A stretch of DNA of 64,000 nt from Meghimatium bilineatum (Eukaryota; Mollusca; Gastropoda; Stylommatophora; Philomycidae), in NCBI GenBank assembly GCA_034231615.1, contig CM067317.1:15956394-16020393 (forward strand). The letters are read 5' to 3'. The notes under the pieces were generated by a model. That model had not been told where the DNA came from, searched no databases, and saw only the letters and a list, made by a program, of their open reading frames with translations. Within the stretch, counting starts at the first letter, position 1; every line of letters begins with the position of its first letter. This document shows, one piece after another, positions 1-64,000 of the stretch. The position numbers and the translations under genes were made by a program.

Positions 1-482
1 GTCAACACACAGAAGTTGAAATTATGCTTACAATCGTGTACAATTACAAAATTGAGATGACCTTCAGTCAGCTTGAACCAGTCAATCAGCGTATTTTAAC
101 ACCTTGATATGCTTTCAGGGATAAATTATATGAATACATAACCCAAAACTCAATAAGGAGATGTCAGCAAAATGCAGGTAACTTTTATCATACACTTATG
201 GATACCTCAGCAGCTAAGGGGTTAAAGTGTATGTTATAGGGCCTATTCGTACTGAGGCTCAGGTACAGACAAATAAAACTTACTATAATATATTTTCCTG
301 TTAATTTAGAATTTGGATGAAGAGATTTGATTAACAGTTTTGATCCTTGGTGTTTGTCCACAGCTCGCCATAAAAATGCTGGCATTCTTAAGAGTATCTG
401 AAAATAAAGAAATGAATAATTCTAAACAATAGCAACTTTAACAAGACAATAGCCAGAATAATAAATTCATTTAAAATGAAAT
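1..482. other. AT-rich intergenic stretch
   Basis: I see no gene, RNA or repeat boundary here. The short open frame near its start has no recognisable motif. Confidence 0.5.
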
Positions 483-1213
483 TTTACAGAAAGATTTTAA
501 TATCATATACAGAGAAAAAACAACATTTTGATGCCCCTCACGCCTTGATGCCCAGTGCGACCGCACACCCCCCCCCCCCCCCCCCCCAGTACACCACTGC
601 ATCTATGGCTATCATTATTATCACTGAGTAGATCTTAATAACATGCAAGAAGGGAGATGGTTGGTTGCTGATCCAGCGGTCCATGGACTCATGCCCTTTG
701 ACCTAATGCCATTAAATGCTGCGAAGAATGGATTTTCTGGAAACCCTGAGACAGAATAACTGTCACACCTACAGGACGGTAGGTTTCAACTTATGCACTA
801 CTCCGAGCCACTGTAGCCAAGATAGAGTTCACTTTGTTCATTCCCCGCCACCAATTTGACTACTGGTTACGCCAAACTTCTCTATTGCTCCAGGCATGCA
901 AACAGGACATTTATTATTTAAAAACGCAACTATATTAAAATAAATATGTGATTGTGTAGTGTTCTTACCGACATAGCAAGAACATAAAAGCACAGCCAAA
1001 AAAATGGCGGAAAAGCATCATGGTGCTTGCCGATAAAACTGAACATTTTTAAAACGTGAAACCTGAACATAGTGATCATCATATGTCTTTCATACTTGGT
1101 TATATAACTGTATCAATGGCTAATAAAACGTTTAGACAGTGGATGAAGTTGAAAGTAATAGTACATTAAAATGGATAATGAAAATACACATACCTCATGT
1201 TCAAATGAAAGTT
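483..1213. repeat. Interspersed repeat family B, copy 1
   Basis: This segment recurs almost unchanged at about 10590-11392, with scattered substitutions and small indels. Both copies hold a long C-tract (about 571-588 here), a block around 'GTTGCTGATCCAGCGGTCC', and a conserved 3' part. A shorter, older relative of the 'TTGATCCAGTGGTACC' block lies near 62740. The copies end at about the same base and then enter unrelated sequence, as expected of an interspersed non-autonomous element. No coding potential is visible and I cannot assign a superfamily. Confidence 0.7.
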
Positions 1214-1478
1214 TCAAATGCCAATTTTAAATTTTGTATACATATGGCTGTTTAGTCTATTGTGTCCAGTTCTCAGTCGAAATATGATGACCTGTTCTTG
1301 TCTGTTAAGTAGGTGGTAGTCATCCCGTGGAGGTAAGTTAGGCTTTCGTTGTGCCGTTATCATGGATTTCCTTTGGTGATAGCTGATTGGTACATCCGGT
1401 TGCTGCATGTTAGCACCTTCCTTGGCGAGTTGATTAGCTCTCTCATTTCCTGCTATTCCACAGTGTGATGAAAGTCAG
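1214..1478 (-). pseudogene. LINE RNase H / C-terminal fragment
   Basis: The minus-strand translation contains the RNase H signature 'SHCGIAGNERANQLAKEG', followed by a region closely resembling the C-terminus of the intact LINE at 13.4-17.4 kb (for example 'RLRTGHNRL' and 'SHMYTKFKIG'). It is a 5'- and 3'-truncated copy of a related element. The Asp expected in the '(N)E(K/R)AD' position is Asn here, so an intact RNase H active site is unlikely. Confidence 0.8.
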
Positions 1479-1827
1479 AGTCGTATGTATGCTTTGTTTT
1501 GGAGGAGTGTGCTGTTGAATTTCCAGTGTAGGGAGCGTTTAGGAGGTTGGATGGTGTGTGTAGTGTGTATTTTTTAGATGACTGCTTTGTGGTCTGTGTA
1601 GCGTAGGGTGTCTGGTAGGTGCTTGGTGTGACTAATGTTGTGTGTTTGTGGGACTTATATTCTGTCCAGTCGTGACTTGGATGTGAATTGTTTGTGTGTG
1701 GTCTCAGTTCCTTGTCGGTGCAAAGATCTGTAGGCGTCTACTAAGTTGTGTGTCTCTAATATGTCTTGTATGGCTTCCAAGGTTTTTTTCTTGGGGAGTA
1801 GCCTGTGGTGTGTTCCTTTCGAGTCTT

Positions 1828-2021
1828 TGTCGGTCAGTGTACAGTTAAAATCTCCGGCTAGTATTATATATTTTGTCCTATGTAAAAGTTTGTCAGTCAG
1901 TGTACAGTTAAAATCTCCGGCTAGTATTATATATTTTGTCCTATGTAAAAGTTTGTCAGTCAGTGTACAGTTAAAATCTCCGGCTAGTATTATATATTTT
2001 GTCGTATGTAAAAGTTTGTCA
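1828..2021. repeat. 63-bp minisatellite (3 units) in LINE ORF2
   Basis: Three near-identical 63-bp units start with 'GTCAGTGTACAG' at 1833, 1896 and 1959. 63 bp is 21 codons, so expansion kept the frame. On the minus strand the unit encodes the endonuclease 'AGDFNCTLTD' block. Confidence 0.95.
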
Positions 2022-2078
2022 GTAGGCTGTCTAGATTCTTGTAGAATAAAGGTTGTTGTCTGCGGTCAGGTGGGGCGT

Positions 2079-2246
2079 GTATATTTATAATTGCGTATGT
2101 CTGTGTGTTGTCGCTAACTTGTATATTTATAATTGCGTATGTCTGTGTGTTGTCGCTAACTTGTATATTTATAATTGCGTATGTCTGTGTGTTGTCGCTA
2201 ACTTGTATATTTATAATTGCGTATGTCTGTGTGTTGTCGCTAACTT
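2079..2246. repeat. 42-bp minisatellite (4 units) in LINE ORF2
   Basis: Four copies of a 42-bp unit begin with 'GTATATTTATAATTGCG' at 2079, 2121, 2163 and 2205. 42 bp is 14 codons and on the minus strand each adds the same 14 residues ('VSDNTQTYAIINIQ') inside the endonuclease domain without shifting frame. Confidence 0.95.
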
Positions 2247-2604
2247 GTAGTATCGCTATTCTGCCGTCGCTGTCTCTGTCTTCTTTTTGTATCGTCCATC
2301 TGTCTGATGTTTGTAAAATGGCTACTCCTGAGCCGCTTTGTTGGGTGCTGAGGCTGAAACATGTGTGTCTGAGTCCTAGTTTTGTCGTGAGTTGTGCTGC
2401 GTGTTCTTTTGTATGTATGTTTGTTTCTTGTATGAGTATGAAATCTGGTTTGTGTGTATGTATGAGTTTTGGGACCTCGCTTAGTTTAGTGCGGAGGCCC
2501 CTAATGTTCAGTGTAATAATTATGATTTCTGACATTTTTGTACACAGGTTTTGTTTTAAACGAAAAATTTACATTGTTATAGAGATAATTAAAAATGAAA
2601 CATA

Positions 2605-3675
2605 TTAAAATAGAAATACTTGCGTATTGGTACGTCGTTTTAAAGTGGTGGCATCTGTGAGCTTGTCTGTGGTGCGCGTCAGTGGTATTATGATCGGTCT
2701 TGTCAGATGTGGGAATTTTTCTGTTGTTGCCTCTGTTGCTGTTGGTTTGTTGTTTGTTTGTGTGTTGTTCCGTATTCTGTCTGGTGTGTCTTGTGTTGTT
2801 TCCTCTGGTCTGCTTTCTGGGCTGGCCGGAGCTGAGAGTCGGCGGCGTCTCTTGTGTGAGACTGTCTGGAACTCTTCCACGTCTTTTACGATTTGTTTTT
2901 CCTCCTGTCTTGTGTTGGAGGTAGGGGATGCGAAAGAAGCTTTTGCTACTGCAACGTAGGAGATCTTTTTGGGGATCTCCTCTGTCCTTTTTGCCGCTGG
3001 TCTGGTTGCCTGTGGTGCCGTCATTTTCTCTCTGTTCAGGCACCTATTTGCCCAGTGGGTGTCTGCTCCGCAATGAGGGCAGATTGTCCTCCTCCCCGGG
3101 ATGGTGACCAGGATCTTGTATGACCGATCCTTCGCCCCTTGTAGGTTGATTTGTAGGTAGTGTGGGATGTCTGTTGTGGGGTGGCACATGACACCCCACT
3201 TTTCTGGTGACTGCGGGAACCTGTATAGTTCCGCCTCTGGGTCGCCGAAAGCATCCACTGCCAACTTTTTAACGGCATCTAGCCGGAAGTTCACTGGCAC
3301 CCAGTGGAGTGTGATCTTCTCACGCTCTTTATCTGCGTGTTCTATGGTGAACGTTAAATCTGAATTTTTAATGTTTATCGTTTTGCCATGTAGACGTTCA
3401 TAATGACGTTCGTGATAATCTTTAGTTAGACTAAGAAAGTACTTGGTCGGGTTCTCATACCTGTAGAGCATCTTTATGCTCTGTACCGGTATGCCTCCCA
3501 GTCCCGTGAGGGCGCTGGTCACAAACCCTACAGAGGCCTTTGCCGCCGCCTGGGCTCCGGAAATCTGGATTATCAGGGTTCCAGCCGGGTGGTCTTTGCC
3601 TCCCTCTAGGACATCCTCGCTGTAGGTGAAACATTTGGTTACGTTATCCATATTGAAAACTTTGAAATAGAACAT
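2605..3675 (-). CDS. Tx1-like LINE ORF1 (gag-like, CCHC knuckle)
   Basis: An uninterrupted 356-codon frame with ATG starts at 3675 and nine codons later. Roughly residues 15-130 are a conserved N-terminal region ('EDVLEGGKDH', 'LTGLGGIPVQSIKMLYRYE'). A CCHC zinc knuckle, 'CPHCGADTHWANRC', follows, then a basic low-complexity tail. It would bind the element RNA and form the RNP with ORF2. ORF2 starts 70 bp downstream. The same ORF1 type recurs, always broken, at 11.5, 13.0/17.5, 30 and 31.5 kb, which makes this copy the best reference for the family in this window. It is open, but its ORF2 is dead. Confidence 0.85.
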   Translation of the reverse strand: MFYFKVFNMDNVTKCFTYSEDVLEGGKDHPAGTLIIQISGAQAAAKASVGFVTSALTGLGGIPVQSIKMLYRYENPTKYFLSLTKDYHERHYERLHGKTINIKNSDLTFTIEHADKEREKITLHWVPVNFRLDAVKKLAVDAFGDPEAELYRFPQSPEKWGVMCHPTTDIPHYLQINLQGAKDRSYKILVTIPGRRTICPHCGADTHWANRCLNREKMTAPQATRPAAKRTEEIPKKISYVAVAKASFASPTSNTRQEEKQIVKDVEEFQTVSHKRRRRLSAPASPESRPEETTQDTPDRIRNNTQTNNKPTATEATTEKFPHLTRPIIIPLTRTTDKLTDATTLKRRTNTQVFLF

Positions 3676-4059
3676 TCCGTGAGAAGTTACGAGTAACTGT
3701 TAAGTCTCGGTGTGTGAGAAGTTGTGAAAAAAGTCCCTACCGAGAGATCTTGGTCGAGCGTCCTGTATCATGCAAATACATCCTCTTTTATCTCCCGAAG
3801 ATAGTCCCGCCTATCTTCTCTCTAAGATAGAATATCCCCAACTACACTTTGAGACATTCTCTCTCATTCGTCTATTTTTTAAGCAAATTTCTAAAATCCC
3901 TCATACAAACATGTAACGCTCCTGTCCCTAAATTATGAACGCCCCTCTGTAGTCACTAACTGTCACTGATGTTCAAACTTTATATGATCGTTAACACATT
4001 TGACATCAAAGGTCAGGCTTGACATTGCATTCTAATACATACGCAATATAATTGCTTCT
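3676..4059 (-). other. Probable 5' UTR of Tx1-like LINE and unknown sequence
   Basis: Upstream of ORF1 on the minus strand, with no recognisable coding content. Where the element ends is not visible. Confidence 0.35.
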
Positions 4060-4139
4060 TGACTGCTCTGTGTAGCGTAGGGTGTTTGGTAGGTGCTTGG
4101 TGTGACTAATGTGTGTTTGTGGGGCGTATATTCTGTCAA
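4060..4139 (-). pseudogene. Fragment of Tx1-like LINE endonuclease
   Basis: About 80 bp closely match 1597-1672 of the neighbouring LINE (shared 'GTGTAGCGTAGGGTGT' and 'TAGGTGCTTGGTGTGACTAA'). It ends abruptly where the duplicated 1.92-kb unit starts, so that unit probably broke this LINE fragment. Confidence 0.7.
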
Positions 4140-4392
4140 GTTACATACTAAAAAAGAAAACTCGGTTGGTTGTCGTGGTGTGACATCTGAATCGGGTAAG
4201 GGGCAACTGGTGAAAATAAGGGAATATACTAATATTATCATATTAATGCGTATCTTATATAATCAATAAGTTTTATGTTAATAAACCCAACTAACACAAG
4301 TTAACTGACACACCTGATTATACACATAACACATTTAGTACAACATAGAGACAAACTATAATTACAACGAAGATAATAAAAATCATATTTAT

Positions 4393-4767
4393 TTAAACAG
4401 CCATTAATCTAAAAAAATGTGGGTGTGCCGGTGATTGATACACCCCCACATCACAACACAAACAACGTGCTTCCCGTGTCGCCAACCACTCTGTGTGCCA
4501 TACAGTTCGGCGCTGCACTCGCTCACGGAAATAGCTCCGTATAGCCGGCTGTATCAACAATATTAAGTCTTCGTGGGTCACGTCCGTGACGAGAACCGAT
4601 CCAAGCTGGTGGTCTATAACCTCCTCGGATGACATTAAACAGGAGTGTGCCAATTGATTCGGCTGCTCTTCAAGGCAACCACGGCAGTGTCGTGTCCTAT
4701 CATCAAACAAGGACAACCACACCCCTTCAAGGACTGAGCGGGCTGATCGGGTCTGTAATAGAAACAA
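4393..4767 (-). CDS. Small CxxC/HSCL-motif protein, copy A (start unresolved)
   Basis: I do not recognise a named family. The protein has 'CRGCL', then 'NQLAHSCL' (a C-x2-C...H-x-C pattern that could bind zinc), a middle part with acidic and hydrophobic residues, a basic segment and a second 'CLCC' pair near the end. The open frame begins with a non-ATG codon just before 'TTACAG', which sits after a pyrimidine-rich run and looks like a 3' splice site, so the segment may be a downstream exon behind the RRM-like ORF. Copy B is at 7159-7521. Related proteins with the same cysteine/histidine layout lie at 24.66-24.98 and 25.02-25.32 kb next to a Polinton-like ATPase, which suggests a virus/transposon accessory gene. 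Confidence 0.5.
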   Translation of the reverse strand: MFLLQTRSARSVLEGVWLSLFDDRTRHCRGCLEEQPNQLAHSCLMSSEEVIDHQLGSVLVTDVTHEDLILLIQPAIRSYFRERVQRRTVWHTEWLATREARCLCCDVGVYQSPAHPHFFRLMAV

Positions 4768-4924
4768 TAAAACATGATATGTCTTATATCTATCTTCTGC
4801 TGCACTGGGCGAATCTTAAATGTTTTCTTGTTGCTCTCTTGTAAGGCTTAGCCGGGGCAATAGTCACGCCCTTAGTGTGTGCCATGTAATTCCCCCACTG
4901 TAAACAGGCCGCCCTTTCTGCCTT

Positions 4925-5134
4925 CTAGCTGAACTCCACGAAAGCAAAATTCTGACGCTTCACGTGGCGATCTACTGGCAAGAAAACTTCCTTCACCACT
5001 CCGAACCAGCTGAAATAATTCGTTATATCTATTTCTCGTGTCGTGTTATTGATGTTGTTAATAAACAGCCGCACTTCTTTATCTAAACCTGGGGCTTTGA
5101 TTTCTCTTCTCACCACCGCCTCGATTCGTTCCAT
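4925..5134 (-). CDS. RRM-like ORF, copy A, ends at an in-frame TAG
   Basis: From the ATG at 5134 the 69 residues fit the first half of an RNA-recognition motif: beta1/RNP2 'VRLFINNI', helix 1 ending 'NYFSWFG', beta2 'VVKEVFLPVD', and RNP1 'RQNFAFVEF'. The aromatic residues expected in RNP1 are present. A TAG then stops the frame, but the same frame stays open for about 40 more codons that look like helix 2 and beta4 ('KAERAACLQWG', 'KGVTIAPAKP'). The stop is shared by copy B, so it predates the duplication or is read through or spliced out. Upstream is an AT-rich stretch with TATA-like sequence. The CxxC/HSCL ORF lies downstream on the same strand. RNA binding is an inference. Confidence 0.5.
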   Translation of the reverse strand: MERIEAVVRREIKAPGLDKEVRLFINNINNTTREIDITNYFSWFGVVKEVFLPVDRHVKRQNFAFVEFS

Positions 5135-6060
5135 GATTGATCTTTTCTGGGTGGGATTTGGAGTCCTCTGGTAAACCCCCGTTGCTTAGCGTGTAAATTT
5201 TTAAAAGATATAAACTATAAAAAAAGAAAGAAAAGAATAGCAAGACAACCTTCTTTATATCTCTTCCTGTGAATATAAGTTCAGAAAATAGAACTGAAAA
5301 TATAAGAATATCTAAGAGTCAAGATAGACAAACTGAAGTCCAAGTAAATGGATCAACGTTAATAAGAAAGGGAAGAATTAATAACTCCTGGAAATGTCTC
5401 GATTAATTTAATGGCCCGTGATCGTATCCCCAGAACAAATACTTCGCATAGAGGTTGTGTTGTCAGATACTCTAATGGAACCAGTAATAACAATACAGTT
5501 ACTACACAACGAACAAAGTCGTATTCCTGACTTTTCAGGCAAATTGTCGTTGTTTATTATCTAGAACTCTCACAACAACAGTGAACATATATTGGCATTA
5601 GTATTTAGTTCGTACATAAATGCATTGATAATCATCCAGTCAAAACATGGTAATATATATTACTGACCTATGAAGATACAGGTTACCTTTATTAACCTCT
5701 TGGACAGGCTGGTAGCTAGTGAACACCTTGAATACATGCATGTGATCACACACATGTGTACATTGTTTCTAGTCCAAAGATTAGGCCTTCGTACGTTCAG
5801 GTTAAAGTAAGTAAACGTAAAATATTGTCTGTTATATCTTGCTATCTGCCAGTCTTCTGGTTAAATGACAATGAAGACAAGTTACGTTCCAGATTTTCAG
5901 TTTTGTACACAATATACGATTCTGCCAGTTGTAGTCGGTGTCAAAGATAAACGATGAAACTTCGTTGGTGAGAGATTTAGGTTCTACCCTCATGTAGTTG
6001 TTAAAGGTGATCACATTGGTATTCTAGAAATGATTGCTGTAACATTTCTGCTACTTCGAC

Positions 6061-6893
6061 AGTTCCACACCAGTTATTTTCCACACCAGTTGAAATTTTT
6101 CCACACCAGTTATTTTGTCTCGTTCAGATTAGTGGACTATCGCACCCACATTTAAACCAGGCTTTGTATTGGTTTATTTATGTTGCTGACATTAATGATT
6201 TCAATTAAATTGTGCATTTGCTGTTACTCTATGCCACTTGAGCATTTTAAATTTTCTTTTTTGACACCAACATTTTCAGCTAGCGGTACGTTACAGGAGT
6301 AACTGCAGTTCCAACGCACAGTCCCTTGTGGGCGTAACTAAAGTTTTAACTCACAGCACTCTACAGGTGTAACTGAGTGTTTAACCACCAGTGCATTACA
6401 GAATCAAATGTTTTTATCATAATTTTTTTATTTGGTGGTTTTGGACGGTGATAATTGTAAAAGTGATATTATGCATAGCGGGGTTAGTGGATTAAGGTTT
6501 TGTTGACACCTTTGTCTACCATTGTTGTAACTCCTTTTTACATTTTATATTTCAATATGTAGCAATTTGAGAGAATTTTTGTAGAGTAAATAGTCATAGC
6601 ACGCCAGTTGTGTTCCGTGTGGGCTGATTGAAGCTTGTTTGTGGGTGTTGATAACTTGTACAGCCTTTGTACTTGTAGCTTGATGTTGACACATGGGCGT
6701 TATATACATAAGTAGAAACATAGCCAGGTTGTGGGATACATCTCTAGGGTACCGAAATACCTCCAGGTGGGTGTATACATTTCATAATTTCATGGGTTGT
6801 ATTAGCTTTTGTCCTATTAGTAAGGAAGGTCCGACCCGGTCTTCTTATTACTAACAACATAAAACATTCGGGTCTGTGAAAAAGAGACAAAAT
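6061..6893. other. Spacer between the two 1.92-kb units
   Basis: No gene is recognised. It starts with three copies of 'TCCACACCAGTT' (about 6063-6113). Around 6285-6400 a loosely repeated motif of the 'TTACAGG(A/T)GTAACTG' type recurs. The remainder is AT-rich. Confidence 0.5.
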
Positions 6894-7158
6894 ATTACAT
6901 ACTAAAAAAGAAAACTCGGTTGGTTGTCGTGGTGTGACATCATCTGAATCGGGTACGGGGCAACTGGTGAAAATAAGGGAATATACTAATATTATCATAT
7001 TAATGCGTATCTTATATAATCAATAAGTTTTATGTTAAAAAACCCAACTAACACAAGTTAACTGACACACCTGATTATACACATAACATTTAGTACAACA
7101 TAGAGACAAACTATAATTACAACGAAGATAATAAAAATCATATTTATTTAAACAGCCA

Positions 7159-7521
7159 TTAATCTAAAAAATTTGGGTGTGCCGGTGATTGATACACCCC
7201 CACATCACAACACAAACAACGTGCTTCCCGTGTCGCCAACCACTCTGTGTGCCATACAGTTCGGCGCCGAACTCTCTCACGGAAATAGCTCCGTATAGCC
7301 GGCTGTATCAACAATATTAAGTCTTCGTGGGTCACGTCCGTGACGAGAACCGATCCAAGCTGGTGGTCTATAACCTCCTCGGCTGACATTAAACACGAGT
7401 GTGCCAATTGATTCGGCTGCTCTTCAAGGCAACCACGGCAGTGTCGTGTCCTATCATCAAACAAGGACAACCACACCCCTTCAAGGACTGAGCGGGCTGA
7501 TCGGGTCTGTAATAGAAACAA
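7159..7521 (-). CDS. Small CxxC/HSCL-motif protein, copy B (start unresolved)
   Basis: Near-identical to the copy A protein at 4393-4767. 'CRGCL', 'NQLAHSCL' and 'CLCC' are unchanged, and the basic segment differs by one residue (RVRRRTV instead of RVQRRTV). A small indel near the end gives a shorter C-terminus ('SPAHPNFLD'). Both copies remaining open after duplication hints at constraint or at a very recent event; one pair cannot separate the two. Confidence 0.5.
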   Translation of the reverse strand: MFLLQTRSARSVLEGVWLSLFDDRTRHCRGCLEEQPNQLAHSCLMSAEEVIDHQLGSVLVTDVTHEDLILLIQPAIRSYFRERVRRRTVWHTEWLATREARCLCCDVGVYQSPAHPNFLD

Positions 7522-7678
7522 TAAAACATGATATGTCTTATATCTATCTTCTGCTGCACTGGGCGAATCTTAAATGTTTTCATGTTGCTCTCTTGTAAGG
7601 CTTAGCCGGGGCAATAGTCACGCCCTTAGTGTGTGCCATGTAATTCCCCCACTGCAAACAGGCCGCCCTTTCTGCCTT

Positions 7679-7885
7679 CTAGCTGAACTCCACGAAAGCA
7701 AAATTCTGACGCTTCACGTGGCGATCTACTGGCAAGAAAACTTCCTTCACCACTCCGAACCAGCTGAAATAATTCGTTTTATCTATTTCTCGTGTCGTGT
7801 TATTGATGTTAATAAACAGTCGCACTTCTTTATCTAAACCTGGGGCTTTGATTTCTCTTCTCACCACCGCCTCGATTCGTTCCAT
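7679..7885 (-). CDS. RRM-like ORF, copy B, ends at an in-frame TAG
   Basis: Same protein as 4925-5134 with one residue fewer in the asparagine run of RNP2 and one substitution. RNP1 'RQNFAFVEF' is intact. The TAG after it and the still-open continuation are the same as in copy A. Confidence 0.5.
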   Translation of the reverse strand: MERIEAVVRREIKAPGLDKEVRLFININNTTREIDKTNYFSWFGVVKEVFLPVDRHVKRQNFAFVEFS

Positions 7886-8812
7886 GATTGATCTTTTCTG
7901 GGTGGGATTTGGAGTCCTCTGGTAAACCCCCGTTGCTTAGCGTGTAAATTTTTAAAAGATATAAACTATAAAAAAAGAAAGAAAAGAATAGCAAGACAAC
8001 CTTCTTTATATCTCTTCCTGTGAATATAAGTTCAGAAAATAGAACTGAAAATATAAGAATATCTAAGAGTCAAGATAGACAAACTGAAGTCCAAGTAAAT
8101 GGATCAACGTTAATAAGAAAGGGAAGAATTAATAACTCCTGGAAATGTCTCGATTAATTTAATGGCCCGTGATCGTATCCCCAGAACAAATACTTCGCAT
8201 AGAGGTTGTGTTGTCAGATACTCTAATGGAACCAGTAATAACAATACAGTTACTACACAACGAACAAAGTCGTATTCCTGACTTTTCAGGCAAATTGTCG
8301 TTCTTTATTATCTAGAACTCTCACAACAACAGTGAACATATATTGGCATTAGTATTTAGTTCGTACATAAATGCATTGATAATCATCTAGTCAAAACATG
8401 GTAATATATATTACTGACCTATGAAGATACATGTTACCTTTATTAACCTCTTGGACAGGCTGGTAGCTAGTGAACACCTTGAATACATGCATGTGATCAC
8501 ACACATGTGTACATTGTTTCTAGTCCAAAGATTAGGCCTTCGTACGTTCAGGTTAAAGTAAGTAAACGTAAAATATTGTCTGTTATATCTTGCTATCTGC
8601 CAGTCTTCTGGTTAAATGACAATGAAGACAAGTTACGTTCCAGATTTTCAGTTTTGTACACAATATACGATTCTGCCAGTTGTAGTCGGTGTCAAAGATA
8701 AACGATGAGACTTCGTTGGTGAGAGATTTAGGTTCTACCCTCATGTAGTTGTTAAAGGTGATCACATTGGTATTCTAGAATGATTGCTGTAACATTTCTG
8801 CTACTTCGATAG

Positions 8813-9115
8813 TTCAGTTATCAAAATGTGTCTAGTTCAATTTAAATCTGTCAGTGTAAACTTCCTAAAGTAAAAGTGGGTTAAATTCTGTATTTGAAAC
8901 ACACTCTGTTCCGGTACTAAAGTCAAAGGTTTTGTTGAACATCTAAGCTAATTCCCTTCAACTTCTTGTAATATATTATAAACTCGTTCCTACCATATGC
9001 CTCATTCTGTAGATAGTGGCAACCCTGAACATTCAGGTTATACGTATTTACAAGTTCAATTCACATCAGGCTTGTCACTCCATGAACATTATGTTCTGAC
9101 CTGTTTCTCATTCAA
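8813..9115. other. Intergenic stretch, nothing recognised
   Basis: AT-rich sequence after copy B, with no coding or repeat signature that I can support. Confidence 0.4.
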
Positions 9116-9369
9116 AGTAGTGGCAACCTTGTAAATTGTACATCAATTCGAAATACTAGTCAATCTATTTGGCTGGTCTCAATCTATTACTAGATTCTAG
9201 AATACTAGGATTATCTGGCATTTCTTTGCTAACCCTATGGCAACCTTGTGGCAAAACAGTTGTGGAATGTAAACAACTAATCATAGACTAAGAATTCCTT
9301 CCTACTTTAGTATCACAGACTATTCGTTAGATTTCACTGTATACCTTCATCTAATTCGTATATTGTTAA
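9116..9369. repeat. 250-bp direct repeat, copy 1
   Basis: Recurs at 11891-12142 with only a few differences, from 'AGTAGTGGCAACCTTG' to 'CGTATATTGTTAA'. Function unknown; probably part of an interspersed element. Confidence 0.85.
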
Positions 9370-10129
9370 TTACACACTAGTTTGTCAATTACTCACGATT
9401 GTCAGAAAATTTCCAGCACAAAACACATCTATTCGCAGTTTGATCAAACTCTTTATAATCATGATTTTTCCTCTATCTTAACTGTTCTAAGTTACTTCAA
9501 GAACTCAACTCCCGTCAGGCAATTTCACGAGAAAGTCTCATGATTGTGAGTATGAATCTTCCTTACATGAATCCAATTCATATTCGGCTGAACAGTGTTT
9601 ACAATTTTCCGTACATCTAATACTATCTTAAAATCCTTTAACTTAAGTCTTCTGTCTCTACTCAATACCCAAAATAAACAAACACGTTTTTTCTGTCTGA
9701 TCTGTGTTCGCCCAACCATAATATTTCTGGTGACAAAAGGGGAGATTATCTGTTAAGATAAATCAAAAGGGAGTTAACTTTTATATGTTTTTATATCCAT
9801 GGGCCTAAATTCATTGTCCGTCCATCGTCATACAATAGTGGATTGTCTGTCTTTGATTACAATAATTTATATGTGACTGTTACAATACCTCCCTATCTAA
9901 ATTTTAACTTGAGATCCACACTGGACTCAAAGTTAAATTTAAAAAAAAACGACTTTAACAGTCACATTCCTGGATCCTATACTGCCTTTCTTCATACATC
10001 AAGTAAAAAAAATATCAATAGTATCATCAAACTAATCGTCCAATTTGAGTGAACATCTCAACATAATCAAACGAAGTAAGCATTTCAACACAATAAAACA
10101 ATTTCAGCATTTCAAAACATTCAATGCAA

Positions 10130-10167
<38 letters not shown>

Positions 10168-10600
10168 CACGCACATCACTAATTTAATATAAAAAAAATT
10201 TCACAGAATTATTTTCCGACAAATAATTGGCTCAATCCTCTAACCAATTCTTAGGGAATCTCTACCCTGTTTCTATACCCCATTTTTCGATGTACTTGAT
10301 TTCTTCCCAAATTCCGTCATGGGTCAATCAATACGCGAGGTCTTTACCCTGCTGTGGCCATAAGTTTCCCTTTCCGCATGAAAGTTATATGGATGGACAA
10401 CAGATTCACCCTCGGTGATCTCAATATATGTATTCATTTCTCTGTCTGTCTATCGTGTCTCTCATCTCATGAGAATAACACCGACTTCTGTAGACTCTTC
10501 TATATTCTCTAGTTCTTCTTCATGGGCACTTCATGTCTTCAAGAAAACGATGTCAAACAACCATGGTATACAACATTCAAATATGCATAATTTACAGAAA
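9370..10600. other. AT-rich stretch with (AT)n microsatellite
   Basis: No gene is recognised. An (AT)n tract with single interruptions lies at about 10128-10168. Confidence 0.5.
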
Positions 10601-11392
10601 AATTTGACAAAATTGCCTGAACTATAACTCCTGTAACCAAATTTGACAAAATTGCCTGAACTATAACTCCTGTAACCAAATTTGACAAAATTGCCTGATT
10701 GTAATATTATATACAGAGAAACAACATTTTGATGCCCGGTGCGACAACCCCCCCCCCCCCCAGTACACCGTTGCATCTATGGCTATCATTATCACTGAGT
10801 AGATCTTAATAACATGCAAGAAGGGAGATGGTTGGTTGCTGATCCAGCGGTCCATGGACTCATGCCCTTTGTCCTAATGCCATTAAATGGCATAATATTG
10901 CTGCGAAGAATGGATTTTCGGGAAACCCTGAGACAGAATAACTGTCACACCTACAGGACGGCAGGATTCAACTTATGCACTACTCCGAGCCACTGTAGCC
11001 AAGATAGAGTTCACTTTGTTCATTCCCCGCCACCAATTTGACTACTGGTTACGCCAAACTTCTCTATTGCTCCAGGCATGCAAACAGGACATTTATTATT
11101 TAAAAACGCAACTATATTAAAATAAATATGTGATTGTGTAGTGTTCTTACCGACATAGCAAGAACATAGAAAGCACAGCCAAAAAATGGCGGAAAAGCAT
11201 CATGGTGCTTGCCGATAAAACGAACATTTTTAAGACGTGAAACCTGAACATAGTGATCATCATATGTATTTCATACTTGGTTATATAACTGTATAAATGG
11301 CTAATAAAACGTTTAGACAGTGAATGAAGTTGAAAGTAATAGTACATTAAAATGGATAATGAAAATACACATACCTCATGTTCAAATGCAAG
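10590..11392. repeat. Interspersed repeat family B, copy 2
   Basis: Second copy of the element at 483-1213. It has the same C-tract (about 10749-10762), the same 'GTTGCTGATCCAGCGGTCC' block and the same 3' end. It differs by containing a 39-bp tandem repeat (10601-10698) near its left end. Confidence 0.7.
10601..10698. repeat. 39-bp tandem repeat, 2.5 units
   Basis: Units begin 'AATTTGACAAAATTGCCTGA' at about 10601, 10640 and 10679; the last is partial. Confidence 0.9.
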
Positions 11393-11450
11393 TTACTCAA
11401 ACAATATCCGCTGTTTTCGCCAGATAGAAACACCAATGTGTAGAGAAATT

Positions 11451-11749
11451 AACTGGCACCCAGTGGGGCGTGATCTTTACCCGTTCCTTATCCGCGTGTT
11501 CTATGGTTAGTGTCAGTTCTGGATTCTTCATATTGATAGTTTATCCATGCAACCGCTCGTAGTGACGTTCTGATATTCTTTATTGAGGCTGAAATAGTAC
11601 TTCGTAGGGTTTTCATACCTGTATGCTCTGTACAGGTATGCCGCCGTCTGGCCTCAGGAAATTTGAATAATCAGAGTTCTGGCCGGGTGGTATTTGCCTC
11701 CCTCCAGGATATCGTCATTATATGTCAGCGATTTAGTAACACTTTCCAT
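11451..11749 (-). pseudogene. Tx1-like LINE ORF1, 5' fragment
   Basis: Starting at the ATG at 11749, the minus strand encodes a broken version of the ORF1 N-terminus seen at 2605-3675. The 'LEGGK' region, the 'YRYENPTKYYFSL' block and the region before 'HWVPVN' are present, with deletions that remove the 'LTGLGG' part and shift the frame. Confidence 0.75.
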
Positions 11750-11890
11750 ATTGAAACGATAAAACTTTACCTTTTTGAAGTCTGAAAAACACTTTGTAAA
11801 TAGTAACCAATCCGTGAAAAACACTGATTCCGATGAAACTTCAAGTGCTGGGGAAGATACGAATATATTTCACTGACTTCAAAATCGTCA

Positions 11891-12142
11891 AGTAGTGGCA
11901 ACCTTGTAAATTGTACATCAATTCGAAATACTAGTCAATCTATTTGGCTGGTCTCAATCTATTACTAGATTCTAGAATACTAGGATTATCTGACATTTCT
12001 TTGCTAACCCTATGGCAACCTTGTGGCAAAACAGTTGTGGAATGTAAACAACTAATCATAGACTAAGAATTCCTTCCTACTTTAGTATCACAGACTATTC
12101 GTTAGATTTCACTGTATACCTTAATCTAATCGTATATTGTTA
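11891..12142. repeat. 250-bp direct repeat, copy 2
   Basis: See 9116-9369. The copy stops where the hAT-like fragment begins. Confidence 0.85.
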
Positions 12143-12690
12143 ACAAATATACGATTAGAAATCGCAAATTTCAAATAGACAACGCTAATTCCATAGTTGC
12201 TTTGCTGAATAAACTCCAGAATCTCCAAGCATTCCTTCATAACTTTATCTTTGACTTTTGCATCAGCTACAGCAATGAAATTACGTAACCTATCGATTCC
12301 ACTATTTCACTTCGAAATCACTGTGCTCTTCATCGAATTCACACTTGTATTCTGGGTTTAGCAAGTTGATTGGTGTGAGGGAAAAAGTATTTAACATCCA
12401 TCTCATGCATGATGCTATGAACTTGATCTCAAAGAAAATCAAGAACATACTTGATTTCTTGTATTATTCTGACCATTGATTCAAACATTTCTTGTCTTAA
12501 TTTAATTTCATAATTTAAACCAGAATCTGCAGCTTTCTCACCAGCCAATTTTGTTTTGTTTTTCTTATTTGACGATGAGCTATATTGATGCCTATATCTG
12601 GGGGAGGTGGGTGTTCTACACTCGTTATGATCTAATCTCCATTTGTGGTGACAGGGTGTAAGAGTTATTTCTATCTCTTGTATTCTCACA
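12143..12690 (-). pseudogene. Possible hAT/ZMYM1-like transposase fragment
   Basis: The minus strand holds an 86-codon frame (12689-12429) with 'GLNYEIKLRQEMFESMVRII', followed by broken frames whose order resembles the C-terminal half of DUF4371/hAT-like proteins. Several stops and shifts are present. The call rests on weak resemblance; it may be another kind of TE. Confidence 0.3.
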
Positions 12691-13040
12691 AGGTACTATA
12701 ATCTATCTTGACTAATCAACTCCAGAACAATATTATACAAGAATCTGTGTCTCCGCCTATAATAATGTTTATTACTAAGCGTCTCAATATCAATGGTACA
12801 ACAGACAATGTTCAGCAATCATGTTACGATATATAACCTAAACATCTCATTGATCCGTAAGTCAATCCAACCACTTGGAACTAACTATATCAACAATCAA
12901 CTGAAGTCTCGTATATCGTTTCTGTCTGCTTATTAATTTACATTCGATCTCCTCGACAGAGTGCTTATCGATATCCAACTTGCAGTATAGTTGTGGGTAC
13001 ATCGTAGTTTTAGGATAGTAGTGTCTGTACGCTTGCGGCT
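12691..13040. other. Intergenic stretch, nothing recognised
   Basis: No coding or repeat signature that I can support. Confidence 0.4.
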
Positions 13041-13044
13041 GTCT

Positions 13045-13385
13045 GGTGATCCTCGTCTGTGGTGCGTGTTAATGGTATGATGATTGGTCTTGTTAGTTGT
13101 GGGAAGTGTTCTGTGGTTGTATCTGCTGTTGTTTAATTTTGCATTGTTTCGTGTTCTGTCTGGTGTGTTCTGTGTTGTTTCTCCGGTCTGTTCTCTGGGC
13201 TGGTTGTGCCGACAATCGGCGTTGTCGTGTGTAGGAGACTGTCTTGAAGTCTGTTGGCTGCTTTTCCTCCTGTTGTGGTGTTGTAGCAGTGGTTTGGGGG
13301 GGGGGCATATGTCAATCTAGCTGCCGCCACGTAGAACTTTTTTGGGATCTTCTGGGTTGTTGTTGGCTGGGTTTCTTGTGTCGTC
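13045..13385 (-). pseudogene. Tx1-like LINE ORF1, 3' part (split by a LINE insertion)
   Basis: The minus strand encodes, in shifting frames, the tail of ORF1 as in 2605-3675: 'QKIPKKFYVAAA', an 'EEKQ' region and 'RQRRLSA'. The 5' part of the same ORF1 lies at 17460-18069, on the other side of the 4.05-kb RNase-H LINE. The two pieces join at the 12-bp target-site duplication. Confidence 0.8.
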
Positions 13386-13397
13386 ATTTAATTTGGT

Positions 13398-16300
13398 CCC
13401 CATCGAGGCCAGAACCTTGAAGTGGTGATGGGGCTTAGTTCAGCCATCAGAGGCTGGAAACTAAGACTGGTCGGGCACTCCCACTCGAGCAGGACCATAG
13501 TCCGGCCCAAGTAAGCAGAGTGCTGAAGACGGAGGCAACCAGCCAAAAGGCGCACAGATAATCAGGTTGCCACGCATAAAACACAATGGAAACATGTCTG
13601 CATCTAATAAACGTTATGGTGCCTGCCCTGTGGCGGACGTTCAGGCAGGGACGGTGCCGGGCCCTATACCTCGAAAGGGCCCAACCTCAGTTACTGGAAG
13701 TCCTTCTCAATTGCCCCGAGGAGCCAGGAGGCAAGGGGATAGAGCTACTGGCCAAACAAACAAACGACCAATTAAAATAATGCACTGGAATGCTGAGGGT
13801 GTCAACAGTAAAAGAGATGGATACAGCAAAAAATTGGAACTTGAAAATGTCCTCAGTGAAGAACAAGTTAATATATGCTGTATCCAAGAAACACACCTCA
13901 GCAGCGACATAGCCTTCAAAATCAGAGGCTACCAGTGCTACCGATCTGACCGAAAAGACAGGCGAAAGGGTGGAATTCTGACACTAGTTAAAAACAATAT
14001 CAGCGCATGTCAGCTGGAAGTATACATGGACGGGGCAGAATACCAGATGCTCCACCTAAAAACAGACAGTGCAGAATTCCATCTCCTGAACTACTACTGC
14101 CCAAATGATAAACCATTGGCACTAGACACAATTCCAGATAAAGAGAGACTTATGGTGTGTGGTGACTTCAACAGCCACTCTCAGAGCTGGGGCTACGATC
14201 ATATCGACAAGAGAGGTGAGGAACTTGAGAGCTGGCAGGATGAAAATAATCTCATTCTTATTAACCAGCCAGCTGACTCACCAACCTTCTACTCGAGAGC
14301 ATGGCACACCACCTCTACACCAGACCTGGCATTCTACTCACCAGGCCTGGAATGGAACATCACACGTGTCGTTGGAAAGCAGCTTGGGGGTAGTGACCAC
14401 AGACCAGTATTTCTGGAAATTCACAATGAATATACCAAGGACAGCAGCACGCTCACTAGGTGGAACTATAAGAGGGCAGACTGGAAAATGTACCAGCATT
14501 TAACCAGTGTTCTAGCTAAGGACATGAACTTGGACAAAGACATCAATAGAGCAGTGAGTGAATTTAATAGATGTATACTACATGCTGCTAGTAAAACCAT
14601 ACCCAGGGGGGCACGCAAAAACTACAAACCCTACTGGAATGATGAACTGGAAAAGCTGCAAAATGAGATGGAAACATCTAGAAAGCAGGCTGAGAACAGA
14701 CCTAGCCAAGAACATCACAACAAATATCAGCAAACAAAGGCTAAATTTCAAAGAGCCAAGTTACAAGCCAGACGGAACAGCTGGAAAGAAAAAACAGAGT
14801 CGCTGAACCTAGAAAGAGATACTAGGAAATTATGGAAACTTGTAAAACAACTAAATGATGAAGGTACAGGGAGAAATACCAGGATCACACTTTATAAAGA
14901 TAAAAACATTTTAACAGGTAAACATGCAGCTGATTACTTTGCAGATTCCTTTGCAGAAGACAATAACGTCAAAGTCAGCCCAGACAAACAACAGGAGGTT
15001 CGAGTGAACCAGCAAAACATTGGACAAGACGAACCTATACCTGAAGTCATGGAGGCACCAATCACAATGAGAGAACTGGAGCATGCAATATCCAAATTGA
15101 AAATGAAAAAGTCCCCTGGAGCTGATGGAGTGTCCAATGAAATTAGAAACCTGGGAATTGCAGCAAGAGCAAAGCTGCTGCAAATCTTTAACACAAGCTG
15201 GTCCACAGGTAATGTACCACAGGCATGGAGAGAAGCAATAATGATACCTCTCCTCAAATCAGGAAAAGATGGCAACACAGTCTCCAACTACAGGCCCATC
15301 AGCCTCACAAGCTGTCTATGCAAAACAATGGAACGCATTATCAATCTTAGGATGCAGTGGTACCTTGAAAGTGAAACCCTTCTGGTATCACAGCAAGCAG
15401 GTTTCAGACAGTGCTACTCTACTGAAGATCAGGCAACCTACCTCTCCCAAGAGATTGAGGATGCCTTCCAAGAAAAGAAACTGGTACTAGCAGCATGGAT
15501 AGACCTCAGGAAAGCATTTGATAAGGTCTGGAAAGAAGGGCTCCTAAAGAAATTGCGAAATTGCAGGGTTAGCTCAAGAATGTACAAATGGGTAAAAGCA
15601 TACCTGCATAATAGAAGAGCCAGGGTACAATTAGATGGTCGCAAAAGCAAGAAAGTCCTACTGCGTCATGGAGTCCCCCAGGGAGGAGTCCTGTTACCCA
15701 CACTTTTCTTGGTTTACATCAATGACCTAGTTGCTGAACTACCACACGGGATCAAAGTGGCAATGTATGCTGACGACCTGGTGATCTGGTGCACGGAAGA
15801 ACATGCGACAGTGGCCACTAAACAAATACAAAGAGCTATCGATGCCGTAACATTATGGGCAAATAGATGGTGTGTCAGCATTAACACAGATAAGTGCAGC
15901 ACTACACTCTTTACCCTCTCACCAAAACAAAAAGCCGGTCATATCAAGATAGACGGAGAGCTCTTGAAAGAAGACAAACAACCAACATACCTCGGAGTTA
16001 CTTTTGATGATAAGCTGACATGGAAGCAGCACATAAACAAAGCAACAACAAAAGCCAGGAGGAAGTTAGCTATCCTGAGAAAACTAAGTGGAACCACATG
16101 GGGAGCCAGTGGGAATATACTCAGTAAAGTTTACCAGCAAGGCATAAGACCACACCTGGAATATGGTTCAGCTGCGTGGTGTCCTGCATCAAACACCACA
16201 TTACAAGATCTAGATAAAGTGCAAAACCAGGCACTTAGAATAATGTTGGGAGCAATGAAATCAACACCCATAGCAGAGATGCAGAAAATGGGAAGAATGC

Positions 16301-17447
16301 AAACACTTGGCGAACGCAGAGACACAAAAGTACTAATTCAAGCGGAAAAGTTTCAGTGTATGCCAAGTCATCCAATGAAGGAAAGATTCCAAAACCTAGC
16401 AATGGGGCGACTGAAAAGAAGCAGCTTTATCCATCAAGCTAAACGACTCCGTAGACAACTTACAGACCTACCTGAAGTTGACAGCCCCTTAAGGTCTGTA
16501 CCAGAACAAACCCCATGGAGTGAAAGGCATGGAATGCCAATATACATTCAGACCCATGTGAAAGGAATACTAAGCGAGGACGAACAGAACAGTGTGCAGC
16601 GGAGGACAGCCACCCTCAGTTTCCTGGACGAGGAATATCCACAAGATATATGGGTCAGAGTATACACAGATGGGTCAGCACAGAATGCTGTGAGGAATGG
16701 AGGTGCAGGTGTATATATAGAATATCCACACAAGCCTAGAGATACAATCAGAACACCGACAGGAAAATTCTGCAATAATTATGATGCAGAAATCCAGGCA
16801 ATTACTGTGGCAGCTAAAAAACTGCTGAACTCCAACTCTGACCTACAGCCTGTGGTATTCCTGACAGATGCAAGGTCAGTGCTTCAAGCTCTCCAGTCTG
16901 GAAAACTAACAGACTTGAAAAAACTACTTAGCGAATTGTCTTACCAGTATAGGGTAACCATGCAGTGGATACCCTCTCACTGTGGAATACCAGGAAATGA
17001 AAAAGCAGACCAACTGGCTAAGGAAGGTGCTGCCGAAGATCAACCAGATATACCAATCACCTACCATCAGAAAAAACAGATGATCAAGTCAATAAGAAAG
17101 CCACAAACACCAACACAAGATGACTATCACATTATGAACAGTTCAGAACAAGTTATAATTCTACGTCTCAGAACAGGACACAACCGACTCCGCAGTCACA
17201 TGTATACAAAGTTCAAGATTGGCAACACGGCCATGTGTACATGTGGACAGGCAGTACAGAGTGCCAAACATATACTTCAAGAGTGTTCTGAGCATGAAAC
17301 ACTGAGGCAGACATATTGGCCAGAGGAAACAACACTGGAATCAAAGCTCTATGGGACACTGTATGAACTACAAAAAACAGTGAGTTTTATTAAGGAGACA
17401 GAATTGCAGATATAGACATGTTTCAAGTGAACGAAAGAAGAAGAAGA
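13398..17447 (+). mobile_element. Full-length RNase-H LINE with 12-bp TSD
   Basis: The element is flanked by the 12-bp direct repeat 'ATTTAATTTGGT' at 13386-13397 and 17448-17459. It has about 195 bp of 5' UTR, one long ORF and a GAA-repeat tail. No ORF1 is present. The intact frame and perfect TSD indicate a recent insertion. It landed in an older Tx1-like LINE ORF1 on the opposite strand. The domain order endonuclease, reverse transcriptase, RNase H fits the I/jockey superfamily. Confidence 0.95.
13594..17415 (+). CDS. LINE polyprotein: APE endonuclease, RT, RNase H
   Basis: The first in-frame ATG is at 13594, giving about 1273 codons. The order is APE endonuclease ('IKIMHWNAEGVNSK', 'CCIQETHL', 'VCGDFNSHS', 'GGSDHRPVF'), reverse transcriptase ('KKSPGADGV', 'NYRPISLTSCLCKTMER', 'IDLRKAFDKVW', 'GVPQGGVLLP', catalytic 'MYADDLVIW'), RNase H ('VYTDGSAQ', 'DAEIQAI', 'TDARSVL', 'WIPSHCGIPGNEKADQLAKEG') and a C-terminal CCHC-like knuckle ('CTCGQAVQSAKHILQEC'). 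It nicks target DNA and primes cDNA synthesis there. All catalytic motifs that I can check are present and no stop interrupts it, so the copy may be active. Degenerate relatives lie at 1.2, 58.4 and 59.7 kb. Confidence 0.95.
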   Translation: MSASNKRYGACPVADVQAGTVPGPIPRKGPTSVTGSPSQLPRGARRQGDRATGQTNKRPIKIMHWNAEGVNSKRDGYSKKLELENVLSEEQVNICCIQETHLSSDIAFKIRGYQCYRSDRKDRRKGGILTLVKNNISACQLEVYMDGAEYQMLHLKTDSAEFHLLNYYCPNDKPLALDTIPDKERLMVCGDFNSHSQSWGYDHIDKRGEELESWQDENNLILINQPADSPTFYSRAWHTTSTPDLAFYSPGLEWNITRVVGKQLGGSDHRPVFLEIHNEYTKDSSTLTRWNYKRADWKMYQHLTSVLAKDMNLDKDINRAVSEFNRCILHAASKTIPRGARKNYKPYWNDELEKLQNEMETSRKQAENRPSQEHHNKYQQTKAKFQRAKLQARRNSWKEKTESLNLERDTRKLWKLVKQLNDEGTGRNTRITLYKDKNILTGKHAADYFADSFAEDNNVKVSPDKQQEVRVNQQNIGQDEPIPEVMEAPITMRELEHAISKLKMKKSPGADGVSNEIRNLGIAARAKLLQIFNTSWSTGNVPQAWREAIMIPLLKSGKDGNTVSNYRPISLTSCLCKTMERIINLRMQWYLESETLLVSQQAGFRQCYSTEDQATYLSQEIEDAFQEKKLVLAAWIDLRKAFDKVWKEGLLKKLRNCRVSSRMYKWVKAYLHNRRARVQLDGRKSKKVLLRHGVPQGGVLLPTLFLVYINDLVAELPHGIKVAMYADDLVIWCTEEHATVATKQIQRAIDAVTLWANRWCVSINTDKCSTTLFTLSPKQKAGHIKIDGELLKEDKQPTYLGVTFDDKLTWKQHINKATTKARRKLAILRKLSGTTWGASGNILSKVYQQGIRPHLEYGSAAWCPASNTTLQDLDKVQNQALRIMLGAMKSTPIAEMQKMGRMQTLGERRDTKVLIQAEKFQCMPSHPMKERFQNLAMGRLKRSSFIHQAKRLRRQLTDLPEVDSPLRSVPEQTPWSERHGMPIYIQTHVKGILSEDEQNSVQRRTATLSFLDEEYPQDIWVRVYTDGSAQNAVRNGGAGVYIEYPHKPRDTIRTPTGKFCNNYDAEIQAITVAAKKLLNSNSDLQPVVFLTDARSVLQALQSGKLTDLKKLLSELSYQYRVTMQWIPSHCGIPGNEKADQLAKEGAAEDQPDIPITYHQKKQMIKSIRKPQTPTQDDYHIMNSSEQVIILRLRTGHNRLRSHMYTKFKIGNTAMCTCGQAVQSAKHILQECSEHETLRQTYWPEETTLESKLYGTLYELQKTVSFIKETELQI

Positions 17448-17459
17448 ATTTAATTTGGT

Positions 17460-18069
17460 GGTTGTGATTTCTTCAGGCATCTGTTCGCCAGTGTGTGTCC
17501 TCCCCGCAGTGGGGGCAGACTGTCCTCCATTATAGGGTGATGAGGATTTTATATTGACGTGTTTTTGTGCATGTGAGGTTGATAGTTAGATAGTGGGGAA
17601 TGTTTGTTGTGGGGTGACACATCACCCCCCCCCCATTTTTCTGGTGACTGTGGGAAACGGCACTGGGTCACCGAAGGCGTCCACTGCCATTTTTGCACGG
17701 CTTCTAGCCTGAAATTTACAGGTACCCAGTGGAGCGTGATCTTTTACAGTTCCTTATCTGCGTGTTATATTGTTAGTGTCAGTTCCGGGTTTTTCAGGTT
17801 GATTGTTTTCCCACGTAACCGTTCATAATGCCGTTCATGGTGTTCTTCAGTGAAGCCAAAGTGGTATTTTGTAGGGTTTTCATACCTGTAGAGCATCTTT
17901 ATGCTCTGTACAGGTATGCCTCCCAGTCCCGTGAGGGCGCTGGTAACGAATCCTACGGAGGCCTTGCCGCAGCCTGGGTTCCGGAAATAATCAGGGTCAG
18001 GCCGGGTGGTCTTTGCCTCCCTCGCAGGATATCCTCGTTATAAGACAGGGATTTAGTTACACTTTCCAT
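17460..18069 (-). pseudogene. Tx1-like LINE ORF1, 5' part (split by a LINE insertion)
   Basis: From the ATG at 18069 the minus strand follows the ORF1 of 2605-3675: 'LTGLGGIPVQSIKMLYRYE', 'ERLRGKTINLKNPELTLT' and the first half of the zinc knuckle, 'CPHCGEDTHW'. Single-base losses, an internal stop and a C-tract at 17628-17636 break the frame. It continues at 13385-13045 beyond the inserted LINE. Confidence 0.82.
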
Positions 18070-18986
18070 AATTAGAACCCCAAAAAATAACTTTACCTTT
18101 GGGACACGTAAAAATGCTTCGTGGAAACAAAACAGTAATCCGTGAGAAATAAAGCACTGCTGGTGGTTATGTTACGTTTATTAACAGACGCAAATATTTC
18201 TAACTCCGTCCGCTCCAAAGCGGGTTCAAAGCTAACCCTCGAACTTTGTTGAGTGCTGGATTCGACTATGCCATCTCGGGATGCCTAGTTAAGTCGCTTT
18301 CAACCTAGTACTAAGAAGGGCTTTTTGGTTATATCACGACGCTGGGTGCGGACAGTGAACTGACGAGAAGTTCTTGAGCAATGACGAAAAGGCTGTCGAA
18401 AGTTTGCTGAAGCTTGCTTTTAATCCTGGGACGTACTGCGGATAAGAAGAGTCGTTTCTCTCTTGGAAGTTTCCAAGTCCACAGCAGGTTCCCACCTCAG
18501 CTGGAGATCGTTCAATCCTTGATAACTTAGCCAGATTGCTCTGTTGCCCGGGGTACTCCACGAGGAGTATCAAGGTCTGAACCAGTATGGGTACTGGCGA
18601 GCAAAGCGAGCACAGGTGCTCGCTTCAACGTCTCTGTGGCGAGCGAAGCCAGAAGGTGCCCTTATATTCCTCAATTCTCATCCTCAACATTTTAGGTGTG
18701 TCCAAAATTATATCCATTCATTCAACATCCCCATTCAACAACCTATTTATTTCACTAAGCATTCCCATAAAATGTCTGGTTGTCTCTTATCTGGCGCCAA
18801 TCAGTCTATTTTCCGGCACTGATGGTTTTATATTTCACTGTCTGATATTCCTCTGATCACCTTGGGATACAAGGTATTTGATACAATCTTAGTGTGGCCA
18901 AGAAACAACATCCTTGATGTACAATAGCTGGATACTCCTTTTTCTGTACAGCTGCTAGCTGTGGTGATAAACTAACTTTTTAATAT
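18070..18986. other. Unassigned stretch upstream of ORF1 and flank of the CACTA element
   Basis: 18070-18660 is richer in GC than its surroundings and may be the 5' UTR of the Tx1-like copy, but there is nothing to confirm it. A minus-strand 79-codon frame (18334-18573) has no recognised motif. 18660-18986 looks like ordinary AT-rich sequence. Confidence 0.35.
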
Positions 18987-19142
18987 CACTGCGCAACAAA
19001 AAGGTTTTTTTTTACAAGTATAAAATTAGTCAATTCCTACTGAAAATGGGTTGAGAAAAACGAATATGACATCAGAAAATGTTTATTAGCTCTAGTTTTT
19101 GAGTTATTGTAATTTCAATATTTGTATTAAAAATCCTATTTC

Positions 19143-20258
19143 TTATTGTTTCCTTTTCCTCTTGTATACCACTTCTGGAGCTTCTCTTGTGACATTCCAG
19201 CAGTAGTCAGCAAGCATAGATGTATTCCACTTACCCTGGTACCTTTTTTCCATCAATGCAATGTCTTGGTGGAAACACTCCCCATGTTCATCACTTACTG
19301 CACCACAATTTGGAGGGAAGAAATCAAGATGAGAATCCAGGAAGTGGATCTTAAGTGACATGTTGCAACCTAATTGTTGATATGCTGTCAGAAGTTCATT
19401 AATAGCAACAGGATAGTTCTCACTTCTATAATTGCCCAGGAAATTTTGTACAGCACATTTGAAAGATTGCCATGCACCTTTCTCATTCCCATGAATAATG
19501 GCATCAAAATGCTCATCTTTTAACAGTTCCCTTATCTGTGGGCCTACAAATAATCCTTCCTTTATTTTACCATCACTAAGGTAATGAAATTTTTTCCTCA
19601 AGTACTTAAATGCCTCTCCCTCCCTATTCATGCCCTTGATAAAGTTCTTCATTAGCCCCAATTTAATATGAAGAGGAGGTAGAATTATTTTATTTCTATC
19701 AACCAAAGAAATTTGCTGTACATTCTTTTCACCAGGCTCCATAACCTTCCTATCAGGCCAAGTTTTCCTAATGTAATGAGAAGTTCTCTGTCGACTGTCC
19801 CATTCACACAGAAAGCAACAATATTTTGTGTAACCTAATTGCATGCCAAGTAAAATTGCAATAACTTTCAAGTCTGCACAAATCTGCCACTGATGATCAT
19901 CATATTTTATTGCTTTAAGAAGTAATTTCATATTTTCATAAGTCTCCTTCATGTGGACAGCATGGCCTATATGGATAGAAGGTAATGAATTGCCATTGTG
20001 TAGCAAAACTGCTATCAAACTTAACTTTGATGAGTCAATGAATAACCTCCACTCTTGTTGTATGTGCTCTATTTTCAAAGCTTCCATAAGTCCATTAACA
20101 TCATGGCAAGCAACAATGCTATTATTCATTGTGAAAAATGGAGTTAGAGATTTCTGACGTTCTCTGTACATAGACACCTTAACATTTTTTATCCAGGAGA
20201 TTCCACTGCTGAAGTCTTGATGCAAGAAGTTCAGCTTTTGTTTTAGATAAGTCAAGAT
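19143..20258 (-). pseudogene. CACTA-like transposase, central and C-terminal part
   Basis: An open frame of about 370 codons follows 'RDLDLSKTKAELLASRLQ', but a one-base slip in an A-run near 20190 separates it from that N-terminal stretch. Candidate catalytic residues are Asp in 'LFIDSSKL', Asp in 'ICADLKVIAILLG' and Glu in 'VSDEHGECFHQDI'. 'CCFLCEWD' (a C-x2-C) sits between the second and third, as in several DDE transposase superfamilies. It ends with a basic tail 'VVYKRKRKQ'. I recall this protein type as multicopy and unnamed in several invertebrates. Its position between TIRs argues that it is the transposase. The first Met of the open frame is not a true start. Confidence 0.7.
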
Positions 20259-20266
20259 CTCGAATT

Positions 20267-21022
20267 GGTAAATTTCTTGTCCAAGTAACCACTGTGCTAT
20301 AAATAGCGCAATGTTTATATTCCGGACTACCAGACGTCATGGATTTCCGCGCACTGCCAATGGATGCCGTGACGTCACACCGCGGAAGCAAAAAGGAGAG
20401 TTTTTGCGCGCGACGTGGCTTTGTGAATGATAGAGCCAACCATTTCATTCGTTTTGCGCGGAATACGGCAAAATCCATAGTCCACCAATTATGCTATCAG
20501 TCTCTATCAATGTGTATTGATAATGATAGCATAAACAGGCACCAAATATGCACTTATTTCACCAGTACGTAAATTTATGGAATATGTCAGATCGTTTGTT
20601 GTGCACTACAGTATTCTTCGAATGAACGCGCGCGCTATTTTCAAAATGTCTCCCTTTTCCCCCCTTTCCGGAAGTAGTTTTTGGTGATGTAGCACCCCCT
20701 CTTCCGGAAGGAATTTTTTTTTGGGGGGGGGGGTTATTTTCTAATTGTGAAGGAAATGAATTATTTTGCCGGTTGTAATATAAGGGGGTTGGCTTCCCTA
20801 ACATTAATCCCCAACCCTAATCGCTAACCCTAACACCCCCCCCCCCCCCGTTTTCTTTTTATTTTTCCCTTTTTTCTTTTTCACCTAACCACCATCTTAC
20901 CCAACTACCCGCCCAACACTTCACCTCGAGATCACATTCCACAACCGACTTCCGTCAAAGGTTAGGAAACCCCGTGAATCCAGGCCAAAGGTCACAACAG
21001 TTACTTGAACGTGAAATGCGCC
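20267..21022. mobile_element. 756-bp MITE with 8-bp TSD inside the transposase gene
   Basis: The insertion is bounded by the 8-bp direct repeat 'CTCGAATT' (20259-20266 and 21023-21030). Its ends are imperfect inverted repeats of about 30 bp ('GGTAAATTTC...CCAAGTAAC' against 'GGCGCATTTC...TCAAGTAAC'). An 8-bp TSD fits hAT-type transposition. It splits the transposase between 'NELSDLIR' and 'RDLDLSK'. Inside are a near-palindrome at 20493-20534, a C-tract and 'CTAACCCTAA'-like telomere-type runs near 20810-20840. No coding region is visible. Confidence 0.9.
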
Positions 21023-21030
21023 CTCGAATT

Positions 21031-21578
21031 AAGTCACTTAGTTCATTTTGAGAAATTCTATGTAGAATATCAATAGAACCTATTGGTGTGAATTGAGTAT
21101 CTTCCTGTTCAAACTCAGGTTGTATTTCTTGACCACAATCTGCATCAAGCTCTATAACTTTCTGGTTGGGTGAGGTAGGAACATGCAGATCTTTTCCATG
21201 TGGTACTGGCCGTATAGCTGATGGAATATTGGGGTAATTCAAAGTCCACTTCTTCTTTTTAGATATTCCGTGTTGGAGAGGAGGCACCATACAAAAATAG
21301 CAGTCACTTACATGATCTCTCGGCTCTCTCCATATCATAGGAATCGCGAAAGGCATTGACCGCACTTTGCCATTCAGCCAACTACAGAGTTTCACAGTAC
21401 ATGTAATACAGCAAATGTGAGGTGCCCAGGGTTTGTCTTGATCACCTATCTTACAGCCGAAGTAAAGATGATATGCAGTTTTAATTAAAGGTGTAATTTT
21501 CCGTTTTTGAGACGACAACGTCCCCTCGCCACAAACATAGCAAAAATTGTTAGCACTATTAACGCACTTTCGTGACAT
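21031..21578 (-). pseudogene. CACTA-like transposase, N-terminal zinc-finger part
   Basis: The ATG at 21578 opens a frame with paired cysteines 'CYVCGEG', 'CCITC' and 'CYFC', probably zinc-binding DNA-recognition fingers, plus 'PMIWREP' and 'IPSAIRPVPH'. It runs to 'NELSDLIR', where the MITE inserts. The remainder continues at 20258. The gene product would bind the TIRs and the C-terminal part would cut; with the MITE and the frameshift this copy cannot make it. Confidence 0.7.
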
Positions 21579-22019
21579 TATGGAATCCAATCTTTATACA
21601 AATTCAGACATTTATAGCACTGGAAAATAAAATATATATATACTACTTGAAAATATTAATTATATACACATGTTGAAATATGTGGTTTGTTTTTTTACAT
21701 CAACACACGATTTAAACAATATAGCGGCCATTGAGAGAAGTCGCACGGTGTCAACATGTATTCGTCGCTGAATAAATTTTTCGTCAGAAAAATTCCCCTT
21801 TTTTCGACACAATAAACAAGGAATATCACAACAATAAGAGCAAACTGAGAATTTTTAATGTGATATTCGTTTTTCTCACCACATTTTCAGTAGGAAATGA
21901 TTATTTTCATGTCTGTAATGTTTTATGTGTTGTGCAGTGTATTTACAGAGACCACCCTGCTACATACCTAGATCTTCACAAACATTTTTAGCATAATCCA
22001 CTGCGTCGTTGATCATAAT

Positions 22020-22790
22020 ATTACGGTTGACGACTAGGAGAAATTGCAATGTCTGAATTTTCATAGCACATCGATACCTTTCGTCCGGAGGTATAATTGT
22101 GTATCATTTATTTCATAAAGAACTCGATTCCATAATCCAGGGAATGCCAAAAATGACAACGATTGGAGAGCGGGAAGTATACGCCCAGTGTCTGATCTTG
22201 TCACCGTATTTTCAATTATATTCTGCAAAAGTGTTTCCAGGACTTCAATAATCTCATTATAATGGGTCTTCATGATCGTTATGGCCTCGTACTTTGCACT
22301 CGAGCGTTTCAATAAGACGTTTGATACATTAACCTGCAATGTCGGTAAGAACTTTCCAACGGTGAGTGGAAGACGAAAAATAATTAAAAACTCTATCCGT
22401 AGTACCCAAAAAAGTAACTCAGTCTACCGCTATTGATGCTGTGTGCACTCCCACCAGATTTATAGTTGCTGCAAGCAACATATTGAGAATTTGGATTAAT
22501 TGCATTGATACGCGTTTGTACACAAGAATGTATTCACGACATGACAGCTGCATTGTCGTATGCTTGTCCACGACAATTTTGAATGTCTAGTCCATCACAT
22601 TCAATTTTGTCCAGAATCATTTTCGATATATCTTCAGCCATATTGCCTTCGGTTTCAAGAAAGTCGATTCAATAAGTTGCAGCTTGGTGTCACCGAGTTT
22701 TGCATAAAGCAGTATTTGGTTAGTTTTGCCATTGTGTGAGAAATATGGCGTTACTGTCGAATACAATAGGCTTACTTTATGACCGGGGGG
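22020..22790 (-). pseudogene. hAT/DUF4371 (ZMYM1-like) transposase fragment
   Basis: The minus strand reads, with several frame changes, 'LDIQNCRGQAYDNAA', a block about 'GGSAHSIN', and a 92-codon open frame with 'KRSSAKYEAITIMKTHYNEI' and 'TQLYLRTKGIDVL'. These match in order the central region of hAT-like transposases with a DUF4371 domain. Stops and shifts make it a dead copy. A G-tract at about 22787-22796 interrupts it at the upstream side. Confidence 0.65.
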
Positions 22791-23110
22791 GGGGGAAAGA
22801 GAAATGCTCCTTGATATATGGTCAGTGGCTATAGTAACGTATAGTAACGGCTGAGAGATACTCTGCAGGCTTCTTGCCTCACAATTCTTAATGAAATGTC
22901 TTACTTATTTCTCGTATCTATTTCACAACATCAAGGTGATAAATAGAGGCTGAATCACTCACTGCAACTTCGTGTTCACATATCTGGTAACTATTAGCCA
23001 TTAGGCATGTTTTCATTTGGTATATATTTTACTGCTACTTTGTATTCATATTATTTATTCCTACTGTCATTAGCATTGTTGTTAGTGCCTCCCAGTTGGC
23101 TTTTCTATAG

Positions 23111-23758
23111 TTAAATGTTGTTTTTTTTGTTTACTTCACTGAGATTACATTTAGCTCTAATATTAATTTCAATTGGTAGATGTTCAGATCCACTAGCATT
23201 TAGTGTCTCCCACGTGGTTGTGTATAGGTTAGTTGTTACAATGCTCAAGTCTAAGGCTGAGTCATTGCCATTTGCTATTGGATTAATTCTGGTTATAGAA
23301 CCATCATTTAAAATGACTAGGTTATTATTATCACAAAAATCTGCTATAAGTTCCCCTGACTTATGACTGCCCCACAATGTATGGTAAGCATTGAAATCAC
23401 CGAGAATAAGGGTTCTCCTAGTTAGTTTTGATGTTAGCACTATATCGTTGCTGGTTAGTATACCTTTAGGGTTATATATGTTAATTATTTTAGTTCCTAC
23501 TGGTTTGCTGTCTATGGTTATACTTATTCCTTCTATATTAGTTGAGTTTAATCTTTCTGTCTACTATTTTATACCATTTGTTAATAATGAAGGCAACCCC
23601 TTCACCTCAACAAAGTTTAGTTTTTGGTTGGTATTTAGGTTTGTTTCCTGTAGAGCATAGATTACTCTCTCAGACTGATATTTAGTCATTAGAGGAGCTA
23701 TATTCTGTCTCATACTGGTAACATTCCACTGAATGATCTTTATTTGATTTTTATCCAT
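23111..23758 (-). pseudogene. LINE APE endonuclease fragment
   Basis: From the ATG at 23758 the minus strand has 'IKIIQWNVTSMRQNI' and 'YALQETNLN', the two first endonuclease blocks, then a frame break, then 'TLILGDFNAYHTLWGSH', 'SALDLSIVTTNL' and 'SGSEHLPIEI' (23440-23111). This is a jockey/I-like LINE endonuclease. 23760-24240 upstream may hold the degraded ORF1 end; I could not prove it. Confidence 0.8.
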
Positions 23759-24239
23759 TATGGTTTATTGCTAATTGTTATTAGACTAATTTATTGCTAA
23801 TTGGATTTTAAGTTGGTGGGCCAGTGTTGTGGTGATGCACTTGTACAATTTTATTTAACACTGCTTCTGTGTTATTGTTCATGATGGGGGTAACAATAAC
23901 ACCCCTTCTGAATTTTTTAATGTTTTGAATACATTTTTTATTTATTATATTGTTTATAAGAGCACATATACTATGTTAATGTTACTTCCTACGCTGCATT
24001 TTGTGTTATTATAATCTTGTTTAGTTGCTTATTCTGAGTTTTATTTTGGTAAAGCTTGCTAATAACCTGTTCTGTTTTGTTTTTAATGGATGCTCTCTGG
24101 TAGCACCCACGTGGTTCTATTATTGGCCTATTTATATTTGTCTGCTTCTTCTGCTTACTGTTATTTTTAAGAATATTAGCCCAGCTAGATACAGTTAATA
24201 TACTAGCAAGTTATGGAATAAAAATAAAATTGACTGACC

Positions 24240-24650
24240 TGAATAGTTATAGAGGTTAAGAACACACCATTTTTCTGGTGCAAAATATGGTGCATATTTT
24301 TTTAAATTTAAAAAAAATATTTTATTGGTAACCCTTAATGGTGCTGTGACAATAGTATATATTGCACAATATGTGCATTAGGTGCACACCAGCGGTTGTC
24401 ACCTTGTGGTGCCCAAAAAATATTTAAAAAATAATTATTATTTTAAATTTAATGTCAACCCTGATGTATGTAATGATATTGTCTGGTACTATGACAATAG
24501 TATAAACAACATGAATAAAATGGAAATAACAAGTATAGCTTACATTTTTTAATTTTTTTTATTAACATCGAAGCATATATTATATAGTTAGCAATATATC
24601 TTTACTGACATCGAAACATGTATTATATAGTTAGAGGAGAAGTAGATTCA
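24240..24650. other. AT-rich stretch, nothing coding recognised
   Basis: Contains a partly repeated element around 'ATTATATAGTTAG' at about 24575-24635. Confidence 0.4.
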
Positions 24651-24654
24651 TTAT

Positions 24655-24975
24655 CGTCATGAACACATCTATGAAATCTCCAGCACTGACATACTGTTTA
24701 GAAATTATGTGTTATAATGTCTGTATTTGTGCATTTTTGAAATCTACTAACTTATCCGCAATCTGTTCATATGCTAAATTAAGTATCTCGTCCACTGAGA
24801 GAACCGTTCTCAGAGCATCATCTAGATGTCTACGTATGTAGTATCAGTAGTGTCCGTGAGACACGAATGACCCAATTGATTCCCTAACTGATGTAAACAT
24901 CCTTCACACTGAAGTGGTGGCTGGTTATGAATATAATCTAATAATTTTTGTAGTATACTCTCTGACATGATGAGC
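24655..24975 (-). pseudogene. CxxC/HSCL-motif ORF, broken (Polinton-associated)
   Basis: The minus-strand frame starts with an ATG near 24969 and has 'CEGCLHQLGNQLGHSCL', the same layout as 'CRGCL...NQLAHSCL' at 4.4 and 7.2 kb. A frame change then leads to 'LDDALRTVL' and 'VDEILNLAYEQIADKL'. The order (cysteine/histidine block, then an acidic-hydrophobic block) equals that of the other family members. Confidence 0.5.
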
Positions 24976-25023
24976 TGTAGAAAACACAACAATGTAGTTT
25001 GTGTTTATATATACTAAATAACA

Positions 25024-25320
25024 CTAAGTGTTAAACATAGTGAAATACGTGGGTGAGGTATTCATGATCAGGCCATAACGATGCATATGTAGTATTCGTC
25101 GTGAGAAATAACGTATGGAAATGTTTATAAATTTATCTATAGAAATATGGTCACTCATTAAATGATGTAGATTTGCCCGTAATAGTTTTTTGAAATCATG
25201 TTTAAAAGATGTATGAATATGGTTCGGATCCAGTTGTAATAAGCAATGTTGACAGTATACATCTCCATCAGTCTCTAATATATGCCACAGTCTGTAGACG
25301 AGCTCGCTAACTGTCGCCAT
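25024..25320 (-). CDS. CxxC-type small protein (Polinton-associated)
   Basis: The frame starts at ATG 25320 ('MATVSELVYRLWHILE') and runs 98 codons. It has 'CQHCLLQLD', a following His, then 'LRANLHHLMSDHISIDKFI' and a basic C-terminal part. I read it as a divergent member of the family at 24.66-24.98, 4.4 and 7.2 kb. Function unknown. It is divergent from the plus-strand Bcl-2-like gene that begins 180 bp away, so the two may share a promoter region. Confidence 0.45.
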   Translation of the reverse strand: MATVSELVYRLWHILETDGDVYCQHCLLQLDPNHIHTSFKHDFKKLLRANLHHLMSDHISIDKFINISIRYFSRRILHMHRYGLIMNTSPTYFTMFNT

Positions 25321-25502
25321 GTCTATAGATAGGTAATGAAATAAAATATAAAATACCATAATGACATATATACCACAGACAGCTAGTAATACCCCTTACA
25401 TACACAAGCATAAATTTCGAATACACTAACAGTAGTTGACTATCAGACGAGAATGTCTCTATGTCTCTATCAGACGAGAATGTCTCTAACCCTAACCCTA
25501 AC

Positions 25503-26017
25503 ATGGATAATCTTCGCAAACAAATGTGTGAATTAGCCAGAGAGCTTATTGTCACCGAGTATGCTGAAAATGAATCTATACACTGCAAAACGCTACATAT
25601 ATGTGTTACAGAATTATTGAAGAGCCATAATAGCAAAATTAAAGAAATGATTGCGAGACTGAAGATCTCTGAAAAAAAAAATATATGTTCACTTCTATTG
25701 TCAATGAAATAATTAATGACAAAATTGTGAACTGGGGCCGTATTATAATTATGTTCTCACTAGCGTATCACATAGCGGAACACGCAAGAGATGTGTCTTA
25801 TAAATGTGCTGGTGACACTGCAAAATAACTTGATATGTTTGCCAATTATGTCGGACTGTATATTGCTGATAACTTTTATTCGTTTCTAGAAATACACAAT
25901 GAATGGTATGGACTGGTACTCATTATCGGCGAAACTACAAACTGTAAAAACAATATGCGTAAATACGCCATCATCCTAATGATATGTGCTGTATGTCTGT
26001 TTATATATGTGAAATAA
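25503..26017 (+). pseudogene. Bcl-2-like protein, broken (Polinton/virus-associated)
   Basis: The plus strand shows the Bcl-2 fold landmarks in order. A helical N-terminus starts at ATG 25503. A BH1-like block ('NWGRIIIMFSLA') follows near 25725, then a BH2-like block ('HNEWYGL') near 25900 and a hydrophobic C-terminal anchor ending in 'VK'. Such proteins hold mitochondrial apoptosis in check; several large DNA viruses carry them. Two breaks are visible: a length change in the A-run at about 25671-25681 shifts the frame, and a TAA lies between BH1 and BH2 near 25825. Its neighbours are Polinton-like genes, so viral/transposon origin is more likely than a host gene. The absence of visible introns fits. 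Confidence 0.65.
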
Positions 26018-26835
26018 AAGTATGAATACATATTAGGCATAATTGTTATCTGTTAATAAATATATAAATATATATATCAAAGACCTGAACACCTTTCCTT
26101 TTTTTCTTATTCTATGTAATGCAGACCGACATATCCTACATAGAACACATGCATACACTAATGCGCATACATATTATAAAACACACACACACACACACAT
26201 CTAATAAATCTAGTTCCCTTTCTCCCGTAAAATAGTCAGTCGCTATATACAAATAAATGACGTCCTGCTAAATTGCAGGAGTATAAGGACGAACGCAAAA
26301 GAAATATAACTGCTAAATACAACGATCGTGATACATAATACTATATACAGAGATCTGTGAATAGCCGTGATCGCCTACGCCAGCCGGAAGTGCACGTGGT
26401 GATGATGATAACTAAACATACAGAGTGTGGTTTTAAATTAAAACTATGATACAACCATTTTTGCGAAATATTCATCGGAGATGAATATTAAAATATTTCC
26501 AACATTTACGTGGTAGTTATGAGGCCGTAACTCGTGAAATGTGCCACCGGGCCATATATATCTTCGACTGGTTTATAAAACTTTACTCAAGTTTTATGGG
26601 TTTAAAAGTTATGGTAAAAGTTTTATTTTATAAATAATTCAAACACGTAATTTATAAATTATTAGTCTTACATGTGTTTTACTCTCAAGTAAATTTATTG
26701 GGGGATCTCTAACAATCTCAAATCTGATGTATTTGACAGACATAGTTTACTCAAAACAGGATTTTGTTAAGATTTAAAGTGAAGTATTTAACTACACATA
26801 ATAAATTGTCTGAACCAACTTTAAATTACCCATAA
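26018..26835. other. AT-rich stretch with a (CA)n microsatellite
   Basis: A (CA)n run lies at about 26181-26199. Nothing else is recognised. Confidence 0.4.
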
Positions 26836-27102
26836 TTTAAAAAACTAACTGAATCAGATATTCAGAAAATCTATTGTCTAGCCGACTCGTTAATCTGTAA
26901 TCTTAAATTATCTAGATATTCTTTTCGTCATCTGGCTGGCACAATATTATACTTAATTACATATGATGGGGAATCTGTTTCCCAAATAACAGAACTTAGA
27001 ATAACTGAATTAAAGTCATGCGCTGATTTTATCATTACATTTCATAAACCGCTGAGTAGAATTGTACCACAAAACTTGTCACAGGTGTCATTAGCAGCCT
27101 AA
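26836..27102 (+). pseudogene. Unrecognised 88-codon open stretch, Polinton region
   Basis: An open stretch without a start codon reads 'LTESDIQKIYCLADSL', 'RYSFRHLAGTILYLITYDG' and 'IVPQNLSQVS'. It has the look of a helical enzyme segment. A weak likeness to the arginine-containing region of tyrosine recombinases is possible but not supported by further motifs. Confidence 0.25.
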
Positions 27103-27239
27103 CGGACTTTAAGCTGGCACAAATGATTCCAAAAAATATCCCATACATAGTTACGTGTTTAAAAAAAAATTAATTTTAAAACAATGAACAATCTATTATA
27201 TAGCAGTGTAAGTGGTAATGTAATCAGCAGTATCTCATG

Positions 27240-27320
27240 TGAGCAAAGAATAGTAACAATGTAATTAACAATACATATCATAAGAGACGACTAAGGAGTA
27301 GGTGAGCAAAGAATAGTTCC
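27240..27320 (+). repeat. Fragment of LINE-derived SINE
   Basis: 'GAGCAAAGAATAGTAACAATG' and, further on, 'AGACGACTAAGGAG' match the 5' half of the SINE at 51731-52008. A partial second copy of the first motif follows at about 27302. Confidence 0.6.
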
Positions 27321-27509
27321 ACTGTAAGCCGGACATGAAGATTACTACTCTCTAATGGGTGACCTTACTCTTTCTCTGTCGATGTGGAGGAATTTGATAT
27401 AGAGAGTATGGTAGGATGCGGCACATATATGGAAATGCTGTGACAAGGTTATAAGTGATTCTGTGACTGAGATGTGTGCGGGCATGCGGTAACTGCGTCA
27501 TTTTATTAA

Positions 27510-28134
27510 ATGGATCCACGCTTTAAACATCCCTTTACTGCTCTCGTGGCGGGGCCAACCGGGTGTGGAAAAACATTCGTTCATAGATTCATCCAGCATC
27601 TTCATGATATGGTTCATCCAGTGCCAGAAGAGATTATATACTGCTATGGCGAGTGGCAACCTATCTACGAGACAATGACGGGTGTACAATTTATCCAGGG
27701 TCTACCGGATACTGACCAGTGGCAGGGAGATAAAAGACGCCTCATGGTAATTGATGATTTAATGTCTGAAACAGATCAGCGTGTAACCAATTTGTTTACT
27801 AAAGGATCTCATCATCGTAATCTGAGCATTTTTACTTAGTTCAGAATTTGTTTGGGAAAAATAAAGAGAACAGAACAATTAGTTTGAATTCTCATTACAT
27901 CGTACTTTTCAAAAACCTGAGAGACGGATCACAAATAACTAACTTAGCTAAACAGATGTACCCTGGTAATGTCAAGTATGTCCAAGAGGCATATAAAGAT
28001 GCTACAGGTCTGCCAAACACATATTTACTGATTGACCTCCGACAAAGCACAGCTGATCATATGAGACTTTGTAGCAATATGTTCGTAGCAATATTTTTCC
28101 TGACGAGATACAGACAGTTTATATTCCAAAGTAA
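27510..28134 (+). pseudogene. Polinton-type genome-packaging ATPase, broken
   Basis: The ATG at 27510 opens a frame with Walker A 'GPTGCGKT', 'YCYGEWQPIYE' and Walker B 'LMVIDDLM', then 'LFTKGSHHRN'. This is the A32/FtsK-like ATPase that threads DNA into capsids in Polintons and related adintoviruses. Two breaks are visible: loss of one base in the T-run at about 27831 shifts the frame ('RTISLNSHYIVLFKN' and 'LAKQMYPGNVKY' follow in the next frame), and a 14-bp tandem duplication around 28069-28098 shifts it again. The original stop at 28132 lies directly before the next ORF. Its length of about 205 codons is near the family's usual size. Confidence 0.85.
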
Positions 28135-28135
28135 A

Positions 28136-28348
28136 ATGTCTACATGTTTGAAAAAACAAAGTGATCTATTGAAGATATTGGGTAACGCAAAACAGCCATC
28201 CGTGAACGCTGTAATAAAATCTGCATCGCCAGAGCTAATCAGATCATTATGCGAATGCTGTCACAACGTCTTAAAAGGGAATGTTAAGCTCACATCAGCT
28301 CAGAAGCGGCGATTACAACCACACAAATCTAGTCTAACTATATATTAA
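28136..28348 (+). CDS. Small basic Polinton protein downstream of the ATPase
   Basis: A 70-codon ORF begins at ATG 28136, one base after the ATPase stop. It has 'LKKQSDLLKILGNAKQPS' and 'NVLKGNVKLTSAQKRRL' and is rich in Lys/Arg. A short basic ORF of this sort often follows the ATPase in Polinton-like elements, and a virion or core role has been suggested for such proteins. The frame is intact here, unlike its neighbours. It seems short at the C-terminus. Confidence 0.65.
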   Translation: MSTCLKKQSDLLKILGNAKQPSVNAVIKSASPELIRSLCECCHNVLKGNVKLTSAQKRRLQPHKSSLTIY

Positions 28349-28800
28349 TGTTGAATTTGTTCCTGCTGTCGATGTGGACGATAAGCTTAGTTGGATCTCC
28401 TTGTCAGCTAAATATATCTATTACAAACGCTGCTCATCGAGTGAGCAAGATACGTCACTACGATAAACTCGTTGATTATACTTCTAATTAGTCAATATGT
28501 CGTTACCAAACGTCCATCTGTCAATAAAACAATGTAACTTGACCTAAAAAAGGCTTTCTGTTATCCTGAGTTTATTAAATTGTTCTGTTACTAAATCCCC
28601 TACAGCTCTCTGATGTATCTAAGTTAGTTTTGTACTAACCTTTAATACAATGTTACAAACGTCCTCAGTTAAATCTCTATTACTCATTCGATTATCATTT
28701 AGTTACATTCTAAGACTTCTATAGTCAACTTTATTTCAAAGATAGTTAGTGTAAACACTGTTATGGAAACAAGTCTAAGACATCGCATTCACTGATTGGG
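28349..28800. other. Unassigned flank of the Polinton-like cluster
   Basis: No recognised gene. A short open stretch (about 28355-28470) after the small basic ORF has no motif that I know. Confidence 0.35.
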
Positions 28801-28804
28801 TATG

Positions 28805-29903
28805 AATTTGAGGTGCGTTGTTGTTCATTTGTTTTGTTAGTCGTATTGCGTCCTCTAAAATCCTTTCTTCCTTTACTCGTCTGTGTATCCTGGTTGCCAG
28901 TGTTTGAGTTCTTTCTTGTATTGTGCTCTTTAGAAGTTCCCAGTGGCTGTGTATGTTTTCAGTTGGTATGTTTTCTGTGTATGATGAGATTATGTCATAT
29001 GATCTACATACACTTTGTTTTGTAACAATGTTGTTGAATTTTCAGTGAGGAGATCGTTTGAGTGCTATATTTGTGTGTGTAGTGTTAAGTGTTGCCATCA
29101 CTGCTTTGTGATCTGTGAATTTGAGTGTTTAGTGCTTGATTTGTAGTGTGTGATGACTTTAATTTGCGTAAATTGTCAAGACGTGATGCTCTGTGGTATG
29201 CTGTGTTTGAGTTTGTTATTTCTGTGCCCTGTGGGTGTATATGTCTATATACATCGATCAGATTATGCGTGTAAATTATTGTTTGTAGGGTGTCTAGCTG
29301 ATTTGAGTGCTCTCTATGTGTACCTTTCAACTGTACCTTGGCATTACTGCCTACTACATCTATCTCATCTAGAACACAATTAAAATCTCCAGCTAAGATT
29401 ATATTGTGTCCTCTATAAAAATGTATGAGTGTGGTTTCCAACTGCTCGTAAAAAAGTGGTTGATACCTGTAGGTGGCTGGTAAGTGTATGTTAACTATTG
29501 TGTAAGCATGTGTATTGTTTTTAACTTGAACTATTACCATCTTACCCTCACTATCTCTGTTCTCGTGGACTATTTCCCATCTGTCCGATGTCTGTAAGAT
29601 GGATACTCCTGAACCAACATTCTGGACACTAAGACTAAAACATGAATGTTTCAAGCCTAAAAGTGTGGTTGTCTGTTGTGCGTGCGTATATTTGCCTCCT
29701 GTACTAGAATGAAATCTGGTTTGTATTTGTGTATGAGATATTATTTGGTATATTTTTGTGCGCATGTCACGTGTATTAATACTATTTTTTTCTTCATTAA
29801 TTTTTGGTTTCTGATAAAAAACAAAAATAACAAGCGAGATACAAGTAAATATATATGCTTGGAAATTAAATATAATATAATATTTATATGATATTCGAAA
29901 ATG
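28805..29903 (-). pseudogene. Tx1-like LINE ORF2, endonuclease and linker
   Basis: The minus strand carries 'GSGVSILQTSDRWEI', 'YTIVNIHLPATYRYQPLFY', 'ILAGDFNCVLDEIDVVG' and a 'DHKAVMATLN' block, then the linker before the reverse transcriptase, with frame changes. It matches the LINE ORF2 at 1500-2535 but without the minisatellites. It stops near 28805 before any RT. Confidence 0.8.
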
Positions 29904-29904
29904 T

Positions 29905-30545
29905 TCAATTTGTGTTGTGGTCATCCTCGGTATTGTCTAAGACAATTATAAGATTTGGTGAGGCATCCGATGGTGTCTTGGTTTTATCAGCTGGGCTGAA
30001 TGTTTTGATGATTCTGTCGTGTTTTGTTGGAGTGATATTGCTTTGGTCTTTATCTTTCTGGTATGCCTGTGAGGGCTTTGGATATTCTGTGTCGTCTTGT
30101 AGGGCTAGTGTTAATGTTATTGGACTTGTAATGTCAGAAGAGAGTCTTCGTCTCTTTCTCTTAACCTCGGTGAAGTCATTTGCCTCCGTTGTAGCTTCAA
30201 AATGTGGTTTAGGTGCTGGTGGTGTTTCTTTCTCTTTGTTTGAAGGACATTTATTCATCCAGTGCTCTGGACTACTGCAGTGGGGGCATTCTGTTCGTCG
30301 ACCTGCTACAGTGATCATCACTTTCACGGTGATGTCTTTGTCTCCCTTAATACGCAGTTCAGCATAGTGGGACAGTGGGGTTTTTTGGCCGACAGACCAT
30401 GACCCACTTGTCTGGCGTTGTTTCAATTTGGTTAATGCTAGCTTCTGGATCCCCAGATAGCTGTGCAGCAATTTTGTGGGCCGACTCTATTTTAAGCGTG
30501 GGTGGCATCCAATGTATTGTTGCCCGTGTTCTTTCCTTCGCCAAA
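29905..30545 (-). pseudogene. Tx1-like LINE ORF1, 3' two-thirds
   Basis: Two overlapping frames hold 'RTRATIHWMPPTLKIESAHK', 'CPHCSSPEHWMNKC' (the CCHC knuckle) and a basic, Ser/Thr-rich tail. One frame change joins them near 30410. ORF2 follows directly downstream on the same strand. The N-terminal part is missing. Confidence 0.8.
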
Positions 30546-31454
30546 ACATAAAGACGTCTTTATGAACAGAAAGTAACACACATGGTGAATCTGTAAAACT
30601 ACTTTCAGTTTCCATGTTATGTAACCTATTCCGTAATATTTTCTGTAGCACATGTAAAAGTTTTCCCATGTGTTGAAACAATATGATTTATTTATATTTT
30701 TCTTTTTCCAAACTTTCATGCTATGTTTGAATTCCTGCGTATAGAAAGTTCTCTAAAATTCAACACATCACCACCATTGCAACTGCAACGCCATCTTTCT
30801 CGTCCTAGTTTCCATGTCGTACTAAATTTAGTTTTGCACCAAATGTTCCTAAAAGATATTTTTTTTTCATTTTCCATTTCATGCAAAATTATTCATTGTA
30901 TTTGAATGCTACTAAATCATGTAATGCAACACCACAATTGTAAAACCATGGTTTTTATCTTGCATACCATGATTTTGTGTTTTTAAATATATTTTTCCCC
31001 CAGTAATCTCAAGCATTATCATACCAACACGGTTATTGTAAAACCGTTTTTTTTAGCTTCTCATACCATGCAAAATTTTCTGTTGTCTTTACACTGATTG
31101 TTCCTAAAATTCAATACTAGTGAAACTCCATGCCATGCAAATTTATTTTGTCCTCCTTATATTAAATTATCCTAAATGTTAATATGTTATATCACAACTT
31201 TACATAACATGCCCTATCACACCATCATCACATGTAATGCCCACCATCCCATTTATTTCACTCCGCGGGCAGATCACCTCATTTCATAATGAAAATCACC
31301 ATTATCTGCACTTGTCATGCTGAAAAGAAATTAATAAACGCTTAAGAAAACTAAGCAAACCTCCCAAAAAGTTTGTCATTGTGTGTTTGCATTCACAGAA
31401 CTATTTCACGGAAAAAAGTGTTATCAGACATACCAGTGTTGCATATTTCCAGTA
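30546..31454. other. AT-rich stretch with degenerate repeats
   Basis: No gene. Between about 30740 and 31160 the motifs 'CTAAAATTCAA(C/T)A' and 'CCATGCAAA(A/T)TT' recur at irregular spacing, suggesting an old tandem array. Confidence 0.35.
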
Positions 31455-31840
31455 CTATTTTTTCACTTTCTAAAGCTTTCAACTACGGGAAAGACGTCAT
31501 GGAGGGAGGCAAGGAGCACCTTCCCAGAATGTTTATCCCTGCCGAAGACGGATGTGTCGGGCCATTGGCGCAAATGAAACAGCGACACAACGCATTTCCA
31601 TTCTCTGGACTACATCCTGATGGAAATCTAATATGACCATGGTCTTGCTACAAGATTGATCCAGCGGGAGTTTGAGAATGAACGCTGAAGAAGAATAATT
31701 ATTCTGCAAATCACCGTCCCACAAGCAAAGGCTTCAGTGGCTCTCATTACCAGTGTTCTCAGGGGACTGGGAGGGGGGAAGATCCCCTCCAGGGTATTTA
31801 AATGTTGTACCAGAGCAAATATCACTAAATGCGGCTTCAT
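31455..31840 (+). pseudogene. Tx1-like LINE ORF1 fragment, split by a SINE
   Basis: The plus strand gives 'FNYGKDVMEGGKEH' before the SINE and 'QAKASVALITSVLRGLGGG' after it, matching the consecutive N-terminal blocks of ORF1 at 2605-3675. The SINE (about 31541-31692) sits between them. Confidence 0.75.
31541..31692 (+). mobile_element. LINE-derived SINE, 5'-truncated, in ORF1 fragment
   Basis: It matches the 3' half of the SINE family ('GGATGTGTCGGGCCATTGG', 'TCTGGACTACATCCTG', then 'GAACGCTGAAGAAGAA'). 'TTTATCCCTGC' before and 'AATTATTCTGC' after it may be a worn target duplication. Confidence 0.75.
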
Positions 31841-32515
31841 CAATATGAGATAAATAGACGACATACAATTCTGCAAGAACAAAACAGTAAAGCAATAAAT
31901 AATGTTGATATTAAAATGCAGATATAACAATATAAGGTGTAATTAAAACAGTAAGTGAGAAATCTAACACAGCTTCAGGATCGGACATACTAACCTATGA
32001 AATGCTTAAAAATATACCCTCAAATATATTGATGATAAGAACTCACCTATTCAATAACATATGGCATTCTGGCACTATACTAAAGGCATGGAAAACTGCT
32101 ACCATAATACAAATACTAAAACCTGATAAAGAAATAAACTCAATAACACTAACATCATACCTGAGTAAAATATTAGAAACAAACATATATATATATATAT
32201 GTCCAAATCAAGAAGACTTACGTAATCAACGAAGTACGAATTACTAAAACTTGAGCATGGCGTAACACGGATTTCTAAATGGTAAAAACACAGTGGCTTA
32301 TCTTCCTGGACGTAGCGTGAGCATACGACAGTTGCTGGAGAGGAGCCTTTTTAAAATCAAGGGCATCGGTGTAGATATAAAATAGAAACATCATGCAAGA
32401 TTGACACTTCAAAGTACTAATAAATAATAAAGAAATCAGAAACATAAAAATGAACAGGAAAATGGCATCGCACAGGGATCGGTTATATCTCCAACAATAT
32501 TTATAATTATGGTTA

Positions 32516-32854
32516 TAAGACCAATGTGTACGTAAGAAATAAAGTAGAGATGTGTGCAGGTGTTCAGGAGCCATTGCTTTCAATAGTGAAACGACGAAAA
32601 CTAGCATGGTTCGAACATGTATGCAGGCACGATTCCTTGTCAAAAACAATACTGCAGGGAACTGTCGAGGATGGAATAAGCAGAGGAGGACAAATAAAGA
32701 CATGGACAGACAACATCAAGGAATGGACAGGGCAAGACATTTCCACACTCATCCGCATCGCTGAGAATAGAATTCGCTGGAGGACTCTGTGTGCTGAGGC
32801 ACCCAATGTGGTGCCCCTACGACCCTGAAGGGTTATGGGTTTATTGATTGATTG
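32516..32854 (+). mobile_element. 5'-truncated RTE-like LINE with 13-bp TSD
   Basis: The insertion is flanked by 'ATAATTATGGTTA' at 32503-32515 and 32855-32867. It encodes the 3' end of an endonuclease-RT protein ('KRRKLAWFEHVCRHDSLSKT', 'GQIKTWTDNIKEWTG', ending 'VVPLRP') and closes with a TGAT-repeat tail. Older relatives lie at 55.1-55.6 kb and, less closely, 55.9-56.2 and 63.4-63.7 kb. Confidence 0.9.
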
Positions 32855-33676
32855 ATAATTATGGTTAATGATTTAGGAGAATTCAGTGATAAGAATAGTC
32901 TATCACAGTTTGCAGACGATGCCGCAATTTGGCGCCCAGACAGTAACATCAGATATCTAAAAGTAGTAATTCAAAGACAACTAAATAAAATAACAAGCTG
33001 GATGGCAATATGGGTTTTTAATTAATGCTAGCATAACAGTAGGAATGCTATTCTGTAGAAATGAGGCTCACAAATTCTCGGGAATGGTACTAGATCCAAG
33101 CCTCAGATAGCATATACATATAATTTATACAATAGACAAGCTAAGCAGCCCTAAACATGCTTAGGTACATGAGATGTAGCGGTTGGGGAGCGTCGACTAA
33201 GACAATGCCAACGTTCTATAAATATTTTATAAGAAAAGAGGCTAGTTAGAGTATGCTAGCTTTGTATACGAGTCGACAGCACCAGCCAATATCTATAGAA
33301 TAGAAATAATACAAAATAAAGGTCTTGTAGCAATATCTAAGGTGACCAGAGGAACATCTTCTGCAGCAACACAAGCAGTACTAAAAATAATGCAATTAAC
33401 CCTAAGAAGGAATGAACTAATACTGGTCTAAAATAGAAAATACACATCCAGCATATAAATAATTCAATAGTTATGATAACCTAGGTTCGTTCTCAATTGA
33501 AAGTCATCGAGCTCCGGCAGGGTGCTCGAACACGTTCACATGCCAGAGCTTACGAGAGCTTATAGGTAACTAAAACCATTATAAAGCAGTAATGCCACAG
33601 TGGGAGCTAATAATACCAGAGACTTTATCTGATATAGTTTTTTTTGAAATAACTCAATAAGAGCTTTAAACTAACA

Positions 33677-33910
33677 GAACATACATCAATATTCACAGCC
33701 TAGTAGCAACTAGTAGCAATACTAAAAGCACTGGAAATAATAAATGATAACTCTCCTAGAAAAGTAACAATCCTGACTGACTCGTGTTTATTTTGTATAG
33801 CCTGAGCTGATGATGAGTCCTTCAGGATCATTACTTGTTTTACGGAGATTTATTAATTCTAGTGCTTTTAGTATTGCTACAGGTTCGGCTGTGAATATTG
33901 ATGTATGTTC
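33677..33910. repeat. Inverted duplication in LINE RNase H region
   Basis: 33677-33786 and 33816-33910 are inverted copies (about 80-85% alike by eye) separated by about 30 bp. Both arms are the same part of the LINE RNase H region, which the copy at 36.9-37.1 kb shows in normal order. Confidence 0.8.
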
Positions 33911-34189
33911 TGCCAAAGGCTAGAAGATATTTTACACTTATCAATAACAACAAGCATAAATCACGTTGGCACGAGGGTTAATGTAGTGTGAATTCCAACC
34001 CATGTCGGAATAGCAGGAAATGAGGCAGCGGACAGAGGAAGATAAGAAAGGAAGTCAACGAAGATGAATGCAGGACTTGTAAGATCGGACACAAGGAGCA
34101 TAGTAAAGGGCACAATACTAAAGGATTGGACAGAAAAATGGGACACCAGTGGTAAAGGGATTCATGCACAGGTCGCCGCTTTACAATAG

Positions 34190-35590
34190 GAGACCTATTG
34201 TCTCTTGCTTGCTCTTGTTCCACTGAGCGCGTCTCCGACTTCCTTAACAGCATTTTCAACCCTACGTCGAACAACTGCCTTTATTCTTGAAAGACACCAA
34301 GCATGCCCTGCCCATTCTTTCTTCTGTGCATTTGTCTTCTGATCGTACATATCTACTGTTCTTGTTCGATGTTTACTTTCTGGACAATCCCTCTGTATCC
34401 ACTCCAACAATTATCCACCTTGCTGAACTGGTGCTTACACTCAACTCTTTTGAATTTGATGGGCATTTTTACAATCAGTTCAGTCGCGTTGATATGGGCA
34501 TCAAGATGGGTGCTTGTCTTTTCACGGGACATCTTGAACATCTGGTTTAGTTAACCTATGATGGCCCGTTCCCATCTCTTTTCCTCAGATGCACTGATGA
34601 TGAGATAGATATTACAGAAATGTCCGATGTGAAATTGTCCAACTTCATCGGCAGTTTCAACCCTGCTATTCAATTTACATCTAACATTTCCACTACCTCT
34701 GTCGACTTCCTTGACATCATTGTCACCATTCATCCCCCATACCGTAGCACATCCGTTTAATATAAATCTACTGATGCACATGGCTTTCTGCTCTACACTT
34801 CTTCTCATCCTCCCGCTTGTCGCAACTCTCTGTCCTACTTCCAGCTTCTTATCCTGCATCGCTTATGTAGCGATGACTACGACTTTCTCGACAAATCCTC
34901 TGAGATGTGAGTTCTTCCATAGACGCTCATTCCCCGACAGTATCCTTTCATCAACTTGGCTTCGTGTACCCAGTTATCTCGCCTCAATACCTTTACTAAT
35001 TCCCAGGGTTCTTCCTACTCCTGAGTTAAACTTGTTCTTACTTTTTATCCCCATAACTCCACTATCCGTCTCATCCTGCTTGGACATTAGTCCCTTCTCT
35101 AGCCTGATCCTAACACCCGTGCCCTTTTCAGGACTTGCATCTAGTTTCCTATAAGCGAGACAAAAATATGGACATCTTGGTCCACAGTCAAGTTAGGTTT
35201 TATGGTTCCTGACCATTTTAGTACTTCTCGTTGCTCACGTGATTGTTGCTACACATGTCCATATGTGGTTCATATGCACTCCCTTTCATTTCCCAAGGCC
35301 ACGTTCTCCATCGATGGGGCCTTTACATGTGAATTCCGTAATGCAATTTAATGGATCACATTGTAAACGATGTGACGAGCATTATATAGGGCTACCGGCG
35401 TAAGATTTATCGAACTTCTGTAATCGTCGTCATGCTATTAAGCATAGAACACCTACTCCTCTTGCCACACACTTCATCGGCGATGGCCACCGTGGTGTTC
35501 TTGATATTCAGGGATCAGATCCTGCATCACCGATGATCTAGGTACGCTCTAGAAAATCATCTTATTTTTAGATGGGTACATTTGGACTCA
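34190..35590 (+). pseudogene. Penelope-like element, RT and GIY-YIG remnant
   Basis: The plus strand reads 'LAELVLTLNSFEFDGHFYNQ', 'GIKMG', 'DDEI', 'TTSVDFLDIIVTI', 'STDAHGFLLYTSSHPPAC' and 'RLCSDDYDFLDKS' in that order, as in the reverse transcriptase of Penelope-like elements. 35280-35560 has pieces of a C-terminal GIY-YIG-type nuclease domain in several frames, and the end '...GTFGLNS' is typical of the family's C-terminus. Many stops and shifts make it dead. It lies between two copies of a jockey/I-like LINE. Confidence 0.75.
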
Positions 35591-35801
35591 ATTCCGACCA
35601 CTCTTTTGCCTAGTTCTCGGTCGGAGTGGTCTTTATTTATTTTGTTCAGTCATCTTATTGTTTGTTTAGTTTCCACCTATATTTACATTTGTATGTACTT
35701 TCTGATCCTATCCTTCCGACATCTTACATCCATACTTCACACGGACACGTTTGTGTGGTGTGGTCATTTCTACTCATCGTCTTTTGATGTTATTTGTGTA
35801 C

Positions 35802-35840
35802 CTTGATAACGGGCTTTTTGTTCGAAACGTCGATTATGTC
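35802..35840 (+). ncRNA. Hammerhead-like motif 1 (Penelope element)
   Basis: 'CTTGATAACGGGC', a short T-loop, then 'GTTCGAAACGTC' resembles the core of a hammerhead ribozyme (CUGAUGA ... GAAA). Stem II can pair GGGC with GUUC using wobbles. A GTC follows near 35837, directly before the Penelope 3' terminal repeat. The CUGAUGA box has two mismatches, so activity is doubtful. Confidence 0.45.
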
Positions 35841-35985
35841 CTGTGTATTGTTATTTGTATTATTATATCCTGTGTTTTATTGTGTGTATTATTTCACGTG
35901 AGCATCCGACAGGTAGTGTGTTAGTCGTCGTTCAGTAAAACTTCATTACCTGTTTCCCATGTGAGTACTAAAGTACTCTAATATA
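35838..35985 (+). repeat. Penelope-like 3' terminal sequence
   Basis: The stretch from 'GTCCTGTGTATTG' to 'ACTTCATTACCTGTTTCCC' recurs as both arms of a fold-back at 49841-50072 (the interior only in one arm) and more distantly at the window end. It follows the dead RT gene and the hammerhead-like motif, so it is likely the element's terminal repeat. Confidence 0.65.
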
Positions 35986-36299
35986 TTCTATATGTGCATT
36001 GCTACATCTTTTCATTTTTCCATCTCACTTTCTTCAATCTACTCCCCTCCCTTCTTACTACTATCTTCTCTCCTGTCATGCTCCCACATCTTTGCTTTCT
36101 CCATTACCTATTTGCTATTGCCATCCTCTGCTTATTATAACCGTATTTGTCTCCATGTAAGATGTGTTTTATTTTGGTCAATTGTTTGTCATGATGAAGG
36201 CTTTTTAGTCGAAACGTGGTCTGTCCCTGTATCTCGTTGTTAGGTTGTTTTATTTTGGTAACACATCTACCTATTTTGTATATCTTGACATATGCCAGA
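35986..36299. other. Stretch with a second hammerhead-like motif
   Basis: Pyrimidine-rich sequence without a gene, probably another Penelope 3' end. It contains the motif described at 36189-36225. Confidence 0.4.
36189..36225 (+). ncRNA. Hammerhead-like motif 2
   Basis: 'GTCATGATGAAGGC', a T-rich loop, then 'GTCGAAACGTGG' has the hammerhead order with one mismatch in the CUGAUGA box. GGC can pair with GUC as stem II. Same design as motif 1. Confidence 0.5.
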
Positions 36300-37580
36300 A
36301 ATTGTCTACGAGTCGACAGCACCAGCCAATATCTCTAAAATAGATATAATTCAAAATAAGGTTCTCTCAGCAATAGCTAGAACGACCAGAGGAACTGAAC
36401 ATCTGCTGAAGCAGTTCAAGTAGCTCTAGGAATAATGCCATTATCCCTAAGAAGGAAAGAACTGACACTTAGCTACTGGTCTAAAATAGGAAATAATACC
36501 TCACATCCAGCATTTAAATGATTCAATAGCTCTGATAACACAGGCAAGTTCACAATTGAAAGTTACCGAGGACCAGCAGGGTGGCGAACAGCTGCAGAGC
36601 TAGACCACATGCTAGAGCTTAGAGAGCTAATAGGTAATCAAAACCAATATAAAGCAGTAATGCCCCCATGGGAGTTAATAACACCAGAGACGGACATTTT
36701 CCTATCTTATATAGGTTTTAAAAAAAACCAAAATAAATATTCAACCACAAATAGAACAATAGAACACATAAATGATAGAACAAACAAATAGTCTAAAAGT
36801 ATGCACAGTATCTAAAAGTATGTCTAAAGGAGTGGATAGCCCAACTGGCGCTGGAGTAGTAATACATTAAAGGAATATCAGTAAGGGCTTCAAACTAACC
36901 GAAAAAAATCAATATTCACGGCTGAATTAGTTGCACTACTTAAAGCTCCAGAAATAATAAATGATAAACCTCCTAAAAAAGTAAGAATCCTGACTGGCTC
37001 ATTATCATCAGTTCAGGCTATACAAAATAAACATGACAGCCAAAGACCAGATATAGTAGAAGATATACTACGCCTAACAACAAACTTATCACGAGGGTTA
37101 TTGTAATGTGGATTCCAGCCTATGTCGGAATACCAGGAAATGAGGCAGCGGACAAGGAAGCTAAGAAAGGATCAACACAAGGAACAGGAATCAAGATAGG
37201 ACTTGGCAGATCTGAAACCAAAAGCATAATAAAGGACACACTATTAAATTAATGGACAGAAATATGAGACAACAGTGCAAAAGGGAGACATGCACATGAT
37301 CTGCTAAAAGGATCCACTAGGACACCACCCAAATAAAGGAAGAATTGAAAATACCTGCCAATAGGAAACTACTACGACTGGGAAAATCATTACATAGTAT
37401 ACTCGAACCAATATATGGAGACAGTGAAGAGGAAAATACTATTGACCAATACTTACTTCATTGTCATAAATACAACCAGCATAGGAAAGACCTAATAGAT
37501 TACTATCTAAATAATAAAATGCCGTATAACTTTAAAAAAAAAGGATTCTTGACCATGATGTACCAAGTAATAGAATAAAA
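36300..37580 (+). pseudogene. Degenerate jockey/I-like LINE, copy 2
   Basis: 5'-truncated. It starts with 'VYESTAPANISKI' (after RT) and continues through 'LDHMLELRELIGN', 'QAIQNKHDSQRP' and 'WIPAYVGIPGNEAADKEAKKG' (RNase H), to a C-terminal part with 'SEEENTIDQYLLHCHKY' at 37345-37578. Several stops. Confidence 0.78.
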
Positions 37581-38084
37581 CTAATTAAACAATTTATTTA
37601 TAACTAGAACTAAAGCCCTAATATAACCCTATCACCCCTATCGAGATTTGCCACCCCCCCCCCCAAATAATAATCCCTAACACAAGGGGCAGAACTCCTC
37701 CAGATTGTTGATATGATATTAAAAATGCATTTTCTTTAAAAATGTCTGTCCTATCACACTCAGATTTGGCAGATAAACAGAAAATGAACAGTCTCACAGG
37801 AAACTATATCAACTATAATCTAACACTTATACATTGCAAAAAATAAACTGTTAAGTCAGAATAATGTGGGGGGGGGGGGATTTTGTAACTTACATTTTCA
37901 GCACAGAAAAGCAGAAGTGAAATAGTTTAACCAATAAACTCTCTTAGTGATAAAACAAGCACTCTCCGGTACTTTACAGGACCCCCAACTCTCTTTTTCT
38001 ACAAGTCTCTCTCTACAGGTATTTCAGACACTAGAACAGATGGACCTCTCAGCACATGATACGACTGGCACTATGAATTACCTT
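37581..38084. other. Intergenic stretch with C- and G-tracts
   Basis: Runs of C (about 37657) and G (about 37868). No gene recognised. Confidence 0.4.
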
Positions 38085-39340
38085 TGGCAATAATTGCACG
38101 CACGGTTCTCGATCTCCTCAGACCTACATATCTCAACGCAGACATCACAACACAAGAAGTAACAAGCGCTATAGCAAGCAAGTCAAACACAGCAGCGGGT
38201 CCAGACATACTAAACTACACAATTCTGAAGAAAGTGCCCCCAAACATCATTCAAATGATAACATCAGTATTAAGCAAAATATGGGAGGAGGGGAGAATAT
38301 CAATTTCATGGAAAAAAGCTACTATAATACCACTCCTCAAACCGGATAAAGACCCAAAACAAACGGGTTCATACCGTCCCATATCCGTCACATCGCACTT
38401 AGGAAACATACTATAAACTATAGTAAACAAAATACTTACATTTCACCTCGAAAATACAACATATACAGTCCCACACAAGCAGGATTCAGAAGGAGCAGAA
38501 GCACTGTAGACCAACTAATACAGTTGGAACGTGAGTAAAAAAAAGGCTTAATGAATAACAGCAAAGCCCTGGCTGTATTCCTCGACGTCACCAGATCCTA
38601 TGATTGAATGCTGGCGAGAGGGAGCCCTGCTGAAAATACAAAAAAACCATGAACCACATAAGAATTTCCTACAGGGACGCTACCTCAGATCAACAACGAT
38701 CTGTCCGATGTCTTCGAACAGGAAAACGTGATTCCACAGGGTTCTGTTATATCCCCAACTCTATTCACCATAATGGTCAACGACCTGGGGGAAAAGGCGG
38801 GAGATGTAAAGAACAGTATATCCCAGTTTGCCGATGACATGGCTAACTGGACCACTGGGAGAAACATTAAATATCTGAAGGAATCAATGCAGAGACAGTT
38901 CAACCTGGTAGCCAACTGGATGACCAGGTGGGGACTTCCAAATCAATGCATCCAAATCTATAGGAATGCTGTTCAGCCAAAGTAATAATTTCACGGAAAG
39001 AGACCCAGATATACAAATAACAGACCAGCGCATCAAATGTGAGAATACCACACGATTCCTTGGCATGACCCTAGATTGGAGCCTGAGATGGGATAAACAT
39101 AGTAACAATATAATTGACTACAGTAGAAGGTGCCTTAACATACTCAAATATATAAATGGAAGTGGTTGAGGAGCGGACACACAGACAATGCTCACATTCT
39201 GCAAATCATTTGTAAGAGGCAAAATGGAGTATGCAAGCATTGTATATGAATCGTCCGCACCGTCAAATACCAAAAAGCTGAACATTATCCAAAACAAAGC
39301 CCTAACCACAATAGCCGGGGTATCACACCGTTCAACCTAG
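38085..39340 (+). pseudogene. Degenerate jockey/I-like LINE, copy 3 (RT region)
   Basis: 'SKSNTAAGPDILNYTIL', 'SWKKATIIPLLKPDKDP', 'YRPISVTSHLGNIL', 'VIPQGSVISPTLF', catalytic 'SQFADDMANW' and 'TRFLGMTLDWSLRWDKH' follow in order in the plus strand with frame changes. RNase H is missing; the copy ends where the U2 repeat unit starts. Confidence 0.85.
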
Positions 39341-39621
39341 TACGTTGTAACCATTACCACCAGCACCGCTACAATTGCACAATTTGAAATGATAAATATT
39401 ATTTATGATCGGCTACATATTGTGGCCATGACGCTGATCGTCCTGTTTTGCGCTGAAAGTCCTGATATAGAAAAACTGAATTTCTAAATTAGAATAAAAC
39501 AAAGATGAAAAAAAACAGAATGGGGAGTATGTGTGTTGTATGCTTAATCAACGTTTTTAAAATTAAAATACATATTATCAGATGTGAAAATATGCTAACC
39601 ATTTGTACCTTAAAAATTATT
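39338..39621 (-). repeat. 3' flank of U2 copy 1 (tandem unit)
   Basis: Nearly the same sequence is at 40602-40885 behind U2 copy 2, which shows that the U2 genes form a head-to-tail array with a unit of about 1.26 kb (minus the insertions). Confidence 0.85.
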
Positions 39622-40017
39622 GGGCCATTCCCGGTAGAACTGCAATACCGGATCAACCCGTGACGAGAGCGAAGCAAGCCCCGGGCATCTTATCTAGTTC
39701 CAAAAATCAGTTTATATCGTAGTCACCCGATGGGCCACGTATCAGATATTAAGCTGATAAGAACAGATACTACACTTTTTTTTAAGGAATCTTTATTTGC
39801 ATCAATGAAATATTTACAAAACCAATAGACATGTTAATTGTGTAGTATGCACTGTGTTATGAGATGGTTTAACAACATTCATGGAAATTTGTGATGGGAG
39901 TCTAGTGATAAATGTAGGATGTAAAAATTAGTCAAACATTATATTATTTTTCCTTTCGTCCTCACACTCTTACATTCAAGCTACACCTTGATCTTAGCCA
40001 AAAGGTCGAGAAGCTAT
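39622..40017 (-). ncRNA. RNU2: U2 snRNA gene, copy 1, split by an insertion
   Basis: On the minus strand 40017-39987 gives the U2 5' end ('TTCTCGACCTTTTGGCTAAG', the stem-loop I region) and 39775-39622 gives the remainder: 'GTGTAGTATCTGTTCTTATC' (branch-site pairing region), the 'GATTTTTGG' Sm-type site, and stem-loop IV with 'GGTATTGCAGT'. Without the insertion the gene is about 185 nt, the normal U2 size. A 205-bp A-tailed insertion (39776-39980) splits it between nucleotides 37 and 38, within the branch-site recognition region, with the 6-bp duplication GTGTAG. This copy cannot give normal U2. One base is extra in the 5' part. Confidence 0.93.
39776..39980 (-). mobile_element. 205-bp A-tailed retro-insertion in U2 copy 1
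   Basis: On the minus strand it starts 'CTTGAATGTAAGAG' and ends 'AATAAAGATTCCTT' plus eight A. 'GTGTAG' flanks it on both sides (39981-39986; 39770-39775). The AATAAA and A-tail suggest a LINE-type 3' end, heavily 5'-truncated. Which LINE family it belongs to is not visible. Confidence 0.85.
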
Positions 40018-40601
40018 AAAGATTTGTTTTCGAAAGCGTCCATGCCATTCAATTCATTTTACATAAAACTATGAAAGAAAACATTAAAATTTAATAATGC
40101 ACAGTCGCTCTTCGGTATATAATTATTGACAATAATGCAAGAATAATTTTGAATCTATGTATTTCTAGAACACAGATAATCAGTCCTCTGTATTTTTGCA
40201 CAACAATAATTCGTGTTTCTAAATTGTAATATAATCATACAATAGCCTCGACCTCAGGAAAAAAAACATGTTTATATACCCCTTCTCTGCAGGGGATATC
40301 ACTGTTAAGAACAATAATGTGTAAGTTGCCTCTCTTTGACCACTAACGAACATCTCAAGTACATTTCAACACTAATAAAAGTAAGAACAGTAATTAAACG
40401 TACTAACAATAATAAACGTGCTAACAATAATACAGGTATAGGTAGGTCCTATGGCAGCAACCTGCCGTCGGGGATGAAAATAACTCTTTATGTATCAAGC
40501 AGCAGTTACCATTAGGGGGGGGGGGAGTTTCCTTCCTCGTTGTGTTTACTTTCAGGCGAGCAATCACACCACGGATTTTTGTTTATCATGATGTGGTTTT
40601 C
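40018..40601. other. Spacer between U2 copies, with U2 promoter region
   Basis: It should hold the 5' control elements of U2 copy 1 (just above 40017). I cannot point to a PSE with confidence. A G-tract is at about 40517. Confidence 0.4.
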
Positions 40602-40885
40602 AACCTAGTACGTTGTAGCCCCCAGCACCGCTACAATTGCACAATTTGAAATGATAAATATTATTTATGATCGGCTACATATCGTGGCCATGATGCTGAA
40701 CGTCCTGTCTTGCGCTGAAAGTACTGATATAGAACTGAATTTCTAAATTAGAATAAAACAAAGATGGAACAAATATAATGGGGAGTATGTGTGTTGTATG
40801 CTTAAACAGCGTTTTTAAAATTAAAATACATAGGCCTATTATCAGATGTGAAAATATGCTAACCATTTGTACATTAAAAATTATT
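40602..40885 (-). repeat. 3' flank of U2 copy 2 (tandem unit)
   Basis: Matches 39338-39621 with few differences. Confidence 0.85.
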
Positions 40886-41037
40886 GGGCCATTCCCGGAA
40901 GAACTGCAATACCGGGTCAACCCGTGACGAGAGCTAGCAAGCCCCGGGCATGTCATCTAGTTCCAAAAATCAATTTAATATCGTAGTGACCCAATTGGCC
41001 ACCTATCAGATATTAAACTGATAAGAACAGATACTAC
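40886..41037 (-). ncRNA. RNU2: U2 snRNA gene, copy 2, 3' part only
   Basis: The minus strand from 41037 reads 'GTAGTATCTGTTCTTATCAG' and the following TTTAATATCTGATA, both as in canonical U2, then the Sm-type site and stem-loop IV. Seven A's and a LINE 3' end (minus strand, 41038 onward) precede it in place of the first 35 or so nucleotides. The break is at the same point as in copy 1. The missing 5' part is not seen elsewhere in the window. Confidence 0.92.
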
Positions 41038-44000
41038 TTTTTTTCCTATAATTTTTATTGAGATCATTTCGACATGTTAAAGAGGCATGATGATGGTGAT
41101 TTACTTTGTGGAGTGAAGTGAAAAGGATGACAGGTGGACGTTACAGTGAGGTGAGACATAGTTATTTTAAATTAAAAAAAACACCTCAGGCATTCCATAT
41201 GGTGTGAAAGATGTAGACAATTTTTAAAGGCATGTTATCAAATCAGGACATATATGATAAAAAAACCAGTTGTAATGGCATGTTATAAAACATGGTGGTA
41301 AGACATGGTTATTTTAAAAACACATCAGGCATTCCATGTGGTTGACATATACATTTTTAAAAGGCATATTATAAATTCAGGACATGCATAATAAAAAAAA
41401 CGATTTTAATGGCAGTTTATTTTGTTAAAAAAAAGGCAGAGTATGAGTCACAAATTGAGTGTCTGTAAATTTGGTGGAATGTCTGTGTGTTGTAAAACCT
41501 TCCGTCATAGGCCTATGTCGCTGCGATTCTGCAGTCCCATACCAGTAGTCTTAAAACCGCTAGTATGGTCAGCATTTTACTGTGTATGTCTGGGGTTGTC
41601 GTGGGTATTGTGTTTAGCATTATTGCTTTGTAGATGTCTGTTGTTTTCCCTGTGTGTGTTTCTATGATTTATTTGAGTGTGGTTGTCTGTGTGATTGTCC
41701 TACATGTAGAGAATAGGTGGTCCTGTTTCTGGTTGGTTTGTGTTGCATAGTCTACAGAGTTGTTTGTTTCTGGGAAGTGTTTGTCGTGCTTTTGTAGGGG
41801 TCATGCTGTAGATGAGTCTGTATGTGACCTCTCTGGTTGTGATGTTGGTATTGTGTAAGTTGGTGAAAATGTGTTTGTGTAGTCTGTTATGAAATGGTTG
41901 TAGCCTCTCTTGATTCTGGTGAGTAGTGATGGGGGCTTGTAGTTTCACTAGGTGTTTGTATATGATGTTTGTTGGTTTGTGTAGGAGGTTCTCGTGTCCT
42001 TTTATTGCTTGTATGCATGATTTGTAGAAGGTGGGGAGTGTACCAAAGTGGTATGGGACAGAGTTTTTAAGTGGTGTCAGTTTGGTAAGTCTGAGTCCCA
42101 TATAGAAATGTGCTAGAGTGTGATGTTCTGGGTGTTTTAGGATGTGGCCTATGTGGTTGATTCTGATTGCTTGTATTTTTGTTGTTATGTCTTGGAGGGC
42201 TATGCCACACTGTTTCTTCTCTTGAATTAGGGTTTTGTGTTGTATGCTGTGTATTGTGCTTTTGTAAACAAATGTTCTGATGAGTTTGTTGATGTCTATG
42301 ATTGTTTTGGAGGGTCAAAGATTGTGGCTGTGTAAATGAGTTTTGGGATGATGCATATGTTGACAATTGTGCTTCTGCCGAAGATTGTTGAGGTTTTGAA
42401 TGTGTATAGTCTTAGTGTTTTTGTTATCTGCAAAGTTACATTTTGCCATGTTTATCTGTGCGTTGTGTTTGGATTGGATGGAAGTGTTATGCCGTAGAGT
42501 TTCATGTTGTCTGTGTGTGTTATGTTGAAGGGGAAATCTGTTTTGTATTTCCATCTGCCTATTCCTATTACTGTTGAATTTTGCCCCACTATTTCTCCCG
42601 TATTCTGTGAAAGTGTGTAGGATGTTCTCTATCGACTTTACATTTGAGGGAAAGAAAACCGTGTCGTCTGCATAGGCAAGCAACTTTCGCTCTCCTTTCC
42701 CCTGCATGAAAGTTCCATTAATTGATGTTTCTTGCCTGATTTTTTCTAGAAGGGGTTCTAGAGTGAGGACGTAGAGCAGAGGTGATAGAGGTGATAGATT
42801 TTATCCTTGTCTGACTGATCTTGTAATGTTGAAAGTGTTTGTTAGTGTGTGGTTTACGAGTACTTGGCTTTCAGGCAGTGAGTACAATATTTGAACCCAC
42901 TGTCTGAAATTTTTGCCTATGTTGCAGTGTTCTAATGTTTTGTGGAGGAATTTGTGTGAAATTCTGTCAAAGGCTTTTTCCTGGTCTAATGACAGGATCG
43001 AGGATTGAGTCTTTCCGGTGTGTGTAGGTGATTATGTCTCTGATGAAATGTGTGTGTTGGTGTATGTTTCTGCCTTGTATGCTGCATTGTTGGTCCTCGT
43101 GTACTAATGTTGTCATAAAGGGTTTTAATTTGTTGGTCAGTGTTTTCGTCAGTATTTTGTAGTCCACGTTCAGTAATGATATGGGTCGATAGTTTTTCAG
43201 TTGCGACTTGATTGAGGTGTCTTTGAGGATTAGGGTGATGTAGGAAAGGCTGAGGCTGGTAGGTAAGGTCTTCTTTGAAGGAGGCTGCATACTTGGAGTA
43301 ATAGGGTCCTAGTAGGGGAGGAAATATTTGTAGAATTCTGCAGTGAGTCCGTCTGGTCCAGGTGTTTTGTCTTTTTGCATTGTGTTTACTGCTTTTGTGA
43401 TGTTGTTCAGTGTGAGGTCTTCTTCCAGTATGTTTTTTTCTGTGTCTGAGAGCTTCTTTGTGTATTCCATGAAGGTGTCTTGTATGGTTGTTTGTGTGTT
43501 TTCTTCTGTGTAGAGAGTTTTGTAATAGTCTTCAAAGGCTTGGGCTATGTCTTTTGTCTGTTTCCTTGTACGTCTGTTATGCTTATTATCTGTCTGCGGC
43601 GGTGTATGCTCTGTTCTATGCCTATGTATTGTCCGCTTGGTGTCTCTTGTATGGAGTTCAATTTGGTTCACAGCATTGTTCCCTGGTACATGTGTTGTCT
43701 GTGTTGCTCTAATTCGTCGCGTAGTCTGTGGATGTTGGCTGTGTTATTTTCTGTCTGTCTTGCTAATGTGATGGCGCTTACTAGTATGTGTTCGTGTTTT
43801 CTTCTGTTTTTGTTGATTTGGGTTGCGATCTGTTGTGTCTTGTATAGTATGGTGTTTTTTTAGTAGGTCCCAGTGTGACTGTATGTTTGTTGTTGGTATG
43901 TTTTTTGTGTATGTGAGGATGAGTTGGGTTATGTATTTTGTGTATGCTTTGTTCTGGAGATGTGTGCTGTTGAATTTCCAGTGTGGGGAGCGTTTGGGGG

Positions 44001-44040
44001 GTGGGGTGTAGTGTATATTGTTGAACGAACTGCTGTGTGA
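41038..44040 (-). mobile_element. Tx1-like LINE inserted at the U2 site
   Basis: The minus-strand element runs from the endonuclease end (about 44040) through ORF2 and a 3' UTR to 'AATAAAAATTATAGG' and seven A, directly joined to U2 'GTAGTATCTG'. The 3' UTR holds two units of a roughly 125-bp repeat (about 41153-41274 and 41298-41413). The 5' part is lost: another LINE abuts at about 44045. Tx1-clade LINEs with U2 specificity are known (Keno). Confidence 0.78.
41690..44040 (-). pseudogene. Tx1-like LINE ORF2 (linker, RT, C-terminus), broken
   Basis: In order on the minus strand: the endonuclease-RT linker, 'AFEDYYKTLYTEENT', 'NTMQKDKTPGPDGLTAEFYK', 'LSYITLILKD', 'NYRPISLLNVDYKILTKTL', 'DQEKAFDR' in a shifted frame, catalytic 'LAYADDTVFF', and the C-terminal region 'EVTYRLIYSMTPTKARQTLP' with 'CRLCNTNQPET'. 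At least four frame changes or stops separate these. The RT type, with 'PISLLNVDYKI', is that of the Tx1/L1 group. No RNase H is present, as expected for that group. Confidence 0.85.
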
Positions 44041-44045
44041 TCTGA

Positions 44046-46486
44046 ATTGTCAAAAAACACACCCAGATATTTCATTGTGCTGTTTCTTTCTAAACTTTTC
44101 CCGGACAACGAAACATGTGGCACAGGTGTCTTTACCATGTTCACGGCAAACCAAGTGACGAATGCCTTAGAAGGATTTACCACTGCTCCGGTATCTCTAC
44201 ACCAATTCGTCACTCTGTCCAGCTCGTCCTGTAGTTCCACCACACACTTCTCAATTTCTGCACAGCCTATAGGGGCCTATACCAGGATGTTATTGGCATA
44301 CGACATCGTTCTGCCAGTACCTGTGATTTGAGTGCCAGTGATCTGTACTGTGAATACATTGAAAATCACAAGAGATAGAGGCGATCTATTGCGACCGCAC
44401 ATGTCTCTATGCTCAAATCGCACCCCTCAAAAACATCCTGCGCAAATATGGCTACATTCTGCCATGTCTTCTTTCCTGGACGATACCCTCCTAACAACGT
44501 TTTTAAACATTTCCCTCAAGATGAAACGATACCTCCCAAGCCACAATTTTTGCCAAAAGCTTGCCTATCGTAATCTGCATTGTTATTATTCTGTAGCCTT
44601 GTATCCTGATGTGATCTTTCCCAGGTTTGGGTAGTGGAACTAAATAGCTGTGCAACAACTTATATTTCACATCTGCCGTCATTTGAGACGATGTGTCCAG
44701 GATATTGATTTTTGATTAGAAACTGGCTTCACAGCATGCGGGACATTCCCATAAGTGCTCCGCCCTCCGCTCCAGCAGCCATCCCAGTGTATGTAGAATC
44801 ATAGTTCCGGTCAGGTGTTGATTGTGTGATCTTCGGGACTTTCCAAAAAATTTACTTTTCCTCCCCTCACCTCTGAATACTCCCATTTCTAACATTCTCT
44901 GTATGTGTACGTTCTCAACCTCATTGACATCATCTGCATCTTGAAATGAATTTATTACTGCCTTTATTAAATCTGCTTTATCTCTTCTCAGCAATGTGCC
45001 GTCTATCGCCGCATTGCCTGCCAGTAAGTCGGCTCTCTCGTTTCCTCTGACCCCAGCATGACCAGGGCAGAATATCCATGTAATGCTTTGGACAACTGAG
45101 TTGTTCAATAAGTCCCACCATTCTTTTCTTAGCATGAACTTTTCTATCTTGCGCAACATGCTTTGAGAGTCTGTGAGTATTACCGCGTGTATTGATGTAT
45201 CAGTTATCAACCAATTAAGAGCTGCTGTAACTCACTCTATCTCCATCCTCATGCTCGATGTGACAGTAGAATATGCTGAAGATTTCTCAACCAACTTCAC
45301 GCCATTTCTGTAGGCAACAAAACCCCAACGGCTTTTATTTGTGTTTCTGCTAACAGATCCATCTGTGTATATAATTATGTCTTGTGGTTTCTTCTTCTTC
45401 AGCGTTCATTCTCAAACTCCTGCCGGATCTCTATTGCAGTAGGACAATGGCCCTATTATATTTCCAGCAGGATATAGTCCAGAGAATGGAAATGCGTTGT
45501 GTCGCCGTTTTATTTGCGCCAATGGCCCGACACATCCGTCTTCGGCGGGTTGTGGTTTCGAGTGTAGTTGGGCGAGTTCTTGCACTGCATCCTGAGCCCT
45601 GACTGCCGTCCATTTTCGACACGCTTTATCTAGTTGTATTATTACTTTAGTCAGTGATTTCTCTCAGTGTCTACCTCCACTGCCCTTTCCTATTTCTTCC
45701 AATTCACATAGTATTCGCAGTGTGTCTTCAGCCTCTGCCATCCATGATCTGCCACGCTTAATACGTTTTCCGTTTGACTCATCTAGACGATGGTGTAATG
45801 GGTGGTGGTTGTATTCTGTCACTTTAAGGTACGACTTAACTTGTGCTACTTGATGTCGCACTCTAATGCTAGGGAGATCAAGCAGAAATCTCATAGCAGA
45901 GATGGGTGTATCTCTAGTACACCCCAGTACCGCTCTCATTGCCTCATTTTGAACTTTTTCCAATCTATCGACTTGTGTCTGTGACAAAGTTAGTAGGCCG
46001 AGGCCATAATCTATTACAGATAGCACCACCACTTGCAGGAGCAGAAAAAGTACACATTGCTGCATGTCGAAGGTCGCCATAACCTTGATAACACTGATCC
46101 CTCTTCTAGCCTTCTGAATCATATTTGTGACGTGTTTGTTGAATGAGAGACTTCTATCAAAGATTATCCCAAGATATTTAAGGTCCTGTTCTCTTTCAAT
46201 GAATGAGCCCATGCAACTAACAGCTGGCAGTGTGTCATTAACCAGATTATTATTTAAGGAGTACCAGACGACCTTTGCTTTCGAGGGATTGATCACAACG
46301 TTGTATGTTCTGCACCATATCGACAATTGATCTAGTCCATTTTGTACACTGTCAGCGATATCTCTTCTGTTCCTGCCCATGTTGTATAGTAGGATATCGC
46401 CAGCGTATGTTAGAACTCTACAATTGCTGGGAGTTTGCAATTGAGCAATTCTCAATGTATATTGATGTATATTGAGAATTCTCAAT
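44046..46486 (-). pseudogene. Second LINE (RT and RNase H), broken
   Basis: The minus strand has the RT catalytic block as 'LTYAGDILLY' (second Asp of the usual YADD changed to Gly), 'EREQDLKYLGIIFDRSL', 'VDRLEKVQNEAMRAVLG', then RNase H ('IIYTDGSVS', 'ILTDSQSML', 'ITWIFCPGHAGVRGNERADL') and a C-terminal 'HLWECPACC'. 44046-44243 holds a second RT piece ('NPSKAFVTW', 'TMKYLGVFFD'), implying another partial copy. A SINE at 45392-45549 splits the RNase H. I/jockey-type by domain order. Confidence 0.82.
45392..45549 (-). mobile_element. LINE-derived SINE in the RNase H domain, 10-bp TSD
   Basis: 'TTGTGGTTTC' flanks it at 45382-45391 and 45550-45559. Removing it joins 'ELAQLHS' to 'IIYTDGSVS' of the host LINE. 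It is the 3' half of the SINE family with a GAAGAA tail on the minus strand. Confidence 0.88.
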
Positions 46487-47531
46487 TCCAGGATATTGAT
46501 AATGTTTTACTTGTAGTTTCTCTCCATTATGTTTATGTTTAGCTCTTGTTCTTCTGTATCTTTGCTGATTATCATTGTTTTTTTATATTTCAAAAGGTAA
46601 TAAAAGATAGGGAAGATAAAGGTGGTAAGTAAGGAGGGGAAAGTACAGAAAGATTAAGATGGTATGTAAGGAGGGGAAAGTACACCGAAAAAGTGGAAAT
46701 AGATCAGAGCTAATGCAAGTAAAATAAAATAAATGTAAAATACTTATCTGGATAGTAGTCTACAGTGAAAGAAAAACAATTTTAATGTAAATTTAAGTTA
46801 GTTTTTGTTGTAAGGATAAAAATACTGAGTAGGCACAAAGCTTGTTTAAGCATGTATAGAGTAGTTATAGATTTGATATATTCGAAGAAATCATAAGAAT
46901 TATATACGTTGGAAATCTGCATGGGACTCAGATTCGTTCATTAGGTTTAGGTTTTATGGAGGGAACTCTTCTTTATTAATAGTTATTATGGTAACTAAGA
47001 TTCATGGGTATTAGGAGTAGTGGAGGGATTATTATTATGTGGTTGAAATTTCATTCTTCAGCTTGATATTAAACTTGGGAACTGGATAAGGACTTGTAAG
47101 ATTAGGTATACCACGAGGTATCAGAATGAGATAATACATATTTTATATAGTGCTTATTGAATAGCCAATACCTAGTCTAAGAATATAAAGAGTTTATGTT
47201 TATATCTTCAATTTACTATGTTGGTTTTATGTTGCGACTGGTTATGAGTATTATTAAAATATTAAGAATCTATGGACTTATGCTATAGACTGATCTAGCT
47301 AACATGGAGACTTAGGTTTATATACTAAGCCAGTATGGCTATGAAACAGAAGAGAGATCCTGAAGGAAAATTAGGAGTAATTAAGATATTATTCTAATGG
47401 AAAAGAACCATGGTGGATGTGGGATCAGCAAATCAGATCTAGACTTTCATGTTGAAACTTTTCAGGGACCGATGATCAAGTAACAGAGGGTGGAGGCTAG
47501 AGCAGACTGTCAGTTTTGAGTTTTACAGGAG
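46487..47531. other. AT-rich stretch, nothing recognised
   Basis: No coding region. 'GGTAAGTAAGGAGGGGAAAGTACA' -like purine-rich units recur twice near 46625-46685. Confidence 0.45.
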
Positions 47532-48620
47532 AAACCTAGCTAGAGATGTGGTTAGTTGAATTGAGATCAGAAAACCTAGCTAGAGATGTGGTTAGTTGAA
47601 TTGAGATCAGAAAACTTAGCTTGAGATGTGGTTAGTTGAATTGAGATAAGAAAACTTAGCTAGAGATGTGGTTAGTTGAATTGAGATAAGAAAACCTAGC
47701 TAGAGATGTGGTTAGTTGAACTGAGATCCGAAAACTTAGCTAAAGATGTGGTTAGTTGAATTGAGATAAGAAAACTTAGCTAGAGATGTGGTTAGTTGAA
47801 TTGAGATAAGAAAACTTAGCTTGAGATGTGGTTAGTTGAATTGAGATAAGAAAACTTAGCTAGAGATGTGGTTAGTTGAATTGAGATAAGAAAACTTAGC
47901 TAGAGATGTGGTTAGTTGAATTGAGATAAGAAAACTTAGCTTGAGATGTGGTTAGTTGAATTGAGATAAGAAAACTTAGCTAGAGATGTGGTTAGTTGAA
48001 TTGAGATAAGAAAACCTAGCTAGAGATGTGGTTAGTTGAACTGAGATCCGAAAACTTAGCTAAAGATGTGGTTAGTTGAATTGAGATAAGAAAACTTAGC
48101 TAGAGATGTGGTTAGTTGAATTGAGATAAGAAAACTTAGCTTGAGATGTGGTTAGTTGAATTGAGATAAGAAAACTTAGCTAGAGATGTGGTTAGTTGAA
48201 TTGAGATAAGAAAACTTAGCTAGAGATGTGGTTAGTTGAATTGAGATAAGAAAACTTAGCTTGAGATGTGGTTAGTTGAATTGAGATAAGAAAACTTAGC
48301 TAGAGATGTGGTTAGTTGAATTGAGATAAGAAAACTTAGCTTGAGATGTGGTTAGTTGAATTGAGATAAGAAAACTTAGCTAGAGATGTGGTTAGTTGAA
48401 TTGAGATAAGAAAACTTAGCTAGAGATGTGGTTAGTTGAATTGAGATAAGAAAACTTAGCTAGAGATGTGGTTAGTTGAATTGAGATAAAAAAACCTAGC
48501 TAGAGATGTGGTTAGTTGAATTGAGATAAGAAAACTTAGCTTGAGATGTGGTTAGTTGAATTGAGATAAGAAAACTTAGCTAGAGATGTGGTTAGTTGAA
48601 TTGAGATAAGAAAACTTAGC
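47532..48620. repeat. 40-bp satellite, about 27 units, with 320-bp order
   Basis: The unit reads 'AAAACTTAGCTAGAGATGTG' followed by GTTAGTTGAATTGAGATAAG. Variants (TTGAGATG, TAGAGATG, TAAAGATG; CTGAGATCCG) are ordered: the rare CTGAGATCCG variant occurs at 47721 and again at 48041, 320 bp or eight units apart, with neighbours in the same order. The array grew at least once by block duplication. Confidence 0.97.
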
Positions 48621-49840
48621 AAGAGAGAACAAAGTGAGTTTTAAATCAGATTGGAAAGGAGAAAGCAAGCAAAGGGCAGCTTACTACCATGTAGAAGAAG
48701 CAGGAAAAAATAGGACATTTTCGCAGGACGTGAAAACATATGAAGATACTTGTGTTTTGCCAAGATAACAGTACGATCAACATTTGAGATGAAGCCAAGG
48801 TGATTATAAAGTATAACACTTATGACTTGGAAACACTGCAGATGTAACTCATGAGCGTGAACATAGATGACTTCTAAGACAATATCATCAGAATCTGTAC
48901 TTGAACTTGCTAATAACAGCACTACACAATCAATGTAGTTAAGACTATAATTACATAGCTATTTTGAGTGTTGTTCCATTGATGAACTTGAAATACTGTG
49001 TCGCCAATTTTCCAGTGATCAATAAACATTGATGTTGTCACCCATGAGTGACATAACTTATGAGTACATGACTTGTGATGAGTAAGTGACAAATGGGAAG
49101 GTAAACGCTGAACAAACCATCTTCACAATATTTTTATTTGTTTACATTAGCTGCAGAGTTATTAGCTGACCATGAATTGTGCTAACCACTAAACAAAGAG
49201 TAATTGTGGTGAAACAAATGTTCAATAATGGGGGTAAATATATGGCAGATGTCATTAGAAAATTTGTGCAGAAGTAGCATATTTCCCTTACCATAATGCA
49301 GTTACAAATTTGATAAATAAGTTGTCGAAAAATTTCATCAAATCTTTCTCAATTTAAAATTCATTTCATAATATTTGTAAATGATTTACATATTGCATAT
49401 CTATGGTTATAGAAAATGATCATATCAATAAATTGTTGATATTGAGTTATTGTGGAAAAATAATTACAATTTGACAAAACAGAAAAATAATTAGAAACAT
49501 GTTTTATTAAAAAAATATTGAAACACAGATTTATTTCTATAATCTGAGGTGTTCCCAATACATTTTTCTCGCATCTGATGATATGGTATTTATGAGTTAT
49601 GACCGCAGATTATCATCATCTCACACCAAAGAAGTTCATAGGTGCTCTGATCCATGTCTCAATAAATCCATCAGAGTGTGGGGGGGCTGACAGTTCCATT
49701 TCAATGCTGATTTATTACCGTAATCTCTTTTATATAAATGTGTGTGTGATGTTTCTCTTTACAGGCTGTTTCCCGGTCTTTACACTAATCTTGTGCAGTC
49801 ATTAGAGTGGATGGGGTCTCTTAATGCATTAACTATATCT
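48621..49840. other. AT-rich stretch, nothing recognised
   Basis: No gene or boundary that I can support. Confidence 0.45.
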
Positions 49841-50072
49841 GAAAATAATACTCACGTGTAAAACAGGTAATGAAGTCCTACTGAATGATGACTAAAACAC
49901 TACACACTATCACTAACGGATGTAAATATGGTACATATAACAAAACAAAACACAGAATATAATCTACAGATGACAATACACAGGACAAAGTCAAAGACAG
50001 TGATAGTGTGTAGTGTTTTAGTCATCATTCAGTAGGACTTCATTACCTGTTTTACACATGAGTATTATTTTC
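49841..50072. mobile_element. Fold-back of Penelope-like 3' terminal repeat
   Basis: Two arms of about 75 bp (49841-49916 and 49999-50072) are near-perfect inverted copies. The minus strand of the left arm plus the centre matches the Penelope 3' terminal sequence at 35838-35985, including its beginning 'GTCCTGTGTATTG'. So this is not a simple MITE but two terminal repeats tail to tail, one shortened. Confidence 0.75.
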
Positions 50073-51730
50073 CATTATGTTCTACTTGCAGTACCACCTT
50101 CTAACTATATCTGATGGATTTATTGATGTACCTATTGACATTGTGGCCATGCTTACTAGTGTATTGGCTCACTCATTACCTTCAACACCAGCATATCCTT
50201 GCATAAATATAATAATCTGTCTAGTTATAGAGTGCGCTAATAACTCCACTGGAGTTATTACTAGAACAACTCTACTCTCTCTTCAACTTTGCAGAGTATG
50301 TTCTTTGAGTCACAAAGTTGAGAATAGTCTGAGAATAGTCCAGTGACATCAACTATGACAGTGCCTCCATCACAAGACTGCCTGTGCTGGTGGCTGTAGT
50401 GAAGGTGCTCTAGGAGCTGGATTCTTTGACAGTTTTACCACCAGAATGTGCAGAAAAAGCCCAAGTGCATTGATGATGACAAATGACTGACCAATCAGTA
50501 TTGATTATTACATCATGTACAGTAGTTTTACTATCAATGAGCACCCTGACTTCTGCATTTACCACCACAGGAATTTTTCTCTGCAACGTCTATCGAGTGT
50601 TCAGACTACAGAGAAGGTACCACATAATGCAGATGGAGTGAGTAACCACTACTCTCCAGGATCAATGCAAGTATGCCTTGGTGGTGGGTACTGGCTACAG
50701 ACCCCTACTTGGCATGTCTACAGGTGGCAGATAGTGGAAAAGCCTCTAGATATAGGGGTCAGCTGGGATATTAGCCAGATTTCTCAGGACAAATAAGATT
50801 TCACAACCAATCTGGCATTGCATTCTACCAGGAACAGTGATGTCAGTTTTCTCCTCCCTAGTGCTGCACAGTACATCTCTGGCTCCCTCCCAACCACAGA
50901 GTGTGCATACATATATAAAAATAAAACATAAAACCAATTTTCAACAATAAAATAAAAGCATGAAAAGCACAAGTGTATAGATAACATGCAAGGAAGCTTC
51001 CATAATAAGATAACCACATTATAACGGCATGCCATCTACTAAGGTTTTCTGTTGCATGGGTGGTTTGTCTAGTGGGCCATTGCTGAGACCCAAAGACGCA
51101 AACCATGCATAATTTAATTTTGCTAGAAGTCTGTCATTACATTATTCTAGTGGCTGCATGACGTAGATAAAGCTCCTAGGAATTAAATCTGGGTACACAC
51201 AAATCCTGACCTTTGACAGTGCACCAGGTCTTGCACAAACCGTCTAACAGCACTATAAGACCTGGATACAGAAAATTTAAATGTGACATAAAAGGCAGAT
51301 TTTGACTATTTCCATGAATTTCATTGGTCTGCCTTCACTATTTTTTGACATGCAACTTCAAGTATATAAATAATGGAGAAAAAAACAATAATAAAAAATG
51401 TAATGAATGAAGTCCTAATGAATTCTGTACAGAGGTCTTCTACCTATGACGGTCTCACACAAACAAGTCACTTAGGGAATTTCGCCTACTTAGGCAGTCT
51501 TGTAGTTTTTTTTAAAAAACAACTCAAAACCCATATGGTTGGGAGGGGGAAGCAATGAAAATAGGCTTCTTCAATGAAGACAGGCATCTTCTCTGTTCAG
51601 CGGCTTTTACAAAAACTGTTTTCACATTTTTTCCTTCCACAATGTTGTTTCAAGGCAAATCCAGAAGTCACTTAAGTTGTCTAGTTCTTGAATGAATTTG
51701 TCTAAAATGCATGAATTTAGTGTAATGGCT
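50073..51730. other. Intergenic stretch, nothing recognised
   Basis: Short open frames (for example 50515-50796 plus strand) carry no motif that I know. Confidence 0.4.
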
Positions 51731-52008
51731 CGCCCGTGTGTTGCCAGGGCCCGAAAGGGGAGCAAAGAATAGCAACACTGTTTACCTTCCATGCATGTCG
51801 TAAAAGTCGACTAAGGAGGTTATGGGATGGAGTTGGCTGTCCCATCCCATATAGGGTCAGTGACCCAAAGCCATGCTGAAGCCGGATGTGTCTGGCCAAA
51901 AGGCGCAGATGTCTCAGCAATGCTGTAAACCATGACACAACACATTCTGTTCTCTGGACTACATCCTGCTAATCTGCAGGAGTTTGAGAACGAAAGCAGA
52001 AGAAGAAG
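51731..52008 (+). mobile_element. LINE-derived SINE, full length, 10-bp TSD
   Basis: The 278-bp element is flanked by 'TGTAATGGCT' (51721-51730 and 52009-52018). It starts 'CGCCCGTGTGTTGCC' and ends 'GAACGAAAGCAGAAGAAGAAG'. The part around 'GGCCAAAAGGCGCAGAT' resembles the 5' UTR of the 13.4-kb LINE, and the 3' end with its GAA tail resembles that LINE's 3' end. Other copies in the window: 27.2, 31.5, 45.4, 54.4, 54.8, 56.8, 61.6 and 62.2 kb. Confidence 0.93.
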
Positions 52009-53047
52009 TGTAATGGCTGATGCTATCGCCGGCCAATCTTTGTTGCTGAAATGACACTGAATTAATGAATCTAATATCAGAGAACACTTCTGTATCTAGT
52101 GTGGGTTTTATTAGGATTTACATGCTATGACAAAAGGTCACAGTGTATTATCCTGGCTGTTGTATATTTTATGTGAGTTCAGGTATGTTGTAAATGGAAG
52201 AAATGACCTTGGGTCTTGCTAAAGTTTGTGTTACCCTAATTTGATTTTAGCATTATGTCACTTGTCTCTTTATTCTGATAATAACTGGATTCTACAGTAC
52301 AGGGTATTATTTTTTTCCAATATCTCCTAATTTCACCATATCAAGCATTTTGAAGCAAAATTCTACCCTAATTGATACTAGTGCACTGCACATTTACAGG
52401 CAGTACATTGCTGACTGAACTATTATTGAATATGATAGCTTGATAACAATGCTGGTACCTGGCAGTTATGTATGATGTGTTGTTCCCAGTTATTCTATTA
52501 ATTCAGTAAATGTGAGTTGGGCAAATGAAAGAAATGACCTTGTGTATTACCATTACTAAAATTTGTGTTAATTTCCTGCATTAGCATTATATTGCTTGTC
52601 TCTTCATTCCTATAATAACAGAATTCCACAGTATTATTATCAGCATTATTATGTTTTCTGTACCTCTGTCTATAATCAGATTTTAGACTTTGGACACTTT
52701 CTGGAAGCTAAAATAATATCCTCGACTTATTATCGGATAGGCTTATATTTGGAAATCTATGGTAGGTAATCTCAAAATATAAACTGATCGAAGAATGTTC
52801 GATGGAAACCCCAATATATCGATTAGTGATCTCATAGAGTTTCCTTATATTGCCAATATATCTGTAAATTGTCCAGAAAGAGTTAATTTCTGGGAGTCTT
52901 TTCTATCATATAAATAAATACAAAACTCATACTCAACTAAAATAGCTGTATTACAAAATGCACAACATGTATCTACATTGGATTTTATTGTTTAAAGTTT
53001 AATAATTGTAACTTACAAAATACATATAACATTTTAATTTAGAAATA
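52009..53047. other. Intergenic stretch 3' of the kinase gene
   Basis: Two loosely similar blocks (about 52140-52290 and 52480-52620, sharing 'AAATGACCTTG' and 'TTGTCTCTTTATTC'-like parts) suggest an old duplication. No gene. Confidence 0.4.
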
Positions 53048-53245
53048 CAGTGGAATCTCTCTTCTCCCCCCCCCCCCATAGTGCATTATTTCATAACAAA
53101 TTTTCTTATATAATTAAAACAACTAAAAATCTCTAAATATATTTATTCCATATTGTTTGTACTGTATAGGCCTATAGTGAATTTCTGTCATTACAAACAT
53201 GTATGTTATCGGTCCGGGCCAAGTTGTTATAACGGGATTCCACTG
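53048..53245. mobile_element. pogo/Tigger-like MITE, 198 bp
   Basis: Ends 'CAGTGGAATC' and 'GATTCCACTG' are perfect 10-bp inverted repeats flanked by TA on both sides (53046-53047 and 53246-53247), as in Tc1/mariner-pogo elements. It lies about 90 bp beyond the kinase stop codon, so it may be in the 3' UTR. Confidence 0.88.
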
Positions 53246-53334
53246 TAAATACAATTACATATAGTCAATGTTTTTTAGTTGTGGAATGCATAGTTTGTGG
53301 AATTTCACACCAAATAATCTCAGCCCAAGAGACA

Positions 53335-53529
53335 TCATTTGCTTTTTTTCTTGCACGCAGCTTCTATGACTGGGCTAAGATCTGTCAATTTTACAGCCTT
53401 TCTCAGAAATGGATGATCCAACAGTTGATGAGAAGTGGCTCTCAACTCCACTTTCACTTCTAAGCATTTGTAAAGGAAGTCCTTCAGCTCTGGTGACAAT
53501 TTGTGCACATCCTTAATGTCAGGTCTGCC
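53335..53529 (-). CDS. PAK: PAK kinase gene, terminal coding exon
   Basis: After a 'TTTTAG' acceptor at 53530-53535 the exon starts in phase 0 with 'GRPDIKDVHKLSPELKDFL', continues 'YKCLEVKVELRATSHQLL' and 'HPFLRKAVKL', and stops at TGA 53335-53337. This is the C-lobe end of a PAK-family kinase, matching the helices after the APE/DxW region. The stop lies about where PAK proteins end. Confidence 0.93.
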   Translation of the reverse strand, partial: GRPDIKDVHKLSPELKDFLYKCLEVKVELRATSHQLLDHPFLRKAVKLTDLSPVIEAACKKKSK

Positions 53530-54374
53530 CTAAAACAATTGTAAATGGGAGAAAATCTTTGTAATGATATAAAGGGAATACTTTTCACATAATTAAAAAT
53601 AATAAATATAATTTTACTTACCCTATGTCAAATTTTTCAGCTAGGTGCAAAATTTTAAAGAGTTGTAAATAATATTTCATTAAAATAATAATATTTTGCA
53701 AAATTTCATCACTCTGCATCACTGTGGTTTTCTAATCAACTCTCTTCTCTGCCATTTGCAACAAGAACATTTAAGCACTTTATGCTTATTTCTGCAACCA
53801 AATTGCCATGCCGTCTTAAGTCCTTTATCTGCGTCTTTTGTCTTATTCTCAGTCATCAATGGCAATCCAGAATCTAATTTATAAATATTGGACACATTTT
53901 TATTCTTAATGTTTGTTAATAATATTTCTTATATATATTTTAATTTAAAATAAATTATACATTTAAATTTTCTGGAAACATGCTTAAATTTGATATAATG
54001 GTCTGCTTTTATTTATATTCTTTTCAAATATAAATTTCTTCCTCAAGTATAAATAACCAAATGTCAGAGGCTATCTGACATGGTGGATAGTGCTGTTGTA
54101 AATTTTATATTACATTAACATAATATTTATTACATCTCTTCAGTTATTTAGAGATATCTCAAAGGTTTTCACGCTTGAATTCCCAGGTCTATCTGGAAAA
54201 AAAGGAGCACCAAAGACTAACCATGTGGCCTGCCTTTCAAGTTGCTAGAGATGGCTAAGAGATATTTTAACATGTAAACTGACTACCCTAACCATAGGTC
54301 AAAGTGGCCAGAAATTTATTATTGTAATGGGACGTATCTGACTGAAAAGTATAGATAACAGAATTAGTATTAAA

Positions 54375-54535
54375 CCACAACAACTAATGAGGATGGATGT
54401 GTCAGGCCATTGGCATAAATAAAACGGTGACACTGCATTTCCATTCTTGGACTACATCATGCTGGAAATCTAGTAGGTCCATTGTCCTATCACAAGACAG
54501 ACCCAGCAGGAATTTGAGAATAAATGCTAAAGAAA
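54375..54535 (+). repeat. LINE-derived SINE, old 3' fragment, in PAK intron
   Basis: 'GGATGTGTCAGGCCATTGG' and 'GGACTACATCATGCTGG' match the family; the tail reads 'AATAAATGCTAAAGAA'. Confidence 0.75.
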
Positions 54536-54669
54536 TCACAACACAGCACATTCTATTCTTCACATTACATCCTGTTAACTATGAGAGTTTTAGCACAAAG
54601 TTCAGCAGGAAGAACATTTCTTTCAGTATCTCTCTTCCATCTTAACTTTCAAATATTTTTTAGTGTTAC

Positions 54670-54793
54670 CTTTCTCTTTATAAGATAGATGACTCTGAGA
54701 GGAAATTCAGTGATGTAGGGTGGCCTCCCTTCCAGCATTTCAATAATCATAATACCAAAGCTCCAGATGTCCACTTTGAAACTGTATTGTTGG
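54670..54793 (-). CDS. PAK: PAK kinase gene, exon with 'VDIWSFGI'
   Basis: 124 bp between 'TTTGTAG' acceptor and 'GTAACA' donor. One base completes the codon begun in the previous exon, then '[20 protein letters not shown]', '[13 protein letters not shown]' and 'VIYLIKRK' follow. The Asp-x-Trp of subdomain IX and the 'EGxPPY' loop are typical of STE20/PAK kinases. Confidence 0.95.
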
Positions 54794-54844
54794 CTACAAA
54801 ATAATAAATCAAAACAGTTATTCCTTTACTAATGTTAAAAAACC

Positions 54845-55057
54845 CCCAGAAAATTAAGACTGGGAATGGATTAGGACTGACTGCCCCAAGCCATTGGTCT
54901 CAGTAACTAAACGGCAGAGTGAAGTGGGATGAGTCAGGCTTTAGGGCACAGATATCACAGTCAAACTGTAAACCATAACAAAACATTTAATTCTCCAATT
55001 CCACAAACTACATCCTGCTAAGTATCAGGAGTTTGAGGATGTATGCAGAAGAAGAAT
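54845..55057 (+). repeat. LINE/SINE-derived repeat in PAK intron
   Basis: It shares 'AAATTAAGACTGG' with the 5' UTR of the 13.4-kb LINE and 'AAACTGTAAACCATAAC...ACTACATCCTGCTAA' plus a GAAGAAGAA tail with the SINE. This copy seems to carry more of the LINE 5' UTR than the other SINE copies. Confidence 0.7.
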
Positions 55058-55117
55058 TAGACAGCAAAACTATAATCTGATGTATAGTCAAAATATGGAA
55101 ACAGGGTAATTTTTCAT

Positions 55118-55560
55118 GTGTTTCCAATGATTAGCAAAACTTCATTACCCTATTGGTTGAATATGATTTGGAAAAGTAAGATCCGTATTACAGTAAAGGT
55201 CAATCTATTCAAATTGCTAGTGCTAAGTATACTTTTAAATGGATGTAAAAGTTGGACACTCAATGCAGACTTATCAAGAAACACTTTTGGTAGTGGTGAA
55301 ACAACATAAACTTGTTTCGTTTGGACATGTAATGAGACACAACTCACTTTCTAAAATTATTTTGCAAGGAACTGTCAAGGTTAGAAGGAGGAGAGCAGGA
55401 CAGAAAATCCAGAATTTATAACTTCAAGGAATTGTCTGGAAGTGATTTTTCTACACCCCTCTAAATGGTTGAGGATAGAGTTGTTTGGAGAGATTTTTTG
55501 TGCTGATGTGTCCAGTGTAGCACCCCTATGACCATAACAAGTTTTGGGTCTTATTATTAT
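55118..55560 (+). pseudogene. RTE-like LINE 3' fragment, in PAK intron
   Basis: Broken frames give 'NGCKSWTLNADL', 'VSFGHVMRHNSLSKIILQGT' and an end near 'SSVAPL', matching the RTE-like insertion at 32516-32854 but more worn. Confidence 0.8.
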
Positions 55561-55929
55561 TACCTTATTTCCAAGTTTCACCAGCTACATTATACAATAC
55601 ATGCTGCTTTCATTTTTTTGGAATGTGCTTACATCTGAAATTTTGTCCATTCTATAAACTTGACTGTTTTGTAACTCATCCAGAGATCCGTAGAGTTTTT
55701 ATTCCACTGTTGTCTCTCTGGGCTAGTGTGTTTGTATCAGCATTTCATATTCTGGACATTCTTGAAGAATAATCCCTGCTGTCTGAAGTGTCTGTCTACA
55801 TGTACACATGACACAATACATTCTAAATTATGACATAACATTTAACTATGTAAATCATGAGCTTATCTTAAAACACATCTCCATGGAAACCAAAAGGCAA
55901 GTCATAAATTGAATCTCCATACCATCATT

Positions 55930-56240
55930 GTGTTATCAATGTCAGATGTGGGTAATAACTAAAGAACAAGAGAGAAAGCTTACTACATGTGAAGTGAAAT
56001 TTATAAGGAAGCAAACAGAACAAAAAGAGATCATATTTGAAATGAAGAGATAACACAAACAGTTGGAACAACATCTGTGGTCAAATATATAGAAAAAACA
56101 GAGACTGAAATGGTTCGACCAATTGATGGGATTGAACCCTTATTGGCCAGTGGGAAGAGCGTACAACATTAAAATGAAAATAGCAAGAGGTAGAGGAAGA
56201 AGGTGGATTGATGAAATTACGAACATTCTGAAACATCACA
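55930..56240 (+). pseudogene. RTE-like LINE 3' fragment (different subfamily)
   Basis: 'QRLKWFDQLMGLNPYWPVGR' and 'GRGRRWIDEIT' are the C-terminal signature of endonuclease-RT LINEs. Stops interrupt the upstream part. Confidence 0.7.
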
Positions 56241-56818
56241 ATATTACTGTATATCTAGCAATCAAACATACCATATTCCAAAACTAAAATGTCATTCAAT
56301 GCTGCAACACCTAATGGCAACGCAGAGACAAGACAATAGATATATAGATATAACTGCCCTAATAGAAAAGGAATGTACACAATAATGAATACACATTACC
56401 CATATTCTGTAACGGGTGTGTTTACTATCAGTATGTGTCTGCCCAAGAGCTGCAGCACAGAAATATGGCAGCCAAGCTGTAGGAATTGGTGAATGACATA
56501 GAATAGCACAGCTTTTTGTGTTCTTTGGATGGTTGTCCTGCCTATCATCAAGAGTTTTTAAAGCTTTCAGAAGAAGATAGTGACTCCAGACAAGCATATC
56601 CATTAATTATATTACAGTTAACTCTGACAAAAAAACATTTAGGTTGCAACATATGTTGATAAATCATTCTCATATAATTTAATTGGTCTAGTTGCATTAT
56701 TTTGTTTTCCTTCTCACACTATTGCAGGTTAGTATGATGTAGTTCAGATAACACAGTATGTTCTGTCATTTTGTATAACTTGACTGTAATATCTGCACAT
56801 TTTGTCTAAACACTTCTG
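56241..56818. other. PAK intron, nothing recognised
   Basis: A minus-strand 103-codon frame (56292-56603) has no known motif and is not supported by splice context. Confidence 0.4.
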
Positions 56819-57006
56819 ACCAGCATGGTCACTTTTGGGTCACTTTGACCTGTGATGGGACAATTAACATCACCCCAAAATCTCTTTAGTTGCCTATCAT
56901 GATATACATGGTAGGCGACAGTGCTGCTTTTATTTACTCCTCTTTCTGGCCCAGGACAGTGCTGCTATTATTTACTCCACTTTTGGGCACAACAACATGG
57001 GTAGTC
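56819..57006 (-). repeat. LINE-derived SINE, 5' part with internal duplication
   Basis: The minus strand matches the 5' half of the SINE at 51731-52008. A block of about 50 bp ('GACAGTGCTGCT(T/A)TTATTTACTC') is present twice, at about 56920 and 56955. Confidence 0.7.
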
Positions 57007-57102
57007 TAGCTTTGTTTGATCCATGTTTTAAACAAATCCCAACTGTCTAGACTTGTCAATTTCATAAGAAAAAATTTAAAATAAATTATAACATGCACTC
57101 AC

Positions 57103-57380
57103 TTGGTAATCAACTCTGGAGCCATCCAACATGGTGTTCCTAACATAGAATTTCTGGTACTTCTCTCTGAGCTCAGCTGAGCACAAAAGCCAAAGTCAGT
57201 CAATTTGACAATGCCTTTCAAACCCACAAGTACATTATCACTCTTGATGTCTCGGTGGATAATAGACTTTCTATGCAGGAAATTGAGTCCTTTCAGGCAC
57301 TCACGGCACACTGTAGCAATTTGTCTTTCATCCAGAACATATCCTGCTACCACATTTGTTAGAGAGCCACCATCTACATA
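57103..57380 (-). CDS. PAK: PAK kinase gene, catalytic-loop exon
   Basis: 278 bp between a 'TTTTGTCAG' acceptor and a 'GTGAGT' donor, phase 0 in and two bases over at the end. It begins '[11 protein letters not shown]', has '[18 protein letters not shown]', the catalytic loop '[10 protein letters not shown]', the magnesium-binding 'DFGFCAQL', and the activation segment '[16 protein letters not shown]'. The features 'SLT(N/D)VV', 'CRECL', 'DIKSDN' and 'DFGFCAQ' place it in the PAK group. Two differences from PAK1 stand out: the activation-loop Thr (Thr423 in human PAK1) aligns with Ser, and the Tyr of 'GTPYW' is Cys. Confidence 0.97.
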
Positions 57381-58339
57381 CTGACAAAATGAAAATATAA
57401 TACATACATAGAATGAGAGATATGCAGCTCTTGTCATAGTTATTGATTATTAGTCATGGCCAACCTGGGCCATAGTCTTAGTCTCTCCAAGAATGTTTAG
57501 AGGCTATGCATGCTGATGGTTCCTGTAGCTCATTTAATAAACACGTTAAATTTTCATTGCAGTTCTACCTGTGCTTGTAGGATAGAGGCTTAGTGCCACA
57601 GATGTAGAAAGCCACAATAATGATACAAGAAAACAAGGTGGACATCAATTGCCAGATGATGGAATTCATGGTAAACCAAAGATGTGGTTCCTAGAAAAAG
57701 AAAATCCTGTTAAATCAACAAACTGTTTCAGATGATGAAATAATCCTTTTAACTGTGAGTAGGAAGCTCTTGATAGCCCATAGCCGTTCTAACAAAAGTG
57801 CATGTTCTTCTCAGTTGTGTAACTGAGGTGACACCAGGAATAATTTAAGGTCTCACAGGTATGGATGTGTAAGGGGTGTTTATAGATGCATGTTTAGTCC
57901 CAGAAGAGAGACATTTCACAGCACCAATATCCCAGGATTACCACGTCATGCCAGATGCACTGCAAACACTTTTGGGTCAACTATCTTATTCTTCTGTCAT
58001 ATTTCGCTGACCATTCTGCAGTGATGACACATCTAGCATTGCCACGACCTAGGAGTCTGCCACAACAGGACAAAGCTGCAATGTCCACTTGCCTGCAACT
58101 CTTCATCATCCATGGGGATTATTTGATAAAAGACAAAAGTAAGAAATTACGTCAAGATGTAACAATAACGATTTTATCACAAGTGACAGGTTGTCAGCAT
58201 ATCGTCCAACTTTTCTTAGATGCCTCCTATAACAAACATACCTGGAAAGATGACAGTGGCCCTATTCTTTGCACCCTGAACTAGAAGCCCAGGTGTTGCC
58301 ACACGGGAGAGCTGGTTTCACAAAGTATAGTTCAACTGA
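57381..58339. other. PAK intron, nothing recognised
   Basis: A plus-strand 109-codon frame at 57955-58284 has no motif and may belong to the degraded LINE that follows. Confidence 0.4.
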
Positions 58340-58740
58340 AGACTAGATCACACTAATTACCCAGGAAGTAGAGGATGCATTCCAAGAAAAAAAAAAAACG
58401 ATAGTGGGTAGATATGGGAAAAAGCCTTTGATTGTGTATGGAAATATTGACTCCTTAAAGTATGGCAAAGGAGATTACAAAACAAATAGAATGTGATACT
58501 ACATACAATGAATGTAAGACTATGATTAAAAGCAGAATTCAAGCAAAAATGGAAGTAGATGCATAACCAAATTACTCCTACCACCAAATGTTACACAAAG
58601 AACAAACAATTATTTTCAGATTACAAACTGGCTACAACAGACTGAGAAGTCACATGTTAAGAATGTTCAAATTTGATGAGACAGATCTGTGGACTGAGCC
58701 AAAAGATTGCAGAATACATTCGTCATGTATGTCAACTCTC
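58340..58740 (+). pseudogene. Old copy of RNase-H LINE, internally deleted
   Basis: 'ITQEVEDAFQEKK' matches RT of the 13.4-kb LINE, then the sequence jumps to 'EQTIIFRLQTGYNRLRSHML' from its C-terminus. The middle (about 500 codons) is deleted. It lies in the PAK intron, opposite strand. Confidence 0.75.
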
Positions 58741-59619
58741 TAAGAATAGAGGAAGAAAATATGGTCTGCTGTTACGGCATTGCTTCCAAACCTGAGGGGT
58801 TCCATGGATGACCTGAAGCGAATTACACAGTTCATGGAAGCTATTGGCATTGTAACCTGATTTAAGACTAAAAAATGATGAAGAACTAGAAAATGTGTTT
58901 GCATGGTAGTGAAATGTTGCAAGGTGGATTTCCTTAACTTAATTTATTTTCTGGGTTAAAGTCTAAAAAATAAAAACAGGGAGCAGTCTCAGACTTGCTT
59001 TATTGATGATACCACAATGCAACATCTATTATATTTATAAGCAAATAGATAAGAAAAATTAACTCGTTTGTGTTAAAAACCATGTTCATGCTGATTCAAA
59101 GATGTATACTTAGATCACAATAAATGTTTCTGTTTCATCAATGTTTAAGGTAACTTTTGATTATGTGGCACTTGATGAGCAATGATAAGATGGGAAGGTA
59201 AACCCCGACTCTGATTTGAGGTTAATCTTCAGGGACAGGAGGGGTAAGGGCGTTACACAACAAGTACAATATTGATAAATATTGATATGCTGTATTTGAA
59301 AGCCATTTCATAATTGACAACCCATACAGCTTTACCATGATCTGGGACAGGGCCATAGATATGTTTCCCTTAACGTTGGGGGGTGGGAGGAGGTGTTACC
59401 TGAAATAGGGTAATTCATGCTTTTTGTGTGTGCATACAATCTTTGATGAAAAAAATGTGATGACTTTTTGAAAAGTTGCTTTATTGGGTTTTGGCCCACT
59501 TTTTCGCTAAGCTCCTAGTACTAAAAGTCATATTCTAATTTATTGAGGGAGGGAGGAGTTTGAAAACCCCCAAAACCTCCCATCTCTTTTCTAAGAGATT
59601 GATCTGGGATAGTAATGTT
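58741..59619. other. PAK intron, nothing recognised
   Basis: AT-rich with G-rich short runs near 59380-59390; no boundary or motif that I can support. Confidence 0.4.
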
Positions 59620-59750
59620 ATTTGGTCATCTGTACTGCAATGATAGTTTCTTTGATTCTAGGTACCATTTCAATATTCTGTTGACTTCCATTGTCTTGCA
59701 AGCACAGTTAGTTAGGCTTATCAGTCTGTTCATTATTAAAAATAAACTAA
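59620..59750 (-). pseudogene. Fragment of RNase-H LINE RT
   Basis: 'RLISLTNCACKTMEVNRILK' and 'WYLESKKL' resemble 'PISLTSCLCKTMER...QWYLESETL' in the 13.4-kb LINE. Short and worn. Confidence 0.65.
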
Positions 59751-59931
59751 AATGTCCATCATGTCTGGACTTTATATATTTTTGATCAGTCTCCTGCAAT
59801 CTGACAAACTCAAGGAAGGAAGTGAACATCCTGCTGGTGGATACAACATATGGAACACAAATTATATATACTTTTAAAGAAATAAATAGTAATTCAAATA
59901 AATAAACTAGATTTTTTTCTCAAATTCTTAC

Positions 59932-60130
59932 CTCCATGACTATCCACAGTTCATTTCTGACACAATAAAGGTCTAGGAAGTTAACAAGGTTTTCATGTTT
60001 GCTCAACTTCATGATCTGAATTTCCTGAATGATAAGATCTTTCCGTGGCTGGTGATTGAGATCCATCATTTTAATTGCCACTAACTGACCAGAGCTTTTG
60101 TATTTAGCCAAATGCACTGTGCCTGATGCA
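59932..60130 (-). CDS. PAK: PAK kinase gene, N-lobe exon
   Basis: 199 bp between 'ATTTCAAG' acceptor and 'GTAAGA' donor. One base completes the glycine-loop codon from the upstream exon, then 'ASGTVHLAKYKSSGQLVAIK' (with the ATP-binding Lys), 'QEIQIMKLSKHENLVNFLDL' (with the alphaC Glu) and 'NELWIVME'. The salt-bridge pair and the glycine-rich loop look functional. Confidence 0.96.
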
Positions 60131-61418
60131 CTTGAAATATATAATAAATAAAATATGATTAGAACATACAATTTAGAACAGTTTATAAGAACACAGTACA
60201 TTAACCTTTAGCATGCTATATTCAAATTATAACATGAATATTAACGTACAAAAATCAAGCAAGTCTATTAGCAAGTCTGCAATACCAATGGATATAACAA
60301 TAGATTAAATAAATGAATGCATACTGCAAATATGTGTGTAATTTGTTTTCTTGTATGTGTCATACGGCAGATGTGAGTAAGAGGTGATGTTTTTTTTTGA
60401 AAAATAAAAAAAAACATATGCAGACATGGGTGTTACTATTTGGAAAATGCAATAACATTTTTGTTCTTAGAGATTTTAAAATAATTTGTTACATGTACAC
60501 AAAGAATTTAATACTGCATATATTGGTGTAAGTTGTATTTGTGTATGTGTGATACAAAAGTACAAGAAGATTTGGAAAGAAGGTGAATAATTATTATTGA
60601 AAAATGACTTACCATTATTTATGATATGGCAACCCTGATTACATACATTTAAACACATAAATTTATTCTCTTTATGTAATTTAATAACCAAACTAATGTA
60701 ATGTTGCTGGGGAAATAAATAAAAAGTACCTTACTTTACAGAATATTTTTTTCCCGAAAGTTAGACTGAGTCTTGTCAAATCCCATGAAAATATTTGATC
60801 TATACTTGTCACAAGTCCTTTCATGAGGACACATGTTACCATATCTAATTTGAAGACCAACATAATTCTCAATCTTTTCAATCTTGTGATTTTTCTATGC
60901 TGCATAGAGTTGCTTTTTATCACACAAAATGTGCCACCTGTTGATAGTCAGAGTAATATGTACTCATAAGACAATAGTCATGGCTGGAGCTCATCTAGTT
61001 CCTACAGTATGATGTGCAATGCTGGGTTCTTTGAATGTTGCACCACAAAGGGAAACATAACTTGTACAGATAGAATGCTGTTTGGCTTCCACAAGAGGAT
61101 ATCCTCACTATATTTGCATGTCAGAGAGTTTAATGGTTGTTGCATAATGGTTGGTCTGATAGGTCACTATGAGACCTCCAAACCTTCTGCATGCAGCGTT
61201 GACAGGTGTGAGTGGAGGTTATCAATTTACACCTGTTCAATTCATAGGTACTCCAATCTTCATTTGAGTAAAAATTATTTTTTATTCAAAGTTCATTAAT
61301 ATTTATTTGTGTTTACTTGTCCTTAATTTATATTGTTCACATATGTTATCTCATGCATTATTTTTTATTTTTGCAATGTCTTTCTGCATTTGCTAAGATT
61401 CTGATACAACTAACTTAC
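60131..61418. other. PAK intron, AT-rich
   Basis: No inserted element is recognised with confidence. Confidence 0.4.
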
Positions 61419-61482
61419 CCTGCACCAAGTACTTCTTTAATATCATATTTGTCATTAGCATTGCCAGAGCTTGCCATTTTGT
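61419..61482 (-). CDS. PAK: PAK kinase gene, 64-bp exon before the N-lobe
   Basis: Between a 'TTTTTCAG' acceptor and a 'GTAAGTTAG' donor. It reads 'KMASSGNANDKYDIKEVLGA' and ends inside the glycine-rich loop (G-x-G-A-S-G across the junction). Phases on both sides agree with the neighbouring exons. Confidence 0.93.
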
Positions 61483-61560
61483 CTGAAAAACAAGTAAATC
61501 CCCATTAGTAAAAGCATAGAACATATTTATTTTAATAGGGATAAAAAGTATTTTCCACAT

Positions 61561-61645
61561 ATTGCCAAGGGAACAAATAATAGCAACAATGTTGTCTTCC
61601 ATGCATGTTGTAAGAGGCTACTAAGGAGAGTTGGGCATTGGGTAC
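61561..61645 (+). repeat. LINE-derived SINE, old 5' fragment, in PAK intron
   Basis: 'ATAGCAACAATGTTGTCTTC' and 'CATGCATGTTGTAAGAGGCT' match the 5' half of the family. Confidence 0.7.
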
Positions 61646-62198
61646 CTTACCAAAAATGTTGATGCAGGAAGGGGGAAGTTGTGATATGGAATTTCAGCAA
61701 TCTAACTCTCTATTCGCTAAACCCTTTGTTGCCTTTCAGCGTCAGGTGTAGAAGAGTTTTCTGGAGATGGTCCTCGTGTGTCTATCTAACTATTGTATCT
61801 ATTGTCTTTTCTCTGCTTTTGTTGCTAGGTATCACAGGAAGATTGAAATTATTATTTGCTTTTTAGTTTCCATTGGGATAGATGTGTGTTTCAAGATTGG
61901 TGTAAGTTTACAATTTATGTAGTTGGCTTTTTGAATTAGGGTTCAACCACCTTTAGGAAAATAGAACATGACATTTAGTGAAGTTTTTAGAGACAGGTAC
62001 AAAAGAAGAGGACAACCTCTCCCCTGTAGTTTTTCCTCCCAAAAAATCATCAAAAAAGGCCAGAAAAATGAAGGAAAAAAAACAAAATTCCAGTCATATC
62101 AGCAGTATTGGCCATAGAAAACAAACAACAAAATGATCAAAAAAGTACTCACAAACAGATGGCTGATATGGTAATGAGATAACAGTGTGACTATACTT

Positions 62199-62478
62199 CT
62201 TCTTCTTCTTCTGCGTTCGTTCTCAAACTCCTGCAGATTAGCAGGATGTAGTCCGGAGAATGGAATGCGTTGTGTTATGGTTTACAGCATTGCTGCGATA
62301 TCTGCGCTTTCGGCCTAACACATCCGACTTCAGCATGGCTTTGGGTCACTGACCCTATATGGGATGGGACAGCCAACTCCATCCCATAACCTCCTTAGTC
62401 GCCTTTTACGACATGCATGGAAGGTAAACAGTGTTGCTATTCTTTGCTCCCCTTTCGGGCCCCGGCAACACACGGGCA
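62199..62478 (-). mobile_element. LINE-derived SINE, full length, 11-bp TSD, in PAK intron
   Basis: 'TGACTATACTT' flanks it at 62188-62198 and 62479-62489. It is close to the copy at 51731-52008. Its 5' end is only about 47 bp from the donor site of the exon at 62526-62640. Confidence 0.93.
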
Positions 62479-62525
62479 TGACTATACTTGAATTAACACA
62501 AAAGAAGAATGATAATTCAACTTAC

Positions 62526-62640
62526 GCAATGTTTCATTAATTTCACTATCAGTACGAGCTTTTGGTTGTTCTCTTCTTATTATATTATAAAGACCGTCTG
62601 TGGCATCTTCTGTCTCACCATCAGCTGCAGTTGTATTATC
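62526..62640 (-). CDS. PAK: PAK kinase gene, linker exon (5'-most in the window)
   Basis: 115 bp between 'TTTTTTAAAG' acceptor and 'GTAAGTTG' donor, phase 0 in. It reads 'DNTTAADGETEDATDGLYNI' and 'ARTDSEINETL'. The last part corresponds to the segment just before the kinase domain in PAKs ('...EEILEKLR'). The acidic Thr/Ser-rich start is the usual regulatory linker. The p21-binding (CRIB) and autoinhibitory part must be upstream, outside the window. Its proximity to the SINE is noted separately. Confidence 0.88.
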
Positions 62641-63364
62641 CTTTAAAAAAGTTTTAAAATGAAGCAAACTTCAATAAAGTTATATATATCACCGGAGAAA
62701 AAAGTAAAACACAAAACAACATTTAAAAATCTTTAGCACAATGGGTGGTTGTTGATCCAGTGGTACCTGGGCTCATATCCTGTGACCCAAAGTCATTGGA
62801 TCATATATTCATGTCTATGTAAGCTGCTGTTTTCTTTCAGTCATAAGGGAGTTCCATTTACCGGTATATGGCCTAGGAGTAAAACTTTTTTCTAATATCA
62901 TCCAGATTGGACATTTAAATGGTGATATAAACAGCTCCATAATGATGTGTGTAAATCCTGAAAACTGAAATGCGTTGTAGTTATATTCTATTCAGGTGAT
63001 TCTTAAGCTGTGCTTGTTTGGTGCGAAGTTGAAAGATGGTACTCTGGTATTTTCTTCCCAGGAGACCAATGTTGTCTTTTGGCTGGTCATATATTTATAT
63101 ATTTCTCTGTTTTCAATAGCTCACATCTGTTCACCCATGTCTCTCTGTTCATAGAATTCAACATCTTTTTAACTGTGTACATGGTCATTAGTATGTATGA
63201 CTGTTCTTGTCTTTCTCCTTTCTTTGATATTCTGAAGACATTTTTAAAATCTAATAAGTGAACAACTCATACAGTTAATTCAATAACACTACCCAATTTC
63301 TTCAGAAAGATTCTATGAAATGGAGTAATATCAATGTAAACCTGAGTTAGAGTGTTAGGATGTT
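62641..63364. other. PAK intron with a fragment of repeat family B
   Basis: 62735-62830 resembles 655-720 ('GTGGTTGTTGATCCAGTGG', 'GACCCAAAGTCATT' against 'GACCTAATGCCATT'). Nothing else is recognised. Confidence 0.5.
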
Positions 63365-63700
63365 ATATTGAGCCAATTCTTCTTTATGGATGCAAAGCAT
63401 GTACGTAAACAAAAGAGCTCAAAATAAACTGGATGCGACTGAGGTGTGATTTTTGAGAAGAATGATAAAAATTCCACGGACAGCCAAGATAACTAATGTA
63501 GAGCATCAGACATGCTGGAGTTAAAAGACAAATTATAGCAAAAATTATAAGCATACAGTCAAGATTTATAGGGCATGTGATGAGAAAAGCACAACATCAA
63601 CATTTAGTGATCACCGGAGATCAAGGGGAGAAGAAACAGAAGTAGACAAAGAGAGAGGCAGAGAGTTGTGGAGAAACATGATTGCCTATGCCACTAGCCA
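63365..63700 (+). pseudogene. RTE-like LINE 3' fragment
   Basis: 'PILLYGCKACT', 'RFIGHVMRKAQHQ' and 'RDRELWRNMIAYATSHGI' are the usual C-terminal end of endonuclease-RT LINEs. Frame changes make it dead. Confidence 0.75.
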
Positions 63701-63831
63701 TGGCATTTGATTTAATTTCTTCAGACTTGTTTTGTTTATAAATAACCAAAATATCAGAGGTTGTCCGACAAAATGGAAAGTGCAGCAGTAACCAGACAAA
63801 TATGAAGTAAATACTAAATAAAATAATCAAG

Positions 63832-64000
63832 TTACTGTAGATAACTAACTATCAATACAAAATAATAATAAATAATAATAAAACATATAACAAAGACAAT
63901 TATCAAAACTGAACGAACTTGTCTTTGTTCTATGTTTTATTATTATTTATTATTTTTTTATATTGATAGTTATTTATCTACAGTAACTTCATTACTTTAT
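63832..64000. mobile_element. Fold-back element at the window end
   Basis: 63838-63910 and 63927-63990 are near-perfect inverted copies with a short centre. The right arm ends '...CAGTAACTTCATTAC', like the Penelope-type terminal repeat, and starts with 'CTTGTCTTTGTTCTATG'. It may be another tail-to-tail Penelope end; its right limit is cut by the window. Confidence 0.6.

Follow-up and report, generated by a model that had tools for sequence, protein, structure and literature searches.

Two related LINE families interrupt a pair of U2 snRNA genes in Meghimatium bilineatum, one of them also inserted about 30 nucleotides into U1 and U3 genes

The window analysed here, a stretch of 64,000 nucleotides from the Meghimatium bilineatum genome (contig C20, C20:15956394-16020393; genome 1.61 Gb, 32 contigs), contains two tandem U2 small nuclear RNA (snRNA) genes on the minus strand. 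Both are matched by the Rfam model RF00004 (39615-39790 (-), 120.3 bits; 40879-41067 (-), 113.4 bits), in agreement with the original prediction, and each is interrupted where U2 pairs with the branch site, next to an A-tailed insert with junctions that can be read directly. Three LINE families, termed A, B and C, are distinguished in what follows, of which B and C are present at this locus. Its features are:

39615..39778 (-): U2 copy 1, 3' part, nt 29-193, the first three A overlapping the A-tail; 95.8% identity
39776..39980 (-): family B insert of 205 bp, a 5'-truncated 3' end with an 8-A tail; 97.1% identity over 205 bp to the copy at locus L011
39981..40017 (-): U2 copy 1, 5' part, nt 1-37; 92% identity to intact U2
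40018..40878 (-): spacer between the U2 units, diverged from the spacer of the main U2 array
40879..41037 (-): U2 copy 2, 3' part, nt 34-193; 95.6% identity
41038..44042 (-): family C LINE, 5' truncated, with a 7-A tail
44043..46506 (-): debris of an RNase-H-bearing LINE, abutting the family C 5' end and lying outside the insertion

In copy 1 the 205-bp insert, with its eight A's, is flanked on either side by GTGTAG (U2 nt 32-37), and the junction falls at U2 nt 29-32, where the A-tail merges with the AAA of nt 29-31. Copy 2 is joined through seven A's to the 3' end of the same-strand LINE and resumes directly after them at nt 34 (GTAG). This arrangement is as first described, whilst the accompanying claim that the two genes are cut at the same base holds to within a few bases but not exactly (nt 29-32 against nt 34). 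No U2 5' half for copy 2 was found within the window, the 5' end of the family C element (~44042) abutting instead an RNase-H-bearing LINE. The two U2 units have a repeat spacing of ~1.26 kb and are 84-95% identical to one another in blocks D2-D7 and D9; compared with the 1371-bp unit of the main U2 array they show 74.5-81% identity (matches >100 bp). Because they have diverged both from the array and from each other, and because 20 kb of flanking sequence on each side of the window yielded no more U2 units, these genes form an old, isolated pair.

LINE debris is abundant in the window. Related ORF1/ORF2 fragments lie at 1481-3429, 28805-30538, 11415-11567 and 17488-17854 (all (-)), with no recognisable U2 beside them; 12 bases upstream of the 1481-3429 fragment equal U2 nt 27-38 (3852-3841), a match that may be due to chance (E 0.13). 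LINE sequence of another type forms an open 1304-aa frame at 13501-17415 (+), encoding APE, RT and RNase H, and a tandem repeat (40-bp unit, 27 copies) occupies 47532-48626.

Intact U2 copies were looked for elsewhere in the genome, and are present: 44 of the 46 scored hits form a single array on C20 (24736645-24838811) with a 1371-bp period. The gaps between U2 hits of this array were fetched and contain LINEs inside U2, belonging to families A and B. Two long family A copies (L010, L012) are 99.9% identical to one another; four further copies of 2651 bp (L013-L016) have a single common 5' break and are each 99.7% identical to L010; a 205-bp 5' piece of the family occurs in L011; and a relative of 92% identity, flanked 5' by U2 nt 1-18, lies at the end of the array (L009). 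All six family A 3' junctions begin at U2 nt 39 (or 40, an A being common with the tail). The common 5' breaks suggest that some of these copies were multiplied by unequal exchange, so that nt 39 received an insertion at least twice. At L009, a main-array U2 (7559-7388) was also observed to be without 21 bp beside the insertion region.

The genome was searched with the family A 3' end running into U2 as query, and 40 of 70 candidates were scored. Six span both parts, at 97-100% identity, all of them in the C20 array; four (77-79%) end before reaching U2, one (84%, query 224-311) corresponds to the point where the array family B copy meets U2, and 29 are plain U2. Within the scope of this search, which like that for family C below could miss relatives joined to U2 at other nucleotides, family A is confined to U2, at the Keno site nt 39, and is absent from the window. 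Two further U2 fragments were noted beside an intact U2 on C19 (L019): a decayed 3' part from nt 39 following A-rich DNA (4093-4240 (+)), and nt 1-31 joined to RNase-H LINE DNA (5511-5481 (-)); an attempt to link the RNase-H LINE to U2 through this locus led nowhere.

Family B is represented in the array by a copy of ~5.1 kb (L011), flanked by U2 nt 1-19 at the 5' end and by nt 29-193 at the 3' end; comparison with L062 shows this copy to be truncated inside ORF1. The 205-bp insert of window copy 1 had been taken for a truncated companion of the adjacent LINE; at 97% identity to this array copy, it is instead a member of family B. When 210 bp of the window 3' end were used as query, 40 of 340 candidates were scored and the best 30, picked by similarity alone, were fetched. 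The sequence right after the A-tail is U1 in seven of these (L033, L034, L039, L041, L046, L056, L058; nt ~33), U2 in two (the window and array copies only), U3 small nucleolar RNA (snoRNA) in one (L032, nt 27-31, an intact U3 following ~1.2 kb further on), and the end of a U1 gene in one, L031, where by eye only the final nucleotides of that gene and its 3' flank follow. The remaining 19 continue into other DNA, in which searches for small nuclear RNAs gave no hit (E up to 1 for 18 of them; the gathering threshold only for L052). By BLAST, and subject to ambiguity from the A-tail, the RNA part starts at nt 32, 32, 32, 32, 34, 34 and 37 of U1, at nt 29 and 29 of U2 and at nt 27 of U3.

Several family B insertions are accordingly found at one gene position (seven U1 loci at nt ~33, two U2 loci at nt 29-32), and those in U1 can be regarded as separate because the U1 loci have only 136-158 bp in common downstream. 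The scored U1 and U2 genes (42 + 46) amount to ~16 kb of 1.6 Gb, giving a chance expectation of ~0.0003 of 30 family B ends. The motif GATCA directly precedes the junction in both U1 (nt 28-32) and U2 (nt 25-29); in U3, where targeting is represented by one copy only, the nearest GATCA ends at nt 22 and the junction lies at nt 27-31, so that the distance differs from that in U1 and U2.

The clearest U1 example is L041, the only one in which both gene halves are shown: U1 nt 1-47 is followed by six unaligned bases, 2820 bp of family B (99.54%), the A-tail and U1 from nt 33, creating an exact 15-bp duplication of U1 nt 33-47. Comparison of 5' flanks covered five of the seven U1 copies, L033, L034, L039, L041 and L056; the flank is U1-like just beside the junction in L034 and is not U1 in L056, and in L033 and L039 the match stops in an AT repeat. 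At L046, an inverted fragment of U1 nt 1-52 (1031-1082 (+)) was observed ~250 bp from the B-bearing U1 half. The association with U1 looks to be an old one, since in L022 two older B-like pieces (74.5%, 80%) enclose a U1 fragment (nt 10-46, 86%). A recent period of activity is suggested by the near-identity of family B copies in U1, U2 and U3. RNA genes are not significantly more frequent as insertion sites among near-identical copies than among the others (3/5 vs 6/24, p = 0.29), in a comparison that used for L031 a secondary 76% match and not its ~96% one.

Outside RNA genes, 5 of the 13 family B copies examined (L038, L042, L043, L045, L054) are bordered by 8-14-bp duplications of unrelated sequence. 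As family B inserts into other DNA, and there generates unrelated duplications, its preference is strong but its target is not exclusive. Immediately upstream of the family B copy in L038, L049 and L057 is an A-tailed end of C-like sequence, a configuration to be expected of successive insertions at one site or of a template jump. The U1 genes themselves, for which 42 of 18340 candidates were scored, comprise an uninterrupted array of 28 on C14 (1442-bp period) and 14 dispersed genes, two of which (C13, C20) lie ~2 kb from the family B copies of L031 and L033. The 28-unit main array on C14 contains none of the U1-borne family B copies, perhaps because selection or homogenisation of the array has purged them.

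Family C, to which the LINE joined to window copy 2 belongs, retains a decayed ORF2 (RT) corresponding to that of family A from about residue 245 onwards, with the APE region lost, and has a ~137-bp tandem repeat in its 3' UTR. Its occurrence in U2 is represented by one copy only: with the C 3' end running into U2 as query, and 40 of 151 candidates scored, the window copy alone spans both parts, and none of the other 39 scored C-like ends (71-84%) continues into U2 at nt 34. These 39 stop at query 215-269, U2 starting at 264, such that the longest includes six U2 bases. Family C could have used the family B site, one GT being lost later (AAAGTGTAG -> AAAGTAG). Copies of the window 3' ends without U2 flanks, which would speak against targeting of U2, thus exist for family B (28 of 30 outside U2, seven of these in U1); for family C the 39 other scored ends, relatives of only 71-84% identity, do not run into U2 at nt 34. 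Of the targeting originally proposed, the evidence supports a site-directed entry of APE-type LINEs into U2, but not a specificity of B and C for that gene.

The ORF2 of family A (L010) comprises 1128 aa with APE (PF03372), RT (PF00078) and zf-RVT (PF13966) domains, and the domain search gave no match to RNase H; APE, RT and zf-RVT were likewise found in two family B frames. The best PDB match of the family A ORF2 is to LINE-1 ORF2 (4e-80), with R2 at 2e-19. Aligned identities are 566/1109 between A and B, 364/604 between A and C and 261/603 between B and C. An RT tree built from A, B and C together with 68 of the 120 hits listed (71 rows) pairs A with C (0.975), then with the Bradybaena proteins P0001 and P0002, and B with P0017 (0.843). 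The families are of L1/Tx1 type, having an APE + RT ORF2 without RNase H and an A-tailed 3' end, a label given with no named Tx1-clade sequence among the hits and with the Xenopus proteins of the tree unnamed. Three related L1/Tx1-type families sit in U2 of this genome, at nt 39 (A), nt 34 (C) and nt 29-32 (B).

We consider it probable (roughly 80%) that the window U2 pair was broken by two families of one LINE lineage, and that the APE endonuclease of family B nicks snRNA and snoRNA genes about 30 nt in. The nick would be made in the bottom strand of the small nuclear or nucleolar RNA gene, and from the junctions we infer positions of ~32/33 in U1, between 28 and 32 in U2 and between 26 and 31 in U3, which would place it just 3' of GATCA in U1 and U2 and 4-8 nt past GATCA in U3. 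Reverse transcription would then be primed at the poly(A) tail, a target-primed process to which the A-tails, 5' truncation and duplications point. The outcome of the top-strand cut appears to be variable: a 15-bp duplication in one U1, a duplication of 6-9 bp in the window U2 and a loss of 9-12 bp in the array U2.

The A-tails of both window inserts, their common orientation on the U2 strand and their separation by a few bases could also be expected of one Keno-like, strictly U2-specific LINE and a truncated companion, and a U2-confined relative does exist in family A. However, the two 3' ends derive from different families, B occurs in U1, U3 and other DNA, and the other scored C-like ends do not run into U2 at nt 34; a single family behind both inserts is contradicted by these differing 3' ends and by the genome copies of B and C, leaving the original interpretation very improbable. 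Somewhat better placed, but still unlikely, is the proposal that B and C are ordinary, weakly selective LINEs, their snRNA cases reflecting chance or being kept since dispersed RNA-gene copies are dispensable. This would accommodate the 19 of 30 family B copies and the 39 scored C-like ends found elsewhere, some with normal duplications, but seven separate U1 insertions at one position and two U2 insertions likewise at one position are far above chance, the targets amounting to only about one hundred-thousandth of the genome.

U6-L1 chimeras form by template jumping, and the RNA-gene halves might by analogy be cDNA joined in this way rather than target genes. The order LINE, A-tail, RNA 3' part is one that such a jump could give, and most U1 copies are without a demonstrated U1 5' half. 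In contrast, L041 has an upstream U1 5' half together with an exact duplication, some U1 halves continue into a 3' flank common to several loci, the interrupted U2 in the array has repeat units on either flank, and both halves of U2 are present in window copy 1. Chimeric cDNA as a general cause is rejected on the basis of L041 and the shared U1 3' flanks, and this is the least probable of the explanations considered. Under the preferred reading, of a family B endonuclease nicking near nt 30, what the element recognises can be suggested only tentatively. Guidance by RNA-gene architecture (the snRNA promoter complex, or polymerase paused near +30) and not by one DNA sequence is left open because the U1, U2 and U3 junctions all lie ~30 nt from the gene start, although we regard it as doubtful. 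Yeast Ty3 uses tRNA-gene machinery; were architecture the guide here, family B would be a LINE directed to small nuclear and nucleolar RNA genes as a class.

The closest relative at the protein level is an unnamed LINE of the land snail Bradybaena similaris (P0001; APE + RT), 57% identical to the family A ORF2 over 99% of its length. Family B, with fixed-position insertion near +30 in U1, U2 and U3, is our strongest result and was not found in print: a literature search, with subscription papers and Repbase outside its reach, returned no U1- or U3-targeting LINE. Fixed-target LINEs are models for endonuclease site choice and for safe gene delivery, and the presence of three related families with three U2 junctions in one genome makes it possible to compare, at the level of the proteins, how targets change in a lineage.

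In the available text of the 2015 Utopia paper (PMC4640811), the snRNA-gene elements given are only Keno and Utopia (U2), Dada-U1 and Dada-U6. Keno is described there as an APE-type LINE that occupies U2 genes in frogs, fish, lancelet and hydra, and Utopia as joining U2 at nt 39 with a U2 3' flank identical to that of Keno. Likened by description, Keno resembles family A in its APE-type ORF2 and nt 39 3' flank, but differs, as so described, from family B, which joins U2 at nt 29-32 and is also found in U1 and U3, and from family C (nt 34). Utopia likewise shares the nt 39 3' flank with family A, and its description in Phytophthora, where several lineages occupy one U2 array, parallels the situation here (PMC4640811); it has, however, a restriction-like endonuclease, and identity with Utopia is ruled out by the APE domain found in A and B. 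Dada elements, as far as the available text of their descriptions goes (PMC3706591, PMC8869645), similarly constitute a single superfamily whose families occupy different small RNA genes, U1 included. Unlike family B, they are DNA transposons with a DDE transposase and 6-7-bp duplications, and whereas each Dada family is described as having its own separate target, B is a single family found in three genes.
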